DNA of 64,000 bases, taken from Paraburkholderia sp. SOS3. Its GTDB lineage: Bacteria > Pseudomonadota > Gammaproteobacteria > Burkholderiales > Burkholderiaceae. The stretch is from assembly GCF_001922345.1 (NCBI RefSeq), contig NZ_CP018812.1, forward strand, positions 2,418,001 to 2,482,000, given 5' to 3'. A program made the position numbers and the translations under genes. Within the stretch, counting starts at the first letter, position 1. Each line of letters opens with the position of its first letter. Below are positions 1 through 64,000 of this stretch, piece after piece. The notes below the pieces were generated by a model that saw only the letters and a list, made by a program, of their open reading frames with translations, was not told the origin of the DNA and searched no databases.

Positions 1-2
1 TT

Positions 3-800
3 GTCGTGATGGCCGCGATCTGCCTGCCGGGCATGTGGGTCGTACTGAACGCGTTTCGCTCGAACGTCGCGATTCTGTCGAACCAGTCGCCGTTCGCCGC
101 CAGCAGCTACACGCTCGACAATTTCCGCGCGATGTTCGGCTTCGGGAAGATGGCGTCGCTGCCGATCGCGCAGTACTTCATCAACTCGCTGATCATTTCG
201 AGCGTGAGCACCGTTGCCGCACTTGCGGTCGGCGTGCTCGGCGGCTATGGGTTTGCGCGCTTCGACTTCCGCCGCAAGAACGTGCTGTTCGTGCTGCTGA
301 TGCTCACGCGCGCGATTCCCGGCATTGCCTTGTCGTTGCCGATTTTCATGCTGTGGGCGTGGACGGGACTGCTCGATACGCGCATCGGCGTGATCGTCGT
401 CTATCTCGCGATGAACGTGCCGTTCACCGTATGGCTGATCGACGGCTTTTTCCGCGAAGTGCCGATCGAACTGTCGCAAGCGGCGCTGATCGACGGCTGC
501 ACGCGCTGGCAGGCATTCTGGCGGGTCGAATTGCCGCTTGCCCGCTCGGGCATTGCATCGGCCGGCATCTTCGCGTTCCTCACGAGCTGGAACGAATTCG
601 CGCTCGCCACGCAGCTTTGCCGCAGTCCCGACACGAAGACGCTGCCGGTCGGTCTGATGGATTACACCGCGCAGTTTTCGGTCGATTGGGCCGGCATGTG
701 CGCGATGGCGGTCGTGATTATCGTGCCCGCGATCGTGCTGACATTCATCGTGCAGAAGCATCTGATCGCGGGGCTTACGCTTGGCGGCGTGAAAGGATAA
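3..800 (+). CDS. Carbohydrate ABC transporter permease (MalG type), 5'-partial
   Basis: Inner-membrane permease of a sugar importer. The reading frame is open to the left edge, and the protein starts inside what looks like the first membrane helix, so perhaps 10-20 residues are missing. Several hydrophobic helices follow, then the cytoplasmic EAA loop that docks on the ATPase (AALIDGCTRWQAFWRVELPL), typical of the MalG branch of binding-protein-dependent permeases. The C-terminus ends normally with TAA. A dehydratase-like enolase-superfamily gene and a rhamnose-type mutarotase gene follow on the same strand, so the imported substrate is probably a deoxy sugar or sugar acid. The ATPase, partner permease and binding protein are presumably just outside the window. 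The substrate cannot be read from this sequence. Confidence 0.9.
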   Translation, partial: VVMAAICLPGMWVVLNAFRSNVAILSNQSPFAASSYTLDNFRAMFGFGKMASLPIAQYFINSLIISSVSTVAALAVGVLGGYGFARFDFRRKNVLFVLLMLTRAIPGIALSLPIFMLWAWTGLLDTRIGVIVVYLAMNVPFTVWLIDGFFREVPIELSQAALIDGCTRWQAFWRVELPLARSGIASAGIFAFLTSWNEFALATQLCRSPDTKTLPVGLMDYTAQFSVDWAGMCAMAVVIIVPAIVLTFIVQKHLIAGLTLGGVKG

Positions 801-876
801 ATGCGCGTGAAGACGACTCGACCGCGGACGCGCCGCACGCCTCTCGACCTGGCGAACCCTGCAGGAGAACCCCGAC

Positions 877-1998
877 ATGACAAGAATCGACGCAGTTCAG
901 ATCCGGCAGGTCAACCTGCAGCCGAAGGTCAAACGGACCGATGCGATCCAGGCTTTCGTCGTGCAGGAGACCGTGCTCGTCACCGTGCGGTGCGACGACG
1001 GCAGCTGCGGCACGGGCTACACCTATACGATCGGAACCGGCGGCTCGTCGGTCGTCGCGCTATTGCGCGACCATCTCGCGCCGCAACTGATCGGCCGCGA
1101 CCCGGCCACTTTCGAAGCGATCTGGCGCGACCTGCTGTTTCATACGCACGCGACCGCAGTCGGCGCGATCACGAGCCTCGCGCTCGCCGCCATCGACACC
1201 GCGCTATGGGACCGCAATACGCGCGTGGCCGGCGTGCCGTTGTGGGTCGCGGCGGGCGGCGCGAAGCCGGCAACGCGCACCTATTCGACTGAAGGCGGCT
1301 GGCTGCATCTGTCCGGGCGCGAACTGATCGACCAGACCCTGCAGGCGCAGGCCGACGGCTTTCGCGGCGCAAAGCTCAAGGTTGGCCGGCCGCACGTATC
1401 GGAAGACGTGCGGCGCCTCGAAGCCGTGCGCGACGCAGTCGGCGACGATTTCGAACTGATGGTCGACGCGAATCAGGGCTTTACGCTTTCCGAAGCAATA
1501 CGCCGCGCGCATGCGTTCGAGCCGTTTCGTCTCGCATGGCTCGAAGAACCGTTGCCGGCGGAAAGCATCGATGCGCATCGGCGGCTCAACCTGGCCACGT
1601 CGGTGCCCGTCGCGATCGGCGAATCGCTGTATCACCCGGGCCAGTTCGGCGAATATATGAAAGCCGATGCGTGTTCGATCGTACAGGCGGACGTTGCGCG
1701 CATCGGCGGCATTACGCCGTGGCTGAAAGTCGCGCATGTGGCCGAAGCACTGAACCTCGATATCTGTCCGCATTTCCTGATGGAACTGCATGTCAGCCTG
1801 TGCGCGGCGGTGCCGAACGCGACGTGGGTCGAGTACATTCCGCAGCTCGATTCGCTCACGCATTCGCGCGTACGCATCGACGAAGGCTACGCGTACGCGC
1901 CGAACGAGCCCGGCATCGGCATCGATTGGGACTGGGATGCGATTCGCGCCGCGCAACATGTGGAACACGCAGTGAATGCAGCCGACGCGCTGGCGTAA
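877..1998 (+). CDS. Enolase-superfamily sugar-acid dehydratase (mandelate racemase group)
   Basis: A 373-residue member of the mandelate racemase/muconate lactonizing family, which abstracts the alpha proton of a carboxylate held on Mg2+. All catalytic positions are present: Lys166 and Lys168 in a KLK motif, metal ligands Asp197, Glu223 and Glu249, and His299 in CPHFLMELH. Their spacing almost matches mandelate racemase. The start is ATG at 877 with AGGAG about 9 bases upstream. It lies 76 bases after the permease gene and before an L-rhamnose mutarotase-type gene, so dehydration of a deoxy-sugar acid (fuconate- or rhamnonate-like) is a reasonable inference. At 373 residues it is shorter than typical L-fuconate dehydratases. 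Within the superfamily the substrate is not set by these motifs, so I leave it open. Confidence 0.88.
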   Translation: MTRIDAVQIRQVNLQPKVKRTDAIQAFVVQETVLVTVRCDDGSCGTGYTYTIGTGGSSVVALLRDHLAPQLIGRDPATFEAIWRDLLFHTHATAVGAITSLALAAIDTALWDRNTRVAGVPLWVAAGGAKPATRTYSTEGGWLHLSGRELIDQTLQAQADGFRGAKLKVGRPHVSEDVRRLEAVRDAVGDDFELMVDANQGFTLSEAIRRAHAFEPFRLAWLEEPLPAESIDAHRRLNLATSVPVAIGESLYHPGQFGEYMKADACSIVQADVARIGGITPWLKVAHVAEALNLDICPHFLMELHVSLCAAVPNATWVEYIPQLDSLTHSRVRIDEGYAYAPNEPGIGIDWDWDAIRAAQHVEHAVNAADALA

Positions 1999-2088
1999 GG
2001 CGTTCGTCGCGATTGCACGCCTCGGCGGTACTCGCGCGGCAGTCCGGGTACGATAGGCGCTCCTCGAACTCATGCAACGGAGCTTTGG

Positions 2089-2421
2089 ATGCGCAAGATG
2101 GCCATGCTGATCGGCATCGCGCCGGAGAAAATCGCCGAATACAAGGCGCTGCACGCGGCGGTATGGCCTGCCGTTCTCGCGCGGATCCGGCAATCGAATA
2201 TCCGCAATTACTCGATCTTTTTACGCGAGCCGGAGAATCTGCTGGTTGGATATTGGGAATATCACGGCGACGATTTCAATGCCGACATGGCGGCGATCGC
2301 GGCGGACCCTGAAACGCAGCGCTGGTGGGAACTCACCGCGCCTTGCCAGACACGGCTTGCGAGCGCGAAAGATCACGAACAGTGGTCGATGATGGAGCAG
2401 GTGTTCGATCTCGACGCCTGA
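2089..2421 (+). CDS. rhaM: L-rhamnose/L-fucose mutarotase family protein (RhaM type)
   Basis: A 110-residue ferredoxin-fold protein of the RhaM family, which interconverts the alpha and beta anomers of 6-deoxy-L-sugars so that downstream enzymes receive the right form. The family pattern is visible: an N-terminal strand, then KIAEYKALHAAVWPAVLARI, a conserved NYSIFL strand, a central GYWEYHGDDF segment and a C-terminal WWELTAPCQTRL stretch. Length agrees with the family (about 104-110). It follows the enolase-superfamily gene by 90 bases on the same strand and probably closes the same catabolic operon. Family members in Burkholderiaceae act in L-fucose as well as L-rhamnose pathways, so the symbol denotes the family rather than a proven sugar. 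Confidence 0.88.
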   Translation: MRKMAMLIGIAPEKIAEYKALHAAVWPAVLARIRQSNIRNYSIFLREPENLLVGYWEYHGDDFNADMAAIAADPETQRWWELTAPCQTRLASAKDHEQWSMMEQVFDLDA

Positions 2422-2430
2422 TCGTCAGCG

Positions 2431-2460
2431 CGGGCCGGCATGGGCCGGCACGGGCCGGAC
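2431..2460. repeat. Three tandem copies of a 10-bp GC-rich unit
   Basis: Three adjacent decamers, CGGGCCGGCA, TGGGCCGGCA and CGGGCCGGAC, lie just after the mutarotase stop and before the convergent MarR-GNAT gene. Each unit contains GGCC and CCGG palindromes, so the transcript could fold. There is no T-run, so I do not call an intrinsic terminator. Confidence 0.6.
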
Positions 2461-2517
2461 GGCGCAACGCCGTGCGCCGGTTCGCGCCGCGCCCGACCAT
2501 CGCCAGAGATGGGGCGC

Positions 2518-3513
2518 CTAGCCGCGCGGCTCGCCGCGCGACGGCCGGTTGAAACGCTGCTCGACCACCGGCTGTCCCCAATGCATGCCTTCGGCTTCAT
2601 GCGTGAGCACGAAGCCTTCAGATTCGTATAGATGGCGCGCGGCGTCGAGCCCTTTGAATGTCCATAGAAACGTCTCGTCGAAGCGCGCATCGACGTAATT
2701 GAGCGCCTTCGCGAGCAGACGGCGCCCAACGCCGGTGCCGCGCACTGCATCGTCGACGATAAACCAGCGCAGGTGCGCTTTGCCGGTCGCCTCGTCGCCG
2801 TCGATCGCGATCGACGCGAGCGTGCGGCCATCTTCCACGTAGCACCACAGCTCCTTGCCGCTTGCGGGCAACCGGTAGGCGAAGTCGGCCAGTTCCGATG
2901 CGACGCGCCGCTCGAAAAACGCGCCGAAGCCCGACTCGCGCGCGTAGTAACGCCCATGCAGGGCTGCTATGTCGCCGATGCAGCCGGGCCGGTAGCCCGC
3001 CTCGATCTGCCCGGTCGGCACGAGTACCGGCGCGCTGCGCGCCGTGTTGCCCGCGTCGTTATCGAGCGCGAGCGCGTCCGCATAGAGCGCGAGCGATCGC
3101 ACGAGCGCCTGCTGGTCCTCCGGCACCAGCTTGCGCAATGCGTTCGACACCTGGTCGGTCGCGAAGCGGTCGATCTTTCTGCGCAGTTTTTGCCCGGCTT
3201 CGGTCAGATAAAGCAGCGACGAACGCGCGTCGTCGCTCGAGGCCTCGCGGTAGACAAGGCCCGCTTCCTCGAGCTTCGCCAGTTGCCGGCTCGTATTCGA
3301 TTTGTCGAGCCGCAGCAGATTCGCGAGGTCGCGCGCCGGCATGCCCGGCGCGCCGCCGATCTCGAGAATCGCGTGGCAGGCGGACGGCGCGAGCTCGCTG
3401 TTGGCGAGCGTCGAGCGCATGAAGCCGAGTTCGCGCACGAGTTTGCGCGAGAATTCGCGCAGTTCGAGGATCGTGCGGTCGCGCGGTTTTTCGTGTTGTG
3501 CGACGTAATCCAT
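2518..3513 (-). CDS. MarR-type regulator fused to a GNAT acetyltransferase
   Basis: A 331-residue two-domain protein. Residues about 30-150 form a MarR winged helix, with the recognition region ARDLANLLRLDKSNTSRQLA and the wing near YREASSDDARSSLLYLT. Residues about 175-320 form a GNAT acetyltransferase, with the acetyl-CoA loop region DDAVRGTGVGRRLLAKAL and a C-terminal ARHLYESEGFVLTHEAEGM strand-helix. This fusion is a known family, usually annotated as bifunctional regulator/N-acetyltransferase, with targets mostly unknown. The start is ATG at 3513 with CAGGAG upstream. Its promoter contains two TTGC-N5-GCAA inverted repeats that suit a dimeric MarR protein, suggesting autorepression. It converges on the mutarotase gene and lies downstream of the MFS gene on the same strand but has its own promoter. 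Confidence 0.9.
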   Translation of the reverse strand: MDYVAQHEKPRDRTILELREFSRKLVRELGFMRSTLANSELAPSACHAILEIGGAPGMPARDLANLLRLDKSNTSRQLAKLEEAGLVYREASSDDARSSLLYLTEAGQKLRRKIDRFATDQVSNALRKLVPEDQQALVRSLALYADALALDNDAGNTARSAPVLVPTGQIEAGYRPGCIGDIAALHGRYYARESGFGAFFERRVASELADFAYRLPASGKELWCYVEDGRTLASIAIDGDEATGKAHLRWFIVDDAVRGTGVGRRLLAKALNYVDARFDETFLWTFKGLDAARHLYESEGFVLTHEAEGMHWGQPVVEQRFNRPSRGEPRG

Positions 3514-3554
3514 CGTGAGTCTCCTGTTTATTGCTGAGATCCAGCCGCTTCTTT

Positions 3555-3602
3555 TTGGTTGCGATGTGCAACCAATATAATTGCGGATCGCAACTTGTTC
3601 AA
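3555..3602 (-). promoter_or_regulatory. Promoter of the MarR-GNAT gene with two inverted-repeat operators
   Basis: Read on the minus strand there is a -35 box TTGAAC (3602-3597), exactly 17 bases, then a -10 box TATATT (3579-3574). Two related 13-mers of the form TTGC-N5-GCAA overlap it. One, TTGCGGATCGCAA (3581-3593), sits in the spacer. The other, TTGCGATGTGCAA (3559-3571), extended by flanking bases to 8-bp arms (3555-3562 and 3568-3575), sits just past the -10 box. Their centres are 22 bp apart, about two helical turns. Binding at either would block RNA polymerase, as expected for MarR autorepression. Confidence 0.72.
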
Positions 3603-3754
3603 GCGGTTTTTTCAGGAGACTTTTTAACTGGGCGGGGCCGAGTCGCGACCGCGAAGCACAAAAGCAAGCGCGCGGTATTCAACCGTTCGAGACCGGCTGG
3701 ATACCGCGCGTTTTGAAATCGCTCGCCGCCCGCGTACGGGCCATTCTCTTTGCG

Positions 3755-5119
3755 TCAGTCAGGCATGCCCTGCCCACGCGTTTCCGGCAAAAACCACGGC
3801 AGCACGATACCGATCACATAAACGGAACCGAGCGCCATCGCCGCTTGCGGCACGCCGCCGAACGACTTGATCATGCTGCCCGCGATGATCGGAAAGACCC
3901 ATGCGATCAGCCGCGCCGCGTTGAAGACGAAGCTGATCGCGGTGGAGCGCACGGTGCTCGTGAACAGTTCGCACGGATAGATCGCCATCCACACGTACGC
4001 ACAACCAAGCGTGAAGAAGCCGTTGACCGGTGCGACGACCATCATTGCTTCGACACTACCCGTGAATCTGTAGGTAATCACCGTCGTCACGAGCGAGCCG
4101 ACGAAGCTCAACGACAGAAACGCCTTGCGGCCGATTGCATCGATGATGAAGCCTGCGACCATATACGCGACGATCGCGCCGATCGTGTACGAGATCGAAA
4201 CCTTCGAGCCCCACGACAGCGGATCGGCAACATGCTCGGCTTTGGCAATGGCCACCGTATGCGTCGGCAGCCAGCTCGAGATCGCCCACCAGCCAACCGT
4301 CGTAACGATCGACAGCACGAGCAAAATAACGGTGCGGCGCGCGGCCTCGCGCTCGTTGAACAGTTGCGTGAGCGTGAAAGGCCGCTTGTCGCTGTGCATG
4401 ACCGCATTCGCGCCGCGTTGCGCAGACGCCGTTGCCGACGTCGCGTTCCAGCGCTTCTCGCGCACCGCGCGCTGCCATTTCTCCGATTCGTTCACGCCGC
4501 GCCGGATGTACAGCACGAATAGCGCGGGCACCGCGCCGAGCACGAACATCAGCCGCCAGGTTTCGGCGCCGAGCGGATGCAGCGTCGACATCGCGTACCA
4601 GACGACCGCCGCCGTCAGCGTGCCCCAGCCGAAGCCCGATTGCAGAAAGCCCGCGCCTTTCGCCCGCGCTTGCTCGGGCCACGTCTCGGAAAGCAGCGCA
4701 ATGCCCGTGCTCCACTCGCTGCCCATCGCGAGGCCCGTCACGAAGCGCAACGCGCACAAGGTCCAGACCGTGTCGGAGAACGCGGTGAAACCGGAGAAAA
4801 GCGCGTATAACAGGACCGACCACAGCATCATGCGCTTGCGGCCGACGTAGTCGGCGAGAATGCCGCCGACAAGGCCGCCGATGCCCCAGCCGAGCAGCGT
4901 GATGCCGATCACGAGCCCGGCATAGATAGTCGACGATGCAGCCTGCGCCGGCGTCAACACCGAGTGCAGCATCGGCGCGAGCACGACGACGAGCACGAGC
5001 GCCTCATAGCCGTCGAAGATCCAGCCGAGAAAACTCGCGCGCAGCACACGCCAGTGCATCGCCGTCAAACCGTCGTACCAGCGGCCGCGTGAGCCGACCG
5101 CAATGTGCCCTTGTTCCAT
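3755..5119 (-). CDS. MFS transporter (sugar/carboxylate:H+ symporter type)
   Basis: A 454-residue carrier of the major facilitator superfamily with about twelve membrane helices in two halves. The signature loop between helices 2 and 3 is clear (GGILADYVGRKRMML), and the matching loop in the second half is FIIDAIGRKAF. The N-terminus WIFDGYEALVL resembles the NanT/Jen-like branch that carries sialate or short carboxylates. The start is the ATG at 5119, with GGAGAC upstream; the frame stays open further upstream only as a shadow of the neighbouring oxidoreductase gene. It is co-directional with that gene, 68 bases away, so a shared transcript is likely. The substrate is not determinable. Confidence 0.87.
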   Translation of the reverse strand: MEQGHIAVGSRGRWYDGLTAMHWRVLRASFLGWIFDGYEALVLVVVLAPMLHSVLTPAQAASSTIYAGLVIGITLLGWGIGGLVGGILADYVGRKRMMLWSVLLYALFSGFTAFSDTVWTLCALRFVTGLAMGSEWSTGIALLSETWPEQARAKGAGFLQSGFGWGTLTAAVVWYAMSTLHPLGAETWRLMFVLGAVPALFVLYIRRGVNESEKWQRAVREKRWNATSATASAQRGANAVMHSDKRPFTLTQLFNEREAARRTVILLVLSIVTTVGWWAISSWLPTHTVAIAKAEHVADPLSWGSKVSISYTIGAIVAYMVAGFIIDAIGRKAFLSLSFVGSLVTTVITYRFTGSVEAMMVVAPVNGFFTLGCAYVWMAIYPCELFTSTVRSTAISFVFNAARLIAWVFPIIAGSMIKSFGGVPQAAMALGSVYVIGIVLPWFLPETRGQGMPD

Positions 5120-5187
5120 CTGCTTTGTCTCCAATGTACTTGCCTGCGTGTTGCCGCCGTTCTGCGCCGGCTTATCGCGTTTCTCTT

Positions 5188-6303
5188 TTATCGCTGTCCG
5201 AACGACGCGCCGCTGAACACCTTGTTCACGCCACGCGGTTCGCTGCGCCAGTATTGCGGCGGCGCCGTCACGCTTGCGCCAAGTTCTGCCGCCGCATGCC
5301 ATGGCCAGCGCGGATCCCACAGTACCGCGCGAGCCAGCGCGATAAGATCGGCCTCGCCGCTGCGAATCACCTTGTCCGCTTCGGCGGCCTGCGTAACGAG
5401 GCCGACGCCCACCGTCGTCATACCGGTGGCCTCGCGCACCGCTTTCGCAAACGGAATCTGATAATGAGGCCCAAGCGGGATTTTCTGCAACGGCGACAAG
5501 CCGCCCGTCGACACGTCGATCCAGTCGCAGCCGAGTTGCTTCAGGCGTTGCGCGAGTTCGATCGTCCCTTCGAGATCCCAGCCGCCGTCCACCCAGTCGG
5601 TCGCCGAGACGCGCACGCCGAGCGGCTTGTCCGCGGGCCACGCGGCGCGCACCGCCTCGAATACCTCGAGCGGAAAGCGCATGCGGTTTTCGAGCGAGCC
5701 GCCGTATTCGTCGCTGCGCCGATTCGACAGCGGCGACAGAAACTGGTGCAGCAGGTAGCCATGCGCGAAGTGCAATTCGATCGCGGCAAGTCCGACGCGC
5801 GCGGCGCGCCGCGCACTTGCTGCAAACGCGTCGCGAATACGCTGCAAGCCGTCGCGATCGAGTGCGGCGGGCGTCGCTTCGCCGTCGCGTTGCGCGACCG
5901 GCGACGGCGCGACGGTCTGCCAGCCGCCGTTTTCGGCGGCAATCAGCGTGCCGCCGCGCCACGGCGGTTCGCTCGATGCCTTGCGCCCCGCGTGGTTCAA
6001 CTGGACGCCGATCGGCATGCCGCTGAATTCGCGCACGTCGTCGAGCACGCGCGCGAGCGCGCGCTCGTTGTCGTCCGAATAGAGGCCGAGGCAGTGCGGC
6101 GTAATGCGGCCCGCCGCTTCGACCGCGGTCGCTTCGAGCAGCATCATCGCTGCGCCGCTCTGCGACAGATTGCCGACATGGATGCGATGCCATGCGCTCG
6201 CTGAACCGTCGATCGCGCTGTACTGGCACATCGGGCTGATCACGATACGGTTCGCCAGTTCGAGCGAACCGAGCTTCAAAGGAGAGAAAAGGGTTGCGTC
6301 CAT
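5188..6303 (-). CDS. Old yellow enzyme, YqjM-type NADH:flavin oxidoreductase
   Basis: A 371-residue FMN-dependent ene reductase that reduces activated C=C bonds with NAD(P)H. The class marker is the N-terminal SPMCQYSA segment with Cys26 and Tyr28 at exactly the YqjM positions. The substrate-binding region [19 protein letters not shown] carries the two active-site histidines, followed by the family pattern [13 protein letters not shown]. The ATG at 6303 (MDATLF) is chosen; a TTG 18 bases upstream is possible but has no ribosome binding site. The MFS gene follows on the same strand, and a LysR gene diverges on the other side. It may process electrophilic or aromatic compounds, but the physiological substrate is unknown. 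Confidence 0.9.
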
Positions 6304-6621
6304 CGATGCGATTGAGTTCAACCGATTGAATGAAATGAAAACCGCGGGCGAGCCGATTGCACGAGGCCGTTGCCGTCATGCTGCGGTGCCGGCTGTCTGT
6401 ATGGGCTTCGCGACATGCGATGGCTCGCTGCCGCAAACGCCGCCTGCGATCGTCCGCACGCGACGCTGCACGGGTTATAGAATGCGGTTTGGCGCACGAT
6501 TTGAGAATTTCTGATTATTCAGTGCAGCCATCGTCAATCGAGATGGATGCCGATGGCCGATAGCCTGCCGCCAGAACCGCCGAGAAACCAGGGGAAACCC
6601 GTACACAAAGGGTGTTAGAGC
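6304..6621. other. Divergent intergenic region between OYE and LysR genes
   Basis: About 318 bases with no convincing gene. It must hold promoters for both flanking genes. The most AT-rich part is around 6501-6520, where GAAT (6505-6508) and ATTC (6517-6520) form a weak dyad that could be part of a LysR site. I see no intrinsic terminator or RNA gene. Confidence 0.5.
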
Positions 6622-7608
6622 ATGCGCATCCCGGAGGAGCGTCCGCTGCGCTTCGATATCGAGTCGCTGCGGATTTTTGTCGCCGTCGTCGAAGAAGGCA
6701 GCATCGCGGCAGCATCGGGACGCATGCATCTGGTCGCGTCGGCGGTCAGCAAGCGCGTGTCGGATCTCGAAGCCGAGGCCGGCACGCCGCTGCTCTATCG
6801 GCATAGCCGCGGCGTGCTCGCCACGCCGGCCGGGGACGCACTCTATCATCATGCGAAGCGGCTCGTCGAGCATCTGCAGCAGATCTCCGACGAGTTGTCC
6901 GAATACTCGCAAGGCTTGCGCGGCCATGCGCGGATCTACGTGAATTTCACTGCGATGGTGCTGTACCTGCCCGCGGCGCTGAACTCGTTCTTGCATGTGA
7001 ATCCGCAAGTGCGCGTCGATATGGTCGAGAAGACCAGCGACGAAGTCGTGCAGGCGATCTCGAGCGGCGTCGCCGACCTCGGCATCTGCGCCGCGTCGCG
7101 CGATGCGCTCGGCGACCTGCAGGTGCGGCCGTATCGCGTCGACAAACTGGTTCTGATCGTGCCGAAGGCGCACCGTTTCGCCGACCGCGCGCGCGTCGCC
7201 TTCGACGAAACGCTCGACGACGATTTCGTTTGCATGCCGTACGGCACGTCGATTCCGAAGCTGTGCCGCGCGGCCGCCGAACGCGCAGACCGGCGCATGC
7301 GCGTGCGCATCGAGGTGACAAGCTTCGAGGGCGTGCGCAACATGGTCGGCGCAGGCCTCGGCATCGGGGTGCTGCCCGAACAAGGCGTGATGCCTTATCT
7401 CGAGTCGGCGGGCATACGCGCAGTCGAACTCGAAGAACCGTGGGCGTTCCGGCCGCTCGTGATCGTCGCGCGCAACTTCGACACGCTGCCGATGCCGGCC
7501 CGCATTCTTGTCGATCATCTGCAGAAGGAGGCGGCCGCCGCCGTGCCGGCTGTTGTGCCGGATGTTGTGCCGACCGCGGAATCAACCACCGGGCCGCGCG
7601 CGGCGTGA
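6622..7608 (+). CDS. LysR-family transcriptional regulator
   Basis: A 328-residue LysR regulator. The N-terminal winged helix-turn-helix spans residues about 11-70 (LRIFVAVVEEGSIAAASGRM, then SAVSKRVSDLE), followed by a linker helix and the periplasmic-binding-protein-like effector domain with its typical features (SSGVADLGICA, and GAGLGIGVLPEQGV near the C-terminus). The last 25 residues are Ala/Pro/Val-rich and not part of the fold. It is transcribed away from the old yellow enzyme gene, and LysR proteins commonly control the divergent neighbour, so the OYE/MFS pair is the natural candidate target. The start is the ATG at 6622, which has no strong ribosome binding site. Confidence 0.92.
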   Translation: MRIPEERPLRFDIESLRIFVAVVEEGSIAAASGRMHLVASAVSKRVSDLEAEAGTPLLYRHSRGVLATPAGDALYHHAKRLVEHLQQISDELSEYSQGLRGHARIYVNFTAMVLYLPAALNSFLHVNPQVRVDMVEKTSDEVVQAISSGVADLGICAASRDALGDLQVRPYRVDKLVLIVPKAHRFADRARVAFDETLDDDFVCMPYGTSIPKLCRAAAERADRRMRVRIEVTSFEGVRNMVGAGLGIGVLPEQGVMPYLESAGIRAVELEEPWAFRPLVIVARNFDTLPMPARILVDHLQKEAAAAVPAVVPDVVPTAESTTGPRAA

Positions 7609-7699
7609 CGATCCGAAAGAGAAACTAGACGCGGCTTCAAACGCGACATTCAAAGCGCGGTTCTGCACCCGCCTCACATCGCTTGCAAGCTCCTTCCGT

Positions 7700-8512
7700 T
7701 CACACGAGACGTGCAAGAAACGATTGCACCGCGCCATTGAAAAGCGCTGGCCGTTGCAGCGGCGCGAAATGACTGACGCCTTCCAGTCCCAGCCACTGCG
7801 CACCGGGAATGCTGCGGGCAAGATATTCCGCGTGTTCGCGCGTGATGAATTCGTCATGCTCGCTATGCGCGATCGTCACCGGCACGCGAATTCGCGCGAG
7901 TTCATGCACGCTCCAGTTCGGCTGCGTCTTCTGCATCGTGCTGACTGCTTCGACGAAAGCGTCGAACTGCTGCGGCGTGGCCGAAAGCTGCGCATAGTCC
8001 TTCACATGCCTCGCAAAGCAGTGGTCGATCACCGGCGTGGCGACAAACGGTTTCGCACCACCGGGGTCCATATTGCAGCCGAAGAAGAACACGCCCGCCA
8101 CACGCTCGGGCGCTTGAGCCGCGAGTATCAGCGAGGTGCATGCGCCGTCGCTCCACCCGATCAACGCAGCGCGTTCGATACGCAGTGCATCGAGCACCGC
8201 GCGGACGTCCGATGCCATCAATTCATAGCTGTATGGCCGCGCGTCGCGCGTGCTGCGTCCGTGTCCGCGGCTGTCGATCGTGACGACGTAGTGCCCTGCC
8301 GCCACTAACGCCGGGATCTGGTAACCCCAATTTCCGCTGTGACCGAGGCCGCCATGCAGCAGCACGACCGGCACTCGATCGCCGCGCGGCCCGCAAGCGG
8401 CATACCAGATCCTTGCTCCGTCATGGTCGATGTGGCCTTCACGCCGGCTCGCCGGTAACGGCGGTGCGCCCGCGGCAGCGAACTGCGCCAGGTCGTCGTC
8501 GAATGAATCCAT
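7700..8512 (-). CDS. Alpha/beta-fold hydrolase
   Basis: A 270-residue cytoplasmic hydrolase. The oxyanion-hole motif is VVLLHGGLGHSGNW, the nucleophile elbow is GWSDG (GxSxG, Ser nucleophile), the acid is probably the Asp in HSEHDEF, and the catalytic His is in GVSHFAP. The start is the ATG at 8512 (MDSFDDD), chosen because GGAG lies 8-11 bases upstream; an upstream in-frame extension has no ribosome binding site and is compositionally unlike the protein. It is convergent with the LysR gene and divergent from an exported hydrolase gene. The substrate is unknown; general esterase or lactonase activity is typical. Confidence 0.88.
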   Translation of the reverse strand: MDSFDDDLAQFAAAGAPPLPASRREGHIDHDGARIWYAACGPRGDRVPVVLLHGGLGHSGNWGYQIPALVAAGHYVVTIDSRGHGRSTRDARPYSYELMASDVRAVLDALRIERAALIGWSDGACTSLILAAQAPERVAGVFFFGCNMDPGGAKPFVATPVIDHCFARHVKDYAQLSATPQQFDAFVEAVSTMQKTQPNWSVHELARIRVPVTIAHSEHDEFITREHAEYLARSIPGAQWLGLEGVSHFAPLQRPALFNGAVQSFLARLV

Positions 8513-8718
8513 GCTGACCGTCTCCGTGTGCTTTATCGCAATGCTTTGTCTTCGTGTCTCGCCGGGTCCGCTGCGATTTCTTTCTCTCTTGCCCAGGAAT
8601 TCGCGCGCATGTCCGGTGTTATGCCACATGCCATGCACGTTTACCGCCGTTCACGAATGACGAACGACACCCGCATGGCACGCAATCGGAATGCGTTTCC
8701 AACCGGAGAAAATCAGTT

Positions 8719-10311
8719 ATGCGACGACTCTACACGATGATCAAAACCGCCACCGCGCTCGGGGCGTTGCTTGGCGCCGCGAGCGTGTACGCGCAGACGA
8801 TGGAGGCTGCGCCTGCAAGCCCGGGCGCCACCGTCGATGCGAGCACTGCGAACACCGCGAGCACGACTGCCGCCGCTTCCGCGCGGATTGCGCTGCGCGG
8901 CCTACCCACGGGGCGACCGGTCAGCAAAGAGACGCTCACACCCGACGCGTTCGCGGCGCTGCTTCAGGCGAAATCTCCGGCGCTGCTGCAAATCGCGGGC
9001 ACGCCGAAATGCACCGTCAACATCTATTCGCTCGGCTATCACACAATAGGCGGAGCCGGCGAACCGACCACCGCCGCTACCGCGGTGATGGAGCCTTCCG
9101 GTTCGGCCGCCGGCTGCTCGGGCACGCACCCTGTCGTGCTCTATGGGCACGGCACGTCGACGGACAAGCGCTATGACTCGACCAATCTCAACGGCGATAT
9201 CGACGGCGAAGACGACGCCCTGCTCGTCGCCGCCGTCTACGCTGCGCAAGGCTTTACTGTCGTCATGCCGAACTACGCTGGCTATGCAGGTTCGACGTTG
9301 CCCTATGCGCCGTTTCTGAATGCCGACCAGCAGTCTGCCGATATGATCGACGCGTTGCGCGCCGCACGCATCGGATTTCCTTCGGTGCTGCTCGACAGCA
9401 TTTTCGACAAACTGTTCGTAACCGGTTACTCGCAAGGCGCCCACGTTGCACTGGCAACGTTGCGTGCGATGCAGCAATTGCCGATCGAGTTCCGCCCCGC
9501 GGCATTCGCGGCGGGGAGCGGGCCGTACGCACTCTCGCATCTCGTCGACGAGGAAATCGACGGCGCCCCGAGCGCCTCCGCGCCGTTGCTGTTCGATCTG
9601 ATTGTCGCCAGCTGGCAGCACGCGTACCACAACGTCTATCGCGTGCCGACCGACACGTTTGCCCCGCAATACGCGGCGCGCGCGCCCACCCTTCTCCCCG
9701 GCACGGCGCCCGAAACAACGCTGTTTGCGCAAAACGCGATACCGGCAACTGCGCTGTTCCAGACCGGCTCGCTGCCGCCGCCGGATCTATCGAATCCAAA
9801 CACAGCCCTCGTCGTGCAGTCGGGCTTCGCCCCGGCCGATTTCTTTCTGAACACGAGCTTTCGCGAGCAACTCGTAGCCGACGTCGCCGCCAACCCGTGC
9901 AGCGACGCGACAGGCCAACGAATTGCAAACTGCGCGCCGGCGACCGGTTTTCGGCAGGACGCATTGCACAACGACCTGCTCGACTTCAAGCCTGCCGTTT
10001 CGGTGCAACTGTGCGGCGCGCATTCGGATAGCGTCGTGTACTTCTCGAACACGCAGATCGCCACGAAGTTTTTTCAGCAGGAAGGTGTGGACGCATCGAA
10101 GCTGACCATGATCGACGTCGACCCGGGCAACGCGGCGCCATCCGGGCCGTTCGCGGCACTGCAGGCGGGATTTGCCGCCGCGCGCGCACAGGAAGCCACG
10201 CAGCTCGGCAATACGCCCGCTGCGCAACTGCAGCTGTCGGCCGATATCCATACGCTCGCCGCGCCCTTCTGCGTGGTCGCCGCGCGCAGCTTTTTCCAGA
10301 GCTTCAAATAA
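8719..10311 (+). CDS. Exported alpha/beta hydrolase (lipase-like)
   Basis: A 530-residue secreted protein. The ATG at 8719 follows CGGAGAA and gives a clear Sec signal peptide (basic MRRLYTMIK, hydrophobic core, cleavage after SVYA). A low-complexity Ala/Thr/Ser linker covers about residues 28-58. The hydrolase domain shows VVLYGHGTST (oxyanion region) and the nucleophile elbow VTGYSQGAHVAL (GxSxG). Paired cysteines (CTVN and GCSG; NPCSD and IANC; LCGA and FCVV) suit disulfides in the periplasm or outside the cell. The catalytic His is probably the one in ADIHTLAAPFC. The substrate is not known; secretory lipase or polyester depolymerase-like activity is possible but unproven. Confidence 0.83.
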   Translation: MRRLYTMIKTATALGALLGAASVYAQTMEAAPASPGATVDASTANTASTTAAASARIALRGLPTGRPVSKETLTPDAFAALLQAKSPALLQIAGTPKCTVNIYSLGYHTIGGAGEPTTAATAVMEPSGSAAGCSGTHPVVLYGHGTSTDKRYDSTNLNGDIDGEDDALLVAAVYAAQGFTVVMPNYAGYAGSTLPYAPFLNADQQSADMIDALRAARIGFPSVLLDSIFDKLFVTGYSQGAHVALATLRAMQQLPIEFRPAAFAAGSGPYALSHLVDEEIDGAPSASAPLLFDLIVASWQHAYHNVYRVPTDTFAPQYAARAPTLLPGTAPETTLFAQNAIPATALFQTGSLPPPDLSNPNTALVVQSGFAPADFFLNTSFREQLVADVAANPCSDATGQRIANCAPATGFRQDALHNDLLDFKPAVSVQLCGAHSDSVVYFSNTQIATKFFQQEGVDASKLTMIDVDPGNAAPSGPFAALQAGFAAARAQEATQLGNTPAAQLQLSADIHTLAAPFCVVAARSFFQSFK

Positions 10312-10350
10312 GGAGCGCGGTCGAGATCTGCGCGGCATCCCGGTCGCAGG

Positions 10351-10377
10351 CGGCGAAGTGTGGGGGCAACTTCGCCG
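10351..10377. terminator. Hairpin between convergent genes, possible bidirectional terminator
   Basis: Arms CGGCGAAGT (10351-10359) and ACTTCGCCG (10369-10377) form a perfect 9-bp stem with a 9-base loop. It lies between the converging hydrolase and peroxiredoxin genes. There is no T-run on either side, so termination efficiency is uncertain. Confidence 0.5.
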
Positions 10378-10398
10378 TCCGAGCGTTTCAGGCGCGCG

Positions 10399-11052
10399 TC
10401 ATTTCGGCTGCGCGACATAACGCAGATACGGCTTCAGCGTCTTGAAACCTTGCGGATACTTCTTGTGCGCATCGTCGTCCGATACCGAGGTCGGGATGAT
10501 CACGTCGTCGCCCGGCTTCCAGTTCACTGGCGTAGCGACGGCATGCTTCGCGTTCAGTTGCAGCGAGTCGAGCAGACGCATCACTTCGTCGAAGTTGCGG
10601 CCGGCGCTCATCGGATAGACGAGCATCGCCTTCACTTTCCTGTCCGGACCGATCAGGAATACCGAACGTACGGTCGCGTTGTCGACGGCGGTGCGCGTGC
10701 CGCCGCTCGCGTTCGGGTGAATCATGTCGTATAGCTTCGCGACTGCCAGGTCTGCGTCGCCGATCAACGGGTAGTTGACTGCATGGCCCTGGGTCTCCTC
10801 GATATCCTTGAGCCATTTCCGGTGGTCCGCCACCGGATCGATGCTAAGCCCGATGATTTTTGTATTGCGTTTGTCGAACTCGGCTTTGAGGCCGGCCATA
10901 TAGCCGAGTTCGGTCGTGCAGACGGGTGTGAAATCTTTTGGATGCGAAAACAGGATGGCCCACTTGTCGCCGATCCAGTCGTGAAAACGGATCGTCCCCT
11001 CGGTCGTTTCGGCAGTGAAATCGGGCGCCTCTTCTCCTAAACGAATGGACAT
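10399..11052 (-). CDS. 1-Cys peroxiredoxin (Prx6 type)
   Basis: A 217-residue thiol peroxidase that reduces hydrogen peroxide and organic peroxides. The active-site motif is FTPVCTTELG with the peroxidatic Cys45. It is the only cysteine in the protein, so this is a true 1-Cys enzyme that depends on an outside thiol. The longer C-terminal region (VNWKPGDDVIIPTSVSDDDA) and overall length are those of the Prx6 branch rather than AhpC. The start is the ATG at 11052 with AAGGAGG upstream. It is convergent with the exported hydrolase gene and separated by about 250 bases from the cytochrome operon upstream on the same strand, so it is probably transcribed alone. A glutaredoxin gene sits elsewhere in the window and could be a reductant, but that is a guess. 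Confidence 0.92.
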   Translation of the reverse strand: MSIRLGEEAPDFTAETTEGTIRFHDWIGDKWAILFSHPKDFTPVCTTELGYMAGLKAEFDKRNTKIIGLSIDPVADHRKWLKDIEETQGHAVNYPLIGDADLAVAKLYDMIHPNASGGTRTAVDNATVRSVFLIGPDRKVKAMLVYPMSAGRNFDEVMRLLDSLQLNAKHAVATPVNWKPGDDVIIPTSVSDDDAHKKYPQGFKTLKPYLRYVAQPK

Positions 11053-11306
11053 TTTTCAGCCTCCTTGGGTTGAGCGCGTCGGTTCCGGTAATCCCGCCGT
11101 AGACGCGAACGCAGATAACGGCTGCTTGAATTGTAGTCAGGTTGTCGGCTAAGAGATTACGTTTGACGCCTTGTTTTTGGGGATTTGCGTGCGGCTCATG
11201 CTTGAAGCAGAGGCGCATCGCCGATACTTCGGACGAAAGCCGAACTCGACCGATGACCGTGCGGGTTTCGTACGTTCGGTTACTGCGCCCCGTGCGTGAC
11301 AGCGCT

Positions 11307-12617
11307 TCACGGCGCGCGGGTCGCGCTGCGGACCTTCGCCACGGCCTTTGCGCTAACCGCCGGCGCAGCGTTGTTCCAGTTGCCGCGCACGAAAGTCAGC
11401 ACGTCCGCGATCTGCTCGTCGGTCAGCATCGCGTGGTACTTCGGCATCGGATATGGCGCCGGCACGCCGCCGATGACAAGTGCGCCCGTGCCGTTCAACG
11501 TGACGTTGATCAGCGATACGGGATCGGGCTCGAGCACGTTCGGATTGCCCGCAAGCGGCGCGAGCCATGGCGCCGCGCCCAGTCCGCCCGCGCCGTGGCA
11601 ATGCATGCAGTAAGTCGCATACGTATGCGCGCCCCGGTTGTCAGGCATCGCGGCCAGCACCACGCGCTCGCCGTCCGGATGCGGCGCATACGGCGGCCCA
11701 TCGTCGCTGCGGCCGCCCGGCAGCGATTTGATATAGCGAGCGATCGCGCGCGTGTCTGCATCGGTCAGCGCCTGCGTGCTGTAGTTGATCACGTCGGTCA
11801 TCGAACCGAATGCCGTCGCGTGTGCATTCGCGCCCGTGCGCAGGAACGTATTGAGGTCGTCCTCGCTCCAGCGTCCGAGGCCCGTGTTGTGATTGCCGGT
11901 CAGGTTCGACGCAAACCAGTTCTCGAGCGGCGCGCCCGTCAGGAACGCGCGCCCGCTCTCGTCGAGCGCTTTTTCCTGAAAGCCGATGCCGCGCGGCGTG
12001 TGGCAGGCGCCGCAATGGCCGAGCCCTTGCACGAGGTACGCGCCGCGATTCCATTGCGCGTCCTTGCCGGTTTTCGTCTGGTAACGCGCGTTGTCGAGAA
12101 AGACGATGTTCCAGAGCTTGAGCGGCCAGCGCATGTTGAGCGGCCACGGAATGTCGCTCGCGCGGTTCGCCTGTTTGACCGGCGGCACGCCGTGCATGAA
12201 GTACGCGTAGAGCGCGTTCATGTCGGCATCGCTGACTTTCGCGTACGACGGGTACGGCATCGCCGGATACAGCGCATGACCGTCCGGCGCGACGCCTTCA
12301 CGCACGGCTCGTGCGAAATCGGCTTCGCTGTAGCGGCCGATGCCGGTCTCGCGGTCCGGCGTGATGTTCGTCGAGAAGATGCGGCCCATCGGCGTCGTCA
12401 TCGGCAGGCCGCCGGCAAACGGCTTGCCGCGCGGCGTCGAGTGGCAGGCGAGGCAGTCGCCGGCCCTGGCGAGATATTCGCCGCGCGCGACCAGCGCGGC
12501 ATCGGCCTTCGCGCCTTGTGCGTGACAGGTGGCCGGGAGGCCGCCGCACAGCGCGACAAGCGCCGCGGCGGCCATTTGCATCAGGCGCGGATACGAGAAG
12601 CGCGGATACGAGTTCAC
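11307..12617 (-). CDS. Tri-haem cytochrome c subunit of a periplasmic dehydrogenase
   Basis: A 436-residue exported cytochrome. After a signal peptide (hydrophobic MQMAAAALVALCG, cleavage near CHAQ) come three CxxCH haem sites: CLACH, CGACH and CMHCH. This is the pattern of the AdhB-like electron-transfer subunit that passes electrons from a dehydrogenase to ubiquinone or terminal oxidases. The start is the GTG at 12617, preceded by GAGGAGAG; the frame is open further upstream only as a shadow of the next gene. It lies 11 bases after the molybdenum subunit gene, so the three genes form one operon (2Fe-2S, Mo, cytochrome). The partner arrangement resembles isoquinoline oxidoreductase, nicotinate and aldehyde dehydrogenase complexes. 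Confidence 0.92.
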   Translation of the reverse strand: MNSYPRFSYPRLMQMAAAALVALCGGLPATCHAQGAKADAALVARGEYLARAGDCLACHSTPRGKPFAGGLPMTTPMGRIFSTNITPDRETGIGRYSEADFARAVREGVAPDGHALYPAMPYPSYAKVSDADMNALYAYFMHGVPPVKQANRASDIPWPLNMRWPLKLWNIVFLDNARYQTKTGKDAQWNRGAYLVQGLGHCGACHTPRGIGFQEKALDESGRAFLTGAPLENWFASNLTGNHNTGLGRWSEDDLNTFLRTGANAHATAFGSMTDVINYSTQALTDADTRAIARYIKSLPGGRSDDGPPYAPHPDGERVVLAAMPDNRGAHTYATYCMHCHGAGGLGAAPWLAPLAGNPNVLEPDPVSLINVTLNGTGALVIGGVPAPYPMPKYHAMLTDEQIADVLTFVRGNWNNAAPAVSAKAVAKVRSATRAP

Positions 12618-12628
12618 GTTGACTCTCC

Positions 12629-14863
12629 TCACGCCGTCTGGCCCGGGCGCAATTGATCGCCGACCGGCAGCCGACGCACGCGCGTGCCGGTCGCCGCGAA
12701 AATGGCGTTGGTCACGGCCGGAATCACCGCCGACGTGCCCGGTTCGCCGATGCCGCCCGGCGCTTCCTCGCTTTTCACGATGATCGTCTCGATGCGCGGT
12801 GCCTCGTTGATCCGCATCACGCGATAGTCGGTGAAGTTCGTCTGTTCGACGCGGCCGTCCTTCAGCGTGATTTCGCCCCACAGCGTGGCGGTGATGCCGA
12901 AGATCGCGCCGCCCTCGATCTGTGCTTCGATCGTGTTCGGATTCACGACGTGCCCGCAATCGACCGCACAGACGACGCGCTCGACCCGCACCTCGCCGTC
13001 TTTCACGTCGACCTCGGCAACCACGCACAGGAAGCTGCCGAACGCGTTCATCACCGATACGCCGCGCCCTTTGCCTTTCGGCATCCCGGTGCCCCAGCCG
13101 GCCGCGCGCGCCGCGACGTCGAGCACATTGCGCGCGCGCGGCGTCTTGCCGAGCAGCGCGCGCCGGTATTCGACCGGGTCCGTCTTCGACTCGTGCGCGA
13201 GTTCATCGACGAAGCTCTCGACGACGAAGGTGCCGCGCGTCGGACCCACGCCGCGCCAGAATGCAGTTGGAATGCCGCGCGGCTCCTCGCGCACGTAGTC
13301 GATGCGCTGCGCGTGAACGTCGTACGGCAGCGTTGCGGCGACTTCGATCACGTCCGGATCGATGCCGTTCTTGAACCACTCCGGATACCAGCGCGCGACG
13401 ATCGACGAGCCCGCGATGCGGTGCGTCCACGCGACGGGCTTGCCGTTCGAATCGAGTCCGGCGGCGATGCTATCGAAGTAGCACGGCCGGAACATGTCGT
13501 GCTGGATGTCTTCCTCGCGGCTCCACATCACCTTCACCGGCGCATCGACCTGCTTGCCGATCGCGACCGCCTGCCGGGCGACGTCCGATTCGAGCCGGCG
13601 CCCGAAGCCGCCGCCGATCAGGAAGTTGTGCACGACGATCCTGTCCGGCGGCAAACCCGTGACCTTGACCGCTTCGTCGACGACCCGCGTCGGCACCTGC
13701 GTGCCGATCCATACTTCGCACCGGTCGCCCGTCACATGGACCGTGCAGTTCATCGGCTCCATCGTTGCGTGCGCAAGGAACGGCTGCTGATAAACCGCGT
13801 CCATGTTTTTTGCCGCGCCCTTGAAGGCCGCATCGACGTCGCCATCCTTGCGTGCGATCGCGCCGGGACGTTGCGAGGCGCGCCGCAGATCGTCGAACAG
13901 CATCGCAGTGGTCAGATTCGCGTTGGCGCCTTCGTGCCAGTCGATCACGAGCGCGCTTGCGCCGCGCTTCGCGGCCCACGTGTGGTCGGCGACCACCGCC
14001 ACCGCGTTGTCCAGCTTCACGATCTGCCGCACGCCTGGCTGCGCAAGCGCGACGCGATCGTCGACTTTCGCGAGCTTGCCGCCGATCACCGGGCAATTGA
14101 CGACCATCGCAACGAGCATCCCGGGCTCGCGCACGTCGATGCCGAAGCGCGCGACGCCGTTCACTTTTTCCGGCGAATCGAGGCGCTTATGCGGTGTGCC
14201 GATCAGCGTGAATGTCTGCGGCTTTTTCAGCGTGACGGTCTTGAGCAGATCGGCGTTGACGGGCAAGCCGGCCGCGCGCGACGCGCATTCGCCGTAGCCA
14301 AGCGTGCGGCCGCTCGCCGTATCCGTGATAACTGCGTCGCGCGCGACGCAGGCCGCGGCATCCACCTGCCACTGTTGTGCCGCCGCATTGACGAGCAGCA
14401 TGCGCGCCGCGGCGCCGGCCCGCCGCATCGGCTCCCATGTCGCGCGAATCGATAGCGAGCCGCCCGTGGCCTGCTGACCGAGCAGCGGATCGGCATAAAG
14501 TCTCGCGTCCGGCGGCGCATGCTCGACCTTCACGCGATCGAGCGGTACGGCGAGTTCTTCGGCGATCAGCATTGGAATCGCCGTATAGACACCCTGCCCC
14601 ATCTCGACCTTGGAAATGACAAGCGCGATGCTGCCGTCCGGATCGATGCGAATAAATGCGTCGGGGGCGAATACACCCGCTGGCGGCTGCAGCGAACCGT
14701 CGCCGGCAATCACACTCGCGGAGGCAGGGGCGCCGTCGCTGCGCGCATCGAAGCTCACGCCGAGCAGCAAACCGCCGCCCGCCGCGACGCCGACACTGAG
14801 CCCGGCACGCAAAAAATCACGCCGGCTGAAAGCGCGCTCCACGCTGTGCGGTGGAATGCGCAT
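12629..14863 (-). CDS. Tat-exported molybdenum hydroxylase large subunit (IorB-like)
   Basis: A 744-residue molybdopterin subunit of the xanthine dehydrogenase superfamily, isoquinoline 1-oxidoreductase beta branch. The N-terminus carries a Tat signal (SRRDFLRAG, Arg14-Arg15, then a hydrophobic stretch). Cofactor contacts include VEMGQGVYTAIPMLIAEE and GGGFGRRLESD, and the catalytic glutamate is in the C-terminal GGIGEPGTSAVIPAV. The start is the ATG at 14863 with GGGAG upstream, one base after the stop of the small subunit. The family hydroxylates N-heterocycles or oxidises aldehydes; the substrate cannot be told from motifs. The Tat signal with the tri-haem cytochrome indicates turnover in the periplasm and electron delivery to the respiratory chain. 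Confidence 0.92.
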   Translation of the reverse strand: MRIPPHSVERAFSRRDFLRAGLSVGVAAGGGLLLGVSFDARSDGAPASASVIAGDGSLQPPAGVFAPDAFIRIDPDGSIALVISKVEMGQGVYTAIPMLIAEELAVPLDRVKVEHAPPDARLYADPLLGQQATGGSLSIRATWEPMRRAGAAARMLLVNAAAQQWQVDAAACVARDAVITDTASGRTLGYGECASRAAGLPVNADLLKTVTLKKPQTFTLIGTPHKRLDSPEKVNGVARFGIDVREPGMLVAMVVNCPVIGGKLAKVDDRVALAQPGVRQIVKLDNAVAVVADHTWAAKRGASALVIDWHEGANANLTTAMLFDDLRRASQRPGAIARKDGDVDAAFKGAAKNMDAVYQQPFLAHATMEPMNCTVHVTGDRCEVWIGTQVPTRVVDEAVKVTGLPPDRIVVHNFLIGGGFGRRLESDVARQAVAIGKQVDAPVKVMWSREEDIQHDMFRPCYFDSIAAGLDSNGKPVAWTHRIAGSSIVARWYPEWFKNGIDPDVIEVAATLPYDVHAQRIDYVREEPRGIPTAFWRGVGPTRGTFVVESFVDELAHESKTDPVEYRRALLGKTPRARNVLDVAARAAGWGTGMPKGKGRGVSVMNAFGSFLCVVAEVDVKDGEVRVERVVCAVDCGHVVNPNTIEAQIEGGAIFGITATLWGEITLKDGRVEQTNFTDYRVMRINEAPRIETIIVKSEEAPGGIGEPGTSAVIPAVTNAIFAATGTRVRRLPVGDQLRPGQTA

Positions 14864-14864
14864 A

Positions 14865-15320
14865 TCACGCTCCCTTTGCGGCCTGTTTGATTGCAGCGCG
14901 AATTCGCACGTAGGTGCCGCAGCGGCAGATGTTGCCGGCCATCGCCATATCGATGTCGGCATCGCTCGGCTGCGGATGCGCGGCGAGCAGCGCGGCGGCC
15001 GACATGATCTGACCGGACTGGCAGTAGCCGCACTGCACGACATCGAGATCGAGCCATGCCTGCTGGATCTTGCGGCCTGCCGGCGTGCTGCCGATCGCCT
15101 CGATCGTCGTGACCTTGCGTGTGCCGACGGCTGCGATCGGCATCACGCACGAGCGCACTGGCTGGCCATCGAGATGGACCGTGCACGCGCCGCACTGTGC
15201 AATGCCGCAGCCAAACTTCGTGCCGGTCAGGCCGACGAGATCGCGCAGTACCCACAAAAGCGGCATTTCCGGCGTCGCGTCGACCTGCTGGTCTTGTCCG
15301 TTGACGTTGACGGTGAACAT
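14865..15320 (-). CDS. 2Fe-2S small subunit of molybdenum hydroxylase (IorA-like)
   Basis: A 151-residue protein with two iron-sulfur clusters that relay electrons from the Mo centre. The N-terminal plant-ferredoxin-like cluster uses CGIAQCGAC plus the Cys of PVRSC. The C-terminal four-helix domain binds the second cluster through CGYCQSG and CRCGTY. Length and order match the family exactly. There is no signal peptide, so it is expected to be co-exported with the Tat-tagged large subunit. The start is the ATG at 15320 with GGGAG upstream. It is the first gene of the three-gene operon, whose promoter should lie in 15321-15400. Confidence 0.94.
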
Positions 15321-15550
15321 CGTAGCTCCCGCATTCCGTGAAGCGAGTTGCGTTGTGTTCGGATGGCGCTCGCGCGGGACGTAGCTACTGCGGGACGCGG
15401 CGCCGGCATCGACAATCAGGATCTTCTATCAACGCGGGCGCGGCGGTTTGCCGATTCGAACGGATCATTTCGCGATCCGTCATGGGGATGGAGGCCGCCG
15501 GTTCAGCACGTGTCGTTAGGACATCATAGGCGTGCGAAACGATATCGGCT

Positions 15551-15598
15551 AAAAGAAAATGCGGGCGCGCGCCGAGCGCATGCACGCGCTCAGCGCGC
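15551..15598 (-). terminator. Probable terminator of the small RHH-like gene
   Basis: Arms 15567-15579 and 15586-15598 pair over 13 bases with one mismatch around a 6-base loop. On the minus strand the stem is followed by a T-rich run (A-rich 15551-15560 on the plus strand) after six bases. It starts just past the stop codon at 15601. Confidence 0.55.
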
Positions 15599-15600
15599 CG

Positions 15601-15870
15601 TCATTTGGCGTTCTGCCGCTTGTGAACCGGCTCTTCGCTATAGAACTCGTGCTGTTCGGTCTCACTGAGGGCGTTCAGAATGCTCGTCGTCTTTTCGTTG
15701 ATGAGATTCTCGACCGTATTCGTGATCGTGTTGCCATAGTGGCTGGCAAGCCGTTCGAGGTTGCGCTTCGTCGATATCCGGACAAAAACGGACAAGCGTT
15801 CGCTCCCTCCCCCGGGCCCTAGATGCCGCTGCCGGTACCTTCGCTGCTTTTCGGAGTTCGATAATCCCAT
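15601..15870 (-). CDS. Small ribbon-helix-helix-like protein
   Basis: An 89-residue basic protein, not a family I can name. The first 22 residues are strongly charged (MGLSNSEKQRRYRQRHL), followed by a strand-like RLSVFVRIST and two predicted helices (KRNLERLASHYG and NTVENLINEKTTSILNAL). Strand plus two helices is the layout of ribbon-helix-helix DNA-binding proteins such as plasmid copy-control or antitoxin regulators. The start is taken as the ATG at 15870; the frame stays open upstream but the composition there is not protein-like. Translation initiation is only weakly supported (GGAA at about 10 bases). A probable terminator follows at once. No toxin or partner gene is evident next to it. 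Confidence 0.6.
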   Translation of the reverse strand: MGLSNSEKQRRYRQRHLGPGGGSERLSVFVRISTKRNLERLASHYGNTITNTVENLINEKTTSILNALSETEQHEFYSEEPVHKRQNAK

Positions 15871-16214
15871 TGCGTCATTTCCATTCCGTCTTGGGCCCGG
15901 TGCTTCCGGACACCTGGTTGCCGCTTCAATGGATATCGGCCACAACCAATCAGCATTTAGGGTGGGGTAAAAGTTATGCGGTAACCGCTGTGGCCCAAAG
16001 CCGGCCGGGTGTTCCGGCAGAGCCGCCAGCAGAGCGGCTCCGCCTTGATCGGCGGGGCTGCGAGCGAGCGCGGCGCGCGCTGCCCGGATTCGCATAAACG
16101 TTTGCGAGTTCGTCTTCCCGGGCCAGGGCTATCGCGTCGTCACTCGTCATCTTTATGTGATCCCGGCTCATATTCGAGCCGATTTCTTTCATTATTCATA
16201 CGGATGCGGTTCGA
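15871..16214. other. Gene-poor stretch upstream of the RHH-like gene
   Basis: About 344 bases. A minus-strand frame at 15974-16192 begins with plausible residues (MSRDHIKMTSDDAIALARED) but degenerates into Arg/Ser-rich sequence, so I do not call a gene. A GCGG-TAA-CCGC dyad is at 15978-15988. An AT-richer part near 15945-15985 could be the promoter of the small gene. The other end (16180-16214) lies past the stop of the EAL gene's upstream neighbour on the same strand and shows no terminator I recognise. Confidence 0.45.
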
Positions 16215-17639
16215 TCAATGCGACTGGAACGCATGCATGAAACGCGGCGGAGAATCGTCCTTGCGATGCCTCATCTCGTCGTCGAAGAACGTCGAGAAGC
16301 GCGAAGCGGAGATCGCTTTGCCCAGATAGAAGCCCTGTGCGAGATCGATATGCGCGCGCCCGACCGCATGGAACTGGCTCACGCCTTCGACGCCGTCGAC
16401 CACCACGGCCATGCTCAAACGCCGTCCCGCACTCGCCATCTCCTGCAACTGATGCGCGCGTGCGCCCTCTTCGAGGCCCATCACCTCGCGATCGACCTTC
16501 ACGAAATCGCAGCCGGCTCGCGCGGCCGAGTCGAGCGCCGGCGATGCCGACCGCACATGCGACACGCCGACCCGAATCCTGTCGGTACGCAATTGCGCGA
16601 CCGCGGATACCACATCCGATATGTCATCGATCGGCATCTGCAGAATGACATGGCTTTTTGCCGTCAGTCGATTCGCCATCCTGACGAGTTTCGCAATCGA
16701 GTCGGCCGAATCGAGCATCGACGCCGGCACATCGACGATCAGATAAAGCGAATCGCCGTGGTCTAACGTTTCGAGTTCGGTCGCGGCGGTCTCGAACACA
16801 TGGTCGAGAATGCGCTCCGCGATCGGCGTGCGATCGAGCTGCTCCATATACCATTCGGCGCCGCGAATGCCATGCACCGAATTGCGCCAGCGCAGCATCA
16901 CTTCGAGGCCCACACACTTCTGCGTGCGCGTGTAGAAGACCGGTTGATACTCGAGATGAAATTCGTTGCGCCGCAGTCCGCGCCGCGCGGCGCGCGCAAG
17001 TGACGCGCGCGGACTGAACCAGCGTGCGCGTGCGAGCATCGCGCCTGCGATAAGCGCGGCGATCAATGCGGCGCCAAGCACGATCGCGATGCCGATGCGG
17101 ATCACGAGCGGCCAGTCGGTCGTGGGACCCGGCGAATCCGAGGCGCCGTCGCGAGGCGCGTCGGTGCTCGAATGCGCGTTTTCGATCGGGGCCGGTGCAG
17201 GCGCCGCAGCGTGTGCCGTCGAGGGCTTACCGAACGACGCGCCGATACCGCCGCTGACGGCGGTAGTCAGATTCTGCTGCGCGTTCGCATGGGGCGTGGG
17301 CGTACCTGTCGCGGTTTGTTGCGCGGCCGGATCGAACGGCGCCGAGGTCTGTGCCTCGCCGCCGTCACCGCTCGCCGCGATCTGCGTGAAACGGCAGTTG
17401 ACCGGTGCGTCAGCGCCGAGCGTCTCGTTCATGCCCATGCCGCCGAGTGGCGCCGGCAAGCGAAGCACGGCGGGTCCTGCGCAATCGGTACCTGAAAACG
17501 CGCCGCCGGCGGAATCGTTTGCGTTTGCGGCCGCCAATTGCGCCGATTGCGCCGACGCGGCGAGCGCCGCTGCATAGGCCGCTTGCGCGAACATGCAGAC
17601 AGCGAATACGCAGTACACCCCGATGTTTCTCGATCGCAT
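16215..17639 (-). CDS. Membrane-anchored degenerate EAL-domain protein
   Basis: A 474-residue protein: N-terminal signal/anchor (about 8-30), an Ala/Ser/Thr/Pro-rich periplasmic stretch of about 145 residues with two cysteines (53 and 82), a membrane helix at about 178-202, and a cytoplasmic EAL domain at about 215-455. The fold is recognisable (YQPVFYTRTQKCVGLEVMLRW, FVKVDREVM, AQGFYLGKA), but the catalytic set is broken. EAL reads EVM (246-248), the metal Asn position is Asp303, the ExTE glutamate is missing, the DDFG pair reads VSHV, and EGVE reads DGVE. Only Glu246, Lys381 and Gln435 remain. It should not hydrolyse cyclic di-GMP and may be a binding or scaffold protein. No Shine-Dalgarno sequence is close to the ATG at 17639. 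Confidence 0.86.
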   Translation of the reverse strand: MRSRNIGVYCVFAVCMFAQAAYAAALAASAQSAQLAAANANDSAGGAFSGTDCAGPAVLRLPAPLGGMGMNETLGADAPVNCRFTQIAASGDGGEAQTSAPFDPAAQQTATGTPTPHANAQQNLTTAVSGGIGASFGKPSTAHAAAPAPAPIENAHSSTDAPRDGASDSPGPTTDWPLVIRIGIAIVLGAALIAALIAGAMLARARWFSPRASLARAARRGLRRNEFHLEYQPVFYTRTQKCVGLEVMLRWRNSVHGIRGAEWYMEQLDRTPIAERILDHVFETAATELETLDHGDSLYLIVDVPASMLDSADSIAKLVRMANRLTAKSHVILQMPIDDISDVVSAVAQLRTDRIRVGVSHVRSASPALDSAARAGCDFVKVDREVMGLEEGARAHQLQEMASAGRRLSMAVVVDGVEGVSQFHAVGRAHIDLAQGFYLGKAISASRFSTFFDDEMRHRKDDSPPRFMHAFQSH

Positions 17640-17803
17640 AGTCGTGTGGTTAATGTTGCCGCACTTTCATTTCATTCCTCGCGGAATGGCCCGCTTGCCC
17701 GGCTTCTAAAGGCCGTGCTTAACGGGCTAACGCGTTTGCGTCCGAATATGAGCGGCACCGGCCGCGACGCAAACGTGTGCGCTTACGGCAAGGAACAGAC
17801 GTC

Positions 17804-18087
17804 GTGACTACGCAAACGAGGACCTCAAAAGCCTCGGATTATAAGGACGCTATTCATGCTGCATTTCAATTCGGTTACGCGGTAACCGGTGAACTGATCG
17901 GCGAACTGCGATTGAGAGGGAGCAGAAAAAGGCAAACGACTTTATCGAAACGCTGCAGCTGGAAGAATCGCCGCCGGCGACAGGCAATCGTGCAATTGCG
18001 AGCTGCGTGTTCGTTTATTTTGTAGGGCGCAAGTCTACACCGCGCAGACGCTGCTGTGTAGACGGCCCGGTTACGCGCAAACCGCAC
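17804..18087 (+). pseudogene. Possible small gene broken by a frameshift
   Basis: A GTG at 17804 with AAGGA 8-12 bases upstream opens a frame reading MTTQTRTSKASDYKDAIHAA and FQFGYAVTGELIGELRLR, which looks protein-like. After about 17910 this frame turns into Arg/Lys-rich nonsense ending at 18025. Another forward frame becomes protein-like from the same point (EREQKKANDFIETLQLEES) and runs to a TAG at 18087. A single indel near 17905-17915 would join them into one protein of about 90 residues. I do not recognise the family. The rest of 17640-18159 shows no gene; a GGTTAC/GTAACC dyad (17872-17888) falls inside the frame. Confidence 0.3.
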
Positions 18088-18159
18088 GGCTAGAGCGCGG
18101 CCTGCAAGCGTGCGATTTGCGCTGAGCGGTTGCGCCCATTCCGCGTCGACCGACCGAAA

Positions 18160-18846
18160 TCAGGTCTCGCTCCACATGCGCAACAGGTTGTGATAGCAAC
18201 CAACGAGCGTGCGCCGCGCGGCTTCGTCGCCGTTCGACGCATTGAGGCGCTGGATCGCGTTGTCCATGTCGAATAGCAGTGCACGCTGCGTATCGTCGCG
18301 CACGAGGCTTTGTGCCCAGAAGAAGCTCGATACGCGCGCGCCGCGCGTAACGGGACGCACCTGATGCAGGCTCGTGCCCGGATAGACGATTGCATGGCCG
18401 GCCGGCAGCTTCACTTCCTGCAAGCCGAACGTGTCTTCGATCAGCAGTTCGCCGCCATCGTATTCGTCGGGCGGCGTGAGGAAAAGCGTGATCGATACAT
18501 CGGTGCGTACGCGCCGGCCGCTGCCCGGCACGAGCCGGATCGCGCCGTCGACGTGGCTGCCGAAATGCATGCCGCCTTCGTAACGGTTGAATAGCGGCGG
18601 ATACACCTTGTTGGGCAACACCGCGCTGATGAAAAGCTGGTTGCGCTCGAGCGACGCGACGATGCGATCGCCCATTTCGAGCGCGATTTGCGAGCCCTCC
18701 GCAATCTGCTGATTGTGCTTGACGGGCGCACCCTGATAGCCGGCCGTCGCACGGCCGTGCACCCATGAGTCGGTTGCCGCTTCGAGCTGCGCGCGCATGG
18801 CGGCCGCCTCGGCAGGACTCAGAACGTCGGGAATGGAGACAATCAT
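18160..18846 (-). CDS. piuC: PiuC-type Fe(II)/2-oxoglutarate dioxygenase (PKHD hydroxylase)
   Basis: A 228-residue member of the PiuC/YbiX family, non-haem iron oxygenases with a double-stranded beta-helix. The iron ligands are His and Asp of [12 protein letters not shown] and the distal His of [15 protein letters not shown], whose later Arg binds 2-oxoglutarate. Length matches the family (about 225). The start is the ATG at 18846 with AGGAAG upstream. It lies 94 bases downstream of the TonB receptor gene on the same strand, the usual PiuA-PiuC pairing, and would be co-regulated by the Fur site ahead of the receptor. The biochemical role of the family is unsettled, though it tracks with siderophore receptors. 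Confidence 0.92.
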
Positions 18847-18940
18847 CGTTTGACGCTTCCTGCATGGCCGCGCGCATGCCTGCTTGCAAGGCACGCATGC
18901 GCGCGGCGTTCGTGAGGGTTCGAAGACCCGCCCGCGGCGA

Positions 18941-21226
18941 TCAATAGAAGCGATAGTTTAGCGTCGCGAGGAACGTGCGGCCTAGCGCCGGCACCGCGCG
19001 CCCACCATCGGACTGGATGATCGCATCGTAGTAGTGCTTGTTGGTCAGGTTGATCAGGTTCAGCTGGATGTCATAGTGCTTCTGGTGGAACGCAGCCATC
19101 GCGTCCCAGCGCGTGTAGCCAGGCACTTCGACGCGGTTGTTGTTCGCCGCATAGCGCGGACCCGTGTAAATCGGGCCGCCGCCGATTTCCCATTGCGGCG
19201 TGAACGCGTACGTCGTCCACAGCGTCAGCATGTTGCGCGGCGTGTTCGCCGGCGTATTGCCCTGCGTGCCATCGCGCGCTTCGAGAATATCGCCGTCCAT
19301 ATACGTGTAGCCGCCGAACACCTGCCATTTGTTCGTGATGCGGCCCGCCACGCCCGCCTGATAGCCGCGCACGCGGATATTGCCGTCGAGCGTGTAGGTG
19401 CCGTCCACATTCTGCGTGCGCGCGTTGGTCTGCTCAATGTTGAACAGCGACTGCGTGACCGACAGGCCGCCGCCGAGCAGATCCCACTTCGCGCCGACTT
19501 CGTACGACTTGTTGTGCACGGGCGGCAGATTCTGCTGGCCGTTCGTCAGCGTCAATGCTTCGAGCGACGGGTCGAACGAAGTGCCGTACGACACGTAGTA
19601 CGACTGCCAGTCGGTCGGCTGCCAGATTATGCCGCCGCGCACGCTCGTGAAGTAGTTGGTCTGCGTCGCATAGCCCGGCGAATTGATCGAGTTGTTGATC
19701 GACGCTTCGTAGCGGTCCCAGCGCACGCCGCCCACGACCTTCCAGTGCTCGCCGATCGACACGGTATCGTTCGCATAGACGCCGATGCCGTTCGCACTCG
19801 ATTCGGCGAGATTGCCGCGCGTGATCTGCAGGTTCGCCGGCGTCGGCACATAGGCCGGATCGAGCAGCGGCACGATCGCGATCGTGTTGGACGGCAGCCC
19901 CGGCGTGGTCGCCGTGTACGACTGATTGCTGTACGTCTCGTGACTGAGGTCGACGCCCATCAGCAGGTCATGCTTGATAAAGCCCGTCGCGAACTTCGTT
20001 TCGAGCTCGGTCGTGTTGTACAACGAGTGATCGTTGATCACACGGTCCTTGCCCTGCATCTTCACGAACAGCTGCGACGGATCGAGCGTGGTGAAGTTGC
20101 CGTTGCTCAACGCCGTCGACGTCGCGAGCGGCCCGGTCAGCACTGCGGCCGGATTCGAGGCGCGCACGTCGGTACTGTAGTGGCTGTACTGCGTCTGGTT
20201 GCTCAGCGTGACGTTTTCGTTGAAACGGTGCTTGATGCGCGCCGAGAACGTCTGCACGTCCTGAATCGTGCGGTCGTTGGTGAAGCCGTAAAACGTCGAC
20301 GGGCCGACTACCGATGCCGGGTGACCATTCAGCGACGGAATGCCGTAGTCGGGCTGATCGTTGTTGTGCTGGATCAGCGCGCTCAGCGTGATTTCCGTCG
20401 GCGTGCCGATACCGAATTTCACTTCCGGCGCGACGCCGTAGTCCTTGCTTTTCATGACGTCACGCGTCGAACCGAGATCCTGGCCGAACGCATTGATTCG
20501 GAATGCAGAGGTGTCGGTGATCGGCTGATCGAGGTCGACGGTCGTGCGATAGCGGTCATGCGTGCCCGCCTGCACCGATACGTCGGCGCGCGGCTTCAGG
20601 GTGGGCTGCTTGCTGACCTGATTGATCACGCCACCCGTCGAGCCGCGGCCGAAATACAGCGACGACGGACCGTACAGCACGTCGATCGATTCGAGGTTGA
20701 ACGTGTCGCGATAGTACTGGCCGCGATCGCGGAAGCCGTCGAGATAGATGTCGGTACGCGCGGTAAAGCCGCGCAGGTTGATGTTGTTGCCGATCGTGCC
20801 GCCTTCGGCCGCCGCGATCGTGATGCCGGGCACATTGCGCAGTGCGTCGGTAAACGAACTGGCCGCCTGCGACTGCAGCACGGCCTTTGGCACGACCACC
20901 GCTGCCTGCGGAATGTCGCGCAATGCGGTCGGCACTTTCGCGCCGACGCTCGAGATGTCAGGCTGGAAGTCGTTGGTGGTGTCGGCCTGGCCGGTCACCT
21001 TCACGGCAGGCAGAGTCGCTCCCGGCGCGGCGCTTTCGGCGGCGCCCGCAGCGCTGGTGTTTGCTGCGTCAGCGGCTCCGGTTGCGGTCTGTGATCCTGT
21101 TGCGGCCTGAGCGACCTGCATGGTTGAAGGCACGGCAGGCGCCGTGGGCGCGCTGGCGGTCTGGGCGTAAAGCGGCGTCGCGAAAATGGCCATGGCGGCC
21201 GCCGCGACTGGCGTCGTCTTGAACAT
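18941..21226 (-). CDS. TonB-dependent siderophore receptor (PiuA/Fiu-like)
   Basis: A 761-residue outer-membrane receptor. The ATG at 21226 (AGGGA upstream) gives a signal peptide ([21 protein letters not shown], cut after YAQ). An Ala/Thr-rich linker precedes a TonB box-like [10 protein letters not shown]. The plug covers about 95-215 ([27 protein letters not shown], then [19 protein letters not shown]), and the rest is a 22-strand barrel ending in [10 protein letters not shown], with the terminal aromatic needed for assembly. There is no STN signalling domain. Pairing with PiuC suggests a catecholate-type or monomeric siderophore, but specificity is inferred only. A Fur box lies about 160 bases upstream of the start. 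Confidence 0.93.
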
Positions 21227-21383
21227 CTGGTTCCCTGTCGTTGTCAATTAATTCTTATGAGCCGACAGGCACTACGCCGCCGGCGCACGCGAATAGGCGT
21301 GCGGGGACCGCCCCATGCCGTGGCGCAGCATCGCGACCGGCTGGTGGTGTTTGCTTATTGTTGGCTAAAACCAGTTACAAATA

Positions 21384-21402
21384 AATGAGAATCGGTATCA
21401 TT
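21384..21402 (-). promoter_or_regulatory. Fur box for the siderophore receptor gene
   Basis: AATGAGAATCGGTATCATT matches the Fur 7-1-7 pattern TGATAAT-N-ATTATCA at 11 of 14 positions (TGAGAAT, C, GGTATCA). It sits in the AT-rich upstream region of the receptor gene. Iron-replete repression of the receptor-piuC unit is the expected outcome. The rest of 21227-21540 has no gene. Confidence 0.7.
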
Positions 21403-21554
21403 ACACAACCGGCACTGCGGGGCAATCGTTGGCTGACAAGGGTGTAGCCGAAACGCATCAGTTAACAATTTGAAAGGATTTGAAACAGTCGCAGGAGCGC
21501 GGAGCGATGGCGCGAGTGCATGTCGGAAGCCGGATCGCATCTAAATCCGCGTCT

Positions 21555-21585
21555 GGAAAAGAAAAAGCGGCACCGCTGGCGCCGC
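21555..21585 (-). terminator. Intrinsic terminator of the glycerol-type ABC operon
   Basis: On the minus strand GCGGCGCC-AGC-GGTGCCGC forms an 8-bp stem (one G-U pair) with a 3-base loop, followed directly by TTTTTCTTTT. It lies about 50 bases past the stop of the binding-protein gene, the last gene of the operon. Confidence 0.85.
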
Positions 21586-21637
21586 CTATCATGCTCATGA
21601 CGTGAAATTTTCTACCTATGCAGCAAGTGCCGCCGGG

Positions 21638-23380
21638 TCAGCGAACCTTTCCAGCCTTCCACGCTGAAAGCAACTGATCGTACTTGACCGTCTCGCCTTT
21701 TGGCTTTTCGTTGGCCAGTTTCTTCCACGGCGCATGCTGATCGGAAAGCCACTTCGACGGATCGCTTTCCGGGTTCAGTTCCGGCGCGCACGACTTCATC
21801 CCCGCGCGCTGCAAACGCGCAAGCACCTGGTCCATCTCTTTGGCGAGATTGTCCATCGCGGCCTGCGGCGTCTTCTCGCCGGCGACCGCGGTGCCGACGT
21901 TCTTCCACCACAGCTGCGCCATCTTCGGGTAGTCGGGCACGTTGTTGCCGGTGGGCGTCCATGCCACGCGCGCCGGGCTGCGATAGAACTCGATCAGGCC
22001 GCCGTACTTGTCGGCATTCTTCGTGAAGTAATCGCTATGAATGTCCGAATCGCGAATAAACGTGAGGCCGACGATCGACTTCTTTAGCGACACCGTCTTC
22101 GACGTCACGAACTGCGCGTAGAGCCATGCGGCCGCGCGCTGGTTGGCCGGCGTCGACTTGAAGAAGGTCCACGAGCCGACGTCCTGGTAGCCGTTCTGCA
22201 TGCCGTCCTTCCAGTACGCGCCGTGCGGCGACGGCGCCATGCGCCACTTCGGCGTGCCGTCCGGGTTCGTCACGTTGCCGGGCTTGAGCATCGACGCCGT
22301 GAACGCCGTGTACCAGAACACCTGCTGCGCGATGCGACCTTGCGCCGGTACCGGGCCCGCTTCGCTGAACGTCATGCCCGACGCCTCGGGCGGTGCGTAT
22401 TTCTTCAACCAGTCGATATACTTGGTCGTCGCATACACCGCGGCCGGGCTATTCGTGCCGCCGCCGCGCGACACCGACGCGCCGACCGGATGACAACCGT
22501 CCGGCGTCACGCGAATACCCCACTCGTCGACGGGCATGCCGTTCGGAATGCCCTTGTCCGCTTCGCCTGCCATCGAGAGCCATGCATCGGTAAAGCGCCA
22601 GCCGAGCGATGGATCTTTCTTGCCGTAGTCCATGTGGCCATAGACTTTTTCGCCGTCGATGTTTTTCACGTCGTTGGTAAAGAACTCGGCGATATCTTCA
22701 TAGGCCGACCAGTTCACCGGCACCCCGAGGTCGTAGCCGTACTTCGCCTTGAACTTGTCCTGCAGATCCTTGCGTGCGAACCAGTCGGCGCGGAACCAGT
22801 ACAGATTCGCGAACTGCTGGTCCGGCAACTGGTAAAGCTTCTTGTCCGGCGCGGTCGTGAAGCTCGTGCCGATGAAGTCCTTGATGTCGAGCCCCGGATT
22901 CGTGTACGGCTTGCCCTCGCCGGTCATATAGTCGGACAGCGGCATGATCACGCCGTAGCGATAGTGCGTGCCGATCAGGTCCGAATCGGAAATCCAGCCG
23001 TCGTAGATGCTTTGTCCCGACTGCATCGACGTCTGCAGCTTTTCGACAACGTCGCCTTCCTGAATCACGTCGTGCTTGACCTGAATACCGGTGATTTCGG
23101 TAAATGCCTTGGCGAGCGTCTTCGATTCATACACGTGCGTATCGATTGTTTCGGATACCACATGGATTTCCTTCACGCCCTGCGACTTCAGTTTCGCGGA
23201 CGCGTCGATAAACCACTTCATCTCGTCCATCTGCTGCTGTTTGCTGAGCGTGCTGGGCTGGAACTCGCTATCGACCCATTTCTGCGCCTCGGGCATGCCC
23301 GCCACCGCGGCATGGTTCGCGAAAGCGCCTGCAACGACGCCTGCGACCGCGAGCGCGACGATCCGTCTCCTGTGTTGCAT
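21638..23380 (-). CDS. glpV: Glycerol-type ABC transporter substrate-binding protein (GlpV-like)
   Basis: A 580-residue periplasmic binding protein with a Sec signal (basic MQHRRR, core ALAVAGVVAGAFA, cut near AVA-GMPEA). It is much longer than the usual 400-450 residues of sugar binding proteins, and its conserved stretches (SEFQPSTLSKQQQMDEMKWF; WISDSDLIGTHYRYGVIMPL) are those seen with DUF2160-containing glycerol transporters of the rhizobial GlpSTPQUV type. The start is the ATG at 23380 with AGGAG upstream. It is the last gene of the six-gene operon, which is unusual because binding-protein genes are often first, and the operon terminator follows. The ligand is assigned from the operon family, not from measured binding. 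Confidence 0.85.
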   Translation of the reverse strand: MQHRRRIVALAVAGVVAGAFANHAAVAGMPEAQKWVDSEFQPSTLSKQQQMDEMKWFIDASAKLKSQGVKEIHVVSETIDTHVYESKTLAKAFTEITGIQVKHDVIQEGDVVEKLQTSMQSGQSIYDGWISDSDLIGTHYRYGVIMPLSDYMTGEGKPYTNPGLDIKDFIGTSFTTAPDKKLYQLPDQQFANLYWFRADWFARKDLQDKFKAKYGYDLGVPVNWSAYEDIAEFFTNDVKNIDGEKVYGHMDYGKKDPSLGWRFTDAWLSMAGEADKGIPNGMPVDEWGIRVTPDGCHPVGASVSRGGGTNSPAAVYATTKYIDWLKKYAPPEASGMTFSEAGPVPAQGRIAQQVFWYTAFTASMLKPGNVTNPDGTPKWRMAPSPHGAYWKDGMQNGYQDVGSWTFFKSTPANQRAAAWLYAQFVTSKTVSLKKSIVGLTFIRDSDIHSDYFTKNADKYGGLIEFYRSPARVAWTPTGNNVPDYPKMAQLWWKNVGTAVAGEKTPQAAMDNLAKEMDQVLARLQRAGMKSCAPELNPESDPSKWLSDQHAPWKKLANEKPKGETVKYDQLLSAWKAGKVR

Positions 23381-23487
23381 GGTCTTCTCCTGTGTCTCCA
23401 CACCCCTTGGATCATCCGCCGGCGGCCGCTCGGGGCATCAACGGAACCGGTCTCTTCTCACCTAGTTTTTTCGCGTACGGTGCTGCG

Positions 23488-23769
23488 TCATCCTTTCCAC
23501 ATCACGATCAGCAGCACGACGGCCGAGGCGGCCACGCCGGGCCACACGTTCGCGCCCTCGCTCGTCACCGCGAGCCAGCCGAGATTCACGTAAGCCGCGG
23601 CGAGCAGACCGATAAAGAGCCGATCGCCGCGCGTCGTCGATATCGGCAGGAAGCCTTTACGTTCGACGGTCGGTGCACGCAGCTCCCAGACCGTCATGCC
23701 GGCCAGCATGACGACGACGCACGCAAAGAAGATCGCGACTTCCGGCGTCCAGTACATCCATCCGAGCAT
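23488..23769 (-). CDS. glpU: Small membrane protein of the glycerol ABC operon (DUF2160)
   Basis: A 93-residue protein of the DUF2160 family, with three hydrophobic helices (about 10-28, 48-66, 74-90). The N-terminal MLGWMYWTPEVAIFF and the central ERKGFLPI...TRGDRLFIG are family features. Its function is unknown; it always travels with the ATPase, permease and binding-protein genes of glycerol-type importers and may stabilise the permease. Its ATG overlaps the stop of the preceding permease gene (TGATG), so translation is coupled. The symbol follows the rhizobial operon naming. Confidence 0.85.
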   Translation of the reverse strand: MLGWMYWTPEVAIFFACVVVMLAGMTVWELRAPTVERKGFLPISTTRGDRLFIGLLAAAYVNLGWLAVTSEGANVWPGVAASAVVLLIVMWKG

Positions 23770-24590
23770 CACACTCTCCCCATTGCAAAGCCCTTCGCGA
23801 TGTAGTTGCGCACGAAATAGATGACGAGCGCGCCGGGCACGATCGTCAGCACGCCGGCCGCCGACAGCACGCCCCAGTCCATGCCGGCCGCCGACACCGT
23901 ACGCGTCATCACGGCGGCGATCGGCTTCGCATTGACGGTCGTCAACGTTCGCGCAAGCAGCAGTTCGACCCAACTGAACATGAAGCAGAAAAACGCCGTC
24001 ACGCCCACGCCCGACTTGATCAGCGGCAAAAAGATCTTCACGAAGAACGTGGGGAACGAATAACCGTCGATATACGCGGTCTCGTCGATTTCGCGCGACA
24101 CGCCCGACATGAAGCCTTCGAGAATCCACACGGCAAGCGGCACGTTGAACAGCATGTGCGCGAGCGCGACCGCGAGATACGTGTCCTGCAAGCCGATGCT
24201 CGAATAGAGCTGGAAAAACGGCAGCAGGAACACCGCGGGCGGCGTCATGCGATTCGTCAGCAGCCAGAAGAACATGTGCTTGTCGCCGAGAAAACGGTAG
24301 CGCGAAAACGCGTACGCGGCCGGCAATGCGACGAGCACCGAAAACACCGTGTTCATCGCCACGTAGATGATCGAGTTGATATACCCCCAGTACCACGACG
24401 GGTCGGTGAAGATCACCTTGAAGTTCTCGAAGGTGACGTGCTGCGGCAGCAGCGCGAACGCCGACATCGTTTCCTCGTTCGTGCGCAACGCGATCGACAG
24501 CATCCAGTAGAGCGGGATCAGCGCGAACAGGATGTAGACGATCAGTACGACTGCGCGAATCCAGCGGCGCTGGCCGGTCCGGTCATGCAT
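23769..24590 (-). CDS. glpQ: Glycerol-type ABC permease, MalG-like (GlpQ)
   Basis: A 273-residue inner-membrane permease with six predicted helices. The EAA loop that contacts the ATPases reads EIDETAYIDGYSFPTFFVKI, as in the MalG branch. The N-terminal helix starts after a short basic cytoplasmic segment (TGQRRWIRAVVLI). The start at 24590 overlaps the upstream permease gene by 8 bases, and the stop overlaps the DUF2160 start by one base, indicating translational coupling. Together with the other permease it should form the translocation channel. Confidence 0.92.
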   Translation of the reverse strand: MHDRTGQRRWIRAVVLIVYILFALIPLYWMLSIALRTNEETMSAFALLPQHVTFENFKVIFTDPSWYWGYINSIIYVAMNTVFSVLVALPAAYAFSRYRFLGDKHMFFWLLTNRMTPPAVFLLPFFQLYSSIGLQDTYLAVALAHMLFNVPLAVWILEGFMSGVSREIDETAYIDGYSFPTFFVKIFLPLIKSGVGVTAFFCFMFSWVELLLARTLTTVNAKPIAAVMTRTVSAAGMDWGVLSAAGVLTIVPGALVIYFVRNYIAKGFAMGRV

Positions 24591-25476
24591 GATCGGCTCC
24601 TTGCGCGGCCGGTCCGCCCTTGCCGACGCGGCTCATCCAGTTGTACAGAATGAAGCACAGCAGCAGGATGATCAGGAAGTAGATCAGCGAAAACGCAGCC
24701 GCCGGGCCGAGGTCGAACTGGCCGACCGCTTTTTGCGTCAGGTACTGGCTCAGGAAGGTGGTCGAATCGCCGGGGCCGCCGCCCGTCAGCACGAACGGCT
24801 CGGTATAGATCATGAAGCTGTCCATGAAGCGTAGCAGCACGGCAATCATCAGCACGCCGCGCATTTTCGGCAGCTCGATATAGCGGAACACGGCGAAGCG
24901 GCTCGCGCCGTCGATCTCCGCAGCCTGATAGAACGCGTCGGGAATCGCACGCAAACCCGCATAGCAAAGCAGCGCGACCAGCGGCGTCCAATGCCAGATG
25001 TCCATTACGAGCACCGTGATCCAGGCGTCGGTCGGGCTTGCCGTGTAGTTGTAGTCGAAGCCGATGCGATTGAGACCGTAGCCGAGCAGGCCGATATCGG
25101 GGCGCCCGAAGATCTGCCAGATCGTGCCGACGACGTTCCATGGAATCAGCAGCGGCATCGCCAGCACGACGAGCGCGGCCGACGCGCGCCAGCCCGACGC
25201 GGGCATCGCAAGCGCAAGGCCGACGCCAAGCGGAATCTCGAACAGCAGCACGCACGCGGAAAAGATGATCTGCCGCCCGAGCGCGCCACGCAGATCGGGG
25301 TCCGTCATGATGTTGCGAAACCACTCGGTGCCGACGAAGACATGCTGCGTCGGGCTGATGATGTCCTGCACCGAATAGTTGACCACCGTCATCAGCGGCA
25401 GAATCGCGGAGAACGCGACGCACAGAAACACCGGCACCACGAGGAGCCACGCCTTCTGGTTGATCGGTTTGTTCAT
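24583..25476 (-). CDS. glpP: Glycerol-type ABC permease, MalF-like (GlpP)
   Basis: A 297-residue permease with about six helices. The EAA loop is AFYQAAEIDGASRFAVFRYI. The N-terminus (MNKPINQKAWLLVVPVFLCV) places the first helix right away, as in short MalF relatives such as UgpA. The start is the ATG at 25476, overlapping the ATPase stop by 4 bases (ATGA). A longer frame upstream is a shadow of the ATPase gene. It forms the heterodimeric channel with the next permease. Confidence 0.92.
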   Translation of the reverse strand: MNKPINQKAWLLVVPVFLCVAFSAILPLMTVVNYSVQDIISPTQHVFVGTEWFRNIMTDPDLRGALGRQIIFSACVLLFEIPLGVGLALAMPASGWRASAALVVLAMPLLIPWNVVGTIWQIFGRPDIGLLGYGLNRIGFDYNYTASPTDAWITVLVMDIWHWTPLVALLCYAGLRAIPDAFYQAAEIDGASRFAVFRYIELPKMRGVLMIAVLLRFMDSFMIYTEPFVLTGGGPGDSTTFLSQYLTQKAVGQFDLGPAAAFSLIYFLIILLLCFILYNWMSRVGKGGPAAQGADHA

Positions 25477-26588
25477 CGTTCGGTCCTTTCGGCGACCTTC
25501 ACGGGAATGCGTTCGTCGTTGCTGAAGAACACCGTTTCGGCAGCAACGAGCTTCAACCACACCGCGCCGCCGTCCGGCACGCGAAGATGCGGCTCGAGCT
25601 TCGCATTGAACAGGTGGCCGTCGCATTGCGCGCTGACGAGCTGATAGTTGCCGAGCTGTTGCGCGCGCAACAATTGGGCACGCACGGCGCCGCGCTCGCC
25701 TTCGTGCGCGAGGCGCACGAATTCCGGCCGGATGCCGAGCTTGAGCGGGCCGGCCGCCTGCTTCAAGGCCGATAGCGTATCGGCGTCGAGCGCGATACGT
25801 TGCGCGCCGAGCCTGATGCCGTCGGCATCGGGTTCGACCGGACACAGGTTCATGCCGGGGCTGCCGATGAAGTACCCGACGAACGCGTGATCGGGCCTCA
25901 GAAACAGCGCTTCCGGGCCGCCTTGCTGCACCACGCGCCCATTGGTCATGACCACCACTTCGTCGGCGAACGTCAACGCTTCGACCTGATCGTGCGTGAC
26001 GTAGATCAGCGTGAGCTTCAGTTGCTGGTGGATCTTTTTCAGTTGGCGCCGCAGCATCCACTTCATGTGCGGATCGATCACCGTCAGCGGTTCGTCGAAC
26101 AGGATCGCCGCGACGTCCTGGCGCACGAGCCCTCGGCCCAGCGAGATTTTCTGTTTCGCGTCGGCCGCCAGATTGCTCGCCTTGCGCGGCAGCTCGCGTG
26201 TCATATCGAGAATCTCGGCCACTTCGTGCACGCGCCTTTTCACTTCGCTTGCGGCGATGTGGCGATTGCGCAGCGGGAACGCGAGATTGTCGAACACGCT
26301 CATCGTGTCGTAGATCACCGGGAACTGGAACACCTGGGCGATGTTCCGCTCGCGCGGGCTTTGCGCCGTCACGTCGCGGCCGTCGAACAGCACTTTTCCT
26401 TCGGATGGCGCAACGAGCCCCGAGACGATGTTGAGCAGCGTCGTCTTTCCGCATCCCGACGGTCCGAGCAACGCATAGGCGCCGCCGTCTTCCCACGCCA
26501 TACTCATCGGCTGCAGCGCATAGTCGTCGAGCGTCGCGGGGTTCGGCCGGTACGCATGCGCGAGATTGTCGAACTCAATGCGCGCCAT
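25473..26588 (-). CDS. glpT: Glycerol-type ABC ATPase with degenerate signature (GlpT-like)
   Basis: A 371-residue ATPase: nucleotide-binding domain (about 1-235) and a C-terminal OB-like regulatory domain. Walker A is canonical (GPSGCGKTT), as are Walker B (ILFDEP) and the H-loop (VTHDQVEAL). The ABC signature, normally LSGGQ, reads LAADAKQKISLGRG. That deviation is a family trait. Its partner encoded just upstream has the reverse pattern, so the pair should contain one working ATP site. The start is the ATG at 26588 with GGAGG upstream, overlapping the end of the partner gene by 14 bases. The symbol follows the rhizobial operon and is unrelated to the E. coli GlpT antiporter. Confidence 0.9.
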   Translation of the reverse strand: MARIEFDNLAHAYRPNPATLDDYALQPMSMAWEDGGAYALLGPSGCGKTTLLNIVSGLVAPSEGKVLFDGRDVTAQSPRERNIAQVFQFPVIYDTMSVFDNLAFPLRNRHIAASEVKRRVHEVAEILDMTRELPRKASNLAADAKQKISLGRGLVRQDVAAILFDEPLTVIDPHMKWMLRRQLKKIHQQLKLTLIYVTHDQVEALTFADEVVVMTNGRVVQQGGPEALFLRPDHAFVGYFIGSPGMNLCPVEPDADGIRLGAQRIALDADTLSALKQAAGPLKLGIRPEFVRLAHEGERGAVRAQLLRAQQLGNYQLVSAQCDGHLFNAKLEPHLRVPDGGAVWLKLVAAETVFFSNDERIPVKVAERTER

Positions 26589-27735
26589 GCAAAGCCTCCG
26601 GGCTCGAGACGAGCCTCGTGTCCGCGCCGAATACGAACAGTTCGTCAGGGTCGACAAAGACGTCGAGCTGCGTGCCGAGGTCGATCTGATGAACGCCTTG
26701 CAACTGGGCGATCAGATTGATGCCGCCGTTCAGCGTATGCAGGTGCAGATAGGTTTCCGAGCCGCTCAGCTCCGCGAGTTCGAGCCTGCAAGGCACGGGC
26801 AACGCCTGCGGGCGGTTCGGCACGAGCCGCAGATGTCCGGGGCGAATGCCGATGCGGCACGTGCCGTTGGCTGGACCTGCTGCGTCCCGGCTGTTCGCGC
26901 CGTTCGCCTCCATCGCGCCGCTGCTCGCGTGCGCCGCTCGCTGCGCGCCGCGCACCGGCACTTCGATGCCGATCGGCAAGCGTGCGCTGCCGCTTGCGGT
27001 CAGTTCGCTCGTCAGCATGTTCATCGGCGGGTCGTTGAATACCGCGGCCGCATCGACGCTCGTCGGCGCGTTGTACACGTCGAGCGTCGGACCGAACTGC
27101 AGCACGCGGCCCTTGTCTACGATTGCCGTATAGCCGCCGAGCAGCAACGCTTCGAGCGGCTCGGTCGTTGCATAGACAACGGTCGTATTGCCGTCGCTGA
27201 AAAGCGTGGTCAATTCTTCGCGCAACTCTTCGCGCAGCTTGTAGTCGAGATTGACGAGCGGTTCGTCGAGCAACACGAGCGAGCTGCGTTTGACGAGCGC
27301 TCGCGCCAATGCGCAGCGTTGCTGCTGACCACCCGACAATTCGCCGGGACGCCGCTCGAGCAGATGTTCGATATGGAGTTTTGCCGCGACCTCGAGCACC
27401 CGGCGGCGAATTTCCGCCGCATCGACGCGCTGCAGCTTCAGCGGCGACGCGATGTTTTCGTACACCGTCATGGCCGGGTAATTGATGAATTGCTGGTAGA
27501 CCATCGCGAGATTGCGCTCGCGCACGCTGACGCCGGTCACGTCCTTCCCGTCGACGAGCACACGCCCTGACGTAGGCCGGTCAAGGCCGGCCATCACCCG
27601 CATCAGCGTGGTCTTCCCCGCCTGGGTCGGGCCGAGTAGCACGTTGATCGCACCCGGCACGAGTTGCAAGTCGATGCTGTACAGATGTGTCAGCCCGCCC
27701 GCCACGACGGTGACCTGCTCCAGTTCCAAGACCAA
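26575..27735 (-). CDS. glpS: Glycerol-type ABC ATPase with altered Walker A (GlpS-like)
   Basis: A 386-residue ATPase, first gene of the operon. The ABC signature is canonical (LSGGQQQRCALARAL) and Walker B is LVLLDEP, but Walker A reads GPTQAGKTT (the second conserved Gly is Gln) and the H-loop reads YATTEPLEAL, lacking His. A C-terminal OB-like domain carries an Ala/Gly-rich insertion near residues 270-295. The start is taken as the TTG at 27735, because AAAGGAGAG stands just upstream and the protein then begins MVLELEQVTVVAGG like its relatives. A TTG at 27816 would add 27 residues and has no ribosome binding site. Confidence 0.88.
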   Translation of the reverse strand: MVLELEQVTVVAGGLTHLYSIDLQLVPGAINVLLGPTQAGKTTLMRVMAGLDRPTSGRVLVDGKDVTGVSVRERNLAMVYQQFINYPAMTVYENIASPLKLQRVDAAEIRRRVLEVAAKLHIEHLLERRPGELSGGQQQRCALARALVKRSSLVLLDEPLVNLDYKLREELREELTTLFSDGNTTVVYATTEPLEALLLGGYTAIVDKGRVLQFGPTLDVYNAPTSVDAAAVFNDPPMNMLTSELTASGSARLPIGIEVPVRGAQRAAHASSGAMEANGANSRDAAGPANGTCRIGIRPGHLRLVPNRPQALPVPCRLELAELSGSETYLHLHTLNGGINLIAQLQGVHQIDLGTQLDVFVDPDELFVFGADTRLVSSPEALHGAH

Positions 27736-28031
27736 ATCGCTCTCCTTTTTCAATGCTTCCAAGGCGCTGCTTTCGTCGTACCGACCGACCGGTCCAATGT
27801 TCAAAAATGAAATCAAAACAACATAGAGAATGTCCCTTTTGTTCGTTTACGTTTAAATCGGGGTTAACCATACACGTTAAAAACACATAACAAACGTATG
27901 TCTTACGCATTCTCAATTTCTCGCCTTTATATGAAAGAAAATAGCAGGGAGGAGGAATGACGCAACGCAGCACATTCACGTTTGCCCGCGGTCCGGGCGA
28001 CGATGCACGCAAAAACAAGCGCGGAAATGAC
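27736..28031. promoter_or_regulatory. Upstream region of the glycerol-type operon with a GlpR-like site
   Basis: An unusually AT-rich stretch for this genome (27800-27945) with no gene. TTGTTCGTTTACGTTTAAA at 27839-27857 resembles the left part of DeoR-family GlpR operators (TGTTCG, spacer, CG), and a CAAACGTATG element lies at 27891-27900. A promoter for the operon should be here, but I could not settle on one pair of -35/-10 boxes. Confidence 0.4.
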
Positions 28032-28053
28032 AAGGCCCGCCGAAGCGGGCCTT
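28032..28053 (-). terminator. Hairpin after the FAH-family gene
   Basis: AAGGCCCGC and GCGGGCCTT form a perfect 9-bp stem around a 4-base loop (TTCG on the minus strand, an extra-stable tetraloop). It lies about 30 bases past the stop of the gene at 28085 and before the glycerol operon promoter. The following tract (GTCATTT) is only weakly T-rich. Confidence 0.65.
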
Positions 28054-28084
28054 GACAGATGCGACGCAATCGCGCGAGCCTGGC

Positions 28085-29269
28085 TCAGCCGATTAGCCCA
28101 CGCTGCGCAAGGCTGCGATAAAGCGCGCGCACACCGAAAGTCCAGGGTTCGATCTCCGTGCACAGCCGCACGGTATTGACGAGCGCGCCGAGCCTGGGCG
28201 CCGAGATCGTCACGACATCGCCGAGGTGATGCGTAAAACCGCCGCCGGGTGCATCGCGGTCCTTGACCGGCGAGAACATCGTGCCGAGAAACAGCATGAA
28301 GCCGTCCGGATACTGATGATGCGCGCCGCACGTTTGCGCCACGAGATCGGCGGGATCGCGCGAAATCTCGGCCATATGGCTCACGCCGTCGAGTTCGAAG
28401 CCGTCGTCCGCGCCTTCGACGCGCAGCGACACGCTCGCCTCGCGCACCGCATCGAGCGTGAAGCGCTCATCGAACAGACGCACGAACGGTCCGATCGCAC
28501 ATGAGCCGTTGTTGTCCTTGCATTTGCTGAGCAGCAGCGCCGAGCGCCCTTCGATATCGCGCAGATTGACATCGTTGCCCAGCGTCGCGCCGACGATGCG
28601 CCCCACGCCGTTGACGGCAAGCACGATCTCGGGCTCCGGGTTGTTCCACACCGACACGGGCAAAAGGCCGATATCCGCGCCGAAGCCGACCGACGACATC
28701 GGCTGCGATTTCGAAAACACTTCCGCATCGGGCCCGATGCCGACCTCCATGTATTGGGACCACGCGCCGCGACGCTCGAGTTCGGCCTTCAGCCGCATCG
28801 CCGCATCCGAACCGGGCTCGATTTTCGACAGGTCGGTGCCGATCAGCGCCGTGATCGTCGCGCGCACTTCCTGCGCTTTCGATGGATCGCCGCCCGCCTG
28901 CTCTTCGATCACGCGCTCGAGCAGACTGACCGCGAAGGTCACGCCGGCTGCCTTGATCGCCTGCACGTCGCAAGGCGCGAGCAGGCGCGGCATCGCGGCA
29001 TCGGTGCGCGCCGCGAGCGCCGTCTCGATCAGCGCGGCGACCGGACCGAGTGCATCGCCTTGCGCGTTGCGCGCGACATCGACCGCATCGTCGCGATCGA
29101 AAAGATCGGCGGTAGTCGGCACCGTTTTCGTGATGTCGAACACCTCGCCGCCGCGCACGGCGACCACACATGGACCTTCGTGCGCGCCATCGCGGCGCCA
29201 GACGCGGCCGACCAGCAAGGCTTGTTCGAGATCTTCAGGTAGACAGGCGGATGCGGAGATTTTTTGCAT
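28085..29269 (-). CDS. Fumarylacetoacetate hydrolase family protein
   Basis: A 394-residue enzyme of the FAH superfamily, which cleaves C-C bonds of 2,4-dioxo acids or hydrates/decarboxylates related acids using Mg2+ or Ca2+. Metal ligands are in PEPEIVLAV, and the family box NDVNLRDIEG is present. The segment KCKDNNGSCAIGPF replaces the usual KGxDxFxPxGP; this longer variant matches the branch that includes 2,4-dioxo-3-deoxy-fuconate-type hydrolases. The start is the ATG at 29269. A phytanoyl-CoA dioxygenase-like gene lies 120 bases upstream on the same strand. Whether it serves the deoxy-sugar pathway at the window's left end is a guess, given the 26 kb between them. Confidence 0.87.
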   Translation of the reverse strand: MQKISASACLPEDLEQALLVGRVWRRDGAHEGPCVVAVRGGEVFDITKTVPTTADLFDRDDAVDVARNAQGDALGPVAALIETALAARTDAAMPRLLAPCDVQAIKAAGVTFAVSLLERVIEEQAGGDPSKAQEVRATITALIGTDLSKIEPGSDAAMRLKAELERRGAWSQYMEVGIGPDAEVFSKSQPMSSVGFGADIGLLPVSVWNNPEPEIVLAVNGVGRIVGATLGNDVNLRDIEGRSALLLSKCKDNNGSCAIGPFVRLFDERFTLDAVREASVSLRVEGADDGFELDGVSHMAEISRDPADLVAQTCGAHHQYPDGFMLFLGTMFSPVKDRDAPGGGFTHHLGDVVTISAPRLGALVNTVRLCTEIEPWTFGVRALYRSLAQRGLIG

Positions 29270-29389
29270 GGGCGTGTTGGATCCGGCTTGTAGGGAGCCT
29301 TATCGTAGAACCCCATCGCGTCAAAGTCCAACCTTGCCCATCGGGCGAACGGCGTCGGCGAACGGAGCCTGGCCGATGCCGTGTGCGCG

Positions 29390-30619
29390 TTAGCCAGCCT
29401 GAGCAGACCCGCCGGTCTCCCGGCGCCATGCGTGATGATGCAACGCAGCGTAAAACTTCTCCGCGGACCATGCTGCAGCGAGTGCCTCGCGCACGAGCGC
29501 CTGCTGGCTCGGCGGCGCAAGGCCGCCGTGCGGAGGATCGCGGTCGAGATTGGTCGGGAACGGATAGCCTTCCGCGCAACTCGCGATGACCGCATCGATC
29601 TGGGGCGCACTGAAACGCGCTAGTGCGACGCCGTCGCGCAACACCGGATAGATCGCCTCGCACATCGCAACGCGATCGACCGATTCCATCGCGCGCCCGT
29701 ATGCGGACGATATCTGCAGCAGGTTCGCCATGCGCGCGACGTCCGCGGTGCGGTTGTCGCCGGCCGCATGAAACAGCGCTGGATTGAAAAACAGGGCGTC
29801 GCCCTTCTCGAGCGGCAGTTGCACGCAATGCGCTTCGAAGTACTCGCGAAAGTCGGCGCGCCGCCAGGCGAGATAGCCCGGCGCATAGCGTTGCGAATAC
29901 GGCAGCAGTTTCGTCGGCCCGCTTTCGATCGGCATATCGACATGCGCAATCGCGCCTTGCAGCGTCAGAAACGGCGACATCGTGTGAACGTGCGCGGGAA
30001 AACGCTGTGCCTCGTCGACGGTCTGAAAGCCGAGGTGATAGTCGCGATGCGCCTGCTGCGCGGCGCCGCCTGGCCGCACGACGTTGATCTGGGACGTCAT
30101 CTGATACTGCGGGCCGAGCCACGCTTCGGCGGCGGACGCGACGAATTCGTTCGCGTAGTAGGCAGCGAACACGTCGGGCGAGCGCAGACACAGCTTTTCC
30201 AGCGCATTCCAGAGCCGGTCGTTCGCGCCTGCCTTGGCAAAGTGGTCGCCGCCGGCGCCGCCTTGCGCGCGTTCGGCGCCTATGATCGCTTCGAACAGCG
30301 CGGTCGCGGCGTCGATCGGCGCGGTATCGTCGTATGCATGCCGTAGCACGATCGCGCCCGCGCCGTCGCGCAGCACATGCACCCATTCCGCGAACAGGCG
30401 AGCGCGCGCGGCCGCATCTTCCAGTGCGTCGCGCAGCGTGCCGCACTCGTACAGCGCAATGCCATGTACTACGGAATGCGCGAATTGCACCCGCTGCGCC
30501 TCCCGGCCCATTGCAATTTGCGCCGCGAAATCCGCGAGTGAACACGCGTCCTCGCGATAGCCGTCGAGCCGCGGTGCGGGTGGCCGCAGCGCCGGGGTAG
30601 GCAATTCTTGCCCTCTCAT
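29390..30619 (-). CDS. Phytanoyl-CoA dioxygenase family protein
   Basis: A 409-residue non-haem Fe(II)/2-oxoglutarate oxygenase of the PhyH superfamily. The facial triad is His-x-Asp in QQAHRDYHLGF and the distal His in NPALFHAAGDNRT, followed by the Arg that binds 2-oxoglutarate. The start is the ATG at 30619 with GGAGGAG upstream; the frame extends 10 codons further without a signal. The protein is longer than most PhyH members (about 280-300), with an added N-terminal helical part. It is co-directional with the FAH-family gene downstream, so the two may act in one degradation route. The substrate is unknown. Confidence 0.85.
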   Translation of the reverse strand: MRGQELPTPALRPPAPRLDGYREDACSLADFAAQIAMGREAQRVQFAHSVVHGIALYECGTLRDALEDAAARARLFAEWVHVLRDGAGAIVLRHAYDDTAPIDAATALFEAIIGAERAQGGAGGDHFAKAGANDRLWNALEKLCLRSPDVFAAYYANEFVASAAEAWLGPQYQMTSQINVVRPGGAAQQAHRDYHLGFQTVDEAQRFPAHVHTMSPFLTLQGAIAHVDMPIESGPTKLLPYSQRYAPGYLAWRRADFREYFEAHCVQLPLEKGDALFFNPALFHAAGDNRTADVARMANLLQISSAYGRAMESVDRVAMCEAIYPVLRDGVALARFSAPQIDAVIASCAEGYPFPTNLDRDPPHGGLAPPSQQALVREALAAAWSAEKFYAALHHHAWRRETGGSAQAG

Positions 30620-30781
30620 TCTCGCTCCTCCAGAGTGCGTTGCGAGCATAGCGTCATCGGTACGGGCGCGCCAGAGCGTCGATAGCGGCCGCCCCTGGGT
30701 ACGCGTTTTGCGCCTACGTCCTCAAGCGCTGCGGTCATGAAGCGATATCGCGCTTCGGCAGTCGCACAAGGGAGAACGAAA

Positions 30782-30856
30782 ATGCCTTATCTGATCGGTT
30801 GGATGCTCGGTGTGCCGGTTATCGTACTCGTCATTCTGTATCTGATCTTTCACTGA
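30782..30856 (+). CDS. 24-residue single-pass membrane protein
   Basis: A very short gene. ATG at 30782 is preceded by AAGGGAG at 7-8 bases and runs to TGA at 30854. The product is MPYLIGWMLG followed by VPVIVLVILYLIFH: one membrane helix with no charged residue except a terminal His. The strong ribosome binding site, clean start and fully hydrophobic composition in a GC-rich genome argue for a real gene. I do not recognise a named family. It stands alone: the PhyH gene diverges on the left and the next gene to the right is 440 bases away. It could be a small regulator of a membrane complex. Confidence 0.68.
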   Translation: MPYLIGWMLGVPVIVLVILYLIFH

Positions 30857-31296
30857 AGCGCGCAATATTCGCGATCGCCGGCGCTCCTCGTTGGTGCACG
30901 CGTGCGATCGCCAGTACCCGAGTGCGCTAGCCCCGCCGCCTGCGGCGCGCAACGTCGATATTCGCCCGCAGGCCGCTCGCGGCTCGTCTACCGTCTGAGC
31001 AAACGCGCGCGGAAGGACCATTGGCCTTGCGCAAAGCCGCCCTGTCTTCTGCTGCCTGTCGCGCTGTATTCCCGAAGCATTCCATCGGTTCGCATCCCGC
31101 ACGAAAGGTTCGCAGCGGGCATTCGCCATGCCTAACGACCGTGTATCGTGCGTTTCGCGCCGGTCGCCGTGCGCGTCGCGGGTTTACCTTAGTTTGTGTT
31201 CGGTAACACCGCCCATTTACTGAGTTTGGAAACGGTAAGGCTTCCGAAATGGAATCGCCGTGGTGGACTAAAAACTCTCGTGCGCGGAGGTGTGTC
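30857..31296. other. Intergenic region upstream of the flavoprotein oxidase gene
   Basis: About 440 bases without a convincing gene; the frames present are Arg/Ser-rich. The part from about 31180 to 31245 is AT-richer (GTTTACCTTAGTTTGTG near 31181) and probably holds the promoter of the downstream oxidoreductase gene. No hairpin with a T-run is seen. Confidence 0.5.
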
Positions 31297-32694
31297 ATGC
31301 CGAACTTGTCGAAGGACGCAGTTGATGGTTTAAAAGCCGCCACGCGCGGACAGGTGTTCACGCCGGACGACGCCGGCTACCACGAAGCGCGCGCGATCTG
31401 GAACGCGATGATCGACCGGCGTCCGGCCGTGATCGTCCGCTGCGCCGGAGTCTCCGATGTGCGCGGCGCCGTGAACTTCGCGCGCGACCGGCATCTGCCG
31501 CTCGCGATACGCGGCGGCGGCCACAATATCGCGGGAACCGCGCTATGCGTCGACGGGCTCGTGATCGACCTCAGCGCGATGAAATCGGCGCGCGTCGATC
31601 CGTTCACGCGCCGCGCGTACGTGGAGCCTGGCTGCACGTTGCGCGACTTCGATCACGAAGCGCAGGCATTCGGTCTTGCGGTGCCGCTCGGCATCAATTC
31701 GACGACCGGCGTCGCGGGACTCACGCTCGGCGGCGGCTTCGGCTGGCTGAGCCGCCGTTATGGCATGACGGTCGATAATCTGGTCTCCGCCGACATCGTC
31801 ACCGCCGACGGCGAACTCTTGCACTGCAGTTCCGATGAACATGAAGAGCTGTTCTGGGCAATACGCGGCGGCGGCGGCAATTTCGGCGTGGTCACGATGT
31901 TCGAATTCGAAATGAAGCCGCTCGGACCGCAGGTCTATGGCGGCCTCGTCGTGCTGCCGCTCGATCAGGCGAAGGAAGCGCTCGGCCGCTACCGGAATGC
32001 GGTCGACTCGATGCCCGATGAGCTGACCGTCTGGGCCGTCGCCCGCCTTGCGCCGCCGCTGCCGTTCCTGCCGGCCGAGGTGCATGGCAAGCCGATGCTC
32101 GCCTTCGCGATCTGCTATACGGGACCGATCGAAAACGGTCCGCAGGCAATCGAAGCCGTGCGCCAGTTCGGCAGCGCACCATACGGCGAGCACCTCGGAC
32201 CGATGCCGTATACCGCATGGCAACAGGCGTTCGATCCGCTCCTCGCACCGGGCGAACGCAATTACTGGAAATCGCACAATCTTTCGGCGCTGCAGGACGG
32301 CCTGATCGACGCACTGATCGAGGCGATCGGCACGCTGCCGTCGCCGCAGTGCGAGATTTTCTTCGGGCAGGTCGGCGGCGCGATGTCGCGCGTCGCCGAG
32401 GACGCCACCGCGTACGCCGCGCGCGACGCGAAATACGTGATGAACGTGCACGGCCGCTGGAGCGACGCGGCCGACGACGCGCGCTGCATCGGATGGTCGC
32501 GGGCATTCTTCGAGAACACCAAACCGTTCGCGCTCGGCAGCGTGTACGTGAACTTTCTGACTGAAGAAGAGACCGACCGGGTCAGCGCGGCGTACGGACC
32601 GAACTATGAACGGCTCGTCGCCGTAAAGGACCGCTACGATCCGCACAATCTGTTCAGCCGGAACCAGAACATCAAGCCGTCCGCCGCCGCCTGA
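31297..32694 (+). CDS. FAD-binding oxidoreductase, berberine-bridge/PCMH type
   Basis: A 465-residue flavoprotein oxidase or dehydrogenase. The PCMH FAD domain covers about 30-210: RGGGHNIAG carries the His that usually links to FAD 8-alpha, and PLGINSTTGVAGLTLGGGFG is the segment where bicovalent relatives have a Cys, which is absent here. So single covalent attachment is predicted. The C-terminal berberine-bridge box DPHNLFSRNQNI is intact. The start is the ATG at 31297 behind GCGGAGG. No signal peptide is present, so it acts in the cytoplasm. The family oxidises sugars, alcohols or aromatic compounds; the substrate is not evident. Confidence 0.9.
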   Translation: MPNLSKDAVDGLKAATRGQVFTPDDAGYHEARAIWNAMIDRRPAVIVRCAGVSDVRGAVNFARDRHLPLAIRGGGHNIAGTALCVDGLVIDLSAMKSARVDPFTRRAYVEPGCTLRDFDHEAQAFGLAVPLGINSTTGVAGLTLGGGFGWLSRRYGMTVDNLVSADIVTADGELLHCSSDEHEELFWAIRGGGGNFGVVTMFEFEMKPLGPQVYGGLVVLPLDQAKEALGRYRNAVDSMPDELTVWAVARLAPPLPFLPAEVHGKPMLAFAICYTGPIENGPQAIEAVRQFGSAPYGEHLGPMPYTAWQQAFDPLLAPGERNYWKSHNLSALQDGLIDALIEAIGTLPSPQCEIFFGQVGGAMSRVAEDATAYAARDAKYVMNVHGRWSDAADDARCIGWSRAFFENTKPFALGSVYVNFLTEEETDRVSAAYGPNYERLVAVKDRYDPHNLFSRNQNIKPSAAA

Positions 32695-32803
32695 ATGGAA
32701 CAGAGGCGGCGCAACGCGAGCAGCAACTGGGGAGACAACCCGGCAGTCGTCACGAAGACACGAACGCGTGGCGACTGCTACGCGTGACTGTTACGCTCAA
32801 GCG

Positions 32804-33745
32804 ATGCGTTCGGCGCCTCCTCCCCAACCGCTTGCCGCAACTCGCACCGCAGCGTCGCGCTCGCGCCTCGCCGCGTTGACCACGCTCGCGATGTTCGCTT
32901 TCGCGGGCAACTCGCTCCTGTGCCGCGTCGCGTTGAAAGCAACCGCGATCGATCCGGCGACCTTCACGACGATCCGTATCGTGGCCGCTGCGGCGGTGCT
33001 CTGGCTGATCGAGCGCGGCCGTGCCCGGCAGCCTGCGCAGGCCGGCGGCGACTGGTACGCGGCGCTCGCGCTGTTCGTCTACGCCGCCGCGTTTTCGTTC
33101 GCCTACGTCCGGCTCGCCGCCGGCACGGGCGCCTTGCTGCTGTTCGGCGCAGTGCAGGCGACGATGATCGGTTACGCGCTATGGAGCGGCGAACGGTTGC
33201 AGGTCCGCCAATGGCTCGGCTTCGTGCTCGCGCTCGCGGGCCTCGTGGTCCTCGTATTGCCCGGTCTCGCGCTGCGGGGCCCCGCGTTGCCGAACCTCGC
33301 GCCGCCGCTCGCGTCTTCGCTGCTGATGCTTGCCGCCGGCGTCGCGTGGGGCGTCTATTCGCTGCGCGGCAAACGCGCCGCCGATCCCGTCGCGGCGACC
33401 GCCGGCAACTTTCTGCGCGCGGTGCCGTTCGCAGTCGCGCTCAGCGGACTCGGTCTCGTCGGCACGCCGATGCCCACGCACCTATCCGTGGACCACGCGG
33501 GTGTCGTCTATGCGCTGATCTCCGGGGCGGTCACATCCGGGCTCGGCTACGTGATCTGGTACGCGGCGTTGAAGGCACTGAAGGCATCGAGCGCGGCCAC
33601 CGTGCAACTGAGCGTGCCGCTGATCGCGGCGCTCGGCGGCGTCGCGATCCTGAACGAAGCGTTGACGGCGCGGCTCGTTGCTAGTGCCGTGGCGATTCTG
33701 GGCGGAATCGCGCTCGTCATCGTGCGCAAACCGAAGGCCGGATAG
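32804..33745 (+). CDS. EamA/DMT-family exporter
   Basis: A 313-residue membrane protein with about ten helices in two EamA repeats. The first repeat includes MFAFAGNSLLCRVAL and the second AAGVAWGVYSLRGK, each with the family's small-residue helices. Such carriers export amino acids, nucleobases or drugs. The ATG at 32804 gives the best fit to the fold; a GTG at 32768 would add 12 residues. Neither has a clear ribosome binding site. It follows the flavoprotein gene by about 110 bases on the same strand, and YceH follows at 116 bases. Confidence 0.88.
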   Translation: MRSAPPPQPLAATRTAASRSRLAALTTLAMFAFAGNSLLCRVALKATAIDPATFTTIRIVAAAAVLWLIERGRARQPAQAGGDWYAALALFVYAAAFSFAYVRLAAGTGALLLFGAVQATMIGYALWSGERLQVRQWLGFVLALAGLVVLVLPGLALRGPALPNLAPPLASSLLMLAAGVAWGVYSLRGKRAADPVAATAGNFLRAVPFAVALSGLGLVGTPMPTHLSVDHAGVVYALISGAVTSGLGYVIWYAALKALKASSAATVQLSVPLIAALGGVAILNEALTARLVASAVAILGGIALVIVRKPKAG

Positions 33746-33861
33746 CACCACGCATGCGGCGCGGAGTGCGAAACATGGAAATGCCCTGTATCGCGCGGTG
33801 CCGCAAAGCGGCGTTTTGGCGGACAATCGCGGATGCCGATCCACCCGAACGACCCACGCAT

Positions 33862-34593
33862 ATGAATTCCCCCTCCGCCGACGATACGCCGCGCGCCGCG
33901 CTGCGCGCCCTGACTCCGCTTGAAGCACGCGTGGTTGGCGTGCTCTTCGAAAAGCAACATACGGTGCCCGACACCTATCCGCTGTCGCTCAACGCGCTGA
34001 CGCTCGGCTGCAATCAGAAAACATCGCGTTCGCCGGTCATGAATGCGAGCGAAGCCGAAGTGCTCGGCGCGATAGAAGGATTGAAACGGCTCAGCCTCGT
34101 GTTCGAAGGCAGCAGCAGCCGCGTGCCGCGCTTCGAGCACAATCTCGAGCGCGTACTCGGCGTGCCGCGCCAGGCGGCCGCGCTGCTCACGGCGCTGCTG
34201 TTGCGCGGAGCGCAGACGGCGGCCGAATTGCGCCTCGCCACGACGCGCCTGCATTCATTCGCCGACACGTCTTCCGTCGAAGCGTTTCTCGACGAACTCG
34301 CCGCGCGCGACACGCCGCTCGTACTAAAACTCGCGCGCACGCCGGGCGAGCGCGAAAGCCGCTGGATGCATCTGATGTGCGGCGAAGCGCACGCAAGCGA
34401 AGCGCAACCTCAACCGCGCGGCAGCGCAGGCGAATCTGCAACAGGCGGCGCGTCGCCGGGCGCCACGAGCGCGGAACTCGATGCGCTCAAGGCCGACTAC
34501 AGCGAACTTGCGGGCAAGGTGGCGCACCTCGAGGCGCTCGTCGAACGGATGGCCGCAGAACTTGGCATCGAAGTCGACAGGCCGGCGCAGTAA
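33862..34593 (+). CDS. yceH: YceH family protein (DUF480)
   Basis: A 243-residue protein of the YceH/DUF480 family, two winged-helix-like domains of unknown function. The family core is clear: LTPLEARVVGVLFEKQHTVP, then YPLSLNALTLGCNQKTSRSP, and LLLRGAQTAAELRLATTRLH. The C-terminal 65 residues add a Gly/Ser-rich linker and a short coiled coil (ELDALKADYSELAGKVAHLE), often seen in this family. The start is the ATG at 33862, with no strong ribosome binding site. It is convergent with the galactofuranose-type importer genes. Confidence 0.92.
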   Translation: MNSPSADDTPRAALRALTPLEARVVGVLFEKQHTVPDTYPLSLNALTLGCNQKTSRSPVMNASEAEVLGAIEGLKRLSLVFEGSSSRVPRFEHNLERVLGVPRQAAALLTALLLRGAQTAAELRLATTRLHSFADTSSVEAFLDELAARDTPLVLKLARTPGERESRWMHLMCGEAHASEAQPQPRGSAGESATGGASPGATSAELDALKADYSELAGKVAHLEALVERMAAELGIEVDRPAQ

Positions 34594-34666
34594 CGCGCTA
34601 ACGGTTTGCGCCCACGATATTCGCCACGGGTTCACACCGCCGGTTTTCGCGACCGGTTCGCACCGC

Positions 34667-35836
34667 TCACGTGCGACGCGTCATCATCGCCGCGAGTCCC
34701 GGCTTGTCCTTCGCCGGCTGATCCTTCGCATCCGCTTGCGGCGCGCGTTCGTCGTCGCGCGCCTTCTTCGTGCCCGCATGCAGCCCCGTGCCGCTCGACT
34801 TGCGGCTCGCGGCATGGCGTTCGATCACGCGTTGCAGCAGGCAGAACGCGCACAGCAGCGCACCGATCACAATGCGCGTCCACCACGAACTGAGCGTGCC
34901 GTCGAACGTAATCAGCGTCTGGATCGTGCCAAGAATGCCGACGCCGAACACCGAGCCGAACACATAGCCGACGCCGCCCGTCAGCAGCGTGCCGCCGATC
35001 ACCGTCGCCGCGATCGCATCGAGCTCCATGCCCTGCGCCTGCAGCCCATAGCCCGACAGCAGATACAGCGTGAACACGACACCGCCGAGCGCCGAGCAGA
35101 AGCCGCTTAGCGCGTAAACGCCGATCTTCGTGCGCGCGACGGGCAAGCCCATCAGCAAGGCCGACCGTTCATTGCCGCCGATCGCGTAGACGTTACGGCC
35201 AAAGCGCGTGAAATGCGCGATATAGATCGCGACGAGCAGCGCGGCGATGCCGATCAGCGCCCCCGAATTCAGCGAACCGCTGCCGATCGGCACGCTGAAC
35301 GCGGACACCGCATGAAACGTCTTTTCGTCGATCGTGATCGACTGCGTCGTGATCAGAAAGCAGGCCCCGCGCGCGAGGAACATGCCCGCGAGCGTGACGA
35401 TGAACGCCTGCAGCTTGAAGAAATGAATCAGTGCGCCCATCGCGGCGCCGAACAATGCGCCGAACAGCAGCACGAGCGGCACGATCGCCCAGATCGGCCA
35501 GTGCCACCATTGCGCGGCGACGGCGCACAGAATGGTGGTCAGCGCGACGACCGAGCCGACCGACAGATCGATGCCGCCCGACACGATCACGAACGTCATG
35601 CCGAGCGCGACGATCAGCAGGAACGAGTTGTCGACGAGCAGGCCGAGCGCCACCTGCAGCGAGAAAAAACCGGTGTACATGACCGAGCCGAAGCCGAACA
35701 GCGCGGCGAACAGCGCGATCGTCACGACGACCGGCAGCGTGCGCGGGTCCAGCAAGCGCGTCACGAAAGTCGATTTCACGGCAGTGTGGTCCTGTTCGTT
35801 CTTTGCGCTCATCTTCGTATTCTGCCTCGTGCTCAT
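34667..35836 (-). CDS. yjfF: Sugar ABC permease YjfF-like
   Basis: A 389-residue permease of the RbsC-like branch, with about ten helices and the motif SGGIDLSVGSVVAL near the middle. With YtfT it should form the channel of the galactofuranose-type importer. The ATG at 35836 is chosen because it overlaps the YtfT stop (ATGA); an ATG at 35812 is possible. The last 50 residues form a Lys/Ala/Asp-rich hydrophilic tail (KKARDDERAPQADAKDQPAK) beyond the membrane part, longer than in E. coli YjfF (331 residues). It is the final gene of the operon. Confidence 0.92.
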   Translation of the reverse strand: MSTRQNTKMSAKNEQDHTAVKSTFVTRLLDPRTLPVVVTIALFAALFGFGSVMYTGFFSLQVALGLLVDNSFLLIVALGMTFVIVSGGIDLSVGSVVALTTILCAVAAQWWHWPIWAIVPLVLLFGALFGAAMGALIHFFKLQAFIVTLAGMFLARGACFLITTQSITIDEKTFHAVSAFSVPIGSGSLNSGALIGIAALLVAIYIAHFTRFGRNVYAIGGNERSALLMGLPVARTKIGVYALSGFCSALGGVVFTLYLLSGYGLQAQGMELDAIAATVIGGTLLTGGVGYVFGSVFGVGILGTIQTLITFDGTLSSWWTRIVIGALLCAFCLLQRVIERHAASRKSSGTGLHAGTKKARDDERAPQADAKDQPAKDKPGLAAMMTRRT

Positions 35837-36870
35837 TTCGCGGCCTCGCCGACGGGCTTCGCTTGCGCGAACGAAAAGACTCGCTTCACGTGCCTGACGA
35901 GCAGCGTGCGCGCCGACTCCGACTGGATCACGCAGACCAGCAGCACGACGATCGCCTTCACGACGAGCGTCGCTTCGGGCGGCACGCCGATCGAATACGT
36001 CGTGTACGTCAGCGTCTGGATGATCAGCGCGCCGATCACCGTGCCGGCGAGACTGAAGCGGCCGCCGGCGAGCGACGTGCCGCCGAGCGTCACCGCGAGA
36101 ATCGCGTCGAGCTCGAGCAGCAGGCCCGCGTTGTTGCCGTCGGCGCTGCGCACGTTCGAGCTCATCAACACGCCTGCGATCGCGGCCATCAGCCCCGAGA
36201 ACACATAAACAGCGAACACGATCAGGCTCGAGCGCAAGCCGACCAGACGCGTCGCCACCGGATTGACGCCGATCGCGCGAATGAACAGGCCCAGCGCCGT
36301 GCGGCTCATCAGCAAGACCGTCGCCGCGGTCACTGCCGCCGCGACCCACACCGCGCACGGAATGCGCGCGAGATAGCCGCCGCCGATCACGAGATAAGCG
36401 GGCGCGCCGATCGGAATGATCTGCCCGCCCGTCAGCAACTGCGCGACGCCGCGGCCGGCCACCATCAGAATCAGCGTCGCGATGATCGGCTGCATGCCGA
36501 CGAACGCGACGAGCACGCCGTTCCATGCGCCTGCAACAAGACCGACAGCGAGCGCGGCGGCCACCGCTGTCGTCACATTCGCCGCGTTGTCGGCAAGCAG
36601 CATCGCCGCGGCGGCCCCCGCGATCGCCACCACCGCGCCGACCGAAATATCGATGCCGCGCGTCGCGATCACGAGCGTCATGCCGAGCGACACGATCACG
36701 AGCGGCGCCGCGCGATTGAGAATGTCGATCGGCGCGCCGAAGAAGTGGCCCTCGAACATCGAAATCGCAAGAAAGTTCGCGCGATACGCAACGTCGAGCG
36801 CAATCAGCAACACGAGCGTGAGCACCGGCCACACGAGCGTATGCTGAAACGCGGCTTTGATCGCTTTCAT
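35833..36870 (-). CDS. ytfT: Sugar ABC permease YtfT-like
   Basis: A 345-residue permease with about ten helices. The conserved RbsC-type segment ATRGIDISVGAVVAIAG is present, as is GGTSLAGGRFSLAGTVIGAL in the second half. It overlaps the ATPase gene by 4 bases upstream and YjfF by 4 bases downstream, so the three are translationally coupled. Order and lengths agree with the YtfQ-YtfR-YtfT-YjfF system that imports galactofuranose. Confidence 0.94.
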   Translation of the reverse strand: MKAIKAAFQHTLVWPVLTLVLLIALDVAYRANFLAISMFEGHFFGAPIDILNRAAPLVIVSLGMTLVIATRGIDISVGAVVAIAGAAAAMLLADNAANVTTAVAAALAVGLVAGAWNGVLVAFVGMQPIIATLILMVAGRGVAQLLTGGQIIPIGAPAYLVIGGGYLARIPCAVWVAAAVTAATVLLMSRTALGLFIRAIGVNPVATRLVGLRSSLIVFAVYVFSGLMAAIAGVLMSSNVRSADGNNAGLLLELDAILAVTLGGTSLAGGRFSLAGTVIGALIIQTLTYTTYSIGVPPEATLVVKAIVVLLVCVIQSESARTLLVRHVKRVFSFAQAKPVGEAAK

Positions 36871-38381
36871 TGATCACTCCCTGCAATGAGCCGATACACC
36901 TGATCTTCGGATACCGCGTTGCCCGCGATTTCCGCCACCTTGCGCCGATCGCGCAGCACCGCGATGCGGTGGCTCACGCGCACCACTTCGCTGACTTCGG
37001 ACGAGATGAACAGCATGCCGAGTCCTTTCGCACACAACGCGAGCACACGGTCCATGATTTCGAACTTCGCGGCGACATCGATGCCGCGCGTCGGTTCGTC
37101 GAGAATCAGCATCTTCGGCTCGGTCGCGAGCCAGCGCGCGAGCAGCACCTTCTGCTGGTTGCCGCCCGATAGGAGACCGATCGGCTGTTCGGCGTCGCGC
37201 GCCTTGATGCCGAGCATGCCGATGTACTCGTCGGCCATCTCGCGCTGCCTGGCGCGGCTAATGGCACGCCACCAGCCGCGCCGCGCCTGCAGCGCGAAAA
37301 CGATGTTCTCGCGTATCGACAGCTCCGCGACCACGCCTTCCTTCTTGCGGTCTTCCGGGCAATAGCCGATGCCGTGGCGCACTGCATCGTGCGGCGAGCG
37401 CAGCTTGACGCGCTTGTTGTGCGCGAGCACCGTGCCCTCGTCGGATTTCTCGGCGCCGAACAGCAGCTTCGCCGTTTCGGTGCGGCCGGAGCCAAGCAGG
37501 CCCGCGAGACCGAGAATCTGTCCGGGCCGCACGTCGATATCGATCGGGTTCAGCAAGCCGCGCCGCCCGACGCCGCGCATCTCGAACATCGGCTGAGCTT
37601 CGCTTGCGGCCTTCGGCGGCTCGCTCGCCGCCTGTTTCAGACGCTCGGACATCCGCGCATGGCCGACCATCTTCGCGACCAGTTCGTCGACCGGCAGGTC
37701 CTTCGCCAGATACTCGCCTTCGCGCTCGCCGTTGCGCATCACCGTGATGCGATCCGATATCGCGTAGGTCTGCTCGAGAAAGTGCGTGACGAACAGAATT
37801 GCAATGCCCGACCGCTTGAGCTTGCGCAGCACGTCGAACAGGCGCGCCACTTCGCCGTCGTCGAGACTCGAGGTCGGTTCGTCGAGTATCAGCACGCGCG
37901 CATCGACCGATACCGCGCGCGCGATCGCGACCATCTGCTGGACCGCGATCGGATAGGCGTCGAGCGAGCGCGTGACGTCGAGCGACACGTTCAGATCGGC
38001 GAGCGCCGCCTCGGCCCTCGCATGGATCGACTTCCAGTCGATCGCGCCGCGCCGCTTCAAATGCCGCCCCGCGAAGATATTCTCCGCGACCGACAGATTC
38101 GGACACAGGTTCACTTCCTGGTACAGCGTGCGAACGCCGGCGGCTTCGGCTTCGAGCGGCGTCGCGAACTGCACGGGCTGGCCCGCGAGATGAATCGCGC
38201 CGGCGTCGTAGGCATGCACGCCCGTGAGCACATTGATGAGCGTCGATTTGCCCGCGCCGTTCTGTCCCATCAGCGTGTGGACCTCACCGGGGAACAGGCG
38301 GAAATCGACGCCCTGCAACGCGTTGACACCCGGAAACGACTTGCTGATGCCGAGAGTTTCGAGAATGGGAGAGTCGCTCAT
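36867..38381 (-). CDS. ytfR: Sugar ABC ATPase YtfR-like (two nucleotide-binding domains)
   Basis: A 504-residue fused ATPase. Domain 1 has Walker A GQNGAGKST, the signature near SIAVQQMVAIARAV and Walker B ILDEPTSSLD. Domain 2 has a degenerate Walker A (GLLGSGRTE) with an intact signature LSGGNQQKVLLARWL and Walker B LILDEPTRGID. This asymmetry is normal for the RbsA/MglA/YtfR family. The start is the ATG at 38381; an intrinsic terminator lies between it and the upstream binding-protein gene, so it is expected to be expressed below the binding protein. Confidence 0.95.
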   Translation of the reverse strand: MSDSPILETLGISKSFPGVNALQGVDFRLFPGEVHTLMGQNGAGKSTLINVLTGVHAYDAGAIHLAGQPVQFATPLEAEAAGVRTLYQEVNLCPNLSVAENIFAGRHLKRRGAIDWKSIHARAEAALADLNVSLDVTRSLDAYPIAVQQMVAIARAVSVDARVLILDEPTSSLDDGEVARLFDVLRKLKRSGIAILFVTHFLEQTYAISDRITVMRNGEREGEYLAKDLPVDELVAKMVGHARMSERLKQAASEPPKAASEAQPMFEMRGVGRRGLLNPIDIDVRPGQILGLAGLLGSGRTETAKLLFGAEKSDEGTVLAHNKRVKLRSPHDAVRHGIGYCPEDRKKEGVVAELSIRENIVFALQARRGWWRAISRARQREMADEYIGMLGIKARDAEQPIGLLSGGNQQKVLLARWLATEPKMLILDEPTRGIDVAAKFEIMDRVLALCAKGLGMLFISSEVSEVVRVSHRIAVLRDRRKVAEIAGNAVSEDQVYRLIAGSDQ

Positions 38382-38411
38382 GAGCGTAGCGAAGACGAAG
38401 AAGAAAGCCTG

Positions 38412-38451
38412 AAAAAAGTCCGGCGCCGCGCGTGCCGCGCCGGCGCCGGAC
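38412..38451 (-). terminator. Terminator/attenuator between ytfQ and ytfR
   Basis: On the minus strand a 10-bp stem, GTCCGGCGCC (38451-38442) with GGCGCCGGAC (38427-38418), encloses a GC-rich loop and is followed directly by TTTTTTC (38417-38411). It lies 20 bases past the ytfQ stop and 30 bases ahead of ytfR. This suits partial termination that keeps the binding protein in excess over the membrane complex. Confidence 0.85.
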
Positions 38452-38469
38452 CTGCTACTCGACGGGGAC

Positions 38470-39438
38470 CTAGTACTTGCGCGTCGGCAGCACCTGGGCG
38501 GCGACGCTCATCGGGAACACCGTCTCCTCGGTGGTGATGCGCTTGGGCAACTGCTTGCCGGCGACGATGTCCTTCGCGGCCTGCATCAGTTGCGGCCCGA
38601 GCAGCGGGCTGCATTCCACGTCGACGTTGATCTTGCCCGCGACCATCGCCTGGAAGCCGCCCTTCGTCGCGTCGAACGAGACGACGCTGATGTCGGTGCC
38701 CGGCTTCAGGCCCGCTTCTTCCATCGCCTGGATCGCGCCGAGCGCCATATCGTCGTTATGCGCGTAGACGACGTTGATCTGCTTGCCGTACGTCTTCGCG
38801 AACGCCTCCATCACCTGCTTGCCGCCCGCGAGCGTGAAGTCGCCGCTTTGCGACGCGATGATCTTGAACTTCGGATCGTTCTTGATCACTTCCATGAGGC
38901 CCGCATGACGATCGTTGGCCGGCGCCGAGCCGACCGTGCCCTGCAGTTCGACGATATTGATCGGGCCTTTGTCGTTCTTGTAGCGCTCTTCGAGCCAACG
39001 GCCGCCGCGGCGGCCTTCCTCGAGGAAGTCGGAGCCGATCATCGTCACATACAGCGACTTGTCCTTCACGTCGATGTTGCGGTCGGTCAGGATCACCGGA
39101 ATCTTCGCGTTCTTCGCTTCGGTCAGCACCGGCTCCCAGCCCGATTCGACAACCGGCGAAAATGCGATCACGTCCACTTTCTGCGCGATATACGAGCGAA
39201 TCGCCTTGATCTGGTTTTCCTGCTTCTGCTGCGCGTCCGAGAACTTGAGATTGACGCCGGCGTCCTTCGCGGCCTGCTTGACCGACACGGTATTGGCGGT
39301 GCGCCATGCGCTTTCGGCACCGACCTGTGCGAAACCGAGCGTGATTTTCTTGTCTTCCGCGTGACCGTTGATGGCCGCCGCGAACAGCAGCGCCGAACCG
39401 ACCAGCGCGCCCAGTGTCAGGCGTCTCGTGTGATTCAT
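38470..39438 (-). CDS. ytfQ: Galactofuranose-type binding protein YtfQ-like
   Basis: A 322-residue periplasmic binding protein of the ribose-binding-like fold, with a signal peptide (core LGALVGSALLFAAAING, cut near GHAEDKK). It shows the YtfQ start KKITLGFAQVGAESAWRTAN and ligand-pocket segments ILTDRNIDVKD and GTVGSAPANDR. The start is the ATG at 39438 with GGAGACAGGAA upstream. It is the first gene of the importer operon. Galactofuranose is the ligand of E. coli YtfQ; related sugars are possible here. Confidence 0.94.
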   Translation of the reverse strand: MNHTRRLTLGALVGSALLFAAAINGHAEDKKITLGFAQVGAESAWRTANTVSVKQAAKDAGVNLKFSDAQQKQENQIKAIRSYIAQKVDVIAFSPVVESGWEPVLTEAKNAKIPVILTDRNIDVKDKSLYVTMIGSDFLEEGRRGGRWLEERYKNDKGPINIVELQGTVGSAPANDRHAGLMEVIKNDPKFKIIASQSGDFTLAGGKQVMEAFAKTYGKQINVVYAHNDDMALGAIQAMEEAGLKPGTDISVVSFDATKGGFQAMVAGKINVDVECSPLLGPQLMQAAKDIVAGKQLPKRITTEETVFPMSVAAQVLPTRKY

Positions 39439-39933
39439 TTCCTGTCTCCGATTTATATCGTCTGTTCTGGCGCCGGCTACCGCAGGCGAGCGTCCTTACG
39501 GGCACGCGACAGCAAAATGCTGGCGCCACCTTTCGCAACACTGCACAATCGATCAAGCAGCCCAACTGGAAACGTATTAACTGAAGCCGGCGCAACGCGA
39601 CGCCCCCGCTCGTGACAGCGAATCGGGTCCACCCGGTCCGTTAATAGCCAAACTATATCCATGCGCCCGTGCGGCGGTGATTGGTACTTTCCCGAGCCTC
39701 GAGACGCCTGCGCGTTTCATCATTCTCACTGCATAGCGCGCGCCAGATCCCGTATGCGGCGACCACCGAAAAACCCCGGAAGTCCTTCGGCGTGCGGTAC
39801 GAGCCTCCAATATCCATCCGATATAGTCCTACTATTTAGGCAACTCGCGATGCAGCTCAGTGCGAGAACCGTGTATCGGCCGCCGTGTGCCGCGTGAGCG
39901 TGCGGCGAATCGATCGTTTATCGCCGCAAAATA
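39439..39933. other. Divergent region between ytfQ and the Fic gene
   Basis: No gene seen. A TATAAA element near 39452-39457 (minus strand) may be the -10 box of ytfQ. AT-richer patches at 39640-39660 and 39810-39840 may hold the Fic promoter. A dyad TGCGGCGA (39901-39908) with TCGCCGCA (39921-39928) forms an 8-bp stem with a 12-base loop just ahead of the Fic control elements. Confidence 0.5.
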
Positions 39934-39998
39934 TGCGGAGATAAATTTGCCGATGCGGTCAATGAGGCGCATAATCTCCGCATGGAAAGCGGAGATTA
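39934..39998 (+). promoter_or_regulatory. Start-codon hairpin and repeated GCGGAGAT element at the Fic gene
   Basis: TAATCTCCGC (39972-39981) and GCGGAGATTA (39989-39998) form a perfect 10-bp stem whose 7-base loop, ATGGAAA, contains the Fic start codon. A third copy, GCGGAGATA, lies upstream at 39935-39943. The nearest Shine-Dalgarno candidate is GAGG at 39964-39967, rather far from the ATG. The layout suggests either translational control by RNA structure or a protein operator covering the start codon. Confidence 0.72.
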
Positions 39999-41154
39999 CC
40001 TTTACATCTGGGAGGCGCCGGACTGGCCGCGATGGCGCTACGACCTCGCGTCGCTGGCCGCACCGCTCGCGGCAGTCACCGGCGCGCAGGGGCTGCTGCT
40101 CGGACGCATGTACGACGCCGGCCTCGCGCAGCGCGAGGAAGCCAACCTCGCTGCACTGACCGCGGACGTGCTGAAAACCAGCGAGATCGAAGGCGAATCG
40201 CTGAACGCGCATTCGGTGCGCTCGTCGATCGCACGCCGGCTCGGCGTCGATATCGGCGCGCTCGCGCCGGTCGATCGCCACGTCGAAGGCGTCGTCGAAA
40301 TGACGCTCGACGCCACGCTGCGCTGCAACTCGGACCTCACGCGCAGGCGTTTGCTCGGCTGGCACGCCGCCCTCTTTCCGACCGGCTACAGCGGGCTCAC
40401 GCCGATTCGCGTCGGCGCCTATCGCGACGACGCACGCGGCCCGATGCAGGTCGTGTCCGGCTCCGGCGCCCGTCAACGCGTGCACTTCGAAGCGCCGCCG
40501 GCACCGCGGCTCAAGAAGGAAATGGCGCGCTTTCTGCGCTGGGTCGACGGCAATTTCGATCACCATCCGATCCTGAAGGCCGGCATCGCACATCTGTGGT
40601 TCGTCACGCTGCACCCGTTCGACGACGGCAACGGCCGTATCGCGCGCGCGATCGGCGACATGGTGCTTGCGCAGATGGATCACACGGAAAGCGGGCGGCG
40701 CTTTTATAGCCTGTCCGCGCAGATCCAGCGCGAGCGGCGCAGCTATTACGAGATCCTCGAGCGCACGCAAAAAGGCACGCTCGACATCACCGCGTGGCTT
40801 GCATGGTTCCTCGAGAATTTGCAGCGCGCCCTCGACGCCGCGCTCGCCACGCTCGACACCGTGCTCGCGAAATCGCGTTTCTGGCAGCGCATGGCCGGCA
40901 CGCCGCTCAACGAGCGCCAGTCGAAGCTCGTCAACCGCCTGCTCGACGGCTTCGACGGCAAACTCACGAGCAGCAAGTGGGCAAGCATCGCGAAGTGCTC
41001 CCCGGACACCGCGCTGCGCGACATCAACGAGCTGATCGCGGCCGGCGTCCTGCGCAAAACCGACGGCGGCGGGCGCAGCACCGCTTACGAGCTGGCCGCG
41101 ATTTCCGCGCCGGACGATCGCCACGACGCGCCCGCTGTGCGACGCACGCACTGA
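39982..41154 (+). CDS. Fic-domain protein (class II, N-terminal inhibitory helix)
   Basis: A 390-residue Fic enzyme, a family that transfers AMP or other nucleotide moieties to target hydroxyls. The core motif HPFDDGNGRIAR (residues 211-222) is complete, with catalytic His211. The N-terminal part has the inhibitory motif T66-S-E-I-E70-G71 (S/TxxxE[G/N]), whose Glu70 should block ATP, so this is an autoinhibited class II Fic. The C-terminal 90 residues look like a winged helix (DTALRDINELIAAGVLRKTD), common in this branch and able to bind DNA. The start is fixed by the conserved YIWEAPDWPRWRYD segment. It has no antitoxin gene, in line with internal inhibition. The target is unknown. Confidence 0.9.
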   Translation: MESGDYLYIWEAPDWPRWRYDLASLAAPLAAVTGAQGLLLGRMYDAGLAQREEANLAALTADVLKTSEIEGESLNAHSVRSSIARRLGVDIGALAPVDRHVEGVVEMTLDATLRCNSDLTRRRLLGWHAALFPTGYSGLTPIRVGAYRDDARGPMQVVSGSGARQRVHFEAPPAPRLKKEMARFLRWVDGNFDHHPILKAGIAHLWFVTLHPFDDGNGRIARAIGDMVLAQMDHTESGRRFYSLSAQIQRERRSYYEILERTQKGTLDITAWLAWFLENLQRALDAALATLDTVLAKSRFWQRMAGTPLNERQSKLVNRLLDGFDGKLTSSKWASIAKCSPDTALRDINELIAAGVLRKTDGGGRSTAYELAAISAPDDRHDAPAVRRTH

Positions 41155-41347
41155 CAACTGCTGTGACGACGCTGTGACAGCCCGAGGCGGTACACGTCGC
41201 GGCAGCGCTCCTTCACACCACCGGTTCGTTTTTCTCCTTCGCGCGGACCCCAAACGGTGCGAGTATGCGGTTCGAGCGTGGCGCATCGCGCTGCGCCCCC
41301 GCCCCGCTACCCTGTCTCGCTACCGCAGCGTCCAAGGAGAATCGCGA

Positions 41348-43039
41348 ATGAACGACAACGATCCGCACCGCCTTGCCGACACCGATGCCGCCGGCACCGA
41401 TCTGCCCGACGACCCCGAGCGCCGCCGTGTGCTGACCGGCCTCGCCGCGGTCGGAGCGGGCCTCGTGCTGGCCGGTTGCCAGTCGCCCGGGGAAGCGGGC
41501 AATGCCTCGAGGAGTGCTGCCGATCTGCGCCTCGACGCCGCGCTGCGCGACCAGGTGAAGAACATCGTCGTGATTTATGCGGAGAACCGCAGCTTCGCGA
41601 ATCTGTACGGCAACTTCCCCGGCGTACAACAACCGCTCGATTCGGTCAGACCGGATTCATACGTGCAGTTCGATCGCGACGGCACGACGCCGCTGCCGCG
41701 TCTGCCGGCAATCTGGGGCGGTCTCGTGCCGCAGGCGCAGGAAGTCGACGGCAAGCGCTACGCGATCGGCGAAAAGCAGATCGAGAATCTGCGCAACCAG
41801 CCGTTCCACCTCGTCGACGCGCAAGGCGCGCCGCTGCCGAACGGCGTGATCACGCGCGACCTCGTCCATCGCTTCTACCAGAACCAGATGCAGATCAACG
41901 GCGGGCGCAACAACGGCTTCGTCGCATGGGGCAACTCGGGCGCCCTCGTCATGGGCCATTACCGCAACTCGCCGGCTTCGCTGAAAATCTGGGGCCTCGC
42001 GCAGCAATACACGCTATGCGACAACTTCTTTATGGCCGCGTTCGGCGGCTCGTGGCTCAACCACATCTTCCTGATTTCCGCGCAGGCGCCGCTGGTTCCG
42101 GACATCCACAACAGCATCGCGAAGAACCATGTGTCGGTGCTCGAAGGCGACGACCCGCTCGGCACGCGCCTGAAAACGGCGCCCAATTCGCCCGCATCCG
42201 CGCTCGACGGCCCGCCGAAGTTCGTGCGCGACGGCCTCTTCACGCCCGACGGCTACGCGGTGAACACCATGGCGCCGCCGTATCAGCCGAGCTTTATCCG
42301 GCCTGCGCCCGACGGCAATCCGCTATACGCTAACCCGGCGGACCCGAAGGTGCTGCCGCCGCAGAAGTATGCAACGATCGGCGACCGGCTGACCGAACGC
42401 GACGTGCAATGGGCGTGGTATTCGGGCGCCTGGCAATATGCGCTCGAGCATCGGGACACGGGCGCGGTGCCCGATTTCCAGTATCACCATCAGCCGTTCA
42501 ACTACTTCGCGAACTATGCGCCCGGCACGGCGGCGCGCGCGCGGCACCTGCGCGACGCGGGCGTCGGCGACGACCCGTCGACGAACCGGCTGCTCGCCGA
42601 TATCGACGCGGGGCGCCTGCCGCCGGTTACGTTCTACAAACCGCAGGGCAATCTGAACATGCACGCGGGCTACGCGGACGTCGAATCGGGCGACCGTCAT
42701 ATCGCGGCCGTGATCGACCGCCTGCAGCGCGGGCCGCAGTGGCGCAATACGGTGGTGATCGTGACCGTCGACGAGAACGGCGGCTGGTGGGATCCGGTCG
42801 CGCCGCCCAAAGGCGACCGCTGGGGTCCGGGCTCGCGCATCCCGGCGCTCGTCGTGTCGCCGCTCGCGAAGAAGGGCTACGTCGATCATACGGTGTACGA
42901 CACGAACTCGATCCTGCGCTTCATCAGCCGCGTGCATGGGCTCGAAGCGCTGCCCGGCGTGGCCGCGCGCGACCGCGCGTTCGCGCAGAACGGCCTCGCG
43001 CCGCTCGGCGACCTGACCGGCGCGCTCGAGCTCGCGTAA
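41348..43039 (+). CDS. Acid phosphatase/phospholipase C family lipoprotein (AcpA type)
   Basis: A 563-residue phosphoesterase. The ATG at 41348 follows AAGGAGAA. Residues 1-40 contain a basic stretch (PERRRVLTGLA) and a lipobox LAGC, so the protein is probably a lipoprotein. The phosphoesterase fold starts with NIVVIYAENRSFANLYG (metal and nucleophile region), continues with DNFFMAAFGGSWLNHIFL, and the metal-binding IVTVDENGGWWDPVAPP is near the C-terminus. This is the AcpA/PLC branch, which hydrolyses phosphomonoesters or phospholipids outside the cytoplasm. Whether it acts as phosphatase or phospholipase cannot be told. It is convergent with the GGDEF-EAL gene. Confidence 0.9.
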   Translation: MNDNDPHRLADTDAAGTDLPDDPERRRVLTGLAAVGAGLVLAGCQSPGEAGNASRSAADLRLDAALRDQVKNIVVIYAENRSFANLYGNFPGVQQPLDSVRPDSYVQFDRDGTTPLPRLPAIWGGLVPQAQEVDGKRYAIGEKQIENLRNQPFHLVDAQGAPLPNGVITRDLVHRFYQNQMQINGGRNNGFVAWGNSGALVMGHYRNSPASLKIWGLAQQYTLCDNFFMAAFGGSWLNHIFLISAQAPLVPDIHNSIAKNHVSVLEGDDPLGTRLKTAPNSPASALDGPPKFVRDGLFTPDGYAVNTMAPPYQPSFIRPAPDGNPLYANPADPKVLPPQKYATIGDRLTERDVQWAWYSGAWQYALEHRDTGAVPDFQYHHQPFNYFANYAPGTAARARHLRDAGVGDDPSTNRLLADIDAGRLPPVTFYKPQGNLNMHAGYADVESGDRHIAAVIDRLQRGPQWRNTVVIVTVDENGGWWDPVAPPKGDRWGPGSRIPALVVSPLAKKGYVDHTVYDTNSILRFISRVHGLEALPGVAARDRAFAQNGLAPLGDLTGALELA

Positions 43040-43043
43040 CGGC

Positions 43044-43077
43044 AGGCATGGCCGCTCGCGCGCGGGCGGCCATGCCT
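43044..43077. terminator. Bidirectional hairpin between phosphoesterase and GGDEF-EAL genes
   Basis: AGGCATGGCCGC (43044-43055) and GCGGCCATGCCT (43066-43077) form a perfect 12-bp stem with a 10-base loop, located between two convergent genes only 60 bases apart. T-runs are poor, but the position and stem strength suit shared termination. Confidence 0.7.
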
Positions 43078-43099
43078 TGCCTATGCCTGCTCTCTACCG

Positions 43100-46000
43100 C
43101 TACGCCTCGACGATGCCGGGGCTGCGTTGCTCGCGCCGCTCGCGCATCCAGCCGTCGAGCTGCACCGACGACAGCGGCCGCGCGATCCAGAAGCCCTGCA
43201 GCTCGTCGCAGCCGATCCGGCGCAACAGGTTCGCCTCGCGTTCGTTTTCGACGCCCTCCGCAACGACTCGCAAGCCGAGCATATGGCCCAGGCCGACGAT
43301 CGCCTCGACGATCGCGAGATCGGTCGGCTTGTCGAGCTTGTTGTGCACGAAGGTGCGGTCGATCTTCAGCCGGTCGAGCGGAAAACGGTTCAGATAGCTG
43401 AGACTCGAATAGCCGGTGCCGAAATCGTCGAGCGAGATGCGCACGCCGAGCGCGCGAATCGCGCCGATCGTCGCGATGTTGCGTTGCGCGCCGTCGAGCA
43501 GCACCGATTCGGTGATCTCGAGTTCGAGGCGCTGCGGCGCGACGTGATGCTTCGCGAGGCTCGCCTTCAGCGTATCGAGCAGCGTGTCGTCGCGAAGCTG
43601 CACCGTCGACAGATTGATCGACAACGTGAGGGCGGCGAGCGGTCCATCGCGCCAGCGCGCGAGCTGCCGGCACGCCTCGTCGATCACCCACGCGCCGATC
43701 GGCACGATCAGGCGCGTCTCCTCGGCGATCGGAATGAACTGTGCGGGCGCGAGGCGGCCGAGTTCGTTGCTGTCCCAGCGCAGCAGCGCCTCCACCGCGA
43801 TGACCTCGCCGCTCTTCGTATCGATACACGGCTGATACGCGAGCCACAACTCGTCGCGCTCGATCGCCGTGCGCAAGCACGCTTCGAGTGCGAGCCGCAT
43901 GCGGCTGCGCTCGATCATGTCGGCCGAAAAGAACTTCGCGAGATTGCGCCCGGCCGCCTTGGCCTGATACATCGCGAGGTCGGCATTCTGCATCAGCGTA
44001 TCGATGTCGAGCCCGTCTTCCGGATACATCGCGATGCCGACGCTGCACGATACCTGGATCGCGATACCGTTGATGTCGTGCGTCTCGCCGACGAGCGGAA
44101 TCATCCGCTCCTCGATGGTCCGCGCGACGTCGGCCGCGCTCGCCGCACCGTTGAGGATCACCGTGAACTCGTCGCCGCCGAGGCGGCTCACGGTGTCGTC
44201 GTGACGCACCGAGCGCATGAGGCGCGCCGCGACCGAGCGCAGCAGGCCGTCGCCGATATGATGGCCGAGCGAATCGTTGATGTCCTTGAAGCGGTCGAGA
44301 TCGATAAACAGCACGGCCAAGCGCCGCCCCGTGCGCTTCGCGGTATCGAGCGCGACCGCAAGCCGCTTCTTGAAGAGCGCGCGATTCGGCAATTCGGTGA
44401 GAAAGTCGTGCTCGGCGAGAAACTGGATGCGCGCTTCGCTCTTCTTGCGGTCGCTGATGTCGATCAGCGTGCAGATGTAGTGCGTGACATGCCCTTCCGT
44501 ATCGCGCACGGCACTGACCATGAGCCAGGCCGGATAATCGCCGCCATGCCGGCGCCGCACGTGCGCTTCGCCGTTCCATGTGCTCGCGCGATCGACCATT
44601 CGCCCGAGCGATGCGAAACCGTCGTCGCCGGGCAACCCGTCGACGATAAAGCGCGGCCCGCGGCCGACCACGTCTTCGGACCGGTAACCCGTTACCCGGT
44701 AGAACGCCGCATTGGCCGTCAGCAACCGATAGCCGTCGTCGAGAATCAGGATCGCTTCCGACGATGCCTCGAACACGCGTGCCCATAGCTCGAGCCGCTG
44801 CTCCATGAGCTTGATCTGATTGATCGGCGTAAACGCGGTCAGAATCGCGTCCTGCCCCTGGAAACTCAGGCGCCGCGCCGACAGCATCGCCCACGTCGAT
44901 TCGTCGGTGGCCTTCCAGTGAACCTCGAATTCGTCGACCGCCTCGAGGTCGGATAACTGCTGGAAGAACCGCGCACGCGTGCCCGAATCGAGCCCGCGTG
45001 CCCACGGGTCGATCGCACAGCCGTTCAGCCAGTACAGCGCGGGACGGTTCGCATGCAGCACTTCGTGCCCGGGCACCGCGGTCACCACCATCGGCACCGG
45101 CGTCGCCTCGACGAGCGCATACTGCGCGGCCGACGCGCGCGCGGTCGCAGCCAGTTCCTTCTGCACGTCGCGCTCGCGATCGAGTTGCTCGAGCATCTCG
45201 TTGAAACCGTTCACGAGCACGCCGATTTCGTCCTGACTATGCCAGCGCGCGCGCAGCGAGTGGTCGCCAGTGCGCCGCACGGTATCCATCACGCGCGCGA
45301 GCTGGCGCAGCGGCCGCGAGATCTGCTGCGCGACTGTATAGACCATCGTCAGAATGGCGAACAGCAGAAACAGCACGGTGCCCAGATGCAACCACATGCG
45401 TGCATACAGCGCGCGTACGCGTTCGTGCAACAGGCGGTCGAGCTCGACGCCAGTGCTGCGCCAGGTTTCGCCGACTTGCGCGACGACGCGCTGCTGCGCG
45501 GCATCGGCCGCCGCGAACAGCGCGGCGTTCGCCCCGCCGCTATCGACGATCGCGCGCGCCGCGCGCCGGTAGTCTTCGACCGATGCGTCCATACGCCGGA
45601 TCGACGGTCCGAGCGCGCGATCGAGTGCGTGATCGGCTGCCACGGCTTCGGCGAAGTCCGTGTGCAGGCCTTGCAGCACCGCATCGAGCTGGCCTTCGCG
45701 CACGAGGTACCGGGTGCGCAGCAAATCCGCGGCAGCGGGACGCATATCGTCGCGCAGGCCGCTGCCGATCTGATTGACTGCATCGAGCAACGCGGGATAA
45801 CGCAGGATCGACAGCGACATCGAGTAGTAGCTGTCGAGATCGGGGTCGAGAATGAGGTTCGACTGATTGCCGATGCGCGTGACAAGCTCGCGGCACGCGA
45901 ACAGCGCATTGTTGACCTCGGCGACGTTCAATGTCGTGCCGTTCGCAAGCGTGACCAGTGCATGACGCACCCGCTCGTTCAGTTGCGCGCTCTGCATCGC

Positions 46001-46294
46001 CGCGCCGTAGCGCGTTTCGGCGTCTTCGAGTGCTTGCGCGGTCTGCTGCAGCACATGCGCCGGCACATGCGCGCCCGCGCCGGCTTGCGCGACCTCGACC
46101 ACCGCATCGCGCACCGTGCGCAAATAGATGTTCCCGACAATTTCCTTGTCCGAGAAATCGATGGCGATGTACTTCTCGTGAATCAGGATGCCGCTGATAT
46201 AAACGACCGCGCTGAGGTCCAGTAAATAAATGAGCAGCAGCTTCCGGCCGACGCGCAATCGTGCCAGCAGACGGAAGAAGAGATTGCGTTTCAT
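43100..46294 (-). CDS. Membrane PAS-GGDEF-EAL cyclic di-GMP enzyme
   Basis: A 1064-residue signalling protein: membrane helix (about 19-37), a helical periplasmic sensor region (about 38-300), a second helix (about 305-325), HAMP, two PAS segments, then GGDEF (about 650-805) and EAL (about 820-1060). The cyclase motif is intact (RLGGDEF) with an inhibitory RxxD site (RHDD) five residues before it. The phosphodiesterase set is also intact: VEALLRW, INLS, ITE, DDFGTGYSS, LKIDRTFV, AEGVE. Both activities are possible. The start is the ATG at 46294 (MKRNLFF); a GTG at 46345 is less likely. It contrasts with the degenerate EAL protein elsewhere in this window. Confidence 0.93.
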   Translation of the reverse strand: MKRNLFFRLLARLRVGRKLLLIYLLDLSAVVYISGILIHEKYIAIDFSDKEIVGNIYLRTVRDAVVEVAQAGAGAHVPAHVLQQTAQALEDAETRYGAAMQSAQLNERVRHALVTLANGTTLNVAEVNNALFACRELVTRIGNQSNLILDPDLDSYYSMSLSILRYPALLDAVNQIGSGLRDDMRPAAADLLRTRYLVREGQLDAVLQGLHTDFAEAVAADHALDRALGPSIRRMDASVEDYRRAARAIVDSGGANAALFAAADAAQQRVVAQVGETWRSTGVELDRLLHERVRALYARMWLHLGTVLFLLFAILTMVYTVAQQISRPLRQLARVMDTVRRTGDHSLRARWHSQDEIGVLVNGFNEMLEQLDRERDVQKELAATARASAAQYALVEATPVPMVVTAVPGHEVLHANRPALYWLNGCAIDPWARGLDSGTRARFFQQLSDLEAVDEFEVHWKATDESTWAMLSARRLSFQGQDAILTAFTPINQIKLMEQRLELWARVFEASSEAILILDDGYRLLTANAAFYRVTGYRSEDVVGRGPRFIVDGLPGDDGFASLGRMVDRASTWNGEAHVRRRHGGDYPAWLMVSAVRDTEGHVTHYICTLIDISDRKKSEARIQFLAEHDFLTELPNRALFKKRLAVALDTAKRTGRRLAVLFIDLDRFKDINDSLGHHIGDGLLRSVAARLMRSVRHDDTVSRLGGDEFTVILNGAASAADVARTIEERMIPLVGETHDINGIAIQVSCSVGIAMYPEDGLDIDTLMQNADLAMYQAKAAGRNLAKFFSADMIERSRMRLALEACLRTAIERDELWLAYQPCIDTKSGEVIAVEALLRWDSNELGRLAPAQFIPIAEETRLIVPIGAWVIDEACRQLARWRDGPLAALTLSINLSTVQLRDDTLLDTLKASLAKHHVAPQRLELEITESVLLDGAQRNIATIGAIRALGVRISLDDFGTGYSSLSYLNRFPLDRLKIDRTFVHNKLDKPTDLAIVEAIVGLGHMLGLRVVAEGVENEREANLLRRIGCDELQGFWIARPLSSVQLDGWMRERREQRSPGIVEA

Positions 46295-46541
46295 GAAGTG
46301 CGGAACCTTTACGCCGATGGACTGGACAACACTCTGAAGCCTCACGTATTCCGTAGAACCGTCAGACCTGGTGAATGTACTTATCTGTGTCTATCGGCGC
46401 ATGATAGGCGCACATTAAGCGCGTTTCAGCGATTCCCTGTAACGGTGCGCACGTGCGCCAGAACGGCGCGCATACAAACGTTTGCCGGCACGTATCGGTG
46501 CTTTCGCATCAATGCGCGAGGACCGCTTTCCGGTGGCGCGG

Positions 46542-47450
46542 TTATGCGCGCAACCGCGCTTGCGCCCAATCCGCCTTGCGCGCGAGCGCGACGAACGCGC
46601 TCAGATAATCGATCGCATCATCCGCTTCGCGTGTGCCGAGGAAGATCTGTTTCGCGATGCCCTTCTTGCCGAGCCGCAACGGAACGATCGGCATCGATTC
46701 CGCATACTCTTGCGCAAGCCATCTCGGCAGCGCGGCGACGCCGCGCCCGCTCGCCACCATCTGCAGCATGATGTCGGTCGTCTCGATCACCTTGTGCCGT
46801 TTCGGCACGACGTTCGCGGGCGTCAGAAACCGCGTATAGATGTCGAGCCGATCCGTTTCGACCGGGTACGTGATCAGCACTTCCGATGCGAGCTGCGCCG
46901 GCGTGACATAAGCCTCGCTGGCCAACGCGTGCGCGTCGGCCACCACGAGCACCTGCTCGTAATCGAATACGGGCTGGAAGCGCAGCCCGGACTTCTTCAG
47001 CGGGTCCGGCGTCACGAGCACATCGATGTCGTAGCCGAACAGCGCGCCGATGCCGCCGAACTGAAAACGCTGTTTCACGTCGACGTCGACGTCCGGCCAG
47101 CGCGCGAGATACGGCGAGACGACCTTCAGCAGCCATTGATAGCACGGGTGGCATTCCATGCCGATGCGTAGCGTGCCGCGCTCGCCTTGCGCGTACTGCT
47201 TCATGCGCGCTTGCGCATGCTCGAACTGCGGCAGCAGCCGATTGGCCAGGCCAAGCAGATACTGGCCCGCCTGGGTGAGACGCATCGAGCGCCCTTCGCG
47301 CGTCCATACGGCCGTGCCGAGCTGCTCTTCGAGCTTTCTCACAGTGTGGCTCAGCGCCGATTGCGTGACGTTCAACGCCTCGGCCGCGCCCGTCAGCGAA
47401 CCCTGTCGCTCCACTTCCCTAACCACCATCAGATGACTGCGTTCGAGCAT
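46542..47450 (-). CDS. metR: LysR-family regulator MetR
   Basis: A 302-residue LysR protein with the MetR features: N-terminal helix-turn-helix (SLTGAAEALNVTQSALSHTV), and in the effector domain GMECHPCYQWLL, the segment linked with homocysteine sensing. It is divergent from metE, the classical target. The start is the ATG at 47450. MetR activates metE with homocysteine as coactivator and usually represses itself; the palindromes in the 159-base gap fit that. Confidence 0.94.
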   Translation of the reverse strand: MLERSHLMVVREVERQGSLTGAAEALNVTQSALSHTVRKLEEQLGTAVWTREGRSMRLTQAGQYLLGLANRLLPQFEHAQARMKQYAQGERGTLRIGMECHPCYQWLLKVVSPYLARWPDVDVDVKQRFQFGGIGALFGYDIDVLVTPDPLKKSGLRFQPVFDYEQVLVVADAHALASEAYVTPAQLASEVLITYPVETDRLDIYTRFLTPANVVPKRHKVIETTDIMLQMVASGRGVAALPRWLAQEYAESMPIVPLRLGKKGIAKQIFLGTREADDAIDYLSAFVALARKADWAQARLRA

Positions 47451-47457
47451 TCCGACC

Positions 47458-47517
47458 TCATGACGTCATGAACATAACTAATGCATGTATGAAATAAATC
47501 CATTTTTATTCATACAT
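47458..47517. promoter_or_regulatory. Palindromes in the metR-metE divergent promoter
   Basis: Two dyads occur. TCATGACGTCATGA (47458-47471) is a perfect 14-bp palindrome next to the metR start. ATGTATGAA (47485-47493) and TTCATACAT (47509-47517) are perfect 9-bp arms with a 15-base AT-rich spacer. LysR-type regulators bind interrupted dyads in such gaps. The textbook MetR half-sites TGAA/TTCA are present at both arms but more widely spaced than in enteric bacteria. Confidence 0.6.
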
Positions 47518-47609
47518 CGGAAATTCTATCATCGGTGCCGATGGCGCCGGTTCAGTGCTTTCCTCGCGCTTCCGGCTGTTACCCGATTCTCTCGACACAC
47601 AAGACAAAG

Positions 47610-49976
47610 ATGGCTACCACGCATAACCTCGGTTTCCCGCGCATCGGCGCCGGACGCGAACTGAAATTCGCGCTTGAAAACTACTGGAAGGGTCAGACGT
47701 CGCGCGACACGCTCAAAGCCGTCGGCGCGCAGCTTCGCGAGCGTCACTGGAATGATCAGGCGCGCCTCGACTTCGTTCCGGTCGGCGATTTCGCGTTCTA
47801 CGACCACGTGCTCGACATGAGCTTCACGCTCGGCAATCTGCCCGAGCGCGTGCGCGATTTCCATGGCGACACGCTCGATAACACTTTCCGCGTCGCCCGC
47901 GGCCGCTCGGCCCAAACGGAGCAAACGGCACATGCGGCAGACGCGGCACATGCGGCACAAGCGGCCGACGCGCCGGAAACATCGAAGGAACACGGCGCAT
48001 GCTGCGACGGCGTGGCCGCCGGCGAAATGACGAAGTGGTTCGATACGAACTATCACTACATCGTGCCGGAATTCACCTCGGCGACGAACTTTTCGCTCGA
48101 CGCGACGCGGCTCGTCGCGCAACTCGCGCAAGCGCGCAGATGCGGCGTCAACGCGAAGCCCGTGATCATCGGTCCGGTCACGTACCTGTGGCTTGGCAAG
48201 TCGAAGGATGCAAACGACGCCTGGGACCGTCTCGCGCTGTTGCCGAAGCTGCTGCCCGTGTATGGCGCGTTGCTCGATACGTTCGCGGCGCAAGGCGTCG
48301 ACTGGGTGCAGATCGACGAGCCCGCGCTCGTGACCGAACTCGATGCGAAGTGGCGCGCCGCATTCGTTACTGCCTACGATTCGCTGTCCGCGCGCCGGGT
48401 GCGCCTGCTGCTCGCCACCTACTTCGGGCAGTTACAGGAAAACCTCGAGCTAGCCTGCACGCTACCGGTCGACGGTCTGCACATCGACGCGATCAATGCA
48501 CGCGAAGAACTGGCCCGGGCGGCGGCGCTCCTCCCCGACACGTCGATACTCTCGGTCGGTGCGATCAACGGCCGCAACATCTGGAAGACCGACCTGAACG
48601 CGACGCTCGACTGGCTCGAACCGCTCGCAGACCAGCTCGGCGGGCGTTTGTGGGTCGCACCGTCGTGCTCGTTGCTGCACGTGCCGGTCGACCTCGAAAG
48701 CGAACAGGCGCTCGATGCGGAGATTCGCTCATGGCTCGCGTTCGCGTTGCAGAAGCTCGACGAGGTGAAACTGCTGGCCGACGCACTGAACCACGGGCGC
48801 GATTCCGTCTGCGCCGCGCTTGCGGCCAACGCGGCGGCAATCGGGACGCGCCGCACGTCGCCGCGCGTCAACCACTGCGCCATCCAGGCCGCCGTGGCAC
48901 AGATCGACCCGGCGCTCGGCAGGCGGCACAGCCCCTACGCCGTGCGCGCGCCGAAACAGGCGGCGCTGCTCGCGCTGCCCGCCTTCCCGACCACGACGAT
49001 CGGCTCGTTCCCGCAGACGGCCGAGATTCGTCACGCGCGCAGCCAGTTCAAGGCCGGCGCGCTCGATGAAGACGGTTATCGCACAGCGATGAAGGCAGAG
49101 ATCGCACGCAGCGTGCGCGAGCAGGAATCGCTCGGTCTCGACGTGCTCGTGCATGGCGAAGCCGAACGCAACGACATGGTCGAATATTTCGGCGAGCGAC
49201 TCGAAGGCTTCGCGTTCAGCCAGTTCGGCTGGGTGCAATCATACGGTTCGCGCTGCGTGAAACCGCCGGTTCTGTTCGGCGACATCAGCCGCCCGAACGC
49301 AATGACGGTCGAATGGATCCGCTACGCGCAGACGCTGACGAACAAGCCGATGAAAGGGATGTTGACGGGGCCTGTGACGATCCTGAACTGGTCGTTCGTG
49401 CGCGACGATCAGCCGCGATCGGTGTCGTGCCGCCAGCTCGCGCTCGCGATTCGCGAAGAAGTGCTCGACCTCGAAAAGGCCGGCGTGCGCGTGATCCAGA
49501 TCGACGAAGCCGCGCTGCGCGAAGGTCTGCCGCTACGGCGCTCGCAATGGAACGCGTATCTGCAATGGGCCGTGGAATCGTTCCGCATCGCGGCGAACGG
49601 CGTGCGCGACGAAACGCAGATCCATACGCATATGTGCTATTCGGAGTTCAACGACATCATCGCGTCGATTGCCGAAATGGACGCGGACGTGATCACGATC
49701 GAAACGTCGCGTTCCGATATGGAACTGCTCGATGCGTTCGACCACTTCAACTACCCGAATGAGATCGGGCCCGGCGTGTACGACATTCATTCGCCGAACA
49801 TTCCGTCGCAGGAACACATTGTCACGCTGATGAAGAAGGCGGCCGAGCGCATTCCGCGGCAACGCCTGTGGGTCAATCCCGATTGCGGACTGAAAACGCG
49901 CCAGTGGGCCGAGGTCATCCCCGCGCTGACCAATATGGTGGCGGCGGCAAGGACGCTGCGCAGTCACCCGTTCTGA
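47610..49976 (+). CDS. metE: Cobalamin-independent methionine synthase MetE
   Basis: A 788-residue enzyme that makes methionine from homocysteine and 5-methyltetrahydropteroyl-triglutamate. The N-terminus [18 protein letters not shown] is diagnostic. Zinc and homocysteine ligands lie in the C-terminal barrel: HMCYSEFND (His and Cys), [12 protein letters not shown], and the last Cys in [11 protein letters not shown]. The start is the ATG at 47610. Between about residues 100 and 125 there is an Ala/His/Asp-rich insertion before [19 protein letters not shown] that seems longer than in most MetE proteins. A strong terminator follows. It is divergent from metR. Confidence 0.96.
47926..47957 (+). 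repeat. In-frame direct repeat inside metE
   Basis: CGGCACATGCGGCA occurs at 47926-47939 and again at 47944-47957, an exact 14-base repeat with an 18-base period. It encodes repeats of A-H-A-A-x-A type in the variable Ala-rich insertion of MetE and looks like the product of replication slippage. Confidence 0.75.
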
Positions 49977-50002
49977 TGCGGTAACCGTAGCGTCGCACGC
50001 AC

Positions 50003-50050
50003 GCGCATCGGCATGCGGCCCCGTTCGGCATGCCGATACGCGCTTTTTTT
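50003..50050 (+). terminator. Intrinsic terminator of metE
   Basis: ATCGGCATGC (50007-50016) and GCATGCCGAT (50028-50037) form a perfect 10-bp stem with an 11-base loop. After a small AC bulge, GCGC bases on both sides extend the stem to a run of seven T (50044-50050), 30-70 bases after the metE stop. Confidence 0.88.
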
Positions 50051-50131
50051 CGCGCGCATGTCCCCTTTTCCCATTTCGCGTGTCAAGCACATAGGAGCCA
50101 CACACACCGTCACATCACCTCAGGAGTCCGT

Positions 50132-52654
50132 ATGCCGTCCCGCCGCGCCTTTCGCAGTTCGTTCACCCTGTTCAGGCGCGGCGCGCACAGCAGAAGACTC
50201 AAGTCACTGCCTGCCGGTGCGGCTCTGCTCGCGCTTCGCGGTATGCCGGCCGGCCTCGCGCTGGCGGGCATCGCCAGCGTCCCCGCCGCTTTCGCGGCCG
50301 CTGCGCCGAATCCCTCGGCCGCCGCTTCGGCTACCGCTGCAGCAGCGAAACGAACCTATAACGTTCCGGCCGGTTCGCTCGGCAGCGCGCTTTCCGACTT
50401 CGCAAGCGAGGCGGGCGTCGGTGTGCAGATCGATGCGCGCCTGGTCGAAGGCTTACGCACGCACGGGCTCAACGGCGCCTATACCGTGCGCGAAGGCTTC
50501 GCCGCACTGCTATCCGGCACGAGCCTCGAGGCGTCTGAAAGCAGCGCCGGCGTTTTTCTGGTCCGGCGGCAACCGGCGTCCGACAGCGTCACGCCGGACG
50601 GGGCGGTGCTGCCCACCGTCAAGGTGTCGGCGCACAGCGAGCCGACGAACCCGTATGGTCCAACCGTCGGCTACGTCGCATCGACCGCCACGACGGCCAT
50701 GAAAACCGATACGCCGATTCTCGAAACGCCGCAGTCCGTGTCCGTGATCACGCGCGAGCAGATGACGCAGCAGGACGCGCAAACGCTGAATGCCGCCGTG
50801 CGCTATACATCGGGCGTAACGCCCGAAACACGCGGCGGCACGGCTACGCGTTACGACCTGCTGACGATTCGCGGCTTTACCGCGGATACCTACTGGAATG
50901 GCCTGAAGCTGCTGCAAAACGGCCAATACGCGGTACCGCAACTCGATCCGTATCTGATGGAACGCATCGAAGTGCTCAAAGGCCCCGTTTCGGTGCTGTA
51001 CGGCCAGGCCGCCGCGGGCGGCGTGCTCGATCAGCAGAGCAAGCTGCCGACACGCCAGGCGCTGCACGACATCGGCATCGAGTTCGGCAACTTCGGCCAC
51101 AAGCAGGCAAGCTTCGATTTTTCCGGTCCGCTCGATCAGGACGGCCACTATCTGTACCGGCTTACCGCGATCGGCCGCAGCGAGGACGGCCAGATCGATA
51201 CGACGCGCAACGAGCGCATCGCGATCGCGCCGTCGTTCACATGGCGGCCCGACCACGACACGTCGCTGACGTTGTTCGGGTTGTTCCAGCGCGATCCGCG
51301 CAGCACGTCGTACGGCAGCGTGCCGGCCGAAGGCTCTGCGCTGTTCAACCCGTACGGCAAGCTGCCGATCGACTTCTACGACGGCGATACCGGCTTCGAG
51401 CGCTTCAGCCGCACGCAGGAATCGATCGGCTACAAGTTCGAACACAACGTCAACCGGGATTGGACCGTGCGCTCGAACGCGCGCTACTTTCACATCGGCC
51501 AGGACTACGCGAGCGTCTACAGCAATGGCCTCGAAAGCGACTTTCGCACGCTCGATCGCAGCGCAATCTCGTCGCAGGAACAGCTGAACACATTCGAGAT
51601 CGACAACCAGCTGCAAGGCAAATTCTCGACCGGCCCGATTCACCATACGCTGTTGACGGGCTTCGACTATCAGCACGTCGGCAGTTCGTGGGACATGGGA
51701 TTCGGCACGGCGCCGACGCTCGACATCCTGAACCCCGATTACCAGCAGCCGATCGGGCCGCTCGACACCGCGCTCACGCGCGTTCGCCTCAACCAGTATG
51801 GCCTCTACGCGCAGGATCAGATGCGCTACGGCCCCGTCATCCTCACACTGAGCGGACGCGAAGACTGGACCAGCACGACGACGACGAACGCCGGCGACAA
51901 CTCGTCGATCCAGCAGTCGGCCCGCGCCTTCACGAAGCGCGCGGGTCTCACGTATGTATTCGATAACGGCATCGCACCGTACGTCAGCTATACGGAGTCG
52001 TTTTCTCCGCAGACCGGCACCGACGCGAGCGGCAAGCCGTTCGACCCCGAGCGCGCACGCCAGTATGAAGTGGGCGTGAAGTTCCAGCCGAACAACTACG
52101 ATGCGCTGCTGACGGTCGCGTGGTTCGATCTGACGCGCAAAAACCTGCTGACGCCCGACGCGAACAACCCGGCATTCCAGGCGCAAACGGGCGAAGCGCG
52201 CTCGCGCGGCGTCGAGGTCGAAGCCAAAGCGAGCCTGTCCGATTCGCTCAACGTCGTGGCGAGCTACACGTACCTCGACACGAAGTACATCAAGGACAAC
52301 AGCGGCCTCGAAGGAAAATACCTCGCCGCCGTGCCGCAGAATCAGGCGTCTGCCTGGGCCTACTACACACAGCGGCGCGGGCCGCTCGCGGGTCTGTCGG
52401 CCGGCGCCGGCGTGCGTTATACGGGGCAGACCTACTCGTACGACAACAGCTATAAGCTCAGCAGCTTCCTGCTCGTCGATGCGACGCTGCGCTACGACCT
52501 CGGCCGCGCACTGCCGCAACTCAAGGGCACCGAAGTGTATGTGAACGCGCAGAACCTGCTGAACAAGCGCTATGTCGCGTCGTGCATCTATACGACGTGG
52601 TGCTTTTTCGGCTACGGACGTCAGGTATTCGCGGGCGCGAACTATCACTGGTGA
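50132..52654 (+). CDS. TonB-dependent siderophore receptor with STN signalling domain
   Basis: An 840-residue outer-membrane transducer. The ATG at 50132 follows CAGGAG; the signal peptide ends near AAFAAAA. Residues about 70-145 form the STN domain (RTYNVPAGSLGSALSDFASE, then the VREGFAALLSGTSLE fold), which talks to a FecR-type anti-sigma. The TonB-box region is LPTVKVSAHSE; the plug follows (TPILETPQSVSVITREQM, LTIRGFTADTYWNGLKLL), and the barrel ends in VFAGANYHW with the terminal aromatic. It resembles ferrioxamine/ferrichrome-type receptors. The fecR and fecI genes face it on the other strand, an inverted arrangement compared with fecIR-fecA. The siderophore is unknown. Confidence 0.93.
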   Translation: MPSRRAFRSSFTLFRRGAHSRRLKSLPAGAALLALRGMPAGLALAGIASVPAAFAAAAPNPSAAASATAAAAKRTYNVPAGSLGSALSDFASEAGVGVQIDARLVEGLRTHGLNGAYTVREGFAALLSGTSLEASESSAGVFLVRRQPASDSVTPDGAVLPTVKVSAHSEPTNPYGPTVGYVASTATTAMKTDTPILETPQSVSVITREQMTQQDAQTLNAAVRYTSGVTPETRGGTATRYDLLTIRGFTADTYWNGLKLLQNGQYAVPQLDPYLMERIEVLKGPVSVLYGQAAAGGVLDQQSKLPTRQALHDIGIEFGNFGHKQASFDFSGPLDQDGHYLYRLTAIGRSEDGQIDTTRNERIAIAPSFTWRPDHDTSLTLFGLFQRDPRSTSYGSVPAEGSALFNPYGKLPIDFYDGDTGFERFSRTQESIGYKFEHNVNRDWTVRSNARYFHIGQDYASVYSNGLESDFRTLDRSAISSQEQLNTFEIDNQLQGKFSTGPIHHTLLTGFDYQHVGSSWDMGFGTAPTLDILNPDYQQPIGPLDTALTRVRLNQYGLYAQDQMRYGPVILTLSGREDWTSTTTTNAGDNSSIQQSARAFTKRAGLTYVFDNGIAPYVSYTESFSPQTGTDASGKPFDPERARQYEVGVKFQPNNYDALLTVAWFDLTRKNLLTPDANNPAFQAQTGEARSRGVEVEAKASLSDSLNVVASYTYLDTKYIKDNSGLEGKYLAAVPQNQASAWAYYTQRRGPLAGLSAGAGVRYTGQTYSYDNSYKLSSFLLVDATLRYDLGRALPQLKGTEVYVNAQNLLNKRYVASCIYTTWCFFGYGRQVFAGANYHW

Positions 52655-52685
52655 CGCGCAGGCGGCGGGCGCGGGCCGCCCGTGG

Positions 52686-53762
52686 TCAGCCGCGCTTCGC
52701 GGGCTGCGCGCTGCTTCCACCGCTTCCGTCGCCCGCGGCCGTAATCGTCACCCAATACCGCGTGCGGTAGACGACGTCGACCGGCAACGTACGCGGCAGC
52801 GCCGCGAGCACGTTCTCGATGTTGCCGAGCTGGAACGTGCCGGTGATGCGCAGATTCGCGACTTCGCGATCGCAGCGCAATAACCCGCGCCGGTAACGGC
52901 CCAGCTCGCCGACGAAGTCGGCCAGGCGCATGCCGTCGGCGAACAGCACACCGCGCGACCAGTCGCCCGCGTGCGGATCGGCGGCCTCGATCGCATCGAT
53001 CGAGATTGCCGTGAAGCGCGTCTGCTGCCCCGCGTCGAGCACGGTCGCCCGCTCGGGCGCATCGCCAGGGGTCACCTCGACCGCGCCATGCAGCACGGCG
53101 ATGCGCGTCGCGCCGGCTCCATCGTCGTTTCGCACGACAAAGCGGGTGCCAAGCGCGCGGATGCGCCCCTGCCGCGTCTCGACGACAAAAGGCCGGTAGA
53201 CGCCGGACCTGTTGGCCGCGTCGCGCCCTGTTTCCACGAGAATTTCCCCGTCGTTCAGCACGACGCGGCGCTCGCTCGCGGTGAAGTCGATATCGATCGC
53301 CGTCGACGTATTGAGATCGATGCGCGTGCCGTCCGCAAGCACGACGAAGCGGCGCTCGCCGACCAGCGTGCGCTCGTCGGACATCCAGTCGCGCCACGGC
53401 ATCGCGCGATAGGCCGCGTAGCCCGTCGGCCCTGCGGTGAACGCGACGGCGAGCGCCTTGAGCGCAAAACGCCGGTCCGTGCGCGCACGGCGGCCGAGCG
53501 TGCGCACGCCGACGCCGGCAGGCAATCTCGCGAACTTGTCGTTGAGCCGCTGCGCGCGCTGCCAGGCGCGCTCGTGCTCGGGGTCGGCGGCACGCCAACG
53601 CGCACAGGCGTCGAGGTCTTGCTGCGACGCGTCTTCGCGCAGCCGCACGAGCCATGCCGCGGCTTCGCGCGCGACCGCGCGGTCGAGCGGGCGCGGTTCG
53701 CGCGGTTCGCTCACCTCGCTACGATCGGCCGCCGCGCCGTTCACATCATCAACAGGATGCAT
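52686..53762 (-). CDS. fecR: FecR-type anti-sigma/transmembrane regulator
   Basis: A 358-residue FecR homologue. The N-terminal cytoplasmic domain (about 25-90: AVAREAAAWLVRLREDASQQ, WRAADPEHERAWQRAQ) binds the sigma factor. A membrane helix lies near 110-130, and the periplasmic FecR domain follows (VVLADGTRIDLNTSTAIDID, RALGTRFVVRND, then a C-terminal secretin/TonB-like part with LRITGTFQLGNIENVLAAL). It overlaps the fecI gene by 22 bases and is co-transcribed with it. Its receptor is almost certainly the STN protein encoded convergently 31 bases away. Confidence 0.93.
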   Translation of the reverse strand: MHPVDDVNGAAADRSEVSEPREPRPLDRAVAREAAAWLVRLREDASQQDLDACARWRAADPEHERAWQRAQRLNDKFARLPAGVGVRTLGRRARTDRRFALKALAVAFTAGPTGYAAYRAMPWRDWMSDERTLVGERRFVVLADGTRIDLNTSTAIDIDFTASERRVVLNDGEILVETGRDAANRSGVYRPFVVETRQGRIRALGTRFVVRNDDGAGATRIAVLHGAVEVTPGDAPERATVLDAGQQTRFTAISIDAIEAADPHAGDWSRGVLFADGMRLADFVGELGRYRRGLLRCDREVANLRITGTFQLGNIENVLAALPRTLPVDVVYRTRYWVTITAAGDGSGGSSAQPAKRG

Positions 53763-54256
53763 TCTTCAAATGCGGTCGCCATGTAGCGCTTGACGGTCCG
53801 CACGTGCACGCCGAGTTGCGCGGCGATCTCGGCGTAGGTCAGATCTTCGAGTTGAGCGAGCAAAAACGCGGTGCGCACCCTGGGCTCGAGACGGTCGAGC
53901 ATCGCATCGATTTCGTGCAGCGTTTCGAGGATGGCGAGGCGCTCTTCGGTCGACGGAATGTGCGCTTCGGGCAAACGCTCGAGCGTCTCGAGAAACGCCC
54001 TTTCGAGCGACAGCCTGCGGTAGTGGTTCAGCAATACACGGCCCGCGACCGTCGTCAGATACGCGCGCGGCTCGCGCAGATCGAGCTCGCCGCGCCGGTC
54101 CCAGGCGACGAGCACGCGCATGAACGTGTCGTGCGTGAGGTCCGCGGCATCGAACGCATTGCCGAGCTTCCTGCGCAGCCACGTTTGCAGCCAACCGTGG
54201 TGGTCACGGTAGAGGGCACACAACTCCGGTTGCGCGTCGAGTTGAACCGCGGACAT
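53741..54256 (-). CDS. fecI: FecI-type ECF sigma factor
   Basis: A 171-residue extracytoplasmic-function sigma factor. Region 2 is ELCALYRDHHGWLQTWLRRK with DAADLTHDTFMRVL; region 4 is the helix-turn-helix LTYAEIAAQLGVHVRTVKRY. Length matches the family. The ATG at 54256 (AAAGGG upstream) is preferred to an in-frame ATG at 54307, which lies inside the Fur palindrome. It should direct transcription of the STN receptor gene when the siderophore is present, and be repressed by Fur when iron is plentiful. Confidence 0.94.
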   Translation of the reverse strand: MSAVQLDAQPELCALYRDHHGWLQTWLRRKLGNAFDAADLTHDTFMRVLVAWDRRGELDLREPRAYLTTVAGRVLLNHYRRLSLERAFLETLERLPEAHIPSTEERLAILETLHEIDAMLDRLEPRVRTAFLLAQLEDLTYAEIAAQLGVHVRTVKRYMATAFEECILLMM

Positions 54257-54288
54257 GTAACGAACCCTTTTCGATGACACATTTTCAC

Positions 54289-54309
54289 AAATGCGAATTA
54301 TTCGCATTT
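54289..54309 (-). promoter_or_regulatory. Perfect Fur-type palindrome ahead of fecI
   Basis: AAATGCGAA (54289-54297), centre TTA, and TTCGCATTT (54301-54309) make an exact inverted repeat. The inner 7-1-7 form is TGCGAAT-T-ATTCGCA, each half sharing five of seven bases with the Fur consensus TGATAAT. It sits 33 bases upstream of the fecI start. Confidence 0.78.
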
Positions 54310-54355
54310 ATAACCGATCGGGTTCGTTTGCGCAATGCCGATATCGCGACGCCTG

Positions 54356-57157
54356 CTATGAATTCGCCGCCTCCGGCGGCGGCGCGTCGCCACGCGGTTC
54401 GTTGAACGATTCGAGCGACAGCTTTCGTTCCGGCGGCTTTGCAGCGGCCCGCTGCCCCGCCTGTGAGGATGCCGGCGCGGTCAGGAACTTCACGTGCTGT
54501 TCGGCCGCATCGTAAGTGCAGGTAATGTGCGCGCCTTCGCCGATCTCGCCCTTCAGCATCTCCTTGGCCAGTTCGTTCTCGATCAGCTGCCGGATCTGCC
54601 GGCGCAGCTCGCGCGCGCCGAACTCGGGCCGGTAACCTTCGGTTGCGAGATAGTCGACAACCGTATCGTCGAACTCGAGGTCGATATCCTGGCTCTTCGC
54701 GAGTCGCTTCACCTGTTCGAGCTGCAGTCGCACCACATGCCGGGTCTCGTCGCGCGTCAACGCCTTGAACAGAATGATGTCGTCGATGCGGTTCAGAAAC
54801 TCGGGCCTGAAATGCTGGCGCAACACGTTCATCACACCGCTTTGCACGGTCGACGCCGCATCGCCGCTCAGGAAGCCCGGGCCCGTGCGCGTATGCCCGC
54901 CGATCACTTCGGCGGCAAGATTGCTCGTGGCGATGATCAGCGTATTGCTGAAGTCGACCACGCGCCCTTTGCCGTCGGTCAGGCGCCCATCGTCGAACAC
55001 CTGCAGCAGCACGTTGTAGACGTCCGGATGCGCCTTTTCGATTTCGTCGAACAGAATCACGCTATAGGGGCGGCGCCGCACGCGTTCGGTCAGTTGCCCG
55101 CCTTCGTCGTGGCCCACGTAGCCGGGCGGCGAGCCGATCAGACGCGACACCGCATGCCGCTCCATGTATTCGCTCATATCGATGCGCAGCATCGCCTCTT
55201 CGTCGCCGAATACGACTTCGGCAAGCGCCTTCGCGAGCTCGGTCTTGCCGACGCCGGTCGGGCCGAGGAACAGAAACACCGCGGTCGGCCGGTGCCGCGC
55301 CTGCAAGCCCGTGCGCGAGCGGCGCACCGCGTCGCTGACGGCCTGCACCGCCTGGTCCTGACCGATCACGCGCTCGTGCAGGCGCTCTTCCATAATGAGC
55401 AGCCGTTCGCGTTCCTCGGTCGTCAGTTGTGCGACGGGGATGCCGGTGAGCTTCGCGACAATCTCCGCGATATTCGTCACCGTCACGTGCGATGTGTTCG
55501 CGCCCATGCCCGTCTTCCACGCATCGGTCGCGTCGCTCAAGGCGCGCTCCTTGTCCGCGATTTCGGTGTCGAGCGCATGCGCGCGCTCGTACTGCTTGCG
55601 CGACGCCGCATAGTCTTGCTCGCGATGCAATTGCGCAAGCTCGGCTTCGAGTTCGAGAATCGCGGCCGGGCGCGAGGTGGCCGACAGATGCACGCGCGCG
55701 GCCGCCTGGTCGACGAGGTCGATCGCCTTGTCCGGCAGAAAGCGCCCGCTGATATAGCGGTCCGACAGTTCGGCCGCGCCGACGATCGCATCGTCCTGGA
55801 TCGTCACGCGATGATGCGCTTCGAGCCGGTCGCGCAGTCCGCGCAGGATATTGATGGTCTGCACGACGCTTGGCTCGGGCACGAGCACGGGCTGGAAACG
55901 CCGCTCGAGCGCCGCGTCTTTTTCGATGTACTTCTGGTATTCGGACAGCGTCGTCGCGCCGATCAGGTTCAGTTCGCCGCGCGCCATCGCAGGCTTGAAC
56001 ACGTTCGCGATATCGAGTCCGCCTTCGCCGCCGCCCTGCCCCGCGCCGACGATCGTATGCACTTCATCGACGAACAGCACGAGCGAATCGAGATTCGCCG
56101 TGATTTCCTCGAGCAGCTGCTTCACGCGCTCCTCGAACTCGCCGCGAAACTTCGCGCCGGCCACGAGCGAGTTCACGTTGAGTTCGACGAGGCGCTTGTC
56201 GCGCAGCGATTCCGGCACGTCGCCATTCACCATCCGCTGTGCCAGCCCTTCGACGACTGCCGTTTTACCGACGCCCGGTTCGCCGATCAGCACCGGGTTG
56301 TTCTTGCGGCGCCGTGCGAGCACTTCGACGAGCGTTTCGATTTCGCCCGAGCGGCCGATCACCGGGTCGAGCCTGCCGTCGCGCGCAAGCGCGGTCAGAT
56401 CGCGGCTGAATTTGTCGAGCTGCGGCGTATTCGACGGCGCCGCGACCGTCTCGCGCTTCAGGCTCGGCCCGATTGCGGCGGCTGTCTGCTGGCGCAGCGC
56501 CTGCGTATCGAGACCGTATTTGACGAACAGGTTGCTCGCAAAACTGTTGTTCACTTCGGCGAGGCCGATCAGCAGATGCTCGGGGCCGACATAGCTGTGA
56601 CCCAGTTCGCGCGACGCAAGAAACGCGCGCTCGAGCGCACTTTTGAGGCAAGGCGTGACGCCCATCTGGTTGTCGGGCGGCGCTTCGAGATCGGTGCGCC
56701 GCGGCGCGTTCGCATCGATATACGCGCGCACGTCGGTAGACGAGATGCCGAGGCTTTTCAGAATCGAAACGATGACCGCGTTGTCGGCGAGTTCGTAAAG
56801 CAGATGCTCGGTGTCCACTTCACGTCTGCCGAACTGCACCGCGCGTTCCGCCGCGCGCTGCAGCATTTCCTTTGCCAGATCGCTGAAATGCCGTTCGATG
56901 TTGACGACGGCTTCCGCGCCTTCGACGCGCTGCGGCACCGGGCGCGCGTACGTGGCTGCCTCGCCGGGATCGTCGAGCTGATCGGGCATGCCGCTGCGAA
57001 ACAGCGCCTCGAGCGGCGACAGCGTGCGCTGGTGCCGTGTGAGCTGCTCGTAGTGGTAGTCGCATACATCGAGAATCCGTCTGCGTCCGCTCTGAAGCAC
57101 CGCGAGCCGGACGCTCGCGGGCCTGACGCCGCAGATGTCACAGACTTGCCGTGCCAT
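54356..57157 (-). CDS. clpK: ClpK/ClpG-type AAA+ disaggregase
   Basis: A 933-residue AAA+ chaperone of the stress-disaggregase branch that works without ClpP. The N-terminus has a zinc-finger-like unit (Cys6, Cys9, Cys32, His35: CDICG and DVCDYHYEQL), diagnostic of ClpK/ClpG. Clp-N repeats cover about 90-230. AAA domain 1 has Walker A GEPGVGKTA, a short middle domain lies near 490-560 (ELEAELAQLHREQDYAASRK), and AAA domain 2 has Walker A GPTGVGKTE and GSPPGYVGHDEGGQ. The ClpP-docking tripeptide is not recognisable (TGPGF at its place). The start is the ATG at 57157 with GGGGGAG upstream. It may confer heat tolerance. In other bacteria such genes sit on heat-resistance islands; here it is flanked by iron and redox genes. 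Confidence 0.9.
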   Translation of the reverse strand: MARQVCDICGVRPASVRLAVLQSGRRRILDVCDYHYEQLTRHQRTLSPLEALFRSGMPDQLDDPGEAATYARPVPQRVEGAEAVVNIERHFSDLAKEMLQRAAERAVQFGRREVDTEHLLYELADNAVIVSILKSLGISSTDVRAYIDANAPRRTDLEAPPDNQMGVTPCLKSALERAFLASRELGHSYVGPEHLLIGLAEVNNSFASNLFVKYGLDTQALRQQTAAAIGPSLKRETVAAPSNTPQLDKFSRDLTALARDGRLDPVIGRSGEIETLVEVLARRRKNNPVLIGEPGVGKTAVVEGLAQRMVNGDVPESLRDKRLVELNVNSLVAGAKFRGEFEERVKQLLEEITANLDSLVLFVDEVHTIVGAGQGGGEGGLDIANVFKPAMARGELNLIGATTLSEYQKYIEKDAALERRFQPVLVPEPSVVQTINILRGLRDRLEAHHRVTIQDDAIVGAAELSDRYISGRFLPDKAIDLVDQAAARVHLSATSRPAAILELEAELAQLHREQDYAASRKQYERAHALDTEIADKERALSDATDAWKTGMGANTSHVTVTNIAEIVAKLTGIPVAQLTTEERERLLIMEERLHERVIGQDQAVQAVSDAVRRSRTGLQARHRPTAVFLFLGPTGVGKTELAKALAEVVFGDEEAMLRIDMSEYMERHAVSRLIGSPPGYVGHDEGGQLTERVRRRPYSVILFDEIEKAHPDVYNVLLQVFDDGRLTDGKGRVVDFSNTLIIATSNLAAEVIGGHTRTGPGFLSGDAASTVQSGVMNVLRQHFRPEFLNRIDDIILFKALTRDETRHVVRLQLEQVKRLAKSQDIDLEFDDTVVDYLATEGYRPEFGARELRRQIRQLIENELAKEMLKGEIGEGAHITCTYDAAEQHVKFLTAPASSQAGQRAAAKPPERKLSLESFNEPRGDAPPPEAANS

Positions 57158-57453
57158 ATGAGCTCCCCCTGTGGAACGTTTCGCGTAAGAAAAACCTCGC
57201 AACGCGCGTTCGGCTTTGCCGACACACGTTCGATGCTACATGATCGGTGCGCGAAGCGCATTCAGGGTACGTTCAGGGCGCGAAAGGGTTCAAGTAAGCC
57301 CAGACAGGCTCAAACAGGCTGAAGCCGGCGCGCGGACGCGCGAAGAGATTCGCAGACGCGAACATGAATGCGAGGCGCCGGCCACGCGAACCGCAAGCGT
57401 GGACAGCGCCTCACGTCACCCGCAGGGAAACTCGTCGGCACGGCGGCACTGCG

Positions 57454-57714
57454 TCAAACCCTCGCCGTCAACAGCGCGTCGAGACCGCCTTCGTTCTCGA
57501 GCGCACGCAGATCGTCGTAGCCGCCCACGTGCGTCCCGCCTACATAGATCTGCGGCACCGTGCGGCGTCCGCTGCGCTCGATCATCTCGAGCGTCTTCGC
57601 CCGGTTGTTCTCGATGTCGATTTCGCGGAACGCGGCACCCTTGCCGCGCAGCAGCGCTTTCGCGGCAAGACAGTACGGGCACGTCGGCTTCGTATAGAGC
57701 GTGATTTCAGGCAT
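57454..57714 (-). CDS. grxC: Glutaredoxin GrxC
   Basis: An 86-residue dithiol glutaredoxin (E. coli Grx3 type). The active site is TKPTCPYCLAAKALL, with glutathione-binding TVPQIYVGG and GGYDDLRAL. The start is the ATG at 57714 (MPEITLYT), with GGAG at the right distance; ATGs at 57720 and 57726 are too close to it. It lies between the ClpK-like and AhpD-like genes on the same strand, about 100 bases from each, so the three may share a stress response but not necessarily a transcript. Confidence 0.93.
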   Translation of the reverse strand: MPEITLYTKPTCPYCLAAKALLRGKGAAFREIDIENNRAKTLEMIERSGRRTVPQIYVGGTHVGGYDDLRALENEGGLDALLTARV

Positions 57715-57813
57715 CGTCATCTCCATGAATTGAAGTTGCGGCACCGCTGCCGTGCGCGCAAAACTCGCGCGCACGGCAAGCGATCGTCAGTAGCCGGAAC
57801 GACGGGACGGCGC

Positions 57814-58338
57814 TCAGACCTCGGCTTCGACAGCCGGGAAGTCCACGTCCGTGTTCGCCACGTTGTTCAGGTAGTTCGTGAAGGTCACCTGCGCAACCAC
57901 GGCGATGATCTCGACGATCTTGCTGTCGGTCAGGCCCGCGTCGCGTGCGGCGGCAACATCGGCGTCGCCGACGCGGCCGCGCTGGTTCGACACCTTGCTC
58001 GCGAACGTCGCGATCGCGCTGCCTTCGCCGCGACGCGCGGCACGAATCGCGTCGTCCGACAGGCCCGCGTGGCCGCCCAGCACCGTGTGCGCGGCAAGAC
58101 AGTACTCACAGCGGTTCGCTTGCGACACCGCGAGCGCGATGATTTCGCGTTCCGCGCCGCTGAGCTCGCCCTTCGACAGCTGTTGCTGTCCTTGCAGGAA
58201 AACACCAAGCGAAGACGGCGAATTGGCGAAGACCTTGAAAAGATTCGGCAGGAAGCCCGTCGCCTTTTCGACTGCATGCAGCGACGCTTGCGCGGATGCC
58301 GGGGCTTCGCCGATCGACAGGGTTTGAATGCGTGCCAT
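57814..58338 (-). CDS. Carboxymuconolactone decarboxylase/AhpD-like peroxidase-related protein
   Basis: A 174-residue alkylhydroperoxidase-like protein. The helical core has CEYCLAAHTVLGG, the CxxC-His pattern used for thiol redox. The N-terminal half (LHAVEKATGFLPNLFKVFAN) is the uncharacterised peroxidase-related family. The start is the ATG at 58338 with AAGGAG upstream. A glutaredoxin gene follows 100 bases downstream. It probably detoxifies peroxides, but no substrate has been established for this subgroup. Confidence 0.9.
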   Translation of the reverse strand: MARIQTLSIGEAPASAQASLHAVEKATGFLPNLFKVFANSPSSLGVFLQGQQQLSKGELSGAEREIIALAVSQANRCEYCLAAHTVLGGHAGLSDDAIRAARRGEGSAIATFASKVSNQRGRVGDADVAAARDAGLTDSKIVEIIAVVAQVTFTNYLNNVANTDVDFPAVEAEV

Positions 58339-58685
58339 GGTAGTTCTCCTTGTGACAATCAATTGTTGAAAATGCAACCAGAGAGGTTTCGTTTCGGTTT
58401 CGTCCGTCATCCAACGGATTGATTGCACTGTACGGATTCGCGGCATGTAAGTTAATGGCACGCCGGCTCAAGAAATTGCCCGATCGACTCACGGCCGCTC
58501 GACCGCATGCGGCGCGGCGAGCGCGATAGCGGGCAGAACGACGGAAAAGGCTGGCCGCAGCAATCCGGCAGCGGAAGAAAGATCAGGCAGAAGGGGCGGA
58601 CGAAGGCGTAACCGTTAAAACGTACGATTACGCATACAAACGCGCATCGGGCACCCCGCCCGGCACGGCAACGAACCGCGCCAGG
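58339..58685. other. Intergenic region between AraC and AhpD-like genes
   Basis: About 347 bases without a gene. An AT-richer tract at 58340-58460 likely contains the promoter of the AhpD-like gene (ATGTAAGTTAATGG near 58444). The half next to the AraC gene has no terminator I recognise. Confidence 0.5.
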
Positions 58686-59876
58686 CTACTTCGGCTCGAT
58701 ATTGCCGCCGGATGCGCGCCAGCGCGCGGGCGTGACGCCGATATGACGCTTGAACACGCGCTGAAACGCGGCTTCGGACTGGTAACCGACCGTCGAGCCG
58801 ATCTCGGCCACCGACGTCGTCGTTTCGAGCAGCGCGCGGCCGGCGAGCGTCAATCGCACTTCGGTCAGCATATCGGTTGCCGAGCGGCCGATCGCGTCCT
58901 GGAACTGCCGCACGAACGTGGCGCGCGACATATGGCATAGCGCGGCGAACTGATCGAGCGTCCACGGCTCGCCGGGCGCTTCGAACATCGCTGAAATCGC
59001 CGGCTGCAGGCGCGGCTGGCCGGCCAGCGCGAGCAGCCCGCGCGGCGCATCGATGCCTTCGCTCGCAAAGCGCAGCGTCAAGGCGAACAGCGCAGCCGAC
59101 AGATAGTTGATCAGGCATTCGCTGCCGGGACTTTCGTCAAGCGCCTCGTCGCGCATCAACGAGACGATGCGCGCAAGGCGCGAGCCGGCCACGCTCGGTT
59201 GCGATGCGCTGCGCGCTGCCGCTTCGCTTGCAGCCGTTGCGCCGCGCGCAACTTCGTCTGCGGCATCGGCATGGCCGCCTTCGCCGGCGACGTCCGCGAT
59301 CCGAATCGCACCGGCCGCTTCGTCTCGCGCGGCATCGGCGGCCTCCGACGCGATGCCGGATCCAACTTCGGACAGCGCCGCAGTTCGCGCTGTGGCGCTT
59401 GCCGCCCCGATAGACGCCACGGCGCGTTGCCCGTGCGACTCCGGGTGCGCCGCCGTCACCGGTCCTGTGCTTACCACGAGCCTCGCGGGCAAATGTTCGC
59501 GCAACAGCCGCTCCGGCATCGCGCCGACCAGAAAGCGCCCGCACAGCAGATCGGCGGCCGGCCCCGTGCCGCCGTTTTCGACGACCGTCAGCGTGATATT
59601 GCGCCGCTTGACCTTCGGTGCGGGCGGCACGCCGCTGCCGTCATGGATCCGGTGCGGCGTGCCGGTCGGAAACAGGATCACGTCGCCTGCCGTCAGCCTG
59701 CGCGGCGGCCCGTTGCCATCCTCGAGCACCGCTTCGCCGGCCAGCAGCACGTGATACGGAATCTCGTGAACGCCGGCCGCGCCGACCTCGACCACCCACG
59801 GCGAGCCGAAGTGGCAGCGCTCGTCGATGCGTCCATTGACCGGCGTCAGCGACAGAAAGCGGCTTAGCAGATCCAT
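58686..59876 (-). CDS. AraC-family regulator with cupin domain
   Basis: A 396-residue AraC-type regulator. The N-terminal cupin (about 25-110: YHVLLAGEAVLEDGNGPPRR, ILFPTGTPHRIHDG) binds an effector. The C-terminal double helix-turn-helix is clear (LCHMSRATFVRQFQDAIGRS, then VAEIGSTVGYQSEAAFQRVF). Between them lies an Ala/Glu/Asp-rich linker of about 95 residues (about 165-260), so the protein is longer than the usual 300-310. The start is the ATG at 59876. It is divergent from the disulfide reductase gene, a likely target. Confidence 0.9.
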   Translation of the reverse strand: MDLLSRFLSLTPVNGRIDERCHFGSPWVVEVGAAGVHEIPYHVLLAGEAVLEDGNGPPRRLTAGDVILFPTGTPHRIHDGSGVPPAPKVKRRNITLTVVENGGTGPAADLLCGRFLVGAMPERLLREHLPARLVVSTGPVTAAHPESHGQRAVASIGAASATARTAALSEVGSGIASEAADAARDEAAGAIRIADVAGEGGHADAADEVARGATAASEAAARSASQPSVAGSRLARIVSLMRDEALDESPGSECLINYLSAALFALTLRFASEGIDAPRGLLALAGQPRLQPAISAMFEAPGEPWTLDQFAALCHMSRATFVRQFQDAIGRSATDMLTEVRLTLAGRALLETTTSVAEIGSTVGYQSEAAFQRVFKRHIGVTPARWRASGGNIEPK

Positions 59877-60056
59877 CTGAGTCGTTTGAGCAATTTGTTG
59901 ATCCGTTAGCGAATTCGCACGCGGCGACGATCGACGTACATTGACTCCATCGAATGCACGCAAGGCCCGCGCCTGATTTTACTGGACCAGGCGAGGCGCA
60001 TGGCAAGAGGCTTTCCCGCCACGCACGCGGTGCATTCAAACGAACTGGAGCAACAG

Positions 60057-61454
60057 ATGAAGACGATTCATATCGATGTCGCAGTGATCGGCGCCGGCAG
60101 CGCCGGTTTGCCGGCGTACCGTGCCGCGAAGGCCGCGGGCGCGTCTGCGCTGCTGATCGAAGGCGGCCCGCACGGCACCACGTGTGCGCGGGTCGGCTGT
60201 ATGCCGTCGAAGCTGCTGATCGCGGCGGCCGAGGCCGCGCACGCGGCGGCCAGCACGGCGCCATTCGGCGTGCATGTGGACGGTACGATCCGCATCGACG
60301 GACGCGAGGTGATGCAACGCGTGAAAAGCGAGCGCGACCGTTTCGTCGGCTTCGTCGTGGAAAGCGTCGAAGGCATTCCCGCAGAAGACCGCCTGACCGG
60401 GTACGCGACCTTCATCGACGACAATCTGCTGCAGGTCGGCGACCATACCCGCGTGCACGCACGCAGCGTCGTGATCGCGACGGGCTCGTCGCCATACGTG
60501 CCGCCGATGTACCGCGCACTCGGCGATCGCGCGATCGTCAACGACGACGTATTCAGCTGGGACGATCTGCCGCGCAAGGTCGCGGTGGTCGGCGCGGGCG
60601 TGATCGGCCTCGAACTGGGTCAGGCGCTCGCGCGGCTCGGCGTCGACGTGACGATGCTCGGCGCGCGCGACCGTGTCGGTCCGCTGACCGATCCGGCGAT
60701 CCGCGAGTACGCGCAGAACGTGTTCAGCGACGCGTTCCGATTCGAGCCGCGCGCCGAAATCGAAGCGGCAACGCGCGAAGGCGACACCGTGCATCTGCGC
60801 TACCGTACGAGCGCGGGCGCGCTCGTCGACGATACGTTCGACTATGTGCTCGTCACCGCGGGCCGCCGGCCGAACATCGACAAACTCGCGCTCGGCAACA
60901 CGACACTCGAACTCGATCAGACCGGCATGCCGGTCTACGACCCGCTGACCTTGCAGGCGGGCAAGCACGCGGTGTTTATCGCCGGCGACGCGAACGGCGT
61001 GCTGCCGCTGCTGCACGAAGCCGCCGACGAGGGCCGCGCGGCCGGCACGAATGCCGCGCATTACCCGAACGTCGCGCCGCTCGTGCGCCGCGCGCCGATC
61101 TCGGTGCTGTTCTCCGACCCGGGCATCGCGATGGTCGGCGCGCGGTATGCGGATCTCGCGCCGGGCAGCTTCGTGGCCGGTGAAGTGAGCTTCGAGGATC
61201 AGGGCCGCAGCCGTGTGATGCTGCGCAATCGCGGGCTCATGCACGTCTATGTCGACAAGGCGACGCGACGCTTTGCCGGCGCCGAGTGGATCGGCCCCGA
61301 TGCGGAGCACATCGCGCATCTGCTGTCATGGGCGCTGCAGATGAACCTGACGGTCGACGCGATGCTCGAGATGCCGTTCTACCATCCGGTCGTCGAAGAA
61401 GGGTTGCGCACGGCGCTCAGACATGCGGTCGCGCAGCTGAAGTCCGAGCAATAA
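60057..61454 (+). CDS. Dihydrolipoyl dehydrogenase-like flavin disulfide reductase
   Basis: A 465-residue pyridine nucleotide-disulfide oxidoreductase. The FAD motif is VIGAGSAGLPAYRAAKAAG, the redox-active disulfide is CARVGC (in TTCARVGCMPSK), the NAD(P) motif is VVGAGVIGLELGQALARLG, and the C-terminal active-site His-Glu pair is in YHPVVEEGL. No lipoyl or acyltransferase genes are nearby, so it is not part of an obvious 2-oxoacid dehydrogenase operon and may be a stand-alone thiol or metal reductase. The start is the ATG at 60057 behind TGGAG. It is divergent from the AraC gene. Confidence 0.92.
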   Translation: MKTIHIDVAVIGAGSAGLPAYRAAKAAGASALLIEGGPHGTTCARVGCMPSKLLIAAAEAAHAAASTAPFGVHVDGTIRIDGREVMQRVKSERDRFVGFVVESVEGIPAEDRLTGYATFIDDNLLQVGDHTRVHARSVVIATGSSPYVPPMYRALGDRAIVNDDVFSWDDLPRKVAVVGAGVIGLELGQALARLGVDVTMLGARDRVGPLTDPAIREYAQNVFSDAFRFEPRAEIEAATREGDTVHLRYRTSAGALVDDTFDYVLVTAGRRPNIDKLALGNTTLELDQTGMPVYDPLTLQAGKHAVFIAGDANGVLPLLHEAADEGRAAGTNAAHYPNVAPLVRRAPISVLFSDPGIAMVGARYADLAPGSFVAGEVSFEDQGRSRVMLRNRGLMHVYVDKATRRFAGAEWIGPDAEHIAHLLSWALQMNLTVDAMLEMPFYHPVVEEGLRTALRHAVAQLKSEQ

Positions 61455-61527
61455 ATCAGACGTCGGGACGTCGCCGCGACTTTCGCGCAATCGCATGCGT
61501 CTAGGTCGCGTCGGTGACGTTTCCCGC

Positions 61528-62031
61528 CTACGCCTGTGTATTGATCAACCCGCCCGCGGTTTGCCCTTGCTTCATCAGCAGTTCCGCCAGTTGCGCGGTC
61601 GCGGCGCCGATCGCGCCTTGGATCGATGTCGCCTCGCCCTGCAACGTGGCGACGGCCGGATTCGGGCTGCCATCGGGACTGCGCAAACGCTCAGCCGCCG
61701 CGATCTGCGCCTGCACGCCGGCAAGCTGCGCTTTGAGGCGCGCGATCAGCGCCTCGAGTTGCTCGATCGCGGGATTGACCGCGCCAGACGCGCTAGCGGA
61801 CGCGCCGCGCGTGCCGCCTGCACCCGCGGGGCCGCCGTTGTTCGCCGTGACCGACGAGGCGGACGACCCCGACGCGGTGCCCGACGTTGCCGCTTGCGAA
61901 CCCGCCGAACCCGACGTGCCGTTCGTACTGTTATTTCCCGCCCCCTGATTGGTGGACGTGTCCTGCGCCGGGCTCGGATTCGAGCCGATCGCAGCCGTGC
62001 CGGCGACGCCAGAAATGCCTTGCACGATCAT
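61528..62031 (-). CDS. FlxA-like low-complexity coiled-coil protein
   Basis: A 167-residue protein of the FlxA-like type. The first 85 residues are Gly/Ser/Asn/Thr/Ala-rich and probably disordered. Residues about 86-160 form a coiled coil (IEQLEALIARLKAQLAGVQA) and end in AELLMKQGQ. The ribosome binding site ACGGAGGTGATC is almost the full anti-16S complement, so expression may be high. No signal peptide is seen. The function of FlxA-like proteins is unclear; some sit near flagellar or secretion genes, but none are in this window. Confidence 0.75.
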   Translation of the reverse strand: MIVQGISGVAGTAAIGSNPSPAQDTSTNQGAGNNSTNGTSGSAGSQAATSGTASGSSASSVTANNGGPAGAGGTRGASASASGAVNPAIEQLEALIARLKAQLAGVQAQIAAAERLRSPDGSPNPAVATLQGEATSIQGAIGAATAQLAELLMKQGQTAGGLINTQA

Positions 62032-62404
62032 TGTCGATCACCTCCGTTTTGAAAGGGGATGTCAACATATCGGCAGGATCTGCCGCTTTCTTTAGTCGGA
62101 CGAAACCATAGCCGGAGCGCACCGGGCGCGCGAGCCGCGCCGCGCGCCAACGTCCAGGTAAATTTGCCGAATCTGCTTCGCAATTCTGCACCGAAGATCG
62201 CGGCGGCCACGCGCACGCGACCGGCCGGCACGCGAGCGGCCCGCGCTTCAATGGCTCACGGTTTCCAAACGCGCGATACGCGCCAGGCGCACGTCTTGCT
62301 TAATGGCTAGCTCATCCGCGAAAGCATCGGTGCAAACCGCACACCTTTGCACCGATGATCAACACGCCGAAGGACAACACGCTTCCCATACCCCACGCCG
62401 ATCC
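62032..62404. other. Divergent region with a perfect 12-bp inverted repeat
   Basis: About 373 bases without a gene. CATCGGTGCAAA (62325-62336) and TTTGCACCGATG (62346-62357) are perfect 12-bp arms with a 9-base loop, ending 47 bases before the start of the next gene. There is no T-run, so this is either an operator or a 5'-leader hairpin. Confidence 0.7.
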
Positions 62405-64000
62405 ATGATGAAACTGCCGCTGACGCCACCACGACCGTCGAATCGCGTCTACCCGCCTGGCGTTCCCGGCCTGCTCGGACTCACGTCGACGATCACGGCC
62501 GTCGTGGTGGTCTGCGGCCTGTATTTCGGCCGTGAAGTGCTGATTCCGATCACGCTCGCGGTGCTGCTGAGCTTCCTGCTCGCACCGCTCGTCAGCGTGC
62601 TGAGGCGGCTGCGCTTCGGACAGCTGCCGTCGATCTTCGTCGCGGTACTCGTCGCGCTCGTCTCGCTGCTTGCGGTCGGCACGCTGATCGCGGCGCAGAT
62701 CGCGCAGCTCGCGAGTTCGCTGCCGCAATACCAGGCGGCAATCGAACTGAAGATCGAGACCGTGCAGGAGAAAACGATCGGCCGCGCCGACGCGCTGCTC
62801 ACGCGCGCGGCCAGCACGCTCGCGCGCGTCACGCCCGATCATGCGCCCAATCCGCCGCACGAGGCGGGCCGCACGCAGAAGCCGTCGGCCGCCGCGCCGC
62901 TGCCCGTCGAAGTGCACGAGCCGATGCCCTCGCCGCTGCAACTCGCGCAGAAAGTGTTTTCGCCGGTCGTCGGCCCGATCGAAACGACGTTCATCGTGCT
63001 CGTCGTGACGATCTTCATCCTGTTGCAGCGCGAGGACTTGCGAGACCGCCTGATACGCCTGTTCGGCGCGCGCGATCTGCACCGCACGACCACCGCCATC
63101 AACGATGCGGCGACCCGGCTGTCGCGCTACTTCGTCGCGCAGCTCGGCATCAATGTCGGCGCCGGTTCGCTGATCGCGGTGGGCCTCGCGATCATCGGCG
63201 TGCCGGGTGCACTGCTGTTTGGCGTATTGACTGCGTTGCTGCGCTTCGTGCCGTATATCGGCACATGGATCGCCGCCGCGCTCGCGGCGATACTCGCGGC
63301 CGCGATTCAGCCGCAATGGTCGATGGCCGTCGCGACGATCGTTCTGTTCGTGGTCGTCGACGTGGTTGCGGGGCAAGTGGTCGAACCGCTGCTCTATGGA
63401 CACAGTTCGGGGCTGTCGCCGCTCGCCGTGGTGGTCGCCGCGATCTTCTGGAGCTGGCTGTGGGGACCCGTGGGTCTTGTGCTGTCGACGCCGCTTACGC
63501 TGTGTCTCGTCACGCTCGGCCGCTACGCGGAGCGATTGCGGTTCCTGACCGTGCTGCTCGGCGATCAACCGGCGCTCACGCCCGCGCAGAACTTCTATCA
63601 GCGCCTGCTCGCCGACGATCCGCACGAGGCGATCGTGCAGGCGGAACGGCTGCTCAAGGAGATGCCGCTCGTCCAGTACTACGACGATGTCGCGCGCGAA
63701 GGGTTGCGTCTTGCGCGCAACGACGCGCTGCGCGGCGTATTCGCACCGGACCAGCTGAGCCGCATGAACGAGACGCTGCTCGATATCGTCGAGAATCTCG
63801 AAGGGGCGGAAAACCCGCTGGCCCCGCCGCCGCTCGCACCGTCGTCGCCGCTGCACGGCAGCGCCGATGGCAGCAAAGCAAGTGCGGGCGAAGACCCCGA
63901 AGCCGATAGCGATACGCCCATGCAGCTGCTGCCCGGCATGCGCGTCGTATGCGTAGCGGGCCGCGGCGCCTTCGACGAAGTGGCGACCGCGATCGCCGTG
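62405..64000 (+). CDS. AI-2E/PerM-family membrane protein, 3'-partial
   Basis: The last 1596 bases of the window are an open frame (532 codons) starting at ATG 62405. The product has N-terminal helices (VVVVCGLYFGREVLIPITL), a variable hydrophilic segment near residues 150-180, and the conserved C-terminal half of the family (FVPYIGTWIAAALAAILAAA, GHSSGLSPLAVVVAAIFWSW). It then continues about 150 residues past the membrane part, with DDPHEAIVQAERLLKEMPLV and a second domain starting MRVVCVAGRGAFDEVATAIA. Such C-terminal extensions occur in some Burkholderiaceae members. The family includes AI-2 exporters and Na+/H+ antiporters; function is not assignable here. The 3' end is outside the window. 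Confidence 0.9.
   Translation, partial: MMKLPLTPPRPSNRVYPPGVPGLLGLTSTITAVVVVCGLYFGREVLIPITLAVLLSFLLAPLVSVLRRLRFGQLPSIFVAVLVALVSLLAVGTLIAAQIAQLASSLPQYQAAIELKIETVQEKTIGRADALLTRAASTLARVTPDHAPNPPHEAGRTQKPSAAAPLPVEVHEPMPSPLQLAQKVFSPVVGPIETTFIVLVVTIFILLQREDLRDRLIRLFGARDLHRTTTAINDAATRLSRYFVAQLGINVGAGSLIAVGLAIIGVPGALLFGVLTALLRFVPYIGTWIAAALAAILAAAIQPQWSMAVATIVLFVVVDVVAGQVVEPLLYGHSSGLSPLAVVVAAIFWSWLWGPVGLVLSTPLTLCLVTLGRYAERLRFLTVLLGDQPALTPAQNFYQRLLADDPHEAIVQAERLLKEMPLVQYYDDVAREGLRLARNDALRGVFAPDQLSRMNETLLDIVENLEGAENPLAPPPLAPSSPLHGSADGSKASAGEDPEADSDTPMQLLPGMRVVCVAGRGAFDEVATAIAV

What the first reader, a model, noticed from the sequence alone, without database searches (positions are those of the whole stretch)
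39934..39998. Fic gene start codon sits in the loop of a perfect 10-bp hairpin, with a third copy of the arm upstream
Seen: TAATCTCCGC and GCGGAGATTA flank the loop ATGGAAA, which contains the start codon; GCGGAGATA recurs at 39935. The start is well fixed by the conserved YIWEAPDWPRWRYD segment. Inference: expression of this autoinhibited Fic protein may be gated by RNA structure or by a protein bound across the start, possibly Fic itself through its C-terminal winged helix. This may be an undescribed control mode for Fic proteins.
Basis: partly seen in the sequence, partly recalled or inferred. Interest (0 to 1): 0.72.

Follow-up and report, generated by a model that had tools for sequence, protein, structure and literature searches.

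The report
Fic gene's self-operator over its start
The hairpin around this gene's start codon is probably not an RNA switch but part of a six-part DNA landing site that the Fic enzyme most likely uses to shut off its own gene, and many phages carry copies of the same landing site without the gene.

Summary
The hairpin is real, but it is the visible corner of a DNA operator array. Around this DUF4172-Fic-wHTH gene lie six copies of the half-site TGCGGnGAWTA, as two F-7-R-5-F triplets 54 bp apart. All six are kept in 78 of 103 loci; shuffles give 0.03 half-sites per region against 4.44 observed. A TTG-17 bp-CATAAT promoter lies over the second triplet and ends 6 bp before the ATG, so the mRNA should start at the A of ATG, without the hairpin's 5' arm. 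The 10-bp stem is perfect in 12 of 66 loci and its variable pair does not covary. Across the family the array persists while the half-site changes with the protein's recognition helix (Asp in 96 of 96 TGCGG loci, 0 of 55 others). Best reading: negative autoregulation by Fic's own winged helix, as published for CccR. Exact triplets also occur in at least 120 viral stretches (two altered spacings: 0 and 0), most sampled loci without fic, and in a prophage-like segment of this genome. SoFic relatives are anti-phage proteins with unknown triggers, so phage-borne operators are the novel lead. Binding, transcription start and decoy function are untested.

The parts
39901..39911 (+). half-site F1, TGCGGCGAATC (1 mismatch to TGCGGnGAWTA)
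   Evidence: found at -82 in 77 and at -81 in 10 of 103 loci
39918..39928 (-). half-site R2, TTATCGCCGCA read on the + strand (1 mismatch)
   Evidence: kept in 87 of 103
   Evidence: kept in 90 of 103
39947..39952 (+). -35 element TTGCCG
   Evidence: TTG at this place in 94 of 103
39954..39964 (+). half-site F4, TGCGGTCAATG, in the promoter spacer (2 mismatches, degenerate here)
   Evidence: kept in 98 of 103
39970..39975 (+). -10 element CATAAT, 17 bp after the -35 element and 6 bp before ATG; predicted transcription start = A of ATG (39982)
   Evidence: CATAAT in 84 of 103; C and A at -12 and -11, outside the half-site, carry 1.54 and 1.89 bits against 0.17 and 0.15 at the same place in triplet 1
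   Evidence: kept in 103 of 103
39982..39984 (+). start codon ATG without a Shine-Dalgarno sequence
   Evidence: an SD 4-mer in -16 to -4 in 1 of 66 loci
   Evidence: kept in 103 of 103; codon 5 is GAT 55, GAA 9, GGT 2 of 66
39982..41154 (+). Fic protein, 390 aa: DUF4172, class II inhibitory motif TSEIEG, Fic motif HPFDDGNGRIAR, C-terminal winged helix (model residues 311-371; recognition helix 341-353, PDTALRDINELIA)

Best explanation
The hairpin is two of six half-sites of a DNA operator for the Fic protein itself. The operator consists of two F-7-R-5-F triplets 54 bp apart. The second is fused to a leaderless promoter: a half-site lies between -35 and -10, another runs from the -10 element through the A of ATG, and a third lies in codons 3-6. 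A Fic dimer is inferred to bind the convergent F-R pair (28-29 bp from TG to CA, the commonest F-R distance in each half-site class) through its C-terminal winged helices. Bound there it would block RNA polymerase, so that the gene is made only when free Fic is scarce. By analogy with CbFic2, DNA binding may also switch the enzyme from AMPylation to deAMPylation. Shown here: array, positions, conservation, promoter fit, helix/half-site association, winged-helix fold of the model. Inferred: who binds, repression, transcription start, enzymatic switch.
Against: No binding or expression data exist for this protein. The TGCGG class needs only one change on a quick tree, so the Asp/TGCGG link may rest on one event. 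F4 in the window has 2 mismatches. In 20 of 86 wider loci the motif-free repeat score did not beat every one of 12 shuffles. The half-site classes were chosen. Many phage copies of the array have no fic beside them, so a further reader of the site cannot be excluded. A small ORF just downstream of fic recurs in 19 of 80 loci and was not tested. The model's mean pLDDT is only 61.6, although its C-terminal part is at 74-92.
Confidence: 0.85

Rival explanations
1. RNA hairpin with the start codon in its loop gates translation.
For: Folding the 141 nt around the start gives z -3.8 and includes the hairpin. Most stem pairs are nearly invariant.
Against: The predicted transcript starts at the ATG and lacks the 5' arm. 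Perfect stem in 12 of 66; variable pair 20 of 66 against 19.4 by shuffle. The same half-sites recur upstream of the promoter, and in another clade away from the start.
Confidence: 0.04
2. The array is real DNA but is read by a different, unlinked regulator rather than Fic.
For: Exact triplets lie in many viral loci without fic. Fic was not shown to bind.
Against: The half-site changes class with Fic's own helix. No stand-alone close relative of the helix domain in this genome or in the 38 of 46 viral records without a DUF4172 gene (7 hits, all in the 8 records that have one); records may be fragments and distant domains would be missed.
Confidence: 0.1
3. The downstream half-site is only protein-coding constraint and the rest is promoter sequence.
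For: Codons 3-6 (mostly S-G-D-Y) are conserved.
Against: Asp and Glu interchange but only as GAT and GAA. The same triplet is kept upstream, where the promoter-only bases are not.
Confidence: 0.01

Closest known systems
CccR, Yersinia pseudotuberculosis (PMC9755527; passages only)
   Same: Fic domain plus C-terminal HTH; dimer; represses its own promoter by binding inverted repeats near -35 and -10.
   Different: Footprint AGATAATCAT-N26-ATGATAATCT, two repeats; the passages read mention no leaderless start-codon overlap, triplets or family-wide code. It is a secreted effector; nothing seen here bears on secretion.
CbFic2, Coxiella burnetii, PDB 8CIL (PMC10628234; abstract, section 13, part 1 of section 16, passages)
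   Different: Only random DNA was tested there; the authors call for work on a specific binding sequence. The present array is a candidate for the specific ligand of this family.
SoFic anti-phage defence (PADLOC; PMC12249575, abstract and passages)
   Same: Class II Fic with a C-terminal domain; the PADLOC SoFic model hits the window protein at E 8.7e-38.
   Different: The NCBI SoFic equivalog model scores 43 against a cut-off of 550. The E. coli system has a 47-aa antitoxin AS1 downstream; here a small downstream ORF recurs in 19 of 80 loci, not compared with AS1.
Leaderless autorepressed regulators such as phage lambda cI (recalled, from no call)
   Same: Operator close to a leaderless promoter.
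   Different: Unrelated protein; recalled only, not tested.

Membership tests
DUF4172-Fic-wHTH proteins (CbFic2 type) | N-terminal DUF4172 | tested here: met
   Pfam PF13776, 100.8 bits, cut-off 25
DUF4172-Fic-wHTH proteins (CbFic2 type) | intact Fic motif and class II inhibitory motif | tested here: met
   HPFDDGNGRIAR and TSEIEG in the translation; most of these positions invariant or nearly so in 29 sequences
DUF4172-Fic-wHTH proteins (CbFic2 type) | C-terminal winged helix | tested here: met
Fic autorepressor (CccR kind) | inverted repeats in own promoter overlapping -35/-10 | tested here: met
Fic autorepressor (CccR kind) | direct binding by the C-terminal domain and repression | not testable with these tools
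   only comparative support
Start-codon RNA hairpin | both arms inside the transcript | tested here: inconclusive
   predicted start at the A of ATG leaves the 5' arm out; not mapped experimentally
Start-codon RNA hairpin | covarying conserved stem | tested here: not met
   12 of 66 perfect; variable pair at shuffle level
SoFic anti-phage defence | NCBIfam SoFic equivalog cut-off | tested here: not met
   43.2 bits, cut-off 550
SoFic anti-phage defence | protects against phage | not testable with these tools
   PADLOC model match only

The most novel reading that the evidence does not exclude
Operator DNA acts as the antitoxin of these defence-like Fic enzymes (bound = repressed and non-AMPylating; free = toxic), and phages have acquired copies of the matching operator as DNA decoys that keep Fic bound. 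For: exact triplets in at least 120 viral stretches, with 0 and 0 for two altered spacings; 38 of 46 viral records with a triplet (third site at up to 2 mismatches) have no DUF4172 gene, though records may be fragments and one of them (L275) holds a weak Fic match; 45 of 90 distinct triplets in fic-less viral loci lie inside ORFs of 150 aa or more, in both orientations and all frames; a second specificity class shows the same (21 stretches against 0; 18 of 21 loci without fic); a prophage-like segment of this very genome carries one. Not excluded, not shown: any effect on Fic or on infection; phage genes simply regulated by host Fic is the milder version.
Probability: 0.2. Interest if true: 0.9.

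Novelty: new variant of a known kind. Interest (0 to 1): 0.66.

Why it matters
The CbFic2 authors ask for a specific DNA site, and the Sofic authors ask how toxicity is held off and released in infection. This gives a concrete, mutable operator for the DUF4172-Fic family, a recognition-helix code to test it with, and a set of phages that carry the same sites, so both questions become directly testable with oligonucleotides and reporters.

Tried and rejected
RNA hairpin: rejected as above. Partner regulator beside the gene: flanking ORFs of 60 aa or more in 80 loci, best cluster in 10 of 80 at mixed positions. Smaller ORFs (25-70 aa) within 600 bp downstream: one cluster in 19 of 80 loci, mostly starting 15-82 bp after fic, and an antisense-looking one in 13; not followed, so a small antitoxin in part of the family is not excluded. 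Wider Fic-wHTH proteins found with the SoFic model (none over its cut-off): 9 of 26 scorable loci beat all of 6 shuffles, some narrowly, so the array is mainly but not only a DUF4172-clade trait. Own-genome regulon by the F-R pair with up to 3 mismatches: 231 matches against 83 for the reversed pattern, GC-rich background; only the fic promoter pair has fewer than 2 mismatches. Named phages related to L213 and L219: no triplet in 8 fetched stretches; single half-sites at up to 1 mismatch in L507, L509 and L510, taken as chance. TGAGYTATA pairs in viruses: 42 real against 7 control spacing; 1 of 42 loci with fic; weaker evidence. The ORFs are mechanical picks. The upstream-dyad pair table was in the wrong register and is replaced. 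One search held rows in the wrong orientation and is replaced. The tree is the quick one; the careful search did not finish. In the fold comparison CccR is not named among the rows shown; this says nothing about it.

Full report
1. Observation. The hairpin, the start codon in its loop and the extra copy at 39935 are in the sequence as stated. The dyad is not expected by chance (2 places at up to 3 mismatches, 0 in 100 shuffles). The second place, 39918-39944, shows that the 'third copy' is the right arm of another dyad with the same 7-bp centre. With the pattern the dyad occurs only at these two places in the 7.5-Mb genome.

3. The array. Loci above 60% identity: 104 with the window, 103 with enough upstream sequence (L074 dropped), 66 after dereplication. 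Six half-sites TGCGGnGAWTA sit at -82 (or -81, as in the window), -64 (reverse), -48, -28, -10 (reverse) and +7; all six in 78 of 103, five in 12, four in 2, three in 10, two in 1 (at most 2 mismatches). They form two F-7-R-5-F triplets 54 bp apart. Observed 4.44 half-sites (at most 1 mismatch) per region against 0.03 in dinucleotide shuffles.

4. The promoter. TTG at -35 (94 of 103) and CATAAT at -12 to -7 (84 of 103) are 17 bp apart, and the ATG follows 6 bp later in 103 of 103. The bases that belong only to the promoter are conserved in triplet 2 (1.5-1.9 bits) and not at the same places in triplet 1 (0.1-0.3 bits), an internal control. A Shine-Dalgarno 4-mer is found in 1 of 66. The window's own elements are the only sigma-70 match in 39600-40100. 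The transcript should start at the A of ATG. In Burkholderia cenocepacia leaderless genes exist and are enriched in regulators (PMC4603805, passages).

5. RNA or DNA. With a leaderless start the 5' arm is not transcribed. The stem is perfect in 12 of 66; the freely varying pair is complementary in 20 of 66, shuffle mean 19.4. Codon 5 in the downstream half-site is GAT 55, GAA 9, GGT 2, although gene bodies prefer GAC (0.60) and GAG (0.66): the DNA, not the amino acid, is held. The fold z-score of -3.8 is what an array of inverted repeats would give anyway (inference).

6. Family-wide code. A 43-45%-identity clade of the same genus (16 loci) has arrays of TGAGTCGATTA with the same 7-bp centre, upstream of the start codon rather than over it. 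DUF4172 was sought in 397 genomes of the phylum (82 with a match); 70 of the matching places were read. A motif-free repeat search beat all 12 shuffles in 66 of 86 wider loci. Typed with seven classes chosen after that scan (one of them found nowhere), 152 loci split into TGCGGnGAWTA 97, TGAGnCGAWTA 33, TGAGnnATA 16 and rarer types 6. At one position of the recognition helix Asp stands in 96 of 96 alignable TGCGG loci (L150 not alignable) and in 0 of 55 others; TGATTAATA goes with PIATTTR (3 of 3), TGTCCTATA with ISRTASR (1 locus). Convergent F-R pairs most often measure 28 or 29 bp from TG to CA in each class found; the R-F gap of 5 bp is absent in the TGAGnnATA class, so F-R is the likely dimer site. 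The last base of a reverse half-site is the A of ATG in 78 of 97 TGCGG and 14 of 16 TGAGnnATA loci but 3 of 33 TGAGnCGAWTA loci. On a quick tree of 98 rows made without the winged helix, half-site class needs 6 changes (shuffled mean 45.4); the label TGAGnCGAWTA needs 4, at least 3 forced by well-supported branches; the TGCGG class needs one, so its association with Asp may be one event.

7. How it works. Best reading: Fic dimers bind the array through their winged helices and repress their own leaderless promoter. CccR does this on another palindrome (PMC9755527, passages). For CbFic2, DNA binding shifts the enzyme toward deAMPylation, but only random DNA was used and the authors ask for a specific site (PMC10628234). 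No other gene in the genome encodes a close relative of the winged helix. No neighbour of 60 aa or more is widely conserved (best 10 of 80); a small downstream ORF recurs in 19 of 80 loci and is unexplained.

8. Phage copies. A second operator triplet in this genome lies in a 19.7-kb prophage-like segment present on C2 and on the 27.6-kb contig C3 at 99.6% identity, just upstream of a LexA-box-like sequence (motif recalled) and a 110-aa ORF. Of 46 viral records with a triplet (third site at up to 2 mismatches), 8 have a DUF4172 gene and 38 do not; records may be fragments, and one of the 38 (L275) holds a weak Fic match. A winged-helix search of the same 46 records hit 7, all among those 8. 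Of 135 triplet sites in 129 loci (own and re-fetched loci included) 27 are in loci with a Fic homologue and 108 are not. Among viral loci without fic there are 90 distinct triplets, 45 inside ORFs of 150 aa or more, 21 sense and 24 antisense, all frames. The second class, TGAGnCGAW, is in 21 stretches against 0 for the control, 3 of 21 loci with fic. PADLOC lists SoFic as a defence protein and its model matches this Fic; the Sofic authors leave activation in infection open. This leads to the decoy or antitoxin-DNA reading, given as the novel case, not as shown.

9. Verdict. Observation confirmed; RNA gating not supported; self-operator well supported by comparison; CccR is precedent for autorepression, so a new variant of a known kind, with an unexpected phage dimension.

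Noticed in passing
G000:C2 about 17493 (L203 1501-1523) and G000:C3 about 5446 (L205 1501-1523): An operator triplet upstream of a LexA-box-like CTGTACATCCATACAG and a 110-aa ORF, in a prophage-like segment present twice in the genome (99.6% identical over 19.7 kb).
   Followed up: partly
viral loci L219, L375, L390 (exonuclease-like); L235, L358, L360, L381, L392 (ribonucleotide-reductase-like); L299, L362, L391 (gp46-like): Operator triplets inside coding sequences of phage replication or nucleotide genes; the exonuclease site is absent from two named homologues (L467, L468).
   Followed up: partly
L215, L216, L225, L253, L261, L287, L307, L339: Viral contigs that carry a DUF4172-type Fic gene next to an operator array.
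   Followed up: no
L474, L475, L476, L477, L485, L487, L491, L497, L498: SoFic-like Fic genes without DUF4172 whose upstream repeats score above all 6 shuffles, with other half-sites; some only narrowly.
   Followed up: no
L006, L015, L017, L018, L019, L020, L023 and 12 more of L003-L082: A related small ORF of up to 70 aa starting mostly 15-82 bp downstream of fic in 19 of 80 loci; not compared with the published antitoxin AS1.
   Followed up: no
window 36867-39438: Divergent ABC-transporter-like genes (ATPase and exported binding protein, by eye from the translations) upstream of fic.
   Followed up: no
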